Source: Delftia sp. PS-11 (GTDB lineage: Bacteria; Pseudomonadota; Gammaproteobacteria; Burkholderiales; Burkholderiaceae_C). From it: DNA of 38,217 bases. The stretch lies in the NCBI RefSeq assembly GCF_029870285.1, contig NZ_JACSYA010000043.1, positions 1 to 38,217 of the forward strand. The letters run 5' to 3'. This document shows, in pieces, positions 1-38,217 of the stretch (its first letter is position 1; each line of letters opens with the position of its first letter). Under the pieces are notes generated by a model, which made no database searches, was not told the origin of the DNA, and saw nothing but the letters and a program-made list of their open reading frames with translations. A program made the translations under genes and the position numbers.

Positions 1-5
1 CTAAG

Positions 6-1262
6 ATGCTTCGCATGAGCACTTCCGACCTGCAGATCAGCACCCACCTCATCCACCACCCCTACCAGCCTCCCGAGGGCTTCGTTGCGCCCCAGCCGCC
101 CGTGCACAAGGCCTCGACGGTGATCTTCGAGAACGTGACGGCCATGCGCCAGCGCCAGTGGCTGGACAAGAGCAGCTACACCTACGGCCTGCATGGCACG
201 CCGACGACCTTCGTGCTCGAAGAGCGTCTGTGCGCCCTGGAAGGCGGGCTGCAGTGCCTGCTGGTGCCCAGCGGCCTGGCCGCCATTGCCACGGCCTCGC
301 TGGCGCTGCTGCGCACAGGCGATGAAATGCTGCTGCCCGACAATGCCTACGGCCCCAACAAGACCCTGTCCGAGGGCGAATTGGCCCATTTCGGCGTGCG
401 CCACCAGTGCTATGACGCCATGGACATCGCCGACCTCGAATCCCGGATCACGGACAAGACCCGCCTGGTCTGGCTGGAGGCGCCGGGCTCGGTGAGCATG
501 GAGTTTCCCGATCTCATCGCCATGGTGCGCCTGTGCCGCGAGCGTGGCATTACCACCGTGCTGGACAATACCTGGGGCGCGGGCCTGGCTTTCAACCCCT
601 TCGATCTGCTGGGCGATGGCTCGCACAGCCTGGGCGTGGATGCCACCGTGCATGCGCTGACCAAATACCCCAGCGGCGGCGGCGACGTGCTCATGGGCAG
701 CATCATCACGCGCCAGCCGGCATTGCACATGCGCATCAAGCTGGCCCACATGCGCCTGGGCCTGGGCGTCAGCGGCAACGATGCCGAGGCGGTGCTGCGC
801 TCCCTGCCCAGCATCGCGCTGCGCTACCATGCGCAGGACCGTGCCGCCCGAGAACTGGCGCAGTGGCTGCAGCAGCAGCCGGATGTGGTGCAGGTTTTGC
901 ACCCTGCGCTGCAGGGCGCGCCCGGACATGACCACTGGAAGGCGCTGTGCGGCGCTGCAGCCGGCGGGCAGGGCGTTGCCGCCGGCCTGTTCAGCGTGGT
1001 CATCGACCCACGCCATGGCCAGCAGGCCGTGGACCGCTTTTGCGACAGCCTGCGCCTGTTCAAGATCGGCTACAGCTGGGGCGGCCCCATCAGCCTGGTG
1101 GTCCCCTATGACCTGCCGTCCATGCGCAGCCGTGCGACGCCGCAGCTGCGCAGCGGCACCGTGGTGCGTTTCGCCATCGGGCTGGAGGCCGTCGAGGACC
1201 TGCGCGCTGACCTGCAGCAGGCACTGGCCGCAGCCTTCGGCCAGCCAGACGCAACGGCCTGA
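6..1262 (+). CDS. metC: Cystathionine beta-lyase (PLP-dependent, Cys/Met metabolism)
   Basis: A 418-residue member of the Cys/Met-metabolism PLP enzyme family (fold type I), predicted to split cystathionine into homocysteine, pyruvate and ammonia in the cytoplasm. Seen in the protein: the phosphate-binding PSGLAAI at residues 88-94, the cofactor-ring aspartate in LDNTW (D187) and the Schiff-base lysine in ALTKYPSGGG (K220). The length is normal for the family. The start is uncertain: ATG at 6 has no clear ribosome-binding site, another in-frame ATG lies at 15, and no stop codon is visible before the window edge, so the real start could lie outside. It is followed by the 15-bp tandem repeat and a DUF2189 gene on the same strand. 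A cystathionine gamma-lyase or gamma-synthase is an alternative from fold alone, but the beta-lyase call fits the LDNTW and ALTKYPSGG context best. Confidence 0.85.
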   Translation: MLRMSTSDLQISTHLIHHPYQPPEGFVAPQPPVHKASTVIFENVTAMRQRQWLDKSSYTYGLHGTPTTFVLEERLCALEGGLQCLLVPSGLAAIATASLALLRTGDEMLLPDNAYGPNKTLSEGELAHFGVRHQCYDAMDIADLESRITDKTRLVWLEAPGSVSMEFPDLIAMVRLCRERGITTVLDNTWGAGLAFNPFDLLGDGSHSLGVDATVHALTKYPSGGGDVLMGSIITRQPALHMRIKLAHMRLGLGVSGNDAEAVLRSLPSIALRYHAQDRAARELAQWLQQQPDVVQVLHPALQGAPGHDHWKALCGAAAGGQGVAAGLFSVVIDPRHGQQAVDRFCDSLRLFKIGYSWGGPISLVVPYDLPSMRSRATPQLRSGTVVRFAIGLEAVEDLRADLQQALAAAFGQPDATA

Positions 1263-1274
1263 GAGGGCGCGGGC

Positions 1275-1344
1275 AGGCATGTCCCGGACGGGCATGTCCC
1301 AGACGGGCATGTCCCAGACGGGCATGTCCCGGACAGGCATGTCC
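1275..1344. repeat. 15-bp tandem repeat (minisatellite), five copies
   Basis: The 9-mer GGCATGTCC starts at 1276, 1291, 1306, 1321 and 1336, an exact 15-bp period. The unit is GGCATGTCCCRGACG, with R alternating G and A. The array begins 13 bases after the stop codon of the beta-lyase gene, in noncoding DNA. Each unit contains a near-palindrome (GGGCATGTCCC). It could be a replication-slippage minisatellite, a multi-copy protein-binding site or part of an mRNA 3' end. The spacer and unit sizes do not fit CRISPR. Confidence 0.9.
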
Positions 1345-1441
1345 TCGCCTGCGCCTTGGTAGTTTCCGCCATGGCCGGGACGGCCATGCTGCGCTAACTT
1401 GCATGCCAAGGCGTGTCCGCGCGCCTCAAGGAGGTCCAGGC

Positions 1442-2245
1442 ATGCAGGCATCCCCCGCTTCCGACAAGGCTCCAGAAGATACCAGCGGCGCACTGCAGGT
1501 GTGCGTGCTGCGCATGGCAGATCCCTGGCGCTGGCTGGCCCTGGGCTGGCGCGACCTGCGCCGCGCCCCGGGGATTGCGCTGTTCTACGGCGCCTGCTTC
1601 TGGGTCATGGCCCTGCTCGTCGGCTGGGTTTTCCGAGCCAGCCCCGAATACAGCATGGCCATGGCCAGTGGCTGCCTGCTGGCCGGCCCGTTCCTGGCCA
1701 TGGGCCTGTATGACACCAGCCGCCGGCTGGAGCGCGGCGAACCTGCCGATCTGGGCAGTTCGCTGACCTGCTGGGATACGCAAATGGGCGCCATGGGCAT
1801 GCTGGTCATGGTGCTGCTGGTGCTGGAGATGCTCTGGGCGCGCGCCTCCATGGTGGTGTTCGCCGTGTTCTTCGAAACCGGCATGCCGACGACGGCGGGC
1901 GTGATCCAGGCCGTGCTGCACCGCGAAAACTGGGAGTTCCTGGCGGTTTATCTGCTGGTCGGTGGTGTTTTTGCCGCCCTGGTGTTTTCCAGCATGGTCG
2001 TGGCATTGCCGGCCATGCTCGACCGAGGCAGCGATGCGCTGACGGCCTGTATTGCCAGCATGCGTGTAGTGGGCATGAACTTCGCTGTCATGCTGCAATG
2101 GGCCGCCATCATCACCTCGCTCGTGGCTGTGTCGCTGTGGTGGTGGGGGGCGGGCCTGCTGCTGGCGGGCCCCTTGCTGGGGTGCGCCAGCTGGCATGCC
2201 TACCGCAGCAGCATTGCCGGGCGCCAGCCAGCGCCGCCAGCCTGA
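1442..2245 (+). CDS. DUF2189 family integral membrane protein
   Basis: A 267-residue protein with about six hydrophobic segments, beginning near residue 30 (around WRWLALGWRDLRR) and ending in a Trp-rich helix. The ending PLLGCASWHAYR and the preceding RGSDALTACIASMRVV are hallmarks of the DUF2189 family of inner-membrane proteins, whose function is unknown. The start at 1442 is chosen because AAGGAGGT lies at 1428-1435, six bases upstream; the frame stays open another 13 codons upstream without a comparable ribosome-binding site. In this family the conserved tail normally follows the last helix, as here. No partner gene suggests a role. Homologues often sit near respiratory genes, which is not the case here. 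Confidence 0.8.
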   Translation: MQASPASDKAPEDTSGALQVCVLRMADPWRWLALGWRDLRRAPGIALFYGACFWVMALLVGWVFRASPEYSMAMASGCLLAGPFLAMGLYDTSRRLERGEPADLGSSLTCWDTQMGAMGMLVMVLLVLEMLWARASMVVFAVFFETGMPTTAGVIQAVLHRENWEFLAVYLLVGGVFAALVFSSMVVALPAMLDRGSDALTACIASMRVVGMNFAVMLQWAAIITSLVAVSLWWWGAGLLLAGPLLGCASWHAYRSSIAGRQPAPPA

Positions 2246-2318
2246 TTCTGGCGCTGTTTTGCGGGTGGCGTTTCTCTTGCGGCTACAGTGGGGCTTGCAA
2301 CAACAGAGGAGGTCACCT

Positions 2319-2534
2319 GTGGCGACACCAAACTACGCCTATGAAAAGCGCCAGCGCGAACTGGCCAAGAAGCAGAAAAAGCTCGAGAAGGAAAAGGCCA
2401 AGGCCGAACGCAAGAACGATTCCGACCATGACCCGGCCGACGGTTCTGGCTCCGATTCGGCGCTGGACAGTGCGGACAGCTCCGACGGCGGCGGCAGCAG
2501 CAGCAGCGGCGATGGAGGTGGCAGCAGCGACTGA
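2319..2534 (+). CDS. Small Lys/Glu-rich then Ser/Gly/Asp-rich hypothetical protein
   Basis: A 71-residue protein starting at GTG 2319, chosen because AGAGGAGGT lies at 2305-2313 at ideal spacing. Residues 8-33 are a continuous charged helix (KRQRELAKKQKKLEKEKAK), probably coiled coil or nucleic-acid binding. From about residue 36 it turns into an acidic, disordered Asp/Ser/Gly tail that ends the protein. There is no signal peptide or membrane segment. I do not recognise a named family; short proteins beginning with a similar NYAYEKRQRELAKK stretch occur in related bacteria as hypotheticals (recollection, not checked). It converges on tesA, 23 bases away. The strong ribosome-binding site makes it likely to be real despite its low complexity. 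Confidence 0.7.
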   Translation: MATPNYAYEKRQRELAKKQKKLEKEKAKAERKNDSDHDPADGSGSDSALDSADSSDGGGSSSSGDGGGSSD

Positions 2535-2546
2535 GCCTGCCTGCGC

Positions 2547-2567
2547 GCTGCCCGCCCTCAGGGCAGC
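2547..2567. terminator. Hairpin between convergent genes (weak terminator candidate)
   Basis: Arms GCTGCCC (2547-2553) and GGGCAGC (2561-2567) enclose a 7-base loop that contains the tesA stop codon on the minus strand. There is no T-run, so intrinsic termination is doubtful. Confidence 0.35.
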
Positions 2568-3220
2568 AGCTTGCTGAGCTGCAGCCAGACGTTGTCCAGC
2601 ATGCGCGGCTGGGCCTGGGCGTTGGGGTGGATGCGGTCGGCCTGGAACCATTGGGCCGCATCTGCCGCATCCCCGATGCCGGCCAGCAGGAAGGGCACCA
2701 GCGCCACTTTCTGTGCCTGCGCCACTGTGGAGAACATCTGCTCGAACTGGCGCGTGTAGCTGCTGCCGTAGTTGGGCGGCACCTGCATGCCGACCAGCAA
2801 AACCCGGGCGCCTGCCTGCCGTGCTGCCTGGACCATGGCATCCAGATTGGCCTGCGTGCTCTGCAGTGGCAGGCCGCGCAGCGCATCGTTGCCGCCCAGC
2901 TCGATCACCACGACCGATGGCTTGTGCAGATCCAGCAAGGCTGGCAGGCGCGAGCGTCCGCCCGAGGTGGTCTCTCCGCTGACGCTGGCATTGACCAGCG
3001 TCACATGCTTCTTTTGCGCCTGCAGGCGCTGCTGCAGCAGCGATACCCAGCCTGTGCCGCGTGCCAGTCCGTACTCGGCGCTCAGGGAATCTCCCAGCAC
3101 CAGCAGCGGTCCCGTGGCCGCCTGAACTGCTGCAGGCAGCCATGCACCCAGCAGGCCGAAGGCCAAGCCGGCCGATATAAAGTGGCGGCGTCGGCGCATT
3201 GCGCGCAGCTTGTCTTGCAT
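2558..3220 (-). CDS. tesA: Arylesterase / TesA-type GDSL lysophospholipase, exported
   Basis: A 220-residue SGNH hydrolase, predicted to cleave acyl esters and thioesters in the periplasm. The catalytic blocks are all present: GDSLS with nucleophile S45, GETTSGG with oxyanion-hole G82, GGND with N111 and DRIH with D195 and H198. A signal peptide is visible: an Arg-rich N-terminus, a hydrophobic core at about residues 15-30 and likely cleavage after AVQA (about residue 34). The start at 3220 gives a sensible signal peptide; a start at 3238 is possible but would overlap the start of the divergent gene. The ABC ATPase gene starts only 16 bases away on the other strand. The same divergent tesA/ybbA order is known in E. 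coli, which supports both names. Confidence 0.88.
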   Translation of the reverse strand: MQDKLRAMRRRRHFISAGLAFGLLGAWLPAAVQAATGPLLVLGDSLSAEYGLARGTGWVSLLQQRLQAQKKHVTLVNASVSGETTSGGRSRLPALLDLHKPSVVVIELGGNDALRGLPLQSTQANLDAMVQAARQAGARVLLVGMQVPPNYGSSYTRQFEQMFSTVAQAQKVALVPFLLAGIGDAADAAQWFQADRIHPNAQAQPRMLDNVWLQLSKLLP

Positions 3221-3236
3221 TGTTTTCCCATCCTCC

Positions 3237-3947
3237 ATGTCACAAAGCACTGCCCAGCCCCTGATCGAAGTCGAGCATGTCTTCAAGTCGGTCAGCGATT
3301 CGACCGGAACACTGGATATTTTGCGGGATATCGATCTTCGCTTTGCGGCGAGGGAGACCGTGGCCATCGTCGGCGCATCGGGCTCCGGGAAAAGCACGCT
3401 GCTCTCCATCCTGGCCGGGCTGGACACCCCCACGCGCGGCACAGTGCGGCTGCAGGGGCAGGATTTGTTTGCGCTGGGCGAGGATGCGCGTGCCGCCGTG
3501 CGCGCCCAGAAGCTGGGGTTCGTGTTCCAGAGCTTTCAGCTGCTGGGCAATCTGACGGCGCTGGAGAATGTGATGCTGCCGCTGGAGCTGGCCGGCAGCC
3601 GCGATGCGCGCCGGCGTGCGTCACAGATGCTGGAGCGCGTGGGCCTGGGCCAGCGGCTGGGCCACTACCCCAAGCTGCTGTCCGGCGGCGAGCAGCAGCG
3701 CGTGGCCCTGGCGCGGGCCTTCGTGGTCGAGCCTGCCGTGCTGCTGGCCGATGAGCCCACGGGCAGTCTGGACTTCGCCACCGGCGAGACCATCATGGAG
3801 CTGATGTTCGCCCTCAACCGCGAGCGCGGCACCACCTTGGTCATGGTCACGCACGACCGCTCCATCGCGGCGCGCTGCGAGCGCCGCGTGACCATCGAAG
3901 CCGGGCGCGTGGCCTGCATCGAGCAGGGCCAGGCACTGGCTGCCTGA
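3237..3947 (+). CDS. ybbA: YbbA/LolD-type ABC transporter ATP-binding protein
   Basis: A 236-residue ABC ATPase of the MacB/LolD/FtsE type. Walker A is GASGSGKST (46-54), the Q-loop Q is 98, the signature LSGGEQQR starts at 148, Walker B is LLADEPTG (169-176) and the H-loop histidine is 206. All catalytic residues are intact. The start at ATG 3237 gives the usual short leader before the first beta strand. In E. coli the homologous ybbA is followed by the permease gene ybbP. Here no permease follows: the next gene is on the opposite strand and stops 3 bases away. The protein must therefore work with a permease encoded elsewhere, or alone. LolD proper is less likely because lolC/E are absent and tesA is the neighbour. 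Confidence 0.85.
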   Translation: MSQSTAQPLIEVEHVFKSVSDSTGTLDILRDIDLRFAARETVAIVGASGSGKSTLLSILAGLDTPTRGTVRLQGQDLFALGEDARAAVRAQKLGFVFQSFQLLGNLTALENVMLPLELAGSRDARRRASQMLERVGLGQRLGHYPKLLSGGEQQRVALARAFVVEPAVLLADEPTGSLDFATGETIMELMFALNRERGTTLVMVTHDRSIAARCERRVTIEAGRVACIEQGQALAA

Positions 3948-3956
3948 GCTTCAGGC
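3942..3956. terminator. Short palindrome carrying both stop codons of convergent genes
   Basis: GCCTGA (3942-3947), a 3-base loop and TCAGGC (3951-3956). The stop codons of the ybbA-like gene and the sstT-like gene each lie inside one arm. The stem is only 6 bp and has no T-run, so any termination would be weak. Confidence 0.3.
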
Positions 3957-5168
3957 TTGCGCGCGGCGCTTGGCCGCTTCGCAGGCTGCTGCGGTGAACA
4001 GCACATCGGTCGAGGAGTTCAGCGCCGTCTCGGCCGAGTCCTGGATGACGCCGATCACAAAGCCCACGCCCACCACCTGCATGGCCACGTCGTTGGAGAT
4101 GCCGAACAGGCTGCAGGCCAGGGGAATGAGCAGCAGCGATCCACCGGCCACGCCCGAGGCGCCGCAGGCGCAGACGGCTGACACCACGCACAGCAGGAAA
4201 GCCGTGGGCAGGTCCACCGCGATGCCCAGCGTATGGGCAGCGGCCAGCGCCAGTACGCTGATGGTGATGGCTGCCCCCTCCATGTTGATGGTGGCGCCCA
4301 GCGGGATGGACACGCTGTAGGTATCCTCATCCAGGCCCAGGCGCTTGGCCAATGCCAGGTTGACGGGAATGTTGGCCGCCGAGCTGCGCGTGAAGAAGGC
4401 CGTCACCGCGCTTTCGCGCAGGCAGGTGAGCACCAGCGGATAGGGGTTGCGGCGGGTTTGCGTCCAGACGATCAGCGGGTTGACGATCAGTGCCACGGCC
4501 AGCATGCAGCCCACCAGAACGGCCAGCAACTGGGCGTAGTCGAGCAGCTTTTCCAGTCCCGATTGAGCGAAAGTGCCTGCCACCAGGCCAAAGATCCCCA
4601 GCGGCGCCAGCCGTATCACGGCCTGGATCACAGCGGTGATCCCCTGGCCCAGGTCCTGCATCAGCCCGCGCGTTGCTGGCGACGCATGGCGCAGCGCCAT
4701 GCCCATGGCCACGGCCCAGACCAGGATACCGATGTAGTTGGCCTGAAGCAGCGCATGGACAGGGTTGTCGAAGGCGCTTTGCAGCAGGCTGAGCATCACT
4801 TCGCTGATGCGGCCAGGCGCCGCCTGTGACTGGACGGCGTCCTTGAGCTGCAGCGTCGAGGGAAACAGCATGCTGGCCAGCACGCCGACGATGGCCGCGC
4901 TCAGCGTGCCCAGCAGGTACAGCCACAGCACGGGGCGTATCAGCGTGGCGCGGCCGGGCTGGTGGTTGCAGGTGGCCGCGGTCACCAGCAGCAGCACCAG
5001 CACCGGCGCCACGGCCTTGAGTGCCGAGATGAACAAAGTGCCCAGCAGGGACACGGAGTGGGCAGCATCGGGCCACAGCCAGGCCAGAAGGCCGCCGGCG
5101 ATGAGTCCGGCAGTGATCTGCGCCACGAGGCTGCCGCGGAAAATCCAATCGATCAGGGCTTGGGGCAT
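3951..5168 (-). CDS. sstT: Serine/threonine:sodium symporter, DAACS family
   Basis: A 405-residue inner-membrane transporter of the dicarboxylate/amino acid:cation symporter family, predicted to take up serine and threonine with Na+. Family landmarks in order: [15 protein letters not shown] at the N-terminus; the re-entrant loop [17 protein letters not shown]; the Na+-binding helix [12 protein letters not shown]; the second hairpin [15 protein letters not shown]; and [17 protein letters not shown] near the end. The start at 5168 ([14 protein letters not shown]) is chosen to match the usual SstT N-terminus; an upstream in-frame start at 5231 would add 21 residues unlike the family. No clear ribosome-binding site precedes either start. 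The gene ends convergently 3 bases from the ybbA-like gene and is divergent from rlmB. Confidence 0.87.
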
Positions 5169-5352
5169 GTCGGAGGGAGAAGGAGCGAGGTCAATGCAAA
5201 AACGAAACGGCATGCCCATCAACAGGTGCATGCCGCGCGGTGTGAGAAAAATGGCCGCTCCTGCGAGTCCGGGCAGCGGCCGGGGCGCGCAGTGTAGCGG
5301 CTACGCAATAACCACATGCCAGCGTCTGCCCCTGCGTGGCATGGCGGCCTGT

Positions 5353-5383
5353 TTGCAGAGCCTGGCCGAATTGGCGGGATAAT
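5353..5383 (+). promoter_or_regulatory. Candidate promoter of rlmB, giving a leaderless mRNA
   Basis: TTGCAG (5353-5358) and GATAAT (5378-5383) resemble sigma-70 elements with a longish 19-base spacer. The first base after a normal 6-base discriminator is the A of the rlmB ATG at 5390. No Shine-Dalgarno sequence precedes that ATG, so the transcript may start at the start codon. Confidence 0.4.
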
Positions 5384-5389
5384 TGCCCC

Positions 5390-6148
5390 ATGTCGTCCCC
5401 CAAAGTTCTCTTCGGCTTCCACGCCGTCGGCGTGCGCATGAAGACCGCGCCCCAGTCCATCATCGAGGTTTACTACGAGGCCACGCGCCGGGATGCGCGC
5501 ATGCGCCAGTTCCTCGAGCGCGCCAGGGAGGCCGGTGTGCGCCTGATCGAGGCCGACAGCCTGCGCATTGCCAAGCTGGCCGGCAGCCACGGCCATCAGG
5601 GCGTGGCCGCCCGTGTCGAGCCCGTGGCCCAGGTGCATTCGCTCGATGAACTGCTGGAGCAACTGGAGGCCGATGGCATCGCCAATCCGCTGCTGCTGGT
5701 GCTCGACGGGGTGACTGACCCGCACAACCTGGGCGCCTGCCTGCGCGTGGCCGACGGCGCCGGCGCCCATGCGGTGATCGCGCCCAAAGACCATGCCGTA
5801 GGCATCAATGCCACCGTGGCCAAGGTGGCCAGCGGCGCGGCCGAGACCGTGCCTTATTTCATGGTCACCAATCTGGCGCGCACGCTCAATGAGCTCAAGG
5901 AGCGCAATATCTGGATCATCGGCACCAGCGACGACGCGCCCAAGACTCTGTACCAGGTCGATCTCAAAGGCCCCACGGCCCTGGTGCTGGGTGCCGAGGG
6001 CGACGGCATGCGCCAGCTCACCCGCAAGACCTGCGACGAGCTGATCGGCATCCCGATGATGGGCGCGGTCTCCAGCCTCAATGTGTCCGTGGCCAGCGGC
6101 GTGTGCCTGTACGAGGCGCTGCGGCAAAGGACAGGCGCCCAGGCCTGA
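5390..6148 (+). CDS. rlmB: 23S rRNA (guanosine-2'-O-)-methyltransferase RlmB
   Basis: A 252-residue SpoU-family (SPOUT) methyltransferase, predicted to 2'-O-methylate a guanosine in domain V of 23S rRNA (G2251 in E. coli). An N-terminal substrate-binding domain occupies roughly residues 1-80 (VLFGFHAVGVRMK, then KLAGSHGHQG). The catalytic domain has motif 1 NLGACLRVADG, motif 2 LVLGAEGDGMRQL and motif 3 MMGAVSSLNVSVASG, which form the knotted SAM site. The length is normal. The start at 5390 matches the family N-terminus (short, followed by FGFHAV). No ribosome-binding site is visible and a -10-like GATAAT ends six bases upstream, which suggests leaderless translation. It is divergent from sstT and followed by a 128-bp inverted-repeat element. 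Confidence 0.92.
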   Translation: MSSPKVLFGFHAVGVRMKTAPQSIIEVYYEATRRDARMRQFLERAREAGVRLIEADSLRIAKLAGSHGHQGVAARVEPVAQVHSLDELLEQLEADGIANPLLLVLDGVTDPHNLGACLRVADGAGAHAVIAPKDHAVGINATVAKVASGAAETVPYFMVTNLARTLNELKERNIWIIGTSDDAPKTLYQVDLKGPTALVLGAEGDGMRQLTRKTCDELIGIPMMGAVSSLNVSVASGVCLYEALRQRTGAQA

Positions 6149-6168
6149 GGAAAGTCAGCCACGGCCCC

Positions 6169-6296
6169 TTAGAACCGCTAACACAACCCTTGATACGTCG
6201 TTGCTTCGCCTTGTCGTACCGTTTGTACTGCCTGCGGCTTCGCGCCTCGTCTCAACCGCAAATCTTCGATTTGCTGGGTCGTGTTAGCGGTTCTTA
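6169..6296. mobile_element. MITE-like element with terminal inverted repeats and TTA flanks
   Basis: GAACCGCTAACAC (6172-6184) and its exact complement GTGTTAGCGGTTC (6281-6293) form terminal inverted repeats. Pairing continues inward through ACCC/GGGT after one mismatch. Both ends are flanked by TTA (6169-6171 and 6294-6296), which could be a 3-bp target duplication. The interior (about 96 bases) encodes nothing plausible. It contains a perfect hairpin GCAAATC-TTC-GATTTGC (6258-6274) and several TTCG motifs. It sits between the convergent rlmB and chromate transporter genes. It may be a miniature transposable element or a large stem-loop acting as a bidirectional terminator. No transposase is present. 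Confidence 0.5.
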
Positions 6297-6377
6297 TTGG
6301 CGCGCAAGCTGTAGGCACGACCGCAGGTAGCTTCAGCCAGTGCTTTGAGCGTGTCGCAGTGGCGGCATCTGGTGCGC

Positions 6378-6983
6378 TCAGATCCAGCCCAGAGCCCCCA
6401 GCAGCGCGCCCGCGCCCAGCAGCCACAGCAGGTGAATGCGCGTGCGCCAGACCAGCAGGGCACAGGCCAGGGTCAGCAGCCACAGCCGCCAGTCCTGGGC
6501 GGGGCGTCCGCTGGCGCTGCCCAGCAGCCAGCCTGTGGCCAGCAGCAGGCCGATCACCAGTGGCGCCATGCCCTGTTTGAAGGCCCGTACCCCGCGGCGG
6601 TCCTTGTTGCGCTGCCCCCAGCGGGATGCCTGCCATGCCAGCAGGGAGCTGGGCAGCAGCACACCGACCATGCACACGGTCACGCCCAGCGCGCCCAGCG
6701 CCCAGGCGGCGGGGCCCACGCCGCCGCCAGCGTTGAGCCCCAGGTTCCAGCCCAGCAGGGCGATGAACAGCACATTGGGGCCAGGCGCAGCCTGGGCAAT
6801 CGCAATGGAGCTGCTGAACTGCGTCTCGCTGAGCCAGCCCTGGCCATCTACCAGAAAGCGGTGCATGTCGGGCGCCGTGGCAATGGCGCCCCCCACGGCC
6901 ATGAGCGAGAGCGACATGAAATACAGCAGCAGGTGCAGCCAGTCCGAGGGCTGCAGGTGCAGGGCAATTTGTGGTGCGGTCAT
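6378..6983 (-). CDS. Chromate transporter, short-chain ChrA half (second gene)
   Basis: A 201-residue membrane protein with one CHR domain. It carries the family motif AQAAPGPNVLFIALLGW, a glycine-rich first helix (LMAVGGAIATAP) and about five to six hydrophobic segments. Single-domain CHR proteins normally work as a pair of products from adjacent genes, together equivalent to one full-length ChrA, and export chromate (or transport sulfate-like anions). The start at 6983 overlaps the stop of the upstream half by four bases (ATGA, 6980-6983), so the two are translationally coupled. The start is unambiguous from the family N-terminus. Substrate specificity cannot be read from sequence; chromate resistance is inferred from the family. 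Confidence 0.85.
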   Translation of the reverse strand: MTAPQIALHLQPSDWLHLLLYFMSLSLMAVGGAIATAPDMHRFLVDGQGWLSETQFSSSIAIAQAAPGPNVLFIALLGWNLGLNAGGGVGPAAWALGALGVTVCMVGVLLPSSLLAWQASRWGQRNKDRRGVRAFKQGMAPLVIGLLLATGWLLGSASGRPAQDWRLWLLTLACALLVWRTRIHLLWLLGAGALLGALGWI

Positions 6984-7588
6984 GGCGCGAGCTTTCTCCA
7001 GGTCAGCACGCAGCCGGCGCCGCCGACCACGAGCAACACCCATGCCAGGGGAATGCGCAGCACGGCCATGGCAATGAACGATGCCAGCGCCAGTGCCGCG
7101 CTGCACCAGCGTCCCAGCGGATGGCGGGTCAGCGAGCCCGCCAGTTTCATTCCCATGCCGGCGACCAGGCCTGCAGCCACTGCGCCCATGCCGCGCAGCG
7201 CGCCTGCCACAGCGGGCAGGTCGGAGAACTGCGCATAAGCCACGGTCAGGCACAGCACCAGCAGCATCGGGAAGCACAGCATGCCGCAGACAGCGACCAC
7301 GGCGCCGCGCCAGCCAAAGTAGCGCTCGCCAATGGTGATGGACAGGTTGACCACGTTGGGGCCCGGCATGATCTGTGCCACTGCCCAGTCCTCGATGAAT
7401 TCCTCGTTGGTCAGCCAGCGTTTTTTCTCGACCAGCTCACGCTGGACCACGGCCAGCACGCCGCCAAAGCCTTGCAGCGCCAGCCAGGTGAAAGACCAGA
7501 ACAGATCGCGCAAATTCGCTGGCGCGGCGCGCGGCGGGGCATCGGCAAGGGCTTGTGCTGCGGGGTCCTCAAGGATCGGTGCAGGCAT
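6980..7588 (-). CDS. Chromate transporter, short-chain ChrA half (first gene)
   Basis: A 202-residue membrane protein with one CHR domain: the N-terminal GFGGVLAVVQRELVEKKRW block at about residues 39-58, the AQIMPGPNVVNLSITIG motif around 70-88 and several transmembrane helices after that. It is the upstream half of a two-gene short-chain chromate transporter and overlaps its partner by four bases. The proline-rich N-terminal 25 residues are cytoplasmic and not conserved. No chrB-type regulator is nearby. The 229-base region upstream is shared with the divergent ABC transporter gene. No strong ribosome-binding site is visible, so the start could be slightly different. Confidence 0.85.
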   Translation of the reverse strand: MPAPILEDPAAQALADAPPRAAPANLRDLFWSFTWLALQGFGGVLAVVQRELVEKKRWLTNEEFIEDWAVAQIMPGPNVVNLSITIGERYFGWRGAVVAVCGMLCFPMLLVLCLTVAYAQFSDLPAVAGALRGMGAVAAGLVAGMGMKLAGSLTRHPLGRWCSAALALASFIAMAVLRIPLAWVLLVVGGAGCVLTWRKLAP

Positions 7589-7782
7589 GTTCTGGTGGGG
7601 GTCGGGCCTGCTTCGGTGGTGCCGGTGCCTGCCGGGGGTTGTTGTCGCGATCTGCTCCGTCCGGTACCGGGGCTGGCCGTGCAGATCCTGTTTTCCTGCA
7701 TGTTAATCCGGCCTGAATGCCCTGGCATCCGCGCACCCATCGGCAACAGCGATGGGCCCATGGCGTTCGCAGATGGGTCCGC

Positions 7783-7801
7783 CATGGCTGCAACTGCCAT
7801 G
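7783..7801. promoter_or_regulatory. Inverted repeat in the chromate/ABC divergent region
   Basis: CATGGC (7783-7788) and GCCATG (7796-7801) form a 19-base inverted repeat just upstream of the ribosome-binding site of the ABC transporter gene (AGGAG, 7806-7810). Upstream of it are two related copies of GATGGG (7751 and 7772). This may be an operator or a small 5'-UTR hairpin; the evidence is symmetry only. Confidence 0.25.
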
Positions 7802-7817
7802 CAACAGGAGTAGATTC

Positions 7818-9650
7818 ATGCTCCCGACCCCACGTATGAACAGTATGCAAATGGATTGGAGCAAAGCACTCCAGGAGAGTCTTTCCTGGCTGGCGGCAGC
7901 GTCATTGATCACCGGTTTTGCGTTTGCCGCTGCCGCCGCGCTGGCGATACGCTGCACGGTCTGGGGGCGCCAGTTCTGGCAGTTGGCCGGCCCCTATCTG
8001 CATCCCCGGCGGGACTGGCGGCCACTGGCCGTATTCGCACTGCTGCTTTTGCTGGCCCTGGTATCGGTCCGCATGGATGTGCTGTTTTCCTTCTGGTACA
8101 ACGGCTTTTACAGCGCGTTGCAGGATCTGGATAGCCGGGCTTTCTGGCATTTCATCGCCATCTTCACCGTGCTCGCCTGCATCCATGTGCTGCGTGCATT
8201 GCTGAACTTCTATGTCACCCAGGCATTTGCCATCCGCTGGCGTGTCTGGCTCAACGACCGGCTGACCGCGGACTGGATGCGTGGCGATGCCTACTATCGC
8301 AGCCAGTTTCTGGCCGAGCCCGTGGACAACCCGGACCAGCGGCTGGAGCTGGACGTGAAGGCCTTTGTCACGAACTCCATCTCCCTTGCGCTGGGTGCCG
8401 TCAGTGCTGTCGTGTCGCTGGTGGCGTTCACGGGCATTCTCTGGGGGCTGTCCGCGCCACTGGCCGTGGCAGGCGTGGAAGTTCCGCGCGCCATGGTCTT
8501 TGCGGTATATGCCTACGTCTGCGTGGCAACGCTGGTCGCTTTCCGCCTGGGCCGCCCGCTGATCCGGCTGAATTTTTTCAACGAAAAACTGACGGCGAAC
8601 TTCCGCTACGCCCTGGTGCGCCTGCGCGAGTATGCGGAGAATGTGGCTTTCTACCAGGGGGCTGCCATAGAGCAGCATACGCTGCGCACCCGGTTCGCTG
8701 AACTGATCGCCAACGCCTGGGCCATGGTCTACCGCAGCCTCAAGTTCGACGGATTCAACCTTGCCGTCAGCCAGGGGGCCGTGATTTTTCCCTTTTTGCT
8801 TCAGGCGCCACGCTTTTTCAGCGGCGCCATCAAGCTGGGCGACGTGATGCAGACCTCACAGGCCTTCGGCCAGGTGCAGGATGCGCTGTCCTTTTTCCGT
8901 ACCTCGTATGACAGCTTTGCGCAGTACCGCGCCACGCTGGAGCGCCTGTGTGGCTTTCTGGATGCCAACACGCAGACCCGCGAACTGCCGCAGGTGATTC
9001 TCAGGGAGCAGCCGGATGCCCTGGACATCGATGGCCTGCAGGTCAGGCGCCCCGACGGCCATCACCTGCTCGACAGCCTGCAACTGCAACTGCGGCCCGG
9101 CCAGGCGCTGCTGATCAAGGGGCCGTCGGGCAGCGGCAAGACCACCTTGCTGCGCTCCATCGCCGGGCTGTGGCCCTACGCCGAGGGCGCGGTGGGCCGT
9201 CCTTGCGGGCATCAGGCGCTGTTTCTGTCGCAGCGGCCCTATCTGCCGCTTGGCGATCTGCGCACAGCCATCGCCTATCCGGCCGAAGCCTCGCCCCAGG
9301 ACGATGCGCGGCTGCGGCAGGTGCTCGGGCGGGTCAGCCTGTCCCATCTGGGCGCAAAGCTGGATGTCACGCAGGACTGGTCCCGCATTCTTTCCATCGG
9401 CGAGCAGCAGCGCCTGGCCTTTGCCCGCGTGCTGTTCAACCGGCCTGCCATCGTTTTTCTGGATGAATCGACCTCTGCGATGGACGAGGGGCTGGAGCAT
9501 GCGCTGTACACGCTGCTGCGTGAAGAGATGCACTCCACCATGCTGGTGAGCGTGGGCCACCGCAGCACGCTGGCCGCTTTTCACACCCACTGTCTGCAGA
9601 TCGATGCCAAGGGCAGCTGGACCCTGTCTCAGGGGCAGCCACCGGCCTGA
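7818..9650 (+). CDS. YddA/SbmA-BacA-type ABC transporter, fused permease and ATPase
   Basis: A 610-residue half transporter: an SbmA/BacA-like membrane domain (about residues 1-390, roughly six helices, with the family signature EPVDNPDQRLELDV near residue 160) joined to an ABC ATPase. Walker A is GPSGSGKTT with K441, the signature is the variant LSIGEQQR starting at L525, Walker B is IVFLDES with D549 and E550, and the H-loop is in SVGHR. It should act as a homodimer in the inner membrane. Relatives include E. coli YddA, mycobacterial BacA (Rv1819c) and peroxisomal ABCD proteins; reported substrates include hydrophilic compounds, peptides and vitamin B12. The start at 7818 follows AGGAG at 7806-7810. 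It stands alone and is divergent from the chromate transporter. The actual substrate is unknown. Confidence 0.85.
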   Translation: MLPTPRMNSMQMDWSKALQESLSWLAAASLITGFAFAAAAALAIRCTVWGRQFWQLAGPYLHPRRDWRPLAVFALLLLLALVSVRMDVLFSFWYNGFYSALQDLDSRAFWHFIAIFTVLACIHVLRALLNFYVTQAFAIRWRVWLNDRLTADWMRGDAYYRSQFLAEPVDNPDQRLELDVKAFVTNSISLALGAVSAVVSLVAFTGILWGLSAPLAVAGVEVPRAMVFAVYAYVCVATLVAFRLGRPLIRLNFFNEKLTANFRYALVRLREYAENVAFYQGAAIEQHTLRTRFAELIANAWAMVYRSLKFDGFNLAVSQGAVIFPFLLQAPRFFSGAIKLGDVMQTSQAFGQVQDALSFFRTSYDSFAQYRATLERLCGFLDANTQTRELPQVILREQPDALDIDGLQVRRPDGHHLLDSLQLQLRPGQALLIKGPSGSGKTTLLRSIAGLWPYAEGAVGRPCGHQALFLSQRPYLPLGDLRTAIAYPAEASPQDDARLRQVLGRVSLSHLGAKLDVTQDWSRILSIGEQQRLAFARVLFNRPAIVFLDESTSAMDEGLEHALYTLLREEMHSTMLVSVGHRSTLAAFHTHCLQIDAKGSWTLSQGQPPA

Positions 9651-9690
9651 TGCACCCTGTTGCGTGGCGGGCGTCTGTGTTTGTCCGCCA

Positions 9691-9900
9691 TCAGGCTGCG
9701 CCATCTGCCGGCGCCTGGCCTGCCATCCGCTGGGCCATCAGCTCGCGCAGGATGGACAGGGCCGGTGCCTGGCTGCGCTGGCGCAGCGTGACCAGCCCGA
9801 AACGCGCGGTGTTGCGCATCACAGGGTTCATGCGCAGTTCTGCCAGGTTCGGGGCGATGGCGCGCACGGCCAGCAGTATGGTATCGCTGTGGCACGCCAC
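9691..9900 (-). pseudogene. 3' remnant of a LysR-family transcriptional regulator
   Basis: About 70 residues resembling the C-terminal end of a LysR-type regulator: CHSDTILLAVRAIAPNLAEL, then VMRNTARFGLVTLRQRSQ and a closing helix before the stop at 9691. No helix-turn-helix or first half of the effector domain exists upstream, because within about ten bases the sequence switches to a Bug protein fragment read from the other strand. The reading frame stays open past 9900, but no start codon with a ribosome-binding site is there. It is best explained as the 3' end left after a deletion. The neighbouring remnant suggests that it once regulated a divergent Bug-amidohydrolase operon. Confidence 0.6.
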
Positions 9901-9902
9901 CT

Positions 9903-10286
9903 CGCTTTGCCGTGCTGGTCTACAGCGCGGCCATGGGGGCGCTGGCCGAGCAGGGGCGGATCAAAATTCTCGCGCAGCTGGGCGAGCGGCGCTCAGAGCT
10001 GCTCAGGGACGTTCCGACCGTGCAGGAAGGGCGGGAGCTCAAGGGGTTCGCCTACAAGACATGGACCAGTTTCTTCGTGCGCAAGGACACCCCGAACGAG
10101 GTGGTGCAGCAGTTGCATGGCGCCATAGGCACCATGCTCAAGGACCCTCGCGTGCGCGAGCAGCTTGCCGCCCAGACGCAGGTGGCGGCGGCGCCCATGT
10201 CGTTGGCCGAGGCGGACCGCTTCTACGCGGCCGAGATGGCGCGCTATCGCGACATCGCGCGTTCCATCCGGCTCCAACCCCAGTGA
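9903..10286 (+). pseudogene. 3' remnant of a Bug (TctC-like) solute-binding protein
   Basis: About 125 residues matching the C-terminal third of a tripartite-tricarboxylate-transporter-type binding protein: YSAAMGALAEQGRIKILAQL, the lobe motif DVPTVQE, FFVRKDTPNEVVQQLHGA and a final helix. The signal peptide and ligand-contacting first lobe, about 200 residues, are missing. A GTG at 9912 opens the fragment but without export signals, so a functional protein is unlikely. The stop lies 10 bases before the amidohydrolase start, so the downstream gene was once translationally coupled to a complete Bug gene. The breakpoint is between about 9900 and 9912. It now lacks its original promoter. Confidence 0.75.
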
Positions 10287-10296
10287 GGCGGTGCAC

Positions 10297-11481
10297 ATGA
10301 CCATGAATCCTCTTGTGCAAACCCTGAGAGACCGGGCCCGGGCCTTCATTGATGTACGCCGTGACATTCACCGGCATCCCGAACTGGGCTTTGAAGAGCA
10401 CCGTACGGCGGCCCTGGTCGCGCAGCTGCTGCAGGACTGGGGCTATGCCGTGGAGCGCGGGGTGGGCGGCACCGGTGTGGTGGGCCGTCTCGTGCGGGGC
10501 AGCGGCCGCCGCCGCCTGGGCCTGCGCGCCGACATGGACGCCTTGCCCATCTCCGAAGCCAACGGGTTCGCCTATGCGAGCGTGCATGCAGGGGTCATGC
10601 ATGCATGCGGCCATGACGGGCACACGGCCATGCTGCTGGCAGCGGCGCAGCATCTGGCTCAGGGGGGCGCATTCGACGGAACCCTGACGCTGATCTTCCA
10701 GCCTGCCGAGGAGGGTGGCGGCGGAGCCCTGCGCATGATGGAGGATGGCTTGTTCGAACGCCATCCCTGCGATGCGATCTTTGCCATGCACAACATGCCC
10801 GGGCTGGCCCAGGGCCGGCTGGCGCTGCGCGAAGGGGCCGCGATGGCTTCCTCCGACTATGCCACGCTCACACTCACCGGAGTGGGCGGGCACGGTGCCA
10901 TGCCTCACCACGCGGCCGATCCGATCGTGGCCGCCGCCAGCATCGTGATGGCCTTGCAGACGGTGGTCTCGCGCAACATCGATCCCATGCAGATGGCGGT
11001 TGTCACGGTCGGCGCCCTGCATGCGGGCAAGGCCAACAACGTGATCGCGCACAGCGCTGAGCTGGCGCTGAGCGTGCGCGCGCTGGACGCCGGGGTCAGG
11101 CGCCAGCTGGAGCAGCGCATCCGTGAGCTGGTGGCGGCCCAGGCCCAAAGCCTGGGGGTGCGGGCGCAGCTGGACTGGCGGCCCGGCTATGCCGTGCTGG
11201 TCAACTCGCCTGAGGAGACCGAGTTCGCGCGCCAGGTCGCGCTGGAACTGGTGGGGCCGCAGCGCGTCACGCTGCAGGCGCCGCCGCTGCCGGGCAGCGA
11301 GGACTTCGCCTTCATGCTGGAGCGGGTTCCCGGCAGCTACCTGCTGATCGGCAATGGACAGGGCCAGGAGCACGGTGCCTGCATGGTCCACAACCCGGGC
11401 TACGATTTCAACGACGACAACATCGCCGTGGGTGCGGCGTACTGGGTCTTGCTGGCTCAGCGCTTCCTGGTCGCCAGCTGA
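10297..11481 (+). CDS. M20-family amidohydrolase (hippurate/N-acyl amino acid hydrolase type)
   Basis: A 394-residue cytoplasmic metalloamidase of the M20D/HipO-AbgB-IAA hydrolase group, predicted to hydrolyse an N-acyl amino acid to a carboxylic acid and an amino acid. Metal ligands are visible: C104 and H106 in HACGHDGH, E138/E139 in QPAEEGGG, H165 in AMHNMPG and H365 in MVHNPGYDF. The dimerisation/lid domain runs about 185-295 (GVGGHGAMPHHAADP, with H199 and the usual ANVI-like KANNVIAH). The start at 10297 (MTMN) or 10303 follows a GA-rich stretch. It is the intact downstream gene of the operon whose Bug gene was truncated, so its expression may now depend on readthrough or a new promoter. 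The substrate is unknown. Confidence 0.87.
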   Translation: MTMNPLVQTLRDRARAFIDVRRDIHRHPELGFEEHRTAALVAQLLQDWGYAVERGVGGTGVVGRLVRGSGRRRLGLRADMDALPISEANGFAYASVHAGVMHACGHDGHTAMLLAAAQHLAQGGAFDGTLTLIFQPAEEGGGGALRMMEDGLFERHPCDAIFAMHNMPGLAQGRLALREGAAMASSDYATLTLTGVGGHGAMPHHAADPIVAAASIVMALQTVVSRNIDPMQMAVVTVGALHAGKANNVIAHSAELALSVRALDAGVRRQLEQRIRELVAAQAQSLGVRAQLDWRPGYAVLVNSPEETEFARQVALELVGPQRVTLQAPPLPGSEDFAFMLERVPGSYLLIGNGQGQEHGACMVHNPGYDFNDDNIAVGAAYWVLLAQRFLVAS

Positions 11482-11493
11482 GCCGTGCAGGCG

Positions 11494-12102
11494 TCAGCCG
11501 GCACCAGGGCTGTCGTGCGTCTGCAGCCAGCCCACGCGGCCCTGGCCGGCGTCGTTCAGGCGTGTGACGAAGGCCTGGGCCTGGGCCTGTGGCAGGCGCA
11601 GCTCCAGGTTGACCAGCGAGCCATGCACAACCTGCAGCAGTTCGGCTCCTGCCGCCTCGATTTCGCGGCGCACCAGGCCTTCCAGCGCATAGGGCACGCT
11701 GCAGTGCAGGTTCTGCATGCGCTGCAGCGCCACTTTTTCCGCTGTCAGCAGGGCCTGGGCCACGGTGTCAGTATAGGCGCGCACCAGGCCGCCTGCGCCC
11801 AGCTTGACGCCGCCGAAATAGCGCACCACGGTGGCCAGCACGCCTTCGAGGTCCTGGTGGCGCAGCACGTCGAGCATGGGCCGGCCTGCCGTGCCGCCGG
11901 GCTCGCCGTCATCGACGGCCGCAGACTGGCCGCCCGCCAGCAGCGCCCAGCAGACATGCGCAGCGCCAGGGTGCTCGCGGCGCAGTGCATCGACTACGGC
12001 CTGGGCGCTGGCGCGGTCGGCCATGGGCTGTACGCAGCCGATGAAACGGCTTTTCTTGATCAGGAGTTCGCTGTGCGCGGGAGCGCGGAGAGTCTGTGGC
12101 AT
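11494..12102 (-). CDS. yigZ: YigZ/IMPACT family protein (UPF0029)
   Basis: A 202-residue protein with the UPF0029/IMPACT N-terminal domain. The diagnostic motif VDDGEPGGTAGRP lies at residues 63-75, followed by VVRYFGGVKLGAGGLVRAY, and a ferredoxin-like C-terminal domain (about 135-200) follows. The bacterial proteins have no settled activity; eukaryotic IMPACT acts in translational control through GCN1/GCN2, and EF-G-like or nucleic-acid-binding roles have been proposed from structure. The start at 12102 (MPQTLRAPAHSEL) matches the family; 27 more codons are open upstream but do not resemble it. It ends convergently 12 bases from the amidohydrolase gene. No regulation is visible. Confidence 0.88.
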   Translation of the reverse strand: MPQTLRAPAHSELLIKKSRFIGCVQPMADRASAQAVVDALRREHPGAAHVCWALLAGGQSAAVDDGEPGGTAGRPMLDVLRHQDLEGVLATVVRYFGGVKLGAGGLVRAYTDTVAQALLTAEKVALQRMQNLHCSVPYALEGLVRREIEAAGAELLQVVHGSLVNLELRLPQAQAQAFVTRLNDAGQGRVGWLQTHDSPGAG

Positions 12103-12246
12103 GGCGGGCGGCAGCTTACCCGATTGCGGGCATCGCACCGGCCTTGTCGCGCATAGGGCGTGGACGCCTGTGCGGCGGCGCATGCATGTTTGTCCTACAA
12201 AAAGAAGTGCAAGTCGATAGTAAGCTTTCTGTCAAGGAGGCGCACC

Positions 12247-12426
12247 ATGAACATTCCACCGTCCCACGATGCCCTGCTGGCCGAGCATACGTTTGGCCGT
12301 GACCGCATCAGTCCACCGCCGCTGGCGCTGGAGACCCAGTCCGACGACCACACACTGGCGGCATGCCACGACGGCTGCGTGCCGCTGGACCTGGACCAGC
12401 GCATCCGCAACGTGGGCGAGTGGTGA
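12247..12426 (+). CDS. Small hypothetical protein, 59 aa
   Basis: MNIPPSHDALLAEHTFGRD opens a 59-residue, mildly acidic protein with no signal peptide or membrane helix. Two cysteines sit close together in AACHDGCVPLD (about residues 39-44). The start is supported by a near-perfect AAGGAGG at 12234-12240, six bases upstream. The sequence before it is AT-richer than its surroundings, with a TTGTCC at 12190 and a TAGTAAG at 12218 that could be part of a promoter. The frame is open a further 29 codons upstream, but without such a ribosome-binding site. I recognise no family. It stands alone between yigZ (divergent) and the LuxR-type gene (same strand, about 100 bases on). Confidence 0.6.
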   Translation: MNIPPSHDALLAEHTFGRDRISPPPLALETQSDDHTLAACHDGCVPLDLDQRIRNVGEW

Positions 12427-12530
12427 TGGCGCGCTGACGTGCGCTGCGTGGCGGCAGGCGCATGCGCGCCCCGGCCTTTTTCCGTTTGCCGTGTGAGCGC
12501 GATGGCATTGCGGCAAGATGGCCATCCGCC

Positions 12531-13421
12531 ATGAAACACCCCGATCCGCCCCGATCCCACGAAGGCACGTCCCCCGAGCCGCGCCATTGGCTGCTGCTGC
12601 CTGCCGCTGCCAGCGAAGCGGCATTGCCCGTGCCGCTGGCCGATGCAACCGCCTTGCTGGCACAGGTGGGCCGGCCCGGCAGCGATGGCGTGGCGGAACA
12701 GCTGCTGCATCTGCTGGGGCGGCATGTGCCGCTGGCGCAGTGCACGATCTTTTCCTTCCAGGGGCGTTCGCGCCCGCGCATCGTGGGCCTGGGCGACAGG
12801 GCGCGCACGGGGGCGCTGCCCATGATCTCCCAGGACTACAGCGAGCGCTTCTATCCGCTCGACGGCGCGCAGCGCGTGATGCATGCCGAGCTGGAGCGCA
12901 TGCGCCGCCATCCGCACGCGCACCCGCGCGTCTGGCTGCACCGCCAGTCGCCTGCGGATGTCTCCCATCCCGAATACCGGCGCGTCTGCTATGAACTGCC
13001 GCGTCTGGCCGAGCGGCTGTCGCTGCTGACACTGCAGCAGGGGGCACGCTGGATCGCGGTCAATCTCTACCGGGGCGAGGAGCATGGCTGCTTCGATGCC
13101 GCAGCGGTGGCGCGCATCGAGGCTTTTGCACCCCTGATCATGCAGGCCATGCGGCTGCATTACGCAGGCCAGACCCTGGAAGATGATCTGGCGGGCCTGG
13201 TGCTGGCAAGGCTGGCCCGGCGCTTTGATGCGCTGACGCAGCGTGACCTCGATGTGGTGCGCGGCGTGGTCCAGGGGCTCGATGCCCAGGCCCTGGCCGC
13301 GCAACTGGGCATTACGCTGGCCAGCGCGCGCACCTACCTGAAGCGGGTGTGCGCCAAGCTGGGGGTACAGGGACAGCGCGAGCTGTTCGCCTTGCTGCTG
13401 GAGCCCTCCCCGAGGGAATGA
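12531..13421 (+). CDS. LuxR-type (HTH) transcriptional regulator
   Basis: A 296-residue protein with a C-terminal LuxR/GerE-type helix-turn-helix at about residues 232-290: LTQRDLDVVRGVVQGLDAQ, AAQLGITLASARTYLKRV, then CAKLGVQGQRELFALLL. The rest (about 1-225) is an unclassified sensor region rich in Arg and His, with no receiver domain or obvious autoinducer-binding residues; it may be a divergent GAF-like domain. The start at 12531 is preferred (MKHPDPPRS); an earlier in-frame start at 12462 is possible and neither has a strong ribosome-binding site. The gene ends 77 bases before the flavin monooxygenase on the same strand, so control of that gene pair is a reasonable inference. Confidence 0.8.
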   Translation: MKHPDPPRSHEGTSPEPRHWLLLPAAASEAALPVPLADATALLAQVGRPGSDGVAEQLLHLLGRHVPLAQCTIFSFQGRSRPRIVGLGDRARTGALPMISQDYSERFYPLDGAQRVMHAELERMRRHPHAHPRVWLHRQSPADVSHPEYRRVCYELPRLAERLSLLTLQQGARWIAVNLYRGEEHGCFDAAAVARIEAFAPLIMQAMRLHYAGQTLEDDLAGLVLARLARRFDALTQRDLDVVRGVVQGLDAQALAAQLGITLASARTYLKRVCAKLGVQGQRELFALLLEPSPRE

Positions 13422-13498
13422 CACGGTGCGGCGCTGTGCGCTCAACGTCCCCAGGTGGTGACATTCTGCACAGGCGGGCTGCCTACACTGCGCAGCCT

Positions 13499-15241
13499 AT
13501 GACCCAGACCTCCACGCACCAGCCCCTTGCCGAGCCCAGGCGCTCCATTTATTACCAATACCGGGTCCACCAGCCCTGGCTGCCGTCCGCGCATGCCGGC
13601 CCGCAGCGCCATCCGGTGGCCATTGTGGGCACAGGCCCCGTGGGCCTGGTCACGGCGCTGGAGCTGGCGCGCCATGGCCAGCGCTGCGTGCTGCTTGAGT
13701 CGGAGCTGCAGGTATCCGAAGGCAGCCGAGCCATCGTCTTCACGCGCCGCTCCATGGAAATTCTCCAGCAGGCGGGAGTGGCCGGACGCATCAGCGCAAA
13801 CGGCCTGCCCTGGCGCTTCGGCAACTCGATGTACCGTGGCCAGCGCGTGTTTCGCATGCAGGCGCCGCATGACGACGATGACCGTTTCTTCCCCATGATC
13901 AACCTGCAGCAGCAGTATCTGGAGGAGTACCTTGTGGATGCCGTGCTGTCCCACCCGCTGATCGAGCTGCGCTGGGGCAACCGGGTCAGCCATGTGGTGC
14001 AGTCAGGCAAGGGCGATGGCACAACAGTTCAGTTGCAGGTCGATACGCCCGAGGGCAGCTATCCGATGGATGTGGATTGGCTGGTGGCTGCGGATGGCGC
14101 CCGCTCGGGCATCCGCACGGGCATGAATCTGGTCATGGAGGGCGCATCCTACGAGGGGCGCTTCGTGATCGCCGATATCCGCATCGCGCTGCCGCTGCCC
14201 ACCGAGCGGCTGGCCTTTTTCGATCCGGTCTGGAATCCGGGCAATACCATTCTCATGCACCGTGAGCCGCACGGCATCTGGCGCGTGGACTATCAGCTGC
14301 CCGCAGGGGAGGATGCCGAACAGGCGCTGCGGCCCGAGTCGCTCAAGGCCCGCATCGATGCCCAGTTGGAGATGATCGGCTTTGGCGGCACACCCTGGGA
14401 GATGGACTGGAGTTCCGTCTATTCGGCGCGCGCGCTGACCTTGCCCGACTATGTGCATGGGCGCGTGATTTTTGCGGGCGACGCCGCCCATATGCTGCCG
14501 ATTTTCGGCGTGCGTGGCGCCAACACGGGTTTGCAGGATGCCCAGGCCCTGGCCTGGCGCCTGGCGCTCGTGGCACGCGGCGTGGCGCCGTCCCGGCTGC
14601 TGGACAGCTACAGCAGCGAGCGCGTGGGTGCGGCACGCGAGATCATCGATGAAGCGGGCAAGAGCACACGCTTCATGGCTCCGCCCTCGCGGGGTTTTCG
14701 CCTGCTGCGCGATGCCGTGCTGTCGCTGTCGCTGACCCAGCCTTTCGTGGGGCCGCTCTACCATTGGCGCACCTCGCGGCCGCACGAGTACGCGCACTCG
14801 CCGCTCAACAGCGCAGGCGATGACAATCTGCTGTTCGCTGCCGGGCCGGGCCATGGCGCGCCGCCGTGCAATGTGCGGCTGGCCCCTGATGATTTTCTGC
14901 TGGACCATCTGGGAGGCGGCTTCGATCTGCTGTATTTCAGCGATGGATCGCCCATTGCGCCGGGGCTGCGCGAAGTCGCCAGCGCTGCGCGCGCCAGGGG
15001 GGTGAACATGCGCATCATTGCCATATCCAGCCAGGCAAGCTCCGGTGCCGTGCCAGGTGCCTGCCTGACCCTGGACGACTCCCGGGGCCGCTGCCGTGAA
15101 CGCTATGGCGCGCCGGCCCACGGCGCAGCCTACCTGCTGCGCCCCGACCAGCATGTCTGCGCCCGCTGGATGGCGCTGGATGCAGGCCGCCTTCAATCCG
15201 CTCTCGACAATGCCTTGGCCGCCACAGGAGTACAAGCATGA
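13499..15241 (+). CDS. FAD-dependent aromatic monooxygenase (PheA/TfdB/MhpA type)
   Basis: A 580-residue group A flavoprotein hydroxylase. The dinucleotide-binding fold IVGTGPVGLVTALELARHG lies at residues 42-60, with GxGxxG at 44-49 and an E (LLES) at the ribose-binding strand end. The second FAD motif GDAAHMLPIFGVRGANTG starts at G327. A thioredoxin-like C-terminal domain (about 450-575) is typical of the phenol hydroxylase/TfdB subgroup. It probably hydroxylates a phenolic or related aromatic compound with NAD(P)H and O2; the substrate is not deducible. The start at 13499 fits the family; there is no ribosome-binding site, but a TACACT at 13484-13489 could be a -10 element close enough for a leaderless transcript. 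Its stop overlaps the next gene by four bases. Confidence 0.85.
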   Translation: MTQTSTHQPLAEPRRSIYYQYRVHQPWLPSAHAGPQRHPVAIVGTGPVGLVTALELARHGQRCVLLESELQVSEGSRAIVFTRRSMEILQQAGVAGRISANGLPWRFGNSMYRGQRVFRMQAPHDDDDRFFPMINLQQQYLEEYLVDAVLSHPLIELRWGNRVSHVVQSGKGDGTTVQLQVDTPEGSYPMDVDWLVAADGARSGIRTGMNLVMEGASYEGRFVIADIRIALPLPTERLAFFDPVWNPGNTILMHREPHGIWRVDYQLPAGEDAEQALRPESLKARIDAQLEMIGFGGTPWEMDWSSVYSARALTLPDYVHGRVIFAGDAAHMLPIFGVRGANTGLQDAQALAWRLALVARGVAPSRLLDSYSSERVGAAREIIDEAGKSTRFMAPPSRGFRLLRDAVLSLSLTQPFVGPLYHWRTSRPHEYAHSPLNSAGDDNLLFAAGPGHGAPPCNVRLAPDDFLLDHLGGGFDLLYFSDGSPIAPGLREVASAARARGVNMRIIAISSQASSGAVPGACLTLDDSRGRCRERYGAPAHGAAYLLRPDQHVCARWMALDAGRLQSALDNALAATGVQA

Positions 15242-15441
15242 ATCACGCCATCTCCCCTGCCCATCCGCTGGACACAGCCGGCCTGGAAACCGTCTACGAC
15301 CAACTGGCCACGGCTCTCGATGAGGTGGGCGCGCAAAAATCCGAGCTGTTCCTGGTCAAGCTGGCGCTGCTGGCCGCCCACCAGCTGGGCAGCGCGCCGC
15401 AGTTTGCCGAGCTGGTGCGTGTCGCCCAGCGCGATCTTTGA
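15238..15441 (+). CDS. DUF2783 domain small protein
   Basis: A 67-residue, helical, soluble protein: LETVYDQLATALDEVGAQKS, then ELFLVKLALLAAHQLG and a final VRVAQRDL. This matches the DUF2783 family, whose members repeatedly lie directly after flavin monooxygenases of the same type. Here the start ATG overlaps the monooxygenase stop (ATGA, 15238-15241), so the two are translationally coupled and probably made in fixed ratio. A role as accessory or stabilising subunit is an inference; no activity is known to me. A short AGGCTGC/GCAGCCT hairpin (15444-15460) follows the stop. Confidence 0.8.
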   Translation: MNHAISPAHPLDTAGLETVYDQLATALDEVGAQKSELFLVKLALLAAHQLGSAPQFAELVRVAQRDL

Positions 15442-15443
15442 GC

Positions 15444-15460
15444 AGGCTGCGCAGCAGCCT
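15444..15460 (+). terminator. Short hairpin after the DUF2783 gene
   Basis: AGGCTGC (15444-15450), loop GCA, GCAGCCT (15454-15460), then TT. A 7-bp GC-rich stem three bases after the stop codon; the T-run is only three long, so it is a weak terminator at best. Confidence 0.35.
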
Positions 15461-15547
15461 TTGCAAGACCCTGGTCCAGCAGGGTTGAGTGCCCAAACGT
15501 AAACTGGCGGGTTGTTTTCGAACTGGCCTCACGAGCCCGAGCCCACC

Positions 15548-18115
15548 ATGAACGCCCCCGTTGACGTTTCCTTCTTCCACCGTGCCGCCAAGCCGCTGAC
15601 CAGCTACCGTCCGTACTGGGCCAAGCGCTTCGGCACGGCGCCGTTCCTGCCTATGAGCCGTGCCGAAATGGACCAGCTCGGCTGGGACAGCTGTGATGTG
15701 ATCCTGGTGACCGGCGATGCCTATGTGGACCACCCGAGCTTCGGCATGTCGGTGATCGGCCGCGTACTGGAGGCCCAGGGCTTTCGCGTCGGCATCATCG
15801 CCCAGCCCGACTGGCACAGCGCCGAGGCCTTCAAGGCCCTGGGCCGCCCCAATCTGTTCTGGGGCGTCACGGCGGGCAATATGGACTCGATGATCAACCG
15901 CTATACGGCTGACCGCAAGATCCGCTCCGACGATGCCTACACGCCGGGCGATGTGGGTGGCAAGCGCCCGGACCGCGCGGCCATCGTCTACAGCCAGCGC
16001 TGCCGCGAGGCGTACAAGGATGTGCCCATCGTGCTGGGCGGCATCGAGGGTAGCCTGCGCCGCATCGCCCACTACGACTATTGGAGCGACAAGGTGCGCC
16101 GCTCCATCGTGGTGGACAGCAAGTGCGACATCCTGCTGTATGGCAATGCCGAACGCGCCCTGGTCGAAGTGGCCCACCGCCTGGCTGCGCGTGAGCCCGT
16201 GGAGAACATCACCGATGTGCGCGGCACGGCCTTTTTCCGCCGTGCCTCGGAAGACGGCTGGTTCGAGCTGGACTCCACCGTCGTGGACGAGCCCGGTGTG
16301 GTCGAGCCCCATATCAACCCCTACATGACGACCAGCGAGCAGGCCGAGGCCCAGGGCCAGACCTGCTCCAAGGAAGAGGGCGGCGGGGCCGCTGCGCAGG
16401 ATGGCACCTCGGTGGCCTCCGTGCAGCCGGTTGCGGCCCAGCCTGTTGCGGCCCAGCCTATTGCGGCCCAGCCCATCCAGTTTGTGCCCAACCCCTCGCT
16501 GCGTGGCAGGGGCAAGCAGCCGCCGCGCGAGCGCACGGTGCTGCGCCTGCCCAGCTACGAGCAGGTCAAGTCCGACCCCATTCTTTATGCCCATGCCAAC
16601 CGCGTGCTGCATCTGGAGACCAACCCCGGCAATGCGCGTGCCCTGGTCCAGGCCCACGGCGAGGGCGTGACGGCGCGCGATGTGTGGCTGAACCCGCCGC
16701 CCATCCCGCTGACCACGGCCGAGATGGACTGGGTCTTCGGCCTGCCCTATGCCCGTAGCCCGCACCCCAGCTATGCCGACGAGAACGGCAGCCATGAGGG
16801 CGCGACCAAGATTCCTGCCTGGGAGATGATCCGCACCTCGGTCAACATCATGCGCGGCTGCTTTGGCGGCTGCACCTTCTGCTCCATCACCGAGCATGAG
16901 GGGCGCATCATCCAGAGCCGCTCCGAGGATTCCATCATCCAGGAGGTCGAGGACATCCGGGACAAGGTCAAGGGCTTCACCGGCACCATCTCCGACCTGG
17001 GCGGCCCCACCGCCAACATGTACCGGCTGGGCTGCAAGAGCCCCGAGATCGAGGCCGCCTGCCGCAAACCCAGCTGCGTGTTCCCCGGCATCTGCCAGAA
17101 CCTGCACACCGACCATGGCCCGCTGATCAAGATCTACCGCCGCGCGCGCAACCTGCCGGGCATCAAGAAGATCCTGATCGGCTCGGGCCTGCGCTATGAC
17201 CTGGCGGTCAAGTCGCCCGAGTACGTCAAGGAGCTGGTCCAGCACCATGTGGGCGGCTACCTGAAGATCGCGCCCGAGCACACCGAGGCCGGCCCGCTGT
17301 CCAAGATGATGAAGCCCGGCATCGGCAGCTATGACCGCTTCAAGCAGATGTTCGAGCAGTTCAGTGAGGAAGCGGGCAAGAAGCAGTACCTGATCCCGTA
17401 CTTCATTGCAGCCCACCCCGGCACCAGCGACGAGGACATGATGAACCTCGCCATCTGGCTCAAGAAGAACGGCTTTCGCGCGGACCAGGTGCAGACTTTC
17501 TACCCCAGTCCCATGGCCACGGCCACGGCCATGTACCACTCGGGCCGCAACACCCTGACCAAGGTGCGCCGCCAGATGCGCGACGCGGGCGAGGAGTCGG
17601 TGGACATCGTGCGCGGCGAAAAGCGCCGCCGCCTGCACAAGGCCTTTCTGCGCTACCACGACCCCAACAACTGGCCTGTGCTGCGCGAAGCGCTCAAGGC
17701 CATGGGGCGTGCCGACCTGATCGGCAACGGCAAGCACCACCTGATCCCGACCTACCAGCCGCTGGTCGATGGTGGCTACCAGAGCGCCCGGCGCAAGAAC
17801 AGCACGCCGGGAACTGGCGTGGCCTCGCGCGCCGTGGTCTCCCAGCAGGCCAAGGCCCATGCCATCGGCAAGGCGGGTGGCGCTGGACGCAGCGCTGCAC
17901 CAGGGCGTATGCAGGAGGATTCACGCGAGCCCAGGGAAGATGTGCGCTTTCGCCCGGCCCAGCCCCAGCCGGGCCGCATGCTGACCCAGCATACGGGCCT
18001 GCCGCCGCGCGCCGGCACGGGTGCCACTGGCCGAGCCAAGGGCACGGCCGGCGGCAAGCCTGCCAAGGGGGCGGCCAGCGGCAAGCCCCAGTCAGGTGCG
18101 CGCAGGCCGCGCTGA
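15548..18115 (+). CDS. ygiQ: YgiQ family radical SAM protein
   Basis: An 855-residue iron-sulfur protein. The N-terminal domain (about 1-290; [31 protein letters not shown]) is of the YgiQ type, and the radical SAM core carries the 4Fe-4S motif C-F-G-G-C-T-F-C at C438, C442 and C445, inside [19 protein letters not shown]. The reaction is not known for the family; SAM cleavage to a deoxyadenosyl radical is expected. Two low-complexity additions are notable: a three-fold P(V/I)AAQ repeat near residues 295-310 in the linker before the radical SAM core, and a basic Gly/Lys/Arg/Pro tail from about residue 750 to the end. The start at 15548 ([10 protein letters not shown]) fits the family. No operon partner is on this strand. 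Confidence 0.88.
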
Positions 18116-18149
18116 CCCCAGGCACGTACGCAGGCGGCGCACGTGCTGC

Positions 18150-20618
18150 TCAGGCGCTGCTGCCTGCGTGGGCTGCCAGTGTGCCTTGCCAGCGGCGCAG
18201 CACAGCCTGCGCGCCGCCCTCGAAATACTCCGCATCCAGGGGCACGGGCGGCGCCACCGCAAAGCCCTGGGCATAGTTCACGCCGATGGACTGAAGGGCC
18301 TGGGCGGTTTCGCTGGAGGCCACATATTCCGCCACCGTGCGCTTGCCCAGGATATGGCCGATGCGGTGGATCATCTCCACCATCGCATGCACCGTGGGGT
18401 CGTGCAGCATGTCCCGCACGAACTCGCCATCGATCTTCAGGTAATCGACCGGCAGCTGCTTGAGGTAAGTCAGCGATGACATGCCCACGCCGAAATCATC
18501 CAGCGCGAAGCGGCAGCCCAGCGTGCGCAGGGACTGGATCAGCCGGGCGGCACCTGACAGGCTGGCGATGGCGCTGGTCTCGGTGATCTCGAAGCACAGC
18601 AGTTGCGGTGCGATCCCGTGCATGCTCAGCTGCGCCTGCACGAAGCCCAGCAGTCCGTCGTCATCCAGGCTGGCCGCTGAAAGATTGATGGCGCAGGTAT
18701 CGACATGCCTCAGCATTGTGGGGTGTGCGGCCAGGATGGCAATGGTGCGGGCAATCACCCAGCGGTCCACGGCAGGCATGATGCCGTAGCGCTCGGCCGC
18801 AGGCACAAAGGATGAAGGTGCCACGATCTTGCCCTGCTCGTCGCGCAGCCGCAGCAGCACCTCGAAGTGCAGGCCGGTCGGGTCGTCGAGCTGCAGCGGT
18901 GCCAGGGTATGCGCGTACAGGCAAAAACGGTCCTGTTCCAGCGCCGAGCGGATGCGCGCGACCCACTCCATGTCGCTGACATGGCGCGTGTACTCGCCGT
19001 TGTCGCTGCGGTAGATGTAGACGCGGTTGCGTCCCCGTTCCTTGGCCCGGTAGCAGGCCATGTCGGCCATGCGCAGCAACTCCTGTGCCGAATGGACATC
19101 TCCAGCCAGATGCACAAGGCCGATGCTCAGGCCGGTGCGCAGGGTCTGCTGTCCCCACTGCACATGCAGCGATTCCACGGCTGCACGCAGCTTCTCGGCA
19201 ATCTGCACCGCAGCCTCGGGCGGGCAGTTTTCCAGCAGCACCCCGAACTCGTCGCCGCCCAGGCGCGCCAGCGTATCCGTCTCGCGCAGGCTGTGCAGCA
19301 GCAGGCGGCATACCTCGCACAGCATTTCATCGCCTGCCGGATGGCCGCAGGTCTCGTTGACAAGCTTGAACTGATCGAGGTCGATATGCAGCAGCGCCGA
19401 GGCGTGCTGCCGATGCTGTCCCATGTTGAGCAGGCGCTGCAGCCGCCGCTCGAATTCGGCACGGTTTTCCAGCCCTGTCAGGCTGTCGTGGCTGGCATGC
19501 CATGACAGCTGGTCCAGATACTGCTGCTCACGCGAGACATCGCGCAGCACGATGACCGCGCCAGACCGCTGGCCATGGTTGGTGATGGCGGCCCCCATCA
19601 GCTTGACAGGCACGACGCTGTGGTCCGTGCGCCTCAGCCAGCGCGTCTGCTCCTCGCGCAGGGCCTGGCCCGACAGCAGCTGTGCCAGCAGTCCTTCTGC
19701 GGTCTGGCTGGCATCGATGCTGTTGAAGTGCAGCTCCCTTGACAGCGGCTCTCCCCTGAGCTGCGCATCCATGCAGCCCAGCAAATCCAGTGCGGCCGGA
19801 TTGGCATAGTCCACGATGCCCCGGACGTCAGTGGTGATCACCGCATCGCTGAGCGATGCCAAGGTGGTCTGTGCACGTTCCTTTTCCGTGAACAGATCAT
19901 TCTTGAACTGCTGGCGCTGCAGCAGGATGCGCCGCGTATGCCATGCGGCCAGCAGGATCAGTATCACTGCCAGCAGCAGATGGATGCCCTGCAGCCAAAG
20001 CACCAGCTGGCGCGAGCTGCGTCCCAGGGACGCACTGAATTGCTGCGCGACGGGCGAGACGCCCAGGTTGATCTGCTCGATCTCCCGCTTCCAGGTGGCA
20101 GCGCTTTCGGCGCTGACATGGCCCAGCGCGTGGCCCTGCTCTATCTCGGCAGCCAGCTGGCTCAGCTGGTTCAGATACTGCTGGCCCACGGCCCAGTGGC
20201 GATAGGGCTCCTGAAGCCACGCCACATCGCGCAGGTACTTGATCAGCAGGGTCAGCGCCTGCACATCATCCGGATGGTTGCCGCCCACCACGATGGCTGC
20301 CTGCGCGTCCGCGATGCGCGGCGGGTTATCGTCCATGGCTACGCGGGCATCCCAGTCGCCAGCGGGAATGCGCATGGCCTGCCGGAAAAGCTTGAGATCG
20401 CGCGATGAGCCGCTGTCCACGTAGCGGCTCAGATAGTAGATGGCATCTTTCTGGGCCTTGGACCACAGGCTTTCGCCTGCCACGAAAGCCCGCACGGCCG
20501 AGACCAGTGAGAGGCTGATGCTGGCAGTGAGCATCAGTACCAGAACGATCAGCGCCAACGGCCAGATTCGCTGCATCAGCTGCAGCGGGGAAACCGGAGC
20601 GGGGGGGCTGGGGGACAT
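18150..20618 (-). CDS. Membrane PAS-GGDEF-EAL cyclic-di-GMP turnover protein
   Basis: An 822-residue inner-membrane protein. Transmembrane helices at about 18-42 and 205-227 flank a periplasmic sensor domain of roughly 160 residues. A PAS domain lies at about 245-365 and the GGDEF domain at about 375-540 with intact GGDEF (454-458). An inhibitory I-site RxxD (R445-D448) is placed five residues upstream. The EAL domain covers about 550-805. Its signature reads EVL (586-588) rather than EAL, but E586, N645 (AINLSA), DDFG (707-710) and K728 are present, so phosphodiesterase activity is plausible. Both activities may be present or one may dominate. The start at 20618 (MSPSPP) is chosen because upstream residues are unlike protein. 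It is transcribed away from ygiQ's end (convergent). Confidence 0.88.
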   Translation of the reverse strand: MSPSPPAPVSPLQLMQRIWPLALIVLVLMLTASISLSLVSAVRAFVAGESLWSKAQKDAIYYLSRYVDSGSSRDLKLFRQAMRIPAGDWDARVAMDDNPPRIADAQAAIVVGGNHPDDVQALTLLIKYLRDVAWLQEPYRHWAVGQQYLNQLSQLAAEIEQGHALGHVSAESAATWKREIEQINLGVSPVAQQFSASLGRSSRQLVLWLQGIHLLLAVILILLAAWHTRRILLQRQQFKNDLFTEKERAQTTLASLSDAVITTDVRGIVDYANPAALDLLGCMDAQLRGEPLSRELHFNSIDASQTAEGLLAQLLSGQALREEQTRWLRRTDHSVVPVKLMGAAITNHGQRSGAVIVLRDVSREQQYLDQLSWHASHDSLTGLENRAEFERRLQRLLNMGQHRQHASALLHIDLDQFKLVNETCGHPAGDEMLCEVCRLLLHSLRETDTLARLGGDEFGVLLENCPPEAAVQIAEKLRAAVESLHVQWGQQTLRTGLSIGLVHLAGDVHSAQELLRMADMACYRAKERGRNRVYIYRSDNGEYTRHVSDMEWVARIRSALEQDRFCLYAHTLAPLQLDDPTGLHFEVLLRLRDEQGKIVAPSSFVPAAERYGIMPAVDRWVIARTIAILAAHPTMLRHVDTCAINLSAASLDDDGLLGFVQAQLSMHGIAPQLLCFEITETSAIASLSGAARLIQSLRTLGCRFALDDFGVGMSSLTYLKQLPVDYLKIDGEFVRDMLHDPTVHAMVEMIHRIGHILGKRTVAEYVASSETAQALQSIGVNYAQGFAVAPPVPLDAEYFEGGAQAVLRRWQGTLAAHAGSSA

Positions 20619-20814
20619 GTGCCCGACCTGCGCGCTGTGCCGATTTCCTGGTGTCAGGCGCAGCGTGGCGCCACGGTCTCGCAGGCGCGGCAATGGCGCA
20701 GTGCGCTGTGCGGATGGCGTCTCGGGGGGGTGCTGACCATGTCCATGCGGTAGTCTCCAGATACGCCGATTATGGAGGCTTCCATGGGCGTTTCCGTGGT
20801 CCGTGGCATGTGCG

Positions 20815-21774
20815 TCAGCAAGAAAGGCGGTCTCTCTCCGTTCCCTCTCCGTGCCCAGGTCCGGGCATGCAGTGCACAGGCAGATCATGCTGCCGGGCCA
20901 GCGCAGCGATCTGCCCGCAGTCGAGCCCGCGCAGGAATGCGGCAATCGCCGCATGGGTTTCGGGCCTGCGCAGCAGGGCCGCATCCCCCAGCGGCGGCAA
21001 GCCGGCAACAGCGCAAAGGCGGGCTGCGAAATGCGGCTCCAGCGCTGCCACAGCGACGGTGCCTCCCACACAGTCGTAGACCCGGTAGCCTGCGTGCGCG
21101 CCTCCCACATCGCCATCGGGCGTGGTCAGGCCCCAGTGCCATGGCAAGGCCAGCCACTGCGCCGCCTGGGCCAGGCCAACCTCCTGCAGGCAGCCCTGGC
21201 CGCTGCGCTGGCGCAGCAGCCATGCCTGCAGCACGGCCTCGCTGGCCATCAGGGCACCGGCCATATCGGCGAACAGGCTGGGCGGCATGGCACCGCGCTG
21301 CACCAGCCCTGCCTCGGCCTGGTAGGTCAGGTCATGGCCTGGCAGATCGGCCAGGGCTCCGGCACTGCCGACGACGCGGACCATGGACAGATGGGGGTAC
21401 TGCTGGCGCAGTGCCTGCCAGTCCAGTCCCAGCTTGACCAGCGCAGCCGGGCGAAAAGAGGTCAGCAGCACGTCCGTGCCGGCCAGGGCCTGTTGCAGCG
21501 CCGCCTGTCCGGCCTCGCTTTTGAGGTGCGCCTGCCAGACATCGATTCCGGCATGCATGTCGGCATACGCCTGGGGACTGTAGTGCGCCATCGGATCGCT
21601 GCCCTGCGAGTCCGGGCCTGCCGCTGGCGGCTCCAGCTTGCGGCAAAGCGCTCCCATGGCGGTGCACCGCATCAGGGCGGCAGGGCCCGGCAGGTTCAGC
21701 GCCAGGCTCAGTATGCGCACGCCGGCCAGTGCCTGTGTGCCTGGAAGGGTGCTGCGCAGGTCGTTGGTAGGCAT
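20815..21774 (-). CDS. CaiB/BaiF-family CoA-transferase or acyl-CoA racemase
   Basis: A 319-residue class III CoA-transferase family protein. Seen: the N-terminal block LAGVRILSLALNLPGPAA (about 17-34), the ADVLLTSFRP-like strand (101-109) and the catalytic-aspartate motif GHDLTYQAEAGL with D148. The Asp forms the acyl-CoA anhydride in CaiB/Frc, or acts with a His in alpha-methylacyl-CoA racemase. At 319 residues it is shorter than most transferases (about 380-400) and nearer to the racemase group, so racemase or transferase remain open. The start at 21774 is used because upstream residues are not family-like. A strong terminator lies about 110 bases upstream, so it is transcribed on its own. 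Substrate unknown. Confidence 0.75.
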   Translation of the reverse strand: MPTNDLRSTLPGTQALAGVRILSLALNLPGPAALMRCTAMGALCRKLEPPAAGPDSQGSDPMAHYSPQAYADMHAGIDVWQAHLKSEAGQAALQQALAGTDVLLTSFRPAALVKLGLDWQALRQQYPHLSMVRVVGSAGALADLPGHDLTYQAEAGLVQRGAMPPSLFADMAGALMASEAVLQAWLLRQRSGQGCLQEVGLAQAAQWLALPWHWGLTTPDGDVGGAHAGYRVYDCVGGTVAVAALEPHFAARLCAVAGLPPLGDAALLRRPETHAAIAAFLRGLDCGQIAALARQHDLPVHCMPGPGHGEGTERDRLSC

Positions 21775-21874
21775 GCAGTGTCTGGGTCTGGGTCTGGAGA
21801 TGGGGCATTGTCCCGTTTCCGCCATCCCTGCGCTGTTGCCAAGGCGTCAACAGCCCCATGGTTTGGCCGCAGCA

Positions 21875-21905
21875 AGAAAAAAGCCCCGGCGGTGAAGCCG
21901 GGGCT
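21875..21905 (-). terminator. Rho-independent terminator, minus strand
   Basis: Perfect 9-bp stem AGCCCCGGC (21882-21890) and GCCGGGGCT (21897-21905) with a 6-base loop. On the minus strand it is followed by a run of T (six A on the plus strand ending at 21882). It lies about 160 bases downstream of the Bug gene stop and upstream of the CaiB/BaiF start. It therefore ends Bug transcription and insulates the two genes. Confidence 0.88.
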
Positions 21906-22061
21906 CTGAGGACTCCGCCTAGACTTGGCGCGAGACAGTTGGATGTCGTTGCTACAACCCCACCAGATTGCATCCTTTGACTGTGTATCGGCAGTGGTGC
22001 GCCGGGCTTTAGGGTCTGTGGATGCAATTTGCTGCGCTCGCGCCAGGTGTGCTGCCGGCGG

Positions 22062-23054
22062 TTACTGCCTTTCCAGTTTCGCGGCCTGGATGATGGTGTT
22101 CCAGCGCAGGTACTCAGCCCGCGTGAACTCGCGGAAAGCCCTGGCATCCATGAGCCGCACCTCCCCGCCCAGCGCCGTCACTTTGGCCTTGAAGTCCGCG
22201 CCGCCCGCCAGTTTGAGCGTGGCCTCCTCGATGCGCTTGACCACGGCGGACGGCGTTCCCTTGGGTGCGAGCACGCCATTCCAGGTGCCGGTGACGAAGG
22301 TGGCGTAGCCGCTTTCCTTCATGGTGGGAACATCGGGCAGCGCTGGCAGGCGCTGCTCCGATGTCACTGCCAGCGCCTTGAGCTTGCCTGACTGCACGAA
22401 GGGCAGGGCCGGCGTGATGTTCTCGAAGATGAAATCGATCTGCCCGCCCAGCAGGTCGGTCAGCGCGGGGGCGCTGCCCTTGTAGGGTACATGCACCATG
22501 TCGAGCTGGGTGGCGCTCTTGAACAGTTCGCCGGACAGGTGCACCGTGGAGCCGCTGCCCGGCGAGCCATAGCTCATCCCTGTCTTTTGCGCGCCCGCGC
22601 GCGCCACCAGATCTTTGACCGACTTCACGGGCGTGCGCGCCTCATTGACCACCAGTACGTTCGGAATCGTGGTCACCAGCGCGATGTATTCGAAGTCCCC
22701 CAGGTTTTTTTCGCCCATGTTCCTGTAGAGGCTGGGATTGATGGCCTGCGTGCCTGCCGTGCCGAAGAGCAGCGTATAGCCGTCGTTGGCGGCCGAAGCC
22801 ACACGGCTGGCGCCGATGGAGCCATTGGCGCCGGAGACGTTCTCGACCACCACCGGCTGTCCCAGCGATTCCGTGAGGCCCTGGGCCACCATGCGTGCCA
22901 GCAGGTCGGTGTTGCCGCCGGGCGCAAAGGGGACCACCAGCTTGATGGGGCGGGATGGGAAAGTCTCCGCCATGGCCAGCGGCTGTGCGAGCAGGGCTGC
23001 TCCCAGCACCCCCAGGGTGCCGAGGAAGCGCTTGCGTGAAAAAAGCGGGTGCAT
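22062..23054 (-). CDS. Tripartite tricarboxylate transporter solute-binding protein (Bug)
   Basis: A 330-residue periplasmic binding protein of the Bug/TctC family. The signal peptide is residues 1-29 (KRFLGTLGVLGAALLAQPLA, cleavage after AMA). The mature protein begins ETFPSRPIKLVVPFAPGG, the classical first strand, with VVVENVSGANGSIGA and YGSPGSGSTVHLSGELFK as ligand-shell blocks, and DVPTMKESGY in lobe 2. The start at 23054 follows CAGGAGA on the minus strand. No TctA/TctB membrane genes are nearby; Bug proteins are typically present in large orphan families in these bacteria and bind small carboxylates. The strong terminator downstream and the two inverted repeats upstream (23145-23194) suggest a separately regulated monocistronic unit. 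Confidence 0.9.
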   Translation of the reverse strand: MHPLFSRKRFLGTLGVLGAALLAQPLAMAETFPSRPIKLVVPFAPGGNTDLLARMVAQGLTESLGQPVVVENVSGANGSIGASRVASAANDGYTLLFGTAGTQAINPSLYRNMGEKNLGDFEYIALVTTIPNVLVVNEARTPVKSVKDLVARAGAQKTGMSYGSPGSGSTVHLSGELFKSATQLDMVHVPYKGSAPALTDLLGGQIDFIFENITPALPFVQSGKLKALAVTSEQRLPALPDVPTMKESGYATFVTGTWNGVLAPKGTPSAVVKRIEEATLKLAGGADFKAKVTALGGEVRLMDARAFREFTRAEYLRWNTIIQAAKLERQ

Positions 23055-23144
23055 GAAATGTCTCCTGATCTGGGTTTTTCAAATGGTGCGAAGGCAGGGC
23101 GGACGGCGCCCGCCATACGGGCAGCCTATCCTCTGGGGGGAAGT

Positions 23145-23162
23145 CATTGACGTCAATCAATG
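23145..23162. promoter_or_regulatory. Palindromic operator candidate upstream of the Bug gene
   Basis: A perfect 12-base palindrome ATTGACGTCAAT (23146-23157) nested in a wider inverted repeat CATTGA (23145-23150) / TCAATG (23157-23162). It lies about 90 bases upstream of the Bug start, so it may bind the gene's regulator. Evidence is symmetry and position only. Confidence 0.45.
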
Positions 23163-23175
23163 ATTTGGCAGGACA

Positions 23176-23194
23176 TCATTCATAAACCGAATGA
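23176..23194. promoter_or_regulatory. Second inverted repeat with the same TCATT half-site
   Basis: TCATTC (23176-23181) and GAATGA (23189-23194) with a 7-base spacer. The half-site TCATT is shared with the neighbouring palindrome at 23145-23162. Two such sites about 30 bases apart, centre to centre (roughly three helical turns), would suit cooperative binding by one regulator. Confidence 0.35.
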
Positions 23195-23232
23195 CCTCAG
23201 GACTTTCTGGCAGCTCAGGCGGGCAGCGCATG

Positions 23233-23248
23233 GCCTCCGTGCGGAGGC
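23233..23248. promoter_or_regulatory. Perfect GC-rich inverted repeat between divergent genes
   Basis: GCCTCCG (23233-23239) and CGGAGGC (23242-23248) with a 2-base centre. As RNA it would be a stable hairpin only with a larger loop; as DNA it may be a binding site. It lies immediately before the AT-rich promoter-like block of the ibrA-like gene. Confidence 0.3.
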
Positions 23249-23253
23249 ATTTC

Positions 23254-23285
23254 TCAGATTAGTCTGATAAATAATTCTCATTTGC
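23254..23285 (+). promoter_or_regulatory. Fur-box-like sequence and adjacent TCAGA/TCTGA repeat
   Basis: The block GATAAATAATTCTCATTTGC (23266-23285), read on the minus strand, matches the classic 19-bp Fur box GATAATGATAATCATTATC at about 12 of 19 positions by hand alignment. TCAGA-TTAG-TCTGA (23254-23267) abuts it. It sits about 75-100 bases upstream of the ibrA-like start, where an iron-responsive repressor could act. The AT-richness of the block in a GC-rich genome is conspicuous. Confidence 0.35.
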
Positions 23286-23355
23286 GTATTTATCATGGAT
23301 GTCTGCCGAGCCTGCCGCTGATGGTGTGGCGATATGTCCTGGAGAGAAGTACGTA

Positions 23356-24582
23356 ATGCAAAAAAACTACCGCGATACCGATGTCCATCAGGCCGCCAAG
23401 GCCCGGCTGCGGCTGGTCTTTCAGCACTTCGAGCAGGTTTGCGTCGCGTTTTCCGGCGGCAAGGACAGCACGGTGCTTTTGCATCTGGCCCTGGAGGTCG
23501 CTGCCGAAATGGGGCGCGAGCCAGTGCATGCGCTGTTCGTCGATCTGGAGGGCCAGTACCGTGCCACGATCGACCATGTCGCTGAGATGCTGAGCCGCAG
23601 CGATGTGCGCCCCTGGTGGGTATGCCTGCCCATCAATCTGCGCAATGCATCCAGCCTGCAGGAGCCTTTCTGGTGCGCGTGGGAGCCTGGCCGGGAGCAG
23701 GACTGGATCCGGCCCATGCCCAGCCATCCCGCCGTCATCAGCGATCCCGGCTACTTTCCCTTCTTCCGCCACCGCATGGAGTTCGAGGATTTCGTGCCGG
23801 CATTCAATGAGTGGCTGGCGCGCGATGTTTCCACGGCCGTGCTGGTGGGCATCCGCTCGGACGAGTCGCTGAACCGCTACCTGGCCATCAAGCGGCGGGC
23901 CCGCATCAAGAAGCGCGCCTGGCGCACACCGGCAGGCGATGCGATTGCATGGAGCGCCAAGGATCGCCCCAACAGCCAGGCCGTCAGCTTTTTCCCCATC
24001 TACGACTGGGGGTTTGAAGACCTCTGGCGCTATACCGCCGAGCGTGGCTGCGCCTACAACCGCATCTATGACGCCATGTACCGCACAGGCATGCTGTTTT
24101 CGCAGATGCGCATCTGCCAGCCTTACGGAGACGACCAGCGCAAAGGACTGGACCTGTTCCAGAAGCTCGAGCCCGACACCTGGGCGCGGGTGGTCCACCG
24201 GGTCACTGGCGCCAACTATGCGGCACGCTACAGCCGCCAGCGCTTTCTCGGCTACCGGGGCGGACTGGGGCTGCCACCCTCGTTTGCGTCCTGGCATGCC
24301 TACTGCCTTTTCCTGCTGGGCAGCTATCCGCAGCCGCTGCGCAGCGTCTACGAGCGGCGCATACATCGGTTCATCGAGTGGTGGAGCGAGCATGGCTATC
24401 CGCTGGCGGTGTGGCCCGATGCCGGGACCCCGGCGCTGGAAAACCGCAAGATGCAGCCTTCCTGGCGCAGGGTGGCGCTGTCCCTGCTCAAGCAGGACAT
24501 GGCGCGTTCGCTGTCGTTCGGCTTTGCGCAGCGTGACCTGGATACTCTGGTGAGTGCCTCCGTGCCAGGAACTGCGCCATGA
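23356..24582 (+). CDS. ibrA: IbrA-like PP-loop (PAPS-reductase-fold) protein with DUF3440
   Basis: A 408-residue protein of the adenine-nucleotide alpha-hydrolase/PAPS reductase superfamily. The PP-loop is FSGGKDST (32-39), followed by VDLEGQY (62-68), GIRSDES (165-171) and PIYDW (214-218), all usual landmarks of this fold. The C-terminal half (about 230-400) corresponds to DUF3440. The C-terminal ECGxH catalytic cysteine motif of assimilatory PAPS reductase is absent, so sulfate reduction is unlikely; ATP-dependent activation of another substrate is more plausible, as in DndC, TtcA and TilS-like enzymes. The start at 23356 follows GGAGAG (23341-23346). The stop overlaps the next gene by four bases. 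E. coli IbrA, with IbrB, activates eib immunoglobulin-binding genes. Confidence 0.8.
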   Translation: MQKNYRDTDVHQAAKARLRLVFQHFEQVCVAFSGGKDSTVLLHLALEVAAEMGREPVHALFVDLEGQYRATIDHVAEMLSRSDVRPWWVCLPINLRNASSLQEPFWCAWEPGREQDWIRPMPSHPAVISDPGYFPFFRHRMEFEDFVPAFNEWLARDVSTAVLVGIRSDESLNRYLAIKRRARIKKRAWRTPAGDAIAWSAKDRPNSQAVSFFPIYDWGFEDLWRYTAERGCAYNRIYDAMYRTGMLFSQMRICQPYGDDQRKGLDLFQKLEPDTWARVVHRVTGANYAARYSRQRFLGYRGGLGLPPSFASWHAYCLFLLGSYPQPLRSVYERRIHRFIEWWSEHGYPLAVWPDAGTPALENRKMQPSWRRVALSLLKQDMARSLSFGFAQRDLDTLVSASVPGTAP

Positions 24583-25037
24583 CTGGGGCGCCGCCATGCG
24601 ATTTCTGCATCCTGCGTTCCGGCGACGGCGAATCCGCATTCTTTGCCTGCATGGGCCGGTTTTTCGCCTGTCCTGAGGTGCGCCGCGATTGCGGAGGCTA
24701 TCCGCTCAATGATGGGCCGGCCTATCTCTGGTTTGTCGCCCGGCGGCGTTGCGATGGGCGCGTGCTGGGCTTTGTCAGCATCGAGCAGGGAGCTGGCATC
24801 GTGCGCATTCGCCATGGCTATGTCGTTCCCGAAGCACGCGGCCTGGGCCTGTTTCGCCAGCTGCGCAGGCAGGTTCTGGCCCATATCGATGACCAGGGAG
24901 TCCGCTGCGCCACCAGCGTGCCCCTGGCCGATCTTCCTTTTCTGGCCCCCTGGGGCTTCAGGCTCCGGCACCAGCGCGGTGGCTGGGTCACTTTGGAGAG
25001 AACCGTCAATGCAAGAGTTGAGCCACCACATCCTTGA
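24579..25037 (+). CDS. GNAT-like acetyltransferase, Cys-rich, inside the ibrA-ibrB pair
   Basis: A 152-residue protein with a GNAT-like core: the strand VLGFVSIEQG (about 62-72), then IRHGYVVPEARGLGLFRQL, which has the V-P-x-x-R-G-x-G acetyl-CoA pyrophosphate loop (a slightly atypical first position), and an FLAPWGFRLR ending like the GNAT strand 6-7 region. The first 40 residues are unusually rich in cysteine (C7, C10, C24, C31, C38), which could bind a metal. It overlaps ibrA by 4 bases (ATGA 24579-24582) and the ParB-fold gene by 29 bases, so the three are translationally coupled. A cellular substrate is not deducible; acetylation of the partner proteins, a nucleic-acid base or a small metabolite are options. 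Confidence 0.65.
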   Translation: MTGAPPCDFCILRSGDGESAFFACMGRFFACPEVRRDCGGYPLNDGPAYLWFVARRRCDGRVLGFVSIEQGAGIVRIRHGYVVPEARGLGLFRQLRRQVLAHIDDQGVRCATSVPLADLPFLAPWGFRLRHQRGGWVTLERTVNARVEPPHP

Positions 25038-25644
25038 AAAAGCCTCGGCCCTGTTCGGGCAACTGCAGGCGCTGCCCCTGGAGCGCAGGATCGAGACGCT
25101 CAATGCACTCAGAGCCCTGCTGCATGCGCACAGCCCATTCGCCCATGAGCCTGTGGACTGTGTTCAATGGATACCTGGCGATTGCCTTCAGGCCAACGAC
25201 TACAACCCGAATGCAGTCGCTCCGCCGGAGATGCGGTTGCTGGAGCACTCCGTGCGCACGGATGGCTTCACGCAGCCCGTCGTGGTGCACCGGCACGATG
25301 ACGGCTATGTGGTGGTGGATGGATTTCACCGCCAGCGCATCGCCAAGGAGGTGCAGGATATCCGGCAACGGCTGTCCGGCCATGTGCCGGTCGCCATCAT
25401 TGCGCCGGAGCGCTCGGAGCGCGGTGACCGCATGGCCGCGACGATCCGGCACAACCGGGCCCGGGGCGTGCATGCGGTCATGCCCCTGATGGACATCGTG
25501 ACGGAACTGCTGGGCAGCGGCTGGAGCGATGACCAGGTGGCGCAGGAGCTGGGCATGGACGACGACGAGGTGCGGCGCTTCAAGCAGGTGTCCGGCCTGC
25601 CGCAGCTGTTTCGTGACCACCCCTACTCGAAAGCCTGGGAGTGA
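25009..25644 (+). CDS. ibrB: IbrB-like ParB/sulfiredoxin-fold protein
   Basis: A 211-residue protein with a ParB N-terminal-like nuclease/CTPase fold. QPVVVHRHDDGYVVVDGFHR (89-108) contains the catalytic-type loop VDGFHRQRIA (103-112), corresponding to ParB GERRxxA. MAATIRHNRARG (142-153) corresponds to the second ParB box. A helix-turn-helix-like tail WSDDQVAQELGMDDDEVRR (172-190) follows. A helical leader (about 1-45) precedes the fold. The start at 25009 follows GGAGAG (24995-25000) and lies inside the preceding gene. E. coli IbrB is the partner of IbrA. Chromosome partitioning is unlikely because there is no ParA. Nucleic-acid binding or nucleotide hydrolysis is the inference. Confidence 0.8.
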   Translation: MQELSHHILEKASALFGQLQALPLERRIETLNALRALLHAHSPFAHEPVDCVQWIPGDCLQANDYNPNAVAPPEMRLLEHSVRTDGFTQPVVVHRHDDGYVVVDGFHRQRIAKEVQDIRQRLSGHVPVAIIAPERSERGDRMAATIRHNRARGVHAVMPLMDIVTELLGSGWSDDQVAQELGMDDDEVRRFKQVSGLPQLFRDHPYSKAWE

Positions 25645-25646
25645 GC

Positions 25647-25685
25647 GCAGGCGGCCCGCTCCCGGCATTTCGCAGGCCCGCCTGC
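25647..25685. terminator. Large inverted repeat between ibrB and the tannase gene
   Basis: GCAGGCGG (25647-25654) and CCGCCTGC (25678-25685) with a 23-base loop lie between two convergent stop codons. No T-run follows, so it is either a weak bidirectional terminator or chance pairing in GC-rich DNA. Confidence 0.3.
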
Positions 25686-25698
25686 CTGGGGCCATCCG

Positions 25699-27378
25699 CT
25701 ATTGCACGGCGCAGACAAAGCTGGCGGCATCCTCCACGCTGCCCGAACCCTTGTACTTAGCGAACTTCGGGTATGCGCACAGCGGGCGTGTGCGGTTGGG
25801 GAAGTCCGTGCTGGAGGGCAGGGCGCGGGCGGCAATGGTTTCGGGCGCGATGCCTTTCTCCACCCAGTCCACCATGGTCTGTATGGAGTCGAAGGTATCC
25901 GTGGCCGGACCGCCCGAGCAATGGTTCATGCCTGGGACCAGGAAGGTGCGCGCAAAGCCTTGCGTGGATTCCATGCCGCCATTGCGTGCGGCCAGCCGCT
26001 CGTAATAGTCGATGGTGTCCTGCGCCGAGAAGATCGGATCGGACATGCCGTGGATGAACAGCATCTTGCCGCCGCGCTGGCGATAGGCACTGAGCTGGTC
26101 GTCACGGTAGGTATCGTAGATCGCCGAATAGGCCTGCATGCGCGCCGGATCGGTATCGAAGTTGAAGGTCAGCGGATTGAAGGTCAGATCGGGGGGCGTG
26201 AAGAACTCATTGACCATGGCGTCCACGATCAGCGTGATGTAGCGGGAGTCCGGCGTGGCCGTGGTGGAGCTGCCCAGCGTCCAGTTGCGCCAGCCGGGCG
26301 CGGCCAGGCCCGGGTCCCAGGGCTGGCCCGCGTACAGGGCCTGCCCGGCCGTGTTGCGTGGCCCCGCGAAGACATTGCGCAGCGCGTTCACCTGGGCGCC
26401 GCTGAGGCAGTCGGCTCCCTTTGCGCCTGTGCATTGCAGTACCCCGGGGTCGAAGCGGCAGGCCTTGACGTTGTTCACCATGCCATCGGCCACGCCATCG
26501 GCGGCATCGCATGATGCGGTCACGGCCTTGGCCACCAGATTCAGGTCTGCGTTGCTGAAGGCCTGGGACAGAATGCGCTTGCCGCTGGCATCGGCCGGCG
26601 CGATGGCATCCATCTGTATGGTGTTCCACATGGCGGCAATCGTGGCGCCGCTGGACACCCGCATCGCGGGCGCGCCCGCCGTGATGGCATCGAAGTAGTC
26701 GGGAAAGCGCTGCGAGAACACCATGCCCTGGCGCCCGCCGCCGGAGCAGCCGGAAAAGTACGAGTGGTCGGGCTTGCGGCCGTAGCGCGTCGCAATCAGC
26801 GACTTGGCGGCCACGGCTGTTTTGTCATAGGCGTTGTAGGCATGGTCCAGGCGCGCCTGCGGGTCTGCTCCGAAGCTGGCCGTCGTGCCGCTGTGCCCGG
26901 CGTCGGTGGAGACCACGGCAAAGCCCTGGCCCAGCGGCGAGGGCGTGCCGCCCGAGATGCTGGAGCTCAGCGAGGTGTCGCGCAGAATGCCGTCGTTGCC
27001 GCCGCCGCCGATGAAGAGGAAGCGGCCATTCCATTGGTCCGGCAGGCTCAGTTGAAAGCCGATGGCGTAGTCTTTGCCATCCACGCCGACACGCGGATTG
27101 ATGGCGCCGGTGACCACGCAGTGGCCGGGCAGAAAGGCGCCGGTGCTGGCGCCACCGGGCCGGCGCGTATCCGCCGCCACATAGCTGGTGGACAGGCGGG
27201 TGTTCGCCAGGCCCGCCCTGGCGGGCAGGTCGGAGCAGGCAGCGGCTGGCGTGGCCTGTTCCGCCAGGATGGCTGTGCTGCCGCCGCCGCAGCCGGCCAC
27301 CAGCAAGGCGGCCGCCAGGGCGGCCATGGTGGAGGGAAGGGCAGGCCGCAGGGCCTGTGTGCAATAGGTGGTTTTCAT
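25699..27378 (-). CDS. Tannase/feruloyl esterase family lipoprotein
   Basis: A 559-residue alpha/beta hydrolase of the tannase-feruloyl esterase family. The signal is a lipobox (LLVAGC, C30), so it is probably an outer-membrane or periplasmic lipoprotein. The nucleophile is S212 in SGCSGGGRQG, D447 lies in HGMSDPIF, and H486 with C487 in PGMNHCSGG; C211 and C487 form the disulfide typical of the family. The lid domain carries a Ca2+-type loop CDAADGVADGMVNN (290-303). The enzyme likely splits gallate or hydroxycinnamate esters from plant material, or a related aromatic ester (MHETase belongs to this family). The start follows CAGGAGA. It is convergent with the ibr cassette. Substrate cannot be fixed from sequence. 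Confidence 0.85.
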   Translation of the reverse strand: MKTTYCTQALRPALPSTMAALAAALLVAGCGGGSTAILAEQATPAAACSDLPARAGLANTRLSTSYVAADTRRPGGASTGAFLPGHCVVTGAINPRVGVDGKDYAIGFQLSLPDQWNGRFLFIGGGGNDGILRDTSLSSSISGGTPSPLGQGFAVVSTDAGHSGTTASFGADPQARLDHAYNAYDKTAVAAKSLIATRYGRKPDHSYFSGCSGGGRQGMVFSQRFPDYFDAITAGAPAMRVSSGATIAAMWNTIQMDAIAPADASGKRILSQAFSNADLNLVAKAVTASCDAADGVADGMVNNVKACRFDPGVLQCTGAKGADCLSGAQVNALRNVFAGPRNTAGQALYAGQPWDPGLAAPGWRNWTLGSSTTATPDSRYITLIVDAMVNEFFTPPDLTFNPLTFNFDTDPARMQAYSAIYDTYRDDQLSAYRQRGGKMLFIHGMSDPIFSAQDTIDYYERLAARNGGMESTQGFARTFLVPGMNHCSGGPATDTFDSIQTMVDWVEKGIAPETIAARALPSSTDFPNRTRPLCAYPKFAKYKGSGSVEDAASFVCAVQ

Positions 27379-27472
27379 GGGGTGTCTCCTGTCGCCCGAG
27401 CGTAAGTCCGGGGACCGGGGACACCTGTCATCTCAGAGGATGACGGGATAACCCGCCCATTGCCATCCGGGA

Positions 27473-28663
27473 TCAGAGGCGGCGCAGCCGCTGCACGGCC
27501 TCGCGCAGCGTGGCGTCCTGCTTGGCAAAGCAAAAACGCACCACGCGCTGATCGAAGCCATCGCCGTAGAAGGCTGACAGCGGAATGGCAGCCACGCCGT
27601 GCGTGCGCACCAGCCACTGGCAGAAGGCGGCCTCGCCCAGATCCGAGACCTGCGAAATGTCGGCGCAGACAAAATAGGTGCCAGCTGTGGGCAGCAGCTT
27701 CAGGCGCGAGCCGGCAAGCCCCTCGCAAAACAGGTCGCGCTTGGCCTGGTAGAACGCCGGCAGCTGCAGATAGGGCGCGGGGTCGCGCATGTACTGCGCC
27801 AGGCCCATCTGCATGGGCGTGTTGACGGTGAAGACATTGAACTGGTGAACCTTGCGGAACTCGGCCGTCAGCGCGGCCGGTGCCGCCACAGTGCCCACCT
27901 TCCAGCCTGTGACATGGTAGGTCTTGCCAAAGCTGGAGATGATGAAGGCGCGTGCTGCCAGCCCCTCGAAGCGCGCCGCGCTCTGGTGCTGCTGGCCGTC
28001 GTAGACCATGTGCTCGTAGACCTCGTCGCTGATCAGCAGCACATCCGTAGGGGCCAGCAGCGCCTCCAGCGCGCGCATGTCGGCATCGCTCCAGACGGTG
28101 GCGCTGGGATTGTGCGGGCTGTTGATGATCAGCAGCCGCGTGCGTGGCGTGATGGCTGCTGCAATCCTGGCAAAGTCGGGCTTGAAGGTGCCGGGCGTCA
28201 GCGGCACGCGCACCGCCACGCCGCCCGCCAGCTCGATGTTGGGCACATAGCTGTCATAGCAGGGGTCGAGCACGATGACCTCGTCGCCCGGATGCACGGT
28301 CGCCAGAATGGCCGTCAAAATGGCCTGCGTGGCGCCGGCCGTGATGGTGATGTCGGTGGCGGCATCATAGCGGCGGCCGTACAGGGCCTCTATCTTGGCG
28401 GCCACGGCTTCGCGCAGCGGCGCCAGGCCGGTCATGGGTGGGTACTGGTTGTGGCCGGCCTGCATCGCTGCCGTGACCGCATCGACCAGGCGCGGATCGC
28501 AGCCGAAGTCTGGAAAGCCCTGGCCCAGGTTCACGGCCTGGTGCTCGGCAGCCAGGGCCGACATGGTGGTGAAAATGGTCGTGCCCACATTGGGCAGGCG
28601 GCTGGGGAAGGCGGGAGTGCGGTGTGTCTCGTGCTGTGCAGAGGTCATGGCGATAGCGGACAA
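27473..28663 (-). CDS. Class I/II pyridoxal-phosphate aminotransferase (YbdL/methionine type)
   Basis: A 396-residue fold type I aminotransferase. N-terminal substrate loop NLGQGFPDFGCDP (45-57), the ITAGATQAI cofactor motif (107-115), NSPHNPS (181-187, N185), DEVYEHMVY (213-221, D213 and Y216) and the Schiff-base lysine K247 in SSFGKTYHVTGWKVG. RVVRFCFAK near the C-terminus holds the alpha-carboxylate arginine. The VTGWKVG and YEHMVYDG context resembles E. coli YbdL and betaproteobacterial methionine aminotransferases and kynurenine aminotransferases, so it probably uses methionine, aromatic or kynurenine-like amino acids with a 2-oxo acid. Two starts are possible, at 28663 and 28648. It lies between the tannase and cysB, all on the minus strand. 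Confidence 0.85.
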   Translation of the reverse strand: MSAIAMTSAQHETHRTPAFPSRLPNVGTTIFTTMSALAAEHQAVNLGQGFPDFGCDPRLVDAVTAAMQAGHNQYPPMTGLAPLREAVAAKIEALYGRRYDAATDITITAGATQAILTAILATVHPGDEVIVLDPCYDSYVPNIELAGGVAVRVPLTPGTFKPDFARIAAAITPRTRLLIINSPHNPSATVWSDADMRALEALLAPTDVLLISDEVYEHMVYDGQQHQSAARFEGLAARAFIISSFGKTYHVTGWKVGTVAAPAALTAEFRKVHQFNVFTVNTPMQMGLAQYMRDPAPYLQLPAFYQAKRDLFCEGLAGSRLKLLPTAGTYFVCADISQVSDLGEAAFCQWLVRTHGVAAIPLSAFYGDGFDQRVVRFCFAKQDATLREAVQRLRRL

Positions 28664-28703
28664 AGGCGCAAAAGGGCCCGCAGGGGGCCTGGGGCAGTGG
28701 GTT

Positions 28704-29645
28704 TCAGAGTTCGTAGTCGTGCACGTGGCCGCTCATGGCACGCATGATGAGGTCGCGCGTGAGCCGGTCGCTGAGCAGCTCGGCGAACTTGTAGACGAAA
28801 TTGCGCAGATAGGCCCCGCGCTTGATCGCGACGCGCGCCACGCTCTGGCCGAACAGGTGGCCCATGGGGCGCACGGCCAGATCGCCGATGGGGTCGTCGC
28901 GCATGGCCATTTCGGCCACGATGCCGACGCCCAGGCCCAGGCGCACATACGTCTTGATCACGTCGGAATCGATGGCCTCCAGCACGATGCGCGGGCGCAG
29001 CCTGCGCATGGCGAAGGCCTGATCGATCTTGCCCCGGCCCGTGAACGAAGGGTGGTAGGTGATCAGTGATTCATGGGCGATGTCGTCCAGCGTGATGCGC
29101 TCTTTCTGCGTCAGTGGATGGCTGTTGGGCAGCACCAGCACATGCTGCCATTCGTAGCAGGGCAGGGTGACCAGATCGGGGTAGTCGGCGAGGGACTCGG
29201 TGGCCATGCCGATGTCGGCCACCTCGTCGATGACCATGCGCGCGACTTCGGCCGGCGTGGCCTGGTGCAGGCTGATCGTGACCTTGGGATAAATTTCGCG
29301 CAGCCTGGCCACAGCCGGTGGCAGCACATAGCGCGCCTGGGTGTGGGTGGTGGCAATCGACAGCGTTCCGCTGTCCTGGGCGCTGTACTGCTCGCCGATG
29401 CGCTTGAGATTGCCGATCTCGCGCATGATGAGTTCGATGCTCTTGAGCACCTCCAGGCCTGGCTCGGTGATGCGCTTGAGGCGCTTGCCGTGGCGGGCAA
29501 AGATGTCGATGCCCAGCTCCTCCTCCAGCTCGATGATGGCCTTGGAGACGCCGGGCTGGGAGGTATGAAGGGCTTTGGCGGCTTCGGTGAGATTGAGGTT
29601 GCGGCGCGCCGCCTCTTGTACGAATCTGAATTGGTGGAGGTTCAT
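28704..29645 (-). CDS. cysB: CysB-family LysR regulator of sulfur assimilation
   Basis: A 313-residue LysR-type regulator. The winged helix-turn-helix lies at about residues 18-40 (NLTEAAKALHTSQPGVSKAI), followed by ELEEELGIDIFARHGK. TTHTQARYVLP (96-106) is the anion/inducer-binding signature of CysB and Cbl, which sense N-acetylserine and sulfate or thiosulfate. The start at 29645 (MNLHQFRFV) matches CysB; 70 upstream codons are open but unlike it. In the cell it should activate sulfate uptake and reduction genes. The upstream neighbour is the siroheme chelatase gene cbiX, a cofactor gene for sulfite reductase. A CATAAT on the minus strand (29673-29678) is a candidate -10 element, and the AT-rich DNA up to 29710 may hold an autoregulatory site. 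Confidence 0.9.
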   Translation of the reverse strand: MNLHQFRFVQEAARRNLNLTEAAKALHTSQPGVSKAIIELEEELGIDIFARHGKRLKRITEPGLEVLKSIELIMREIGNLKRIGEQYSAQDSGTLSIATTHTQARYVLPPAVARLREIYPKVTISLHQATPAEVARMVIDEVADIGMATESLADYPDLVTLPCYEWQHVLVLPNSHPLTQKERITLDDIAHESLITYHPSFTGRGKIDQAFAMRRLRPRIVLEAIDSDVIKTYVRLGLGVGIVAEMAMRDDPIGDLAVRPMGHLFGQSVARVAIKRGAYLRNFVYKFAELLSDRLTRDLIMRAMSGHVHDYEL

Positions 29646-29709
29646 GGCGATGACAGCGGGGAACTGTGCGCCATTATGCTTCACTTGTATAAAGAAACGT
29701 TTCGTTATC
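29646..29709 (-). promoter_or_regulatory. cysB promoter and possible CysB autoregulatory site
   Basis: An AT-rich 64-base gap (64% AT by contrast with GC-rich neighbours) separates cbiX from cysB. On the minus strand, CATAAT (complement of 29673-29678) resembles a -10 box. Upstream of it is ATAACGAAACGTTTCTTTATAC, with the half-palindrome GAAACGTTTC (complement symmetric at 29695-29704). The CysB family represses its own promoter, so this site is a likely target. Confidence 0.4.
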
Positions 29710-30105
29710 TCAGTATTCGGTGCTTGCCAGTGCCACCTCGGCCAGCAGCGCGGTGACACGGGGGTTCTCGCCTGCCGAAGGCTCCAGCACGACCTGCAGC
29801 GCCGGATGGCGCTCCCGCAGCGCCTGCACCTGCCTGGGAATGTCTTCCCGTGCATGCTTGCCCGTGCCCAGGAACAGGGGCATCACCGTGATCCGTGTCA
29901 CGCCTGCAGCCAGCAGTTCCTGCGCGGCCTCCAGCAGGTCGGGCGCGCAGGACTCCAGATAGGCGCAGCAGCACAGCAGGGATGGTGACGACTGGCGCAC
30001 CGACTGGAGAACGGCTTCGATGGGCTGGCGCCACTGCGGGTCGCGCGAGCCATGGGCCAGCAGAATCAGGCCGGGAAGAGATGCAGCTTGCATGGGGTTA
30101 TTCAT
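29710..30105 (-). CDS. cbiX: Sirohydrochlorin chelatase, small CbiX/SirB type
   Basis: A 131-residue small chelatase, predicted to insert Fe2+ (siroheme) or Co2+ into sirohydrochlorin. The conserved metal-coordinating histidines are in LLAHGSRDPQW (H18) and FLGTGKHARED (H84), and ITVMPLFLGTGKH is the family's second signature. The length fits the short (CbiXS) form that works as a dimer. Start at 30105 or at Met5 (30093). It starts four bases after the stop of lptG, so it is probably co-transcribed with lptF-lptG. The following gene, cysB, favours siroheme for sulfite and nitrite reductases over cobalamin. Confidence 0.88.
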   Translation of the reverse strand: MNNPMQAASLPGLILLAHGSRDPQWRQPIEAVLQSVRQSSPSLLCCCAYLESCAPDLLEAAQELLAAGVTRITVMPLFLGTGKHAREDIPRQVQALRERHPALQVVLEPSAGENPRVTALLAEVALASTEY

Positions 30106-30109
30106 GGGG

Positions 30110-31216
30110 TCAGCGGCGCAGTACCAGCCAGGTGAAGGCGGTCAGCGACAGCAGGGTATAGAGCATGCCCGGCGCCGCCGCAGTCAGCCAGGGGGACCAT
30201 GTCTGCAGCGTGCCGATGTAGCCGAACACATTGTTGAGAAGGAAAAAGCTGATGCCCGCCATGACGCCGCCGAACACATAGGCGGCAATGCCGCCCGAGC
30301 GGAAGTGCAGGTAGGCGAAAGGCAGGGCCAGCACCACCATCACAAGACAGCTCAGCGGGTAGAAGACCTTGCGCCAGAACTCGATTTCGTACTTTTGCGC
30401 GGCCTGCCCGTTGGCCTCAAGGTGGCGGATGTACTGGAACAGGGAAATCGTGGACATGCGGTCCGGTTTGAGCAGGGCGGCCGATACCATTTCGGCGCTG
30501 ATGCCCGTCTCCCACTCCAGGCTGTCGTGCTGGCTGCGCTCCAGCCGGGTGCGGTCGCCCTCGTGCGTCAGGCGGCTGCTCTGCACGCCCTGCAGCTTCC
30601 AGTTGCCGGTCTCCTCATCGACCTGCGCTGTCTGTGCATGGATCTGGGCTGCAATGCGGCCCTGCCCGTCAAAGTCGAAGATGCGCACGTTGACAAAGTC
30701 TCCAGGCCCCTTGATGGCGCGTACGTTGATGGCAATGGAGTGGTCTGCCTGGCGCTCCTTGAGCCATGCGCCGGTGGCGCCGCTGGACAGCTGGCCCATC
30801 TGCGCTGCCCGCAGCTTCTGCCCGACATTCTCGGCGGCGGGGGCCAGGTAGTCGCCGGTGGCGAAGGTGAGCACCACGAAGCCCAGGCCCAGCACCAGCA
30901 GGGTGCGCAGCGCCAGCCACGGCCCCATGCCGCTGGTGCGCATGATGGTGAATTCCGAACTCTGCGCAAACCGCGCCATCACGTAGATGGTGCCGATCAG
31001 CACGGTGATGGGCGCCAGCTCGTAGAGATGGCTGGGAATGCGCAGCGACACGAACAGCAGCGCATGCGTGATGGTGTAGCCCTCGCTGCCCATGCGCCCG
31101 ACCCAGCGCAGCTCATCGACCAGATCGAAGAAGAAAAACAGCGCCAGAAAGGCCAGGGTGACATAGCCCACGGCCGCAACGATGTCGCGGTAGAGCAGTT
31201 TTCGCAATACCTTCAT
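30110..31216 (-). CDS. lptG: LPS export ABC transporter permease LptG
   Basis: A 368-residue inner-membrane protein of the YjgP/YjgQ family, one half of the LptB2FG permease that drives lipopolysaccharide extraction toward LptC. Six transmembrane helices in the usual 3+3 layout flank a periplasmic beta-jellyroll of about 160 residues (roughly 95-270). The N-terminus MKVLRKLLYRDIVAAVGYV and the late GLVMVVLALPFAYLHFRSGG-like stretch are diagnostic for LptG. The start at 31216 overlaps the lptF stop by four bases (ATGA), so the two subunits are translationally coupled. cbiX follows four bases after its stop. Confidence 0.92.
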   Translation of the reverse strand: MKVLRKLLYRDIVAAVGYVTLAFLALFFFFDLVDELRWVGRMGSEGYTITHALLFVSLRIPSHLYELAPITVLIGTIYVMARFAQSSEFTIMRTSGMGPWLALRTLLVLGLGFVVLTFATGDYLAPAAENVGQKLRAAQMGQLSSGATGAWLKERQADHSIAINVRAIKGPGDFVNVRIFDFDGQGRIAAQIHAQTAQVDEETGNWKLQGVQSSRLTHEGDRTRLERSQHDSLEWETGISAEMVSAALLKPDRMSTISLFQYIRHLEANGQAAQKYEIEFWRKVFYPLSCLVMVVLALPFAYLHFRSGGIAAYVFGGVMAGISFFLLNNVFGYIGTLQTWSPWLTAAAPGMLYTLLSLTAFTWLVLRR

Positions 31217-32313
31217 GCCGATGCCCCTTTGCGGCGCCACAGGTCACGCGGGGACCACCGGTGGTGGCGCGCAGTCAGCACAGCCACGGCCAGCGCCAGT
31301 GTGCCGCCGTGCAGCAGGGCCGTCATGGCCGGCATGCTGAGCTTGGCGGAAGCGACCCAGCTCTCGCCCAGCGTCATCAGGTTGTAGTACACGATGAAGG
31401 CGAACAGCGCGATCATCAGGCTGCTGCTGCCTCCCGCGCGTGGGTTCACGCTGGCGACCGCCAGGCCCAGAATCACGAAATTCAGCGCCGCCAGAGGCAG
31501 CCCCAGGCGCCAGCCCAGCTCGGCGCGGTAGATGGGCTCGGTGCGCGGCAGCAGCAGGTGTGTGGGCGTGCTGCGTGCGGCCAGTTCCTCGGCTGCGGCC
31601 AGATTGCCGTCGCTGCCGATCTGCGTGCCGTACTCCTTGAACTGGCTGACCTTCACCGAGCCATCGCGGGCCTGTGTCTCCATGCGCTGGCCATCGCTGA
31701 GAATGGCCACCCGTTCGCCCTGGATGAATTCCAGCCGCGCGCCGCGTGCCGAGGTGACCGACTCCCGTCCGCGTTCATTGGCCACAATGAAGACATTGGT
31801 GGCCGCCGTGTCGCTGGGCACATCCTTGTCGATGAAGAACACACGCGCGCCGCCTGCGGATTCCTGGAACTCGCCGGGCGCAATCCGGTCAATGTCGCTT
31901 CGCTGCTCGAACTGCGTCTTGATCTGCTCGATCTGCCGGTTGCTCCAGGGCAGGATCAGCAGCCCCAGCACGGTGATCACGGCCAGCACGGGCCAGGCAA
32001 AGCGCAGCAGCGGGCGCAGCAAGGTGGCCAGGCCCTGGCCGGCGGCGAACCAGATCACCATTTCGCTGTCGCGGTACATGCGCGACAGCGAGCCCACGAC
32101 GGAAACGAACAGGCCCAGGCCCAGAATGGTCGGCAACTGCCCCAGCACGGTATAGCCCATGACGAGCAGCACGTCGGAGGGGCTGACATTGCCCTTGTAG
32201 GCTTGGCCCAGCGTGCGGATCAGCATCATGGTCATGACCACGGTCACGAGCACCACGACAGTCGCACCGAAGCTGCGGGCCAGCTCTTTGCGTATGGACG
32301 AATCGAATAACAT
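31213..32313 (-). CDS. lptF: LPS export ABC transporter permease LptF
   Basis: A 366-residue YjgP/YjgQ-family permease, partner of LptG in the LPS transport complex. Seen: MLFDSSIRKELARSFGATVV, six predicted helices, the periplasmic jellyroll (about 125-265; FFIDKDVPSDT, VFIVANERG) and the late helix AALNFVILGLAVASVNPRAG. Only 23 bases separate its start (32313) from the start of pepA on the other strand, the same divergent order known from E. coli, so the two promoters must overlap with coding DNA. No clear ribosome-binding site is visible. It heads an operon lptF-lptG-cbiX and probably overlaps in transcription with cysB. Confidence 0.92.
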   Translation of the reverse strand: MLFDSSIRKELARSFGATVVVLVTVVMTMMLIRTLGQAYKGNVSPSDVLLVMGYTVLGQLPTILGLGLFVSVVGSLSRMYRDSEMVIWFAAGQGLATLLRPLLRFAWPVLAVITVLGLLILPWSNRQIEQIKTQFEQRSDIDRIAPGEFQESAGGARVFFIDKDVPSDTAATNVFIVANERGRESVTSARGARLEFIQGERVAILSDGQRMETQARDGSVKVSQFKEYGTQIGSDGNLAAAEELAARSTPTHLLLPRTEPIYRAELGWRLGLPLAALNFVILGLAVASVNPRAGGSSSLMIALFAFIVYYNLMTLGESWVASAKLSMPAMTALLHGGTLALAVAVLTARHHRWSPRDLWRRKGASA

Positions 32314-32336
32314 TGGATGAAAGGAAAACTCCGATT

Positions 32337-33860
32337 ATGAACTTTGAACTGAAGGCATTGACGACTGCGGCGGCTGCGCGTGAAAAGTGCGACCTGCTGC
32401 TGGTTCTTGTGACCGAGGCATCGGCGGGCGGCAGCGATGCCCTGTCCACCCTGGTGGCCCATGCGGTCAAGGCCGGGGATTTCGAGACATCCGCTGGCAA
32501 GCAGCTGGCGCTTTACGGCCTGCCCGCCGTTGCCGCACGGCGCGTGTTGCTGCTGGGGGCCGGCAGCGGCTCGGCGCGCGAGGTGCGCCAGGCCGTGGCT
32601 GGCGCAGCCAGCGCACTCAAGGCTCAGGGCGTGGCCAAGGCACTGCTGTGCTTCGCCTACGAGGCTTGTGCCGCCGCTGTTGCCTCGGCCGTGCTTTCGG
32701 CTTCCGAAGCGGCTTACAGCTATACCCACACTAAATCCCAGGTCAAGCCCGTGGCGCTGAAGAAGCTGCTGATCGGCACCAGCGGCAAGGCTGACCGCCA
32801 TGGCGTGGAACAGGCATTTGCCATTGCCGTGGCCCAGGCCGAGGGCGTGGCGCTGGCGCGCGAATGGGCCAACCGGCCGGCCAACCACGCAACCCCCACG
32901 CTGCTGGCCGATGCTGCGCGCTCCCTGGCCAAGCTGCCGGGCATCAGCTGCAAGGTCCATGGGCCTGCCGAAGTGGCCAAGCTGGGCATGGGGGCCTTCA
33001 TGGCCGTTGCCCAGGGCTCCGAGCAGCCGCTGCGCTTCATCGAACTGCACTACAACGGCGGCGCCAAGGGTGCTGCCCCCGTGGTGCTGGTGGGCAAGGG
33101 CATTACCTTCGACACGGGCGGCATCTCGATCAAGCCTGCGGCCGAAATGGATGAGATGAAATTCGACATGGGTGGCGCAGCCAGCGTGCTGGGCGTGTTC
33201 CAGTCGCTGGGCCGCCTGCAGCCCGCCATCAATGTCGTGGGCCTGATCCCCGCCTGCGAAAACATGCCCGATGGCCGTGCCGTCAAGCCCGGCGACGTGG
33301 TCACCAGCATGAGCGGGCAGACCATTGAAATCCTCAACACCGATGCCGAAGGCCGGCTGGTGCTCAGCGATGCGCTGACCTACGCCGCCCGTTTCAAGCC
33401 TGCAGCCATGGTGGACATCGCCACCCTGACCGGTGCCTGCGTGATCGCCCTGGGCGGCCTGCGCAGCGGCATGTTCACTGCAAGCGACGCGCTGGCACGT
33501 GCCCTGGAGCAGGCAGGCGATGCCGCCCTGGATCCCTGCTGGCGCATGCCCCTGGATGACGAGTACGGCGAGGGCCTCAAGAGCAATTTTGCCGACATGG
33601 GCAACGTGGCGGGCCGCGCTGCGGGCGCCGTCACTGCGGCCAAGTTCCTGCAGCGGTTCGTGGGCGACATCCCCTGGGCCCATCTGGACATCGCAGGCAC
33701 GGCCTGGAAGAGCGGCGCTGCCAAGGGCGCGACAGGGCGACCCGTGGGCCTGCTGCTGCACTACCTGCTCGCAACTGCGCCAGCGGCTGCCAGGCCCGCA
33801 CGCAAGACCGCTGCGGCCCGCCGCAAGGCGGAGCCGGCGGCCGGGTCCGCACAGGGCTGA
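32337..33860 (+). CDS. pepA: Leucyl aminopeptidase PepA (M17)
   Basis: A 507-residue M17 cytosol aminopeptidase with two metal ions. The catalytic domain has VGKGITFDTGGISIKPAAEM with metal-binding K254 and D259, MKFDMGGAA with another Asp ligand, and the signature NTDAEGRLVLSDAL with D and E ligands and the catalytic Arg. The N-terminal domain (about 1-170) is the regulatory/DNA-binding type seen in PepA. A basic, Ala-rich C-terminal tail from about residue 480 (KTAAARRKAEP) is an extension. It removes N-terminal residues and in E. coli also serves as a site-specific recombination and pyrimidine-regulation factor. The start at 32337 follows a GAAAGGAA stretch. It is followed by holC, a common gene order. 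Confidence 0.92.
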   Translation: MNFELKALTTAAAAREKCDLLLVLVTEASAGGSDALSTLVAHAVKAGDFETSAGKQLALYGLPAVAARRVLLLGAGSGSAREVRQAVAGAASALKAQGVAKALLCFAYEACAAAVASAVLSASEAAYSYTHTKSQVKPVALKKLLIGTSGKADRHGVEQAFAIAVAQAEGVALAREWANRPANHATPTLLADAARSLAKLPGISCKVHGPAEVAKLGMGAFMAVAQGSEQPLRFIELHYNGGAKGAAPVVLVGKGITFDTGGISIKPAAEMDEMKFDMGGAASVLGVFQSLGRLQPAINVVGLIPACENMPDGRAVKPGDVVTSMSGQTIEILNTDAEGRLVLSDALTYAARFKPAAMVDIATLTGACVIALGGLRSGMFTASDALARALEQAGDAALDPCWRMPLDDEYGEGLKSNFADMGNVAGRAAGAVTAAKFLQRFVGDIPWAHLDIAGTAWKSGAAKGATGRPVGLLLHYLLATAPAAARPARKTAAARRKAEPAAGSAQG

Positions 33861-33900
33861 TGGGAGTGCGCATGCACAGATGCAGCGACAGGGAGGCCGC

Positions 33901-34332
33901 TTGACCGAGGTGGCATTCCATTTCAATGCCCCGGACAAGCTGGGCTATGTCTGCCGCTTTGCACGCAAGGCACTCAGGCATGGCGCCAGGCTGGCCATCC
34001 TGGGCAGTCCCGAACTGCTCGGCCATCTGTCCACCCGTCTCTGGAGCGTTGCGCCCACGGAGTTCCTGGCCCACGCCCGGCAGGGCGAGGCTGAACACAT
34101 CATGGCGGCATCCCCCATCGTGCTGCTGGAGCAGCTCGATGGCACGCCTCACCATGAGGTTCTGCTCAACCTGAGCGAGCAGGTGCCCCAGGGCTTCGAG
34201 CGCTTTGCACGCGTTGTCGAGGTAGTCGGAGCCGAGGACGAGCAGGACCGCCACCTGGCACGCCAGCGGTGGCGGCATTATGCAAGCATGGGTCTGGCCA
34301 TCGTGCGCCACGACCTGGTGCTCAAGGATTGA
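33901..34332 (+). CDS. holC: DNA polymerase III chi subunit HolC
   Basis: A 143-residue chi subunit. The N-terminus TEVAFHFNAPDKLGYVCRFARKA is the family signature; later FARVVEVVGAEDEQDRHLAR and the closing WRHYASMGLAIVRHDL are typical. It binds SSB and connects the clamp loader to single-stranded DNA. The likely start is TTG at 33901, because GGGAGG (33891-33896) precedes it and the family begins M-T-E-V-A-F-H; an in-frame ATG at 33880 would add seven residues unlike the family. It begins 40 bases after pepA and is followed by another gene after eight bases, so pepA-holC-unknown is probably one operon. Confidence 0.88.
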   Translation: MTEVAFHFNAPDKLGYVCRFARKALRHGARLAILGSPELLGHLSTRLWSVAPTEFLAHARQGEAEHIMAASPIVLLEQLDGTPHHEVLLNLSEQVPQGFERFARVVEVVGAEDEQDRHLARQRWRHYASMGLAIVRHDLVLKD

Positions 34333-34340
34333 AACCGGCC

Positions 34341-34994
34341 ATGAGTCCCCCCAAAGTTCCTCCCCGCTTTGTTCCTACACTGACGGACGTCGTGCCGGGC
34401 CATGCCGGTACGGCGCCCGATCTGCGTCCGGACCCTGCTGTCACGGATTCCATGGCCAGCCCGCAGGAGCCGTCTTCCTGGGGCAGCGAAAACATGCCGC
34501 CTGAGCCACCACGCCGTGGCGTGGTGTCTTTGCCTGCGTCACTGCCGCCCTTGCCGCCAGGATTGGCACCCCAGTTCCCGCTGGCCGACGGTCCGCTGCC
34601 AGAGCCGCCGGCCATGGAGCCCGTGCTGTCTCCTGCCGCGCCTGTTGCGCCGCCGCCGCTGCCTTTGTACGAGCACGATCTCCTGGGCGAAGCGCCGCAG
34701 CCCCGGCAGGCCGAAGCAGCCGTGCCTGCCTCGATGGATGACGCCATGGATGGCCTGTGGGAAGTCCATGCACAGAAAGTCACCGAGGAATACCTGGTGC
34801 ACCGCCTGATGCAGCGTGTGGACCTGGTGCTTGACCAGCGCCTGCGCGATGCCATCGCCACTGTGGTGCAGGAGCAGACACGCTCCATTGTGGTGCGGCT
34901 GCGTGAGGAGGTGGAGTCCGTCGTGCGCCAGGCTGTCTACGAGGCGGTGGCCGACGAACTGGCTCAGCAGGCCAGGACGGCCCGTGACGGATAG
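34341..34994 (+). CDS. Pro-rich hypothetical protein with helical C-terminus (DUF2486-like position)
   Basis: A 217-residue protein. The first 140 residues are Pro/Ala-rich and presumably disordered (PPEPPRRG, LPPLPPGLAPQF, PVAPPPLPLYEHD). The C-terminal 75 residues form a continuous amphipathic helix-like stretch: VTEEYLVHRLMQRVDLVLDQ, then RLRDAIATVVQEQTRSI and VRLREEVESVVRQAVYEAVA. No signal peptide or membrane segment. Proteins of this architecture occur right after holC in many Burkholderiales, some filed as DUF2486 in Burkholderia; a formal family match was not checked. The function is unknown. It starts 8 bases after holC and ends convergently 38 bases from a dehydrogenase gene. Confidence 0.7.
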   Translation: MSPPKVPPRFVPTLTDVVPGHAGTAPDLRPDPAVTDSMASPQEPSSWGSENMPPEPPRRGVVSLPASLPPLPPGLAPQFPLADGPLPEPPAMEPVLSPAAPVAPPPLPLYEHDLLGEAPQPRQAEAAVPASMDDAMDGLWEVHAQKVTEEYLVHRLMQRVDLVLDQRLRDAIATVVQEQTRSIVVRLREEVESVVRQAVYEAVADELAQQARTARDG

Positions 34995-35026
34995 CATGCG
35001 GCGGGGGAGCGGCTCCCCCGTCATGC
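34994..35026. terminator. Stem-loop between convergent genes
   Basis: GGGGGAGC (35003-35010) and GCTCCCCC (35012-35019) form a strong GC stem, extended by outer CATGC/GCATG pairing (34994-34998 and 35022-35026). It lies between the stop of the Pro-rich gene and that of the hydroxyacid dehydrogenase. The stem is strong but T-runs are missing, so it could be a bidirectional, Rho-assisted or attenuating structure. Confidence 0.5.
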
Positions 35027-35032
35027 GCCAGA

Positions 35033-36076
35033 TCAGGCTGTTGTGCGTGCTGCCGTATGGCCCGGCAAGGCCTCGGGGTTGAGAATGTGGCTGGGCTGGC
35101 CTGCGATGAAGTTCACCACATTCTCGAATGCGGCCCGGAAGTACAGCTCATAGCTGTCCTGCTCGACATAGCCGATATGCGGCGTGCAGATGCAGTTCTC
35201 CAGGCGCAGCAGCGCATGTCCCTGGAGAATCGGCTCGCTCTCGAAGACATCGATGGCTGCCAGGCCGGGCCGGCCACGGTTGAGGGCTCCCAGCAGGGCA
35301 TCGGCCTCGACCAGTTCGGCGCGCGAGGTGTTGACGAACAGCGCCGTGGGTTTCATCTGCGACAGATCCTGCGCCGTGACGATGCCGCGCGTGGCATCGT
35401 TCAGCCGCAGATGCATGGACAGCACATCGCAGCCCGCGAAAAAGTCCTGGCGGGTGGCAGCCGCTTCAAAGCCATCGTCCCGGGCCCGCTGGCGCGATGC
35501 CTCGCTGCCCCAGACGCACACCTTCATCCCAAAGGCCTTGCCGTAGCTGGCCACCATCTTGCCGATGCGCCCATAGCCCCAGATGCCCAGTGTCCGGCCA
35601 TGCAGCACATTGCCCAGCCCGAAGTTGCTGGGCATGGATGCTGCCTTGAAGCCGGACTGCTGCCATGCGCCGTGCTTGAGGTTGGAGATGTACTGCGGCA
35701 GGCGCCGCATGGCGGCCATGATCAGTGCCCAGGTCAGCTCTGCCGGCGCGACCGGCGAGCCCACCCCTTCTGCAATGGCCACGCCATGCTCCGTGCAGGC
35801 CTGTACATCGATATGCGCGCCTGCCTTGCCCGTCTGCGCGATCAGCTTGAGGCGCGGCAGCTTCTCGATCAACTGCCGGCTGATCTGCGTGCGCTCGCGA
35901 ATCAGCACGATGATGTCGGCATCGCGCAGCCGCACGGACAACTGGCCCACGCCCTTGACAGTGTTCGTGAAGACCTTGGTATTGAAAGGCTCCAGCAGGC
36001 GCGCGCAGTCCAGTTTGCGTACGGCGTCCTGATAGTCGTCGAGGATGATGATGTTCACGGATTCTTTTGCTTCCAT
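35033..36076 (-). CDS. NAD-dependent D-2-hydroxyacid dehydrogenase
   Basis: A 347-residue member of the D-isomer 2-hydroxyacid dehydrogenase family (SerA/PGDH/hydroxypyruvate reductase type). The Rossmann motif is LGIWGYGRIGK with GxGxxG at 167-172. Catalytic residues are R252 (VNTSRAELV), E281 (DVFESEP) and H300 (CTPHIGYVE). Two lobes flank the NAD domain in the usual order. It oxidises or reduces a 2-hydroxy or 2-oxo acid; the substrate cannot be told. The start at 36076 follows GCAGGAAA about 10 bases upstream; a GTG at 36058 is an alternative. It lies next to the lower-GC region with an integrase remnant and has no operon partner here. Confidence 0.87.
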   Translation of the reverse strand: MEAKESVNIIILDDYQDAVRKLDCARLLEPFNTKVFTNTVKGVGQLSVRLRDADIIVLIRERTQISRQLIEKLPRLKLIAQTGKAGAHIDVQACTEHGVAIAEGVGSPVAPAELTWALIMAAMRRLPQYISNLKHGAWQQSGFKAASMPSNFGLGNVLHGRTLGIWGYGRIGKMVASYGKAFGMKVCVWGSEASRQRARDDGFEAAATRQDFFAGCDVLSMHLRLNDATRGIVTAQDLSQMKPTALFVNTSRAELVEADALLGALNRGRPGLAAIDVFESEPILQGHALLRLENCICTPHIGYVEQDSYELYFRAAFENVVNFIAGQPSHILNPEALPGHTAARTTA

Positions 36077-36235
36077 AACTCGTTGATTTCCTGCGGAAAT
36101 TTTTGCAAGCCTTTGTCGTGTATGGGTTTTTTGAAAAAATCACTATCCCTGAAAATCCCATCAGTGCCCGTCTGAACTCCTCTGCACTTCACCATCTTGT
36201 ATAGGTTGTGTGTGGCTTTGAAGTGTAGGTTACCG

Positions 36236-36711
36236 ATGTACTTTGACGCTCGCGCAGCCGAGGCCTTGAACCCAGGCGACCACATTGTCGTTCAAGGATG
36301 CCCAGGCTTGAGGCTCGAAGTCTCGGCCACGACAAAAACATGGACATACCGCTACAGGTGCCCTCTGGATGCGTTCAGGCCTGGCCCTCCATGCCGCCTG
36401 CCCAGGCAACTGCAGCGTGACATGCAGCACGTGGACTGCGAGAGTTTGACGTAGATCCTGCGGACACACGTAAGCGTGAGCGATCTGCTCGATCTGCTGC
36501 TGTCGCCAAGATGATTGGTGCCTGCGCGATGTTGTGTATGGTGGGCGACTATGTCGAGGGCTACCTGAAGGTCAGCAGAGAGCCCAAGTATGCCAAGAGT
36601 ATCGAGCAGCTCAGGCATCACATAGGTCGGGGCGTACCGTCTGAAATTTATGCACAGAGCCCTGGAAATTTGCTGAACCATCGGCTGCGATGGCATGAGA
36701 ATTCAAGCTAA
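36236..36711 (+). pseudogene. Decayed phage-type tyrosine integrase, N-terminal part
   Basis: MYFDARAAEALNPGDHIVV (from 36236) continues as a typical Arm DNA-binding (DUF4102-like) domain: GCPGLRLEVSATTKTWTYRY. At about 36365-36375 the frame shifts; the expected continuation QAWPSMPPAQATAA is read in another frame from 36376 and stops at TGA 36418-36420. The same frame then goes on as REFDVDPADTRKRERS and VEGYLKVSREPKYAKSIEQL, the start of the core-binding domain, up to a stop at 36711. The catalytic R..HxxR..Y domain is missing. So there are at least one frameshift, one in-frame stop and a 3' truncation. It marks an old integrative element. Confidence 0.75.
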
Positions 36712-36750
36712 TTGGGCTCCGTAAAACCCGTGGCGGGTCACTTTGGCAAG

Positions 36751-36780
36751 AAAAGCCCATTTTTCAAAGTGGGCTTTCTT
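36751..36780 (-). terminator. Rho-independent terminator of the lipoprotein operon
   Basis: AAAGCCCA (36752-36759) and TGGGCTTT (36770-36777) form an 8-bp stem with a 10-base loop. On the minus strand it follows the stop of the FlgO-like gene by 12 bases and is followed by TTTT-C-TT. It could also work on the plus strand for transcripts from the integrase side. Confidence 0.8.
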
Positions 36781-36791
36781 ATAAATGGTGT

Positions 36792-37337
36792 TTACCGCGT
36801 GAGGCTTCGAACGTCTGCGTCGTTTGGCAATGCGTAGTCGTGCGCACGAACAACCTGTCCAGAGTCAGTGCTGACGATCTTGATGCTTACAAACGTAAAC
36901 TGGCTTGCAACAGAGTAGGTGCCAACCAAAACTGTTGATGCATTATGAACTTGAGCGATGTCTTTAATCTCTCGTGAAAGCAGTAGCTCGCCAGTTAGCT
37001 CTTTGACAAAGACATCGCCTCGGAGTTTGAGCTCTTTCACACTGAAGCCATTTGAAACCATGGCTGAAGAGTACTGCTCGGATAGCGTCCTGCCGAGAGG
37101 TGCGGCTTTGCGAAGATCATTCACATCAACAACCGTTGCAATCAGCATGGGTGATGCTGTTGATGGATCAAGCCCCGTAACCAGTTTTGCAACTGCATCG
37201 CGGCTCGATTTGATGAAGGCGTTAGCTGATGCATCTTCAAAAGTCGGCGTCCTCGCTAGAACTGGGCGCGGTGTTGTTTCGCAGCCGGTAAGCGCGAGGA
37301 TGACTGCACAAGCAAGAGTGAGAGTCGTCAGTTTCAT
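36792..37337 (-). CDS. FlgO-like outer-membrane lipoprotein
   Basis: A 181-residue lipoprotein with lipobox LALTGC (C19). The mature part resembles the FlgO domain: ANAFIKSSRDAVAKLVTGL, then PMLIATVVDVNDLRKAAPLG, TLSEQYSSAMVSNGFSVKEL and a closing ASTVLVGTYSVASQFTFVS. FlgO of Vibrio is an outer-membrane flagellar-motor accessory, but similar proteins also occur outside flagellar loci, as here, where no flagellar gene is near. The start overlaps the stop of the upstream lipoprotein gene by four bases (ATGA, 37334-37337). A terminator follows at 36751-36780. Composition is lower in GC than the core genes of this window, consistent with recent acquisition. Confidence 0.75.
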   Translation of the reverse strand: MKLTTLTLACAVILALTGCETTPRPVLARTPTFEDASANAFIKSSRDAVAKLVTGLDPSTASPMLIATVVDVNDLRKAAPLGRTLSEQYSSAMVSNGFSVKELKLRGDVFVKELTGELLLSREIKDIAQVHNASTVLVGTYSVASQFTFVSIKIVSTDSGQVVRAHDYALPNDADVRSLTR

Positions 37338-38011
37338 TGCGAAACAACCTTCATTTGATTAGAGGTAACAGGCGTGAACAGAGATGCATCCAGATTTTCA
37401 ATGTAGTAAACATCGGTGTTCCTTACCAGGAAGCGTTTTTGCCGTTCAACGGTAGTCGTTAAAACGAGTTCGTGCGCGGTTGGGCCCCCGGTGTACTGTC
37501 CAGCACCAAGATCTGCCAGTGCGGCAAATCCAAGTACCCCAGCTATCGCTGCGCCAGTGCTGGCGTTGGCACCAAGTCCGTGTGCTACGAACAGCCCTGT
37601 TGTCAGTGCTGTAGCCGCACCTGGTACAAAGTGTGGGCGTTCGCTGTTATGGCGGACAAGTTGTGTTTTGTAGCTAACATTCACGGCGTTGGAGGTTCGC
37701 TCGCTTGTTACAGAGTAACCCGCATTAACCAGTTCCGTAATAAGGAAGTCATTGAACGCTCGATCGAATACTGTAGGCTTTTCGGGTAGCACCACAAAAA
37801 GATCGGCTTCTTTGGCTACCCCGGCCGCAGAAAGACGCTGAGTAGTTTGCTGAATAACGTCCCTGGACAAAATTTCCCAGTGCCCGGCAGAGCGTACTTT
37901 CTTTTGGGTAGTCAGCGGAAAGTTCTCAGCGACTGGGATAGGGGAGTGAGTGCAAGCACTCAAGATAGCCACAGCACCTGATGCAAGGGCTAGCTTGATG
38001 AAAGTTTTCAT
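37334..38011 (-). CDS. Hypothetical lipoprotein, partner of the FlgO-like protein
   Basis: A 225-residue protein with a lipobox AILSAC (C20), hence probably an outer-membrane lipoprotein. After a soluble region (SAGHWEILSRDVIQQTTQRL, VFDRAFNDFLITELVNAGY), it has a glycine/alanine-rich hydrophobic stretch at about residues 134-172 (ALTTGLFVAHGLGANASTG) that could insert into a membrane or line a fold. I do not recognise a named family. A GAGAGGA lies just upstream of the start. It overlaps the FlgO-like gene by four bases, so the two are made together and probably form a complex at the outer membrane. GC content is low for this genome. Confidence 0.75.
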   Translation of the reverse strand: MKTFIKLALASGAVAILSACTHSPIPVAENFPLTTQKKVRSAGHWEILSRDVIQQTTQRLSAAGVAKEADLFVVLPEKPTVFDRAFNDFLITELVNAGYSVTSERTSNAVNVSYKTQLVRHNSERPHFVPGAATALTTGLFVAHGLGANASTGAAIAGVLGFAALADLGAGQYTGGPTAHELVLTTTVERQKRFLVRNTDVYYIENLDASLFTPVTSNQMKVVSQ

Positions 38012-38105
38012 GGGGTTCCTCTCTTACATACATTTTGAAGGTACAGACGGATACCACGATACCTTACATCAATATTGCCTGGCGCTACTGCATAAACCGC
38101 CTTGT

Positions 38106-38133
38106 CTGTCACCCTGGCCTTGCGGTGTGACAG
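38106..38133. repeat. Inverted repeat upstream of the lipoprotein operon
   Basis: CTGTCAC (38106-38112) and GTGACAG (38127-38133) flank a 14-base centre, about 95-120 bases upstream of the first lipoprotein start. It could be an operator or the end of an integrated element. Nothing else is recognised between 38012 and the window end. Confidence 0.35.
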
Positions 38134-38217
38134 AGGCGAAGAGCAAGTGGTAGACAAAGACTTGCGGATGAGACGAGGTGCCTGGCGGTGATCAGCAAGC
38201 TGCAGGCTGTACAACCC

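What the first reader, a model, noticed from the sequence alone, without database searches (positions are those of the whole stretch)
23356..25644. Three-gene IbrA-like / GNAT / IbrB-like cassette, candidate uncharacterised system
Seen: a PP-loop protein (SGGKDS, DUF3440-like), a GNAT-like protein and a ParB-fold protein overlap by 4 and 29 bases, so they are made as a unit. Known: IbrA and IbrB activate eib genes in E. coli; PP-loop enzymes include DndC (DNA phosphorothioation) and tRNA thiolases; ParB folds bind CTP and DNA or act as nucleases. Inference: an ATP-activated chemistry combined with an acetyl transfer and a DNA- or nucleotide-binding partner may modify a nucleic acid, regulate transcription or act in phage defence. 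Nothing here resembles eib target genes.
Basis: partly seen in the sequence, partly recalled or inferred. Interest (0 to 1): 0.75.

Follow-up and report, generated by a model that had tools for sequence, protein, structure and literature searches.

The report
IbrA–IbrB pair with extra acetyltransferase
Three overlapping genes encode an ATP-using enzyme, an acetyltransferase and a protein of a nucleotide- and DNA-binding type; they are a rare variant of a gene pair that phages often carry and whose chemistry is unsolved, and the repeated presence of the acetyltransferase gives a new handle on what the pair does.

Summary
Three overlapping genes (23356-24582, 24579-25037, 25009-25644) encode a DUF3440/PP-loop protein (IbrA-like), a genuine GNAT and an IbrB-like ParB-fold protein, among ordinary chromosomal genes of a Delftia/Comamonas-type genome.

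The GNAT is no accident. It accompanies IbrA and IbrB in 15 of 20 related genome loci and 17 of 80 viral contigs (a sample ranked by likeness to our IbrB), in four gene orders; all 32 hits lie within 52 bases of a partner; its presence changes at least 13 times on the IbrB tree.

IbrB models as a ParB/KorB nucleotide-binding fold plus a KorB-type DNA-binding domain. IbrA keeps an invariant PP-loop (96 of 96) but no invariant cysteine, so DndC-like sulfur chemistry is not supported; its nearest solved relatives are CysD and FAD synthase. Neighbours of the chromosomal copies show no defence island; phage copies lie near replication and recombination genes.

Best reading: a three-gene variant of the phage-borne IbrAB module, an NTP-gated, DNA-directed, ATP-driven modification or gene-control device that the GNAT decorates or tunes. 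The chemistry is inferred, not shown. New variant of a known, mechanistically open kind.

The parts
23356..24582 (+). Gene A: IbrA-like PP-loop/DUF3440 protein, 408 aa
   Evidence: DUF3440 85.3 bits, PAPS_reduct 63.5 bits; start choice by ribosome-binding-like site and GC3
23452..23469 (+). PP-loop SGGKDS, residues 33-38 of A
   Evidence: S33, G35, K36, D37, S38 identical in 96 of 96 aligned relatives
24579..25037 (+). Gene B: GNAT acetyltransferase, 152 aa, overlaps A by 4 bases
   Evidence: Pfam PF00583 at its cut-off; AlphaFold2 model pLDDT 91.7 and GNAT fold matches
24837..24854 (+). Acetyl-CoA loop of B, residues 87-92 (RGLGLF)
   Evidence: R87 33 of 33 and G90 32 of 33; assignment as acetyl-CoA loop is known GNAT biology, recalled
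25009..25644 (+). Gene C: IbrB-like ParB-fold protein, 211 aa, overlaps B by 29 bases
   Evidence: phrog_2159 237.6 bits; homologues named IbrB-like; ParB/KorB fold
25321..25332 (+). GxxR phosphate motif of C (GFHR, residues 105-108)
   Evidence: G105 and R108 101 of 101; aligned with GERR of a ParB; GxxR named as Box II in PMC12704722
25429..25599 (+). Helix-turn-helix-type domain of C, residues 141-197
23341..23346 (+). Ribosome-binding-like sequence before A
   Evidence: read from the sequence
24995..25001 (+). Ribosome-binding-like sequence before C, inside B
   Evidence: read from the sequence

Best explanation
The cassette is a three-gene variant of the phage-borne IbrA-IbrB module. IbrB (C) is an NTP-gated, DNA-binding protein of the ParB/KorB type that brings IbrA (A) to DNA. 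IbrA is a PP-loop enzyme that spends ATP to adenylylate (activate) a group on the bound nucleic acid or on a partner there, giving a local modification that changes DNA recognition or transcription. The GNAT (B) acetylates an amine on the product or on a partner protein, an optional decoration that phage and bacterial lineages have gained or lost many times. Shown: sequence families, modelled folds of B and C, invariant motifs, tight linkage, repeated presence or absence of the GNAT, phage association. Inferred: NTP and DNA binding by C, adenylylation by A, DNA as substrate, the GNAT's target.
Against: No substrate is known, and no gene for an unusual base precursor was recognised among the recurrent neighbour families of the phage copies. 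Folds are models; the last residues of C are low confidence. GERR of ParB is GFHR in C, so hydrolysis may differ. The GNAT is missing in 3 of the 17 A-before-C genome loci (L009, L013, L018), so it is dispensable. Four genome loci are Achromobacter with shared context, and the viral set is ranked by likeness to C, so counts are not independent. The GNAT itself is rare (1 of 399 genomes of the order, 1 of 369 of the class, 3 of 399 of the family). A KorB-like C fits a plain regulator equally well, as do plasmid copies beside adhesin genes and regulators.
Confidence: 0.4

Rival explanations
1. Pure gene regulation: IbrB is a KorB-like transcription regulator, IbrA its nucleotide-sensing partner, and the GNAT acetylates one of them or a transcription protein. 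No nucleic acid is modified.
For: IbrAB is cited as activating eib (PMC7649339); C resembles KorB, a repressor, including its DNA-binding domain; two-gene copies lie beside CaiF/GrlA and SprB-type regulator genes and surface protein genes on plasmids and beside an autotransporter gene in L018; ibrB and perC are neighbours by locus tag and rise together in adherent E. coli (PMC7649339).
Against: Does not explain why A keeps an intact ATP-pyrophosphatase-type loop in 96 of 96 nor why lytic and temperate phages carry the pair in replication modules. No YadA_anchor gene in the window genome.
Confidence: 0.27
2. Phage conflict: the module is an anti-restriction or defence modification system.
For: Abundance in phages; C5-type and other DNA methyltransferase genes near some copies; a two-gene relative beside type I-E cas genes on a Streptomyces plasmid; a phage-plasmid with IbrA/B and CRISPR/Cas in a table of PMC4490671; weak DndC and BrxP matches (28.9 and 18.3 bits).
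Against: Chromosomal three-gene copies stand alone among unrelated genes; PADLOC matches in 70 of 96 neighbours are single proteins; no nuclease partner in the cassette.
Confidence: 0.13
3. RNA modification: A activates a tRNA or other RNA base, as TilS does, with C as RNA-binding partner and the GNAT acetylating it.
For: PP-loop enzymes modify tRNA (TilS and LarE models give weak matches to A).
Against: C has a KorB-type DNA-binding domain; TilS N-terminal model 24 bits against a cut-off of 93.6.
Confidence: 0.1
4. Toxin-antitoxin unit, with the GNAT or A as toxin and C as DNA-binding antitoxin.
For: A Listeria survey lists a ParB/DUF3440 pair as a candidate by guilt-by-association (PMC7020466).
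Against: The GNAT is optional (absent in 63 of 80 viral and 5 of 20 genome loci), and A and C without it are very common; the C conservation is enzyme-like. No small ribbon-helix-helix partner gene was seen.
Confidence: 0.04
5. Sulfur metabolism or phosphorothioation, as the PAPS-reductase annotation suggests.
For: PAPS_reduct domain match 63.5 bits; C254 is cysteine in 88 of 96.
Against: No cysteine is invariant, and C90 is alanine in 22 of 96; DndC and PAPS reductase model scores far below cut-off.
Confidence: 0.04

Closest known systems
IbrA-IbrB of E. coli ('co-activators of prophage gene expression'), with E. coli YbdN-YbdM
   Same: DUF3440/PP-loop protein and IbrB-like ParB-fold protein side by side and co-oriented; carried by phages and plasmids
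   Different: A GNAT gene lies between the two with overlaps; the window genome has no YadA-anchor (eib-like) gene
DndB-DndC of DNA phosphorothioation
   Same: ParB-superfamily protein working with a PP-loop enzyme (PMC10853773 passages)
   Different: A has no invariant cysteine and scores 22.6 bits against the DndC cut-off of 290.4
DpdA-DpdB (7-deazaguanine in DNA)
   Same: A ParB-like ATPase partnered with a DNA-modifying enzyme (PMC12839542 passages)
   Different: The enzyme there is a transglycosylase homologue, here a PP-loop protein
ParB-fold/acetyltransferase fusion proteins (PMC12704722)
   Same: ParB nucleotide-binding fold joined to an acetyltransferase domain; one bound GTP
   Different: Here separate genes, with a PP-loop enzyme as third partner
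KorB of plasmid RK2
   Same: Among the best structural matches: nucleotide-binding fold followed by a DNA-binding domain
   Different: C has an N-terminal two-helix extension and no room for a C-terminal dimerisation domain

Membership tests
IbrA / DUF3440 | Pfam DUF3440 above its curated cut-off | tested here: met
   85.3 bits against 25
IbrA / DUF3440 | Intact PP-loop and neighbouring IbrB-like gene | tested here: met
   SGGKDS present, loop residues 96 of 96 in relatives; C in the same overlapping operon
IbrAB | Activation of eib or other prophage genes | not testable with these tools
   needs an expression experiment; no YadA_anchor match in this genome
IbrB-like | ParB fold with GxxR motif | tested here: met
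IbrB-like | Pfam ParB_N above cut-off | tested here: inconclusive
   26.0 bits against 26.3; many close homologues carry PF02195 and several the name IbrB-like
Canonical partition ParB | ParB family model cut-off and a ParA gene next door | tested here: not met
   TIGR00180 20.7 against 58.45 bits; adjacent genes are a TctC receptor and a tannase
GNAT acetyltransferase | GNAT fold and conserved acetyl-CoA loop | tested here: met
GNAT acetyltransferase | Acetyl transfer activity | not testable with these tools
   needs an assay
DndC | Cysteines for a 4Fe-4S centre and a cysteine dyad (as described in PMC10853773) | tested here: not met
   only C254 (88 of 96) and C90 (68 of 96) are frequent; 22.6 against 290.4 bits
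PAPS reductase | Family score; C-terminal catalytic cysteine (recalled) | tested here: not met
   TIGR02057 15.9 against 254.2 bits; last cysteine of A is residue 317, not conserved
Known anti-phage defence system | Match to a defence model and clustering with defence genes | tested here: inconclusive
   A: DndC 28.9 and BrxP 18.3 bits, B and C none; single-protein matches in 70 of 96 neighbours; one cas neighbour of a relative

The most novel reading that the evidence does not exclude
IbrA-IbrB is the core of an undescribed, NTP-gated nucleic-acid modification system that phages use widely, and the GNAT (like the unnamed partner domain D) is one of several interchangeable tailoring enzymes that give the mark different chemical forms, here an acetylated one. 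The window carries a chromosomally settled, stand-alone copy.
Probability: 0.25. Interest if true: 0.85.

Novelty: new variant of a known kind. Interest (0 to 1): 0.55.

Why it matters
A third, catalytic partner that keeps rejoining the pair narrows the chemistry: some product or partner should carry an acetylatable amine, which mass spectrometry can look for. If the pair marks DNA, a widespread phage modification has been overlooked; if it controls transcription, a switch tied to both NTP and acetyl-CoA is in view.

Tried and rejected
Sulfur or DndC-like chemistry: no cysteine of A is invariant in 96 aligned proteins. PAPS reductase: scores far below cut-off. Defence island: 70 of the 96 neighbour proteins of L002-L018 (14 of 17 loci) were scanned. 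Pfam gave 80 families, of which 25 are shown (EAL 6, GGDEF 4, response regulator 4, metabolic enzymes; one TraC and one HicB-like antitoxin). PADLOC gave 12 families at E 1e-10, one protein each; the tally does not say whether it is the same protein (ZorD, DpdE, DrmD, Csa3 and PDC models). Left out of the 70: all of L008, L016 and L017 (kin of L004) and ten further proteins; two of these ten (an Lhr-like helicase of L002, an unmatched protein of L015) were scanned. Mobile element at the site: the ten further window proteins scanned are not phage or transposon genes; tRNA genes were found in only 2 of 18 loci, L009 and L018.

GNAT as Mom-like DNA modifier: no such PHROG family matched, and no entry named Mom is among the 50 viral fold matches shown; absence from a list is no proof. 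Toxin-type GNATs: none named among the 50 rows shown.

Regulation: perfect TTGATNNNNATCAA sites lie before A in L002 (-118) and L011 (-148). In 19 upstream regions (4750 nt) there are 4 sites with at most 1 mismatch, against 3 in 250,620 nt elsewhere, but two of the four (window, L062) belong to the TctC gene's region and occur also in cassette-free relatives. A Fur-like box before the cassette was dropped: 12 of 19 matches, reached by 13.5% of shuffles in the window and 3.5% in L062, and a similar half site is visible in the cassette-free L059.

GNAT seen from its own side: viral contigs gave 1 confirmed locus from 59 pattern matches (same record as L078). Whole genomes: order 4 of 399 at E 1e-3, only the window's own being more than about 24 bits; class 1 of 369; family 3 of 399, all three with A and C. 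No tblastn match of B in the plasmid or phage collections; the Rhodovastum plasmid GNAT (annotated) is too divergent for tblastn.

Papers: searches listed none that describes a GNAT with IbrA-IbrB; only CC-licensed PMC text was searched, and only the listed titles, abstracts and the passages named in the report were seen. The primary IbrAB paper is not held and is cited second-hand.

Full report
What is there. Searches confirm three overlapping genes on the plus strand: A 23356-24582, B 24579-25037, C 25009-25644, with overlaps of 4 and 29 bases and ribosome-binding-like sequences before A and C. A is a PP-loop/DUF3440 protein, B a GNAT, C a ParB-fold protein. Next to them lie a TctC receptor gene and a tannase gene, further out a CoA-transferase, an aminotransferase, a LysR gene and other ordinary chromosomal genes. 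The genome is of a Delftia/Comamonas type: its relative G052 has a contig as long (6,126,880) as the one holding a protein named Delftia tsuruhatensis.

The site. In the genus 5 of 53 genomes match A at E 1e-3, but only 2 (the window's and G052, 82% identical) are full length; the others are about 20-bit fragments. Between the TctC gene and the aminotransferase gene the content varies: about 230 bases between the matched flanks in G002, a TonB receptor gene in G001 (with the tannase gene) and G051, cassette plus TonB receptor gene in G052, cassette plus tannase gene in the window. The cassette is beside the TctC gene in both genomes that have it.

Is the GNAT real and conserved? A scan with C gave 20 genome loci from 65 pattern matches. 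A is in all 20, B between A and C by tblastn in 12. With an HMM a GNAT is in the cluster in 15 of 20: 14 A-B-C and one C-B-D-A (three of the 14 are printed there as B-A-C because the GNAT frame is open upstream, and one search places their GNAT domains between A and C). The other five are A-C (L009, L013, L018), C+D-A (L019) and C-D-A (L020). Four loci are Achromobacter with shared neighbours, so independent cases are fewer. Their architectures: C-D-A 22, A-C 16, C fused to D then A 14, A-B-C 11, D-A-C 6, C-D-B-A 4, C-D 2, and one each of C-D-A-B, C, C-D-A-A, C fused to D, C-B-D-A; so GNAT in 17 of 80 and D in 52 of 80. A is present in 76 of 80; the other four contigs end within 1 kb after C. 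The 32 GNAT domains among 5218 ORFs all lie on the cluster's strand within 52 bases of an A, C or D domain. L099 and L100, and L014 and L078, carry identical C proteins. On a quick tree of 97 C proteins, with many weakly supported forks, GNAT presence changes at least 13 times, D 6 times and gene order 8 times. Six divergent GNATs sent to Pfam all match GNAT families above cut-off. A Rhodovastum plasmid is annotated DUF3440, GNAT, hypothetical, ParB in a row.

Divergence. In 13 three-gene loci compared with the window A is more alike than C, and C more than B, in 12 of 13: A 70-82%, C 61-67%, B 50-62% identical. The parts that would choose the target or decorate the product change fastest.

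Context. Among the 20 genome loci the only neighbour families shared by three or more loci are those of the Achromobacter group and one EAL/GGDEF-type family near four loci. The defence scan is described under Tried and rejected. Phage copies neighbour DNA helicases, RecT-like proteins, a polymerase processivity factor, Cas4-type exonucleases, DNA methyltransferases and integrases (65 of 242 near neighbours scanned, first 25 of 140 families shown); a family that reads like a C5 cytosine methyltransferase (judged by eye) is in 9 of 80 loci. Named phages with the pair include Streptococcus phage CHPC1230, annotated IbrA and IbrB, Mycobacterium phage Gaia and Flavobacterium phage 23T. On the plasmids read, two-gene copies lie beside regulators and a haemagglutinin-type gene, a fimbrial usher-like and a tryptophanase gene, autotransporters, type I-E cas genes, or a porin, ParAB and a transporter. 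In E. coli K-12 CitR represses ybdNM (PMC9068703 passages). PMC8813620, PMC4490671, PMC4541368 and PMC6008420 (passages) report IbrA/IbrB in archaeal viruses, glacial phages, a Flavobacterium phage and a Macrococcus prophage.

How it most likely works. Shown: operon, families, modelled folds, invariant motifs, repeated GNAT presence and absence. Inferred: C binds NTP and DNA; A activates a target with ATP; the target is DNA or something held on it; B acetylates an amine of the product or of a partner. The DNA reading leans on two precedents of a ParB-like protein with a DNA-modifying enzyme, DndB-DndC (PMC10853773 passages) and DpdB-DpdA (PMC12839542 passages), and on the phage replication context. 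An optional, repeatedly gained or lost GNAT and D are what one expects of tailoring enzymes under restriction pressure, but also of adaptors of a regulator. I give 0.4 to the DNA-directed device as worded and 0.27 to regulation without modification.

Known or new. A and C meet the tested features of the IbrA and IbrB-like families except the Pfam ParB_N cut-off, missed by 0.3 bits. They are not DndC, PAPS reductase or a partition ParB. The GNAT-bearing variant was not found in the papers searched: a new variant of a known kind whose mechanism is open.

Noticed in passing
L020:747-1127, L021:7032-7430, C-terminal part of L019:6004-7149: An unnamed domain D of about 125 residues (no Pfam or PHROG match for the L020 copy) recurs with IbrA and IbrB in 52 of 80 viral loci, free-standing or fused to IbrB.
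   Followed up: partly
window 18150-21116; L005, L011, L015, L018: EAL/GGDEF (cyclic-di-GMP) proteins: 6 of 70 neighbour proteins, in 4 of 14 loci, and one about 2.2 kb before the window cassette; the window genome has 24 EAL matches in 5.44 Mb. A possible link, but other hosts may carry more such genes.
   Followed up: partly
L002 about 118 and L011 about 148 bases before gene A: Perfect FNR-type sites TTGATNNNNATCAA before two three-gene cassettes; the E. coli ybdN promoter is also said to be a predicted FNR target (PMC9068703).
   Followed up: partly
window 23054-27473 and relatives L059-L062: The spot between the TctC receptor gene and the aminotransferase gene is variable in the genus: nearly empty, TonB receptor gene, tannase gene or cassette.
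   Followed up: partly
window 23265-23285: A Fur-box-like stretch in the AT-rich region before the cassette; not clearly better than shuffles.
   Followed up: partly
L167:7019-7816: The Rhodovastum plasmid has a second, shorter PAPS-reductase-family gene about 1.4 kb beyond the DUF3440-GNAT-ParB set, on the other strand; PAPS-reductase families also match 2 of 65 neighbours of the phage copies.
   Followed up: no
L170 (Streptomyces plasmid): A two-gene DUF3440-ParB copy lies beside type I-E cas genes.
   Followed up: no
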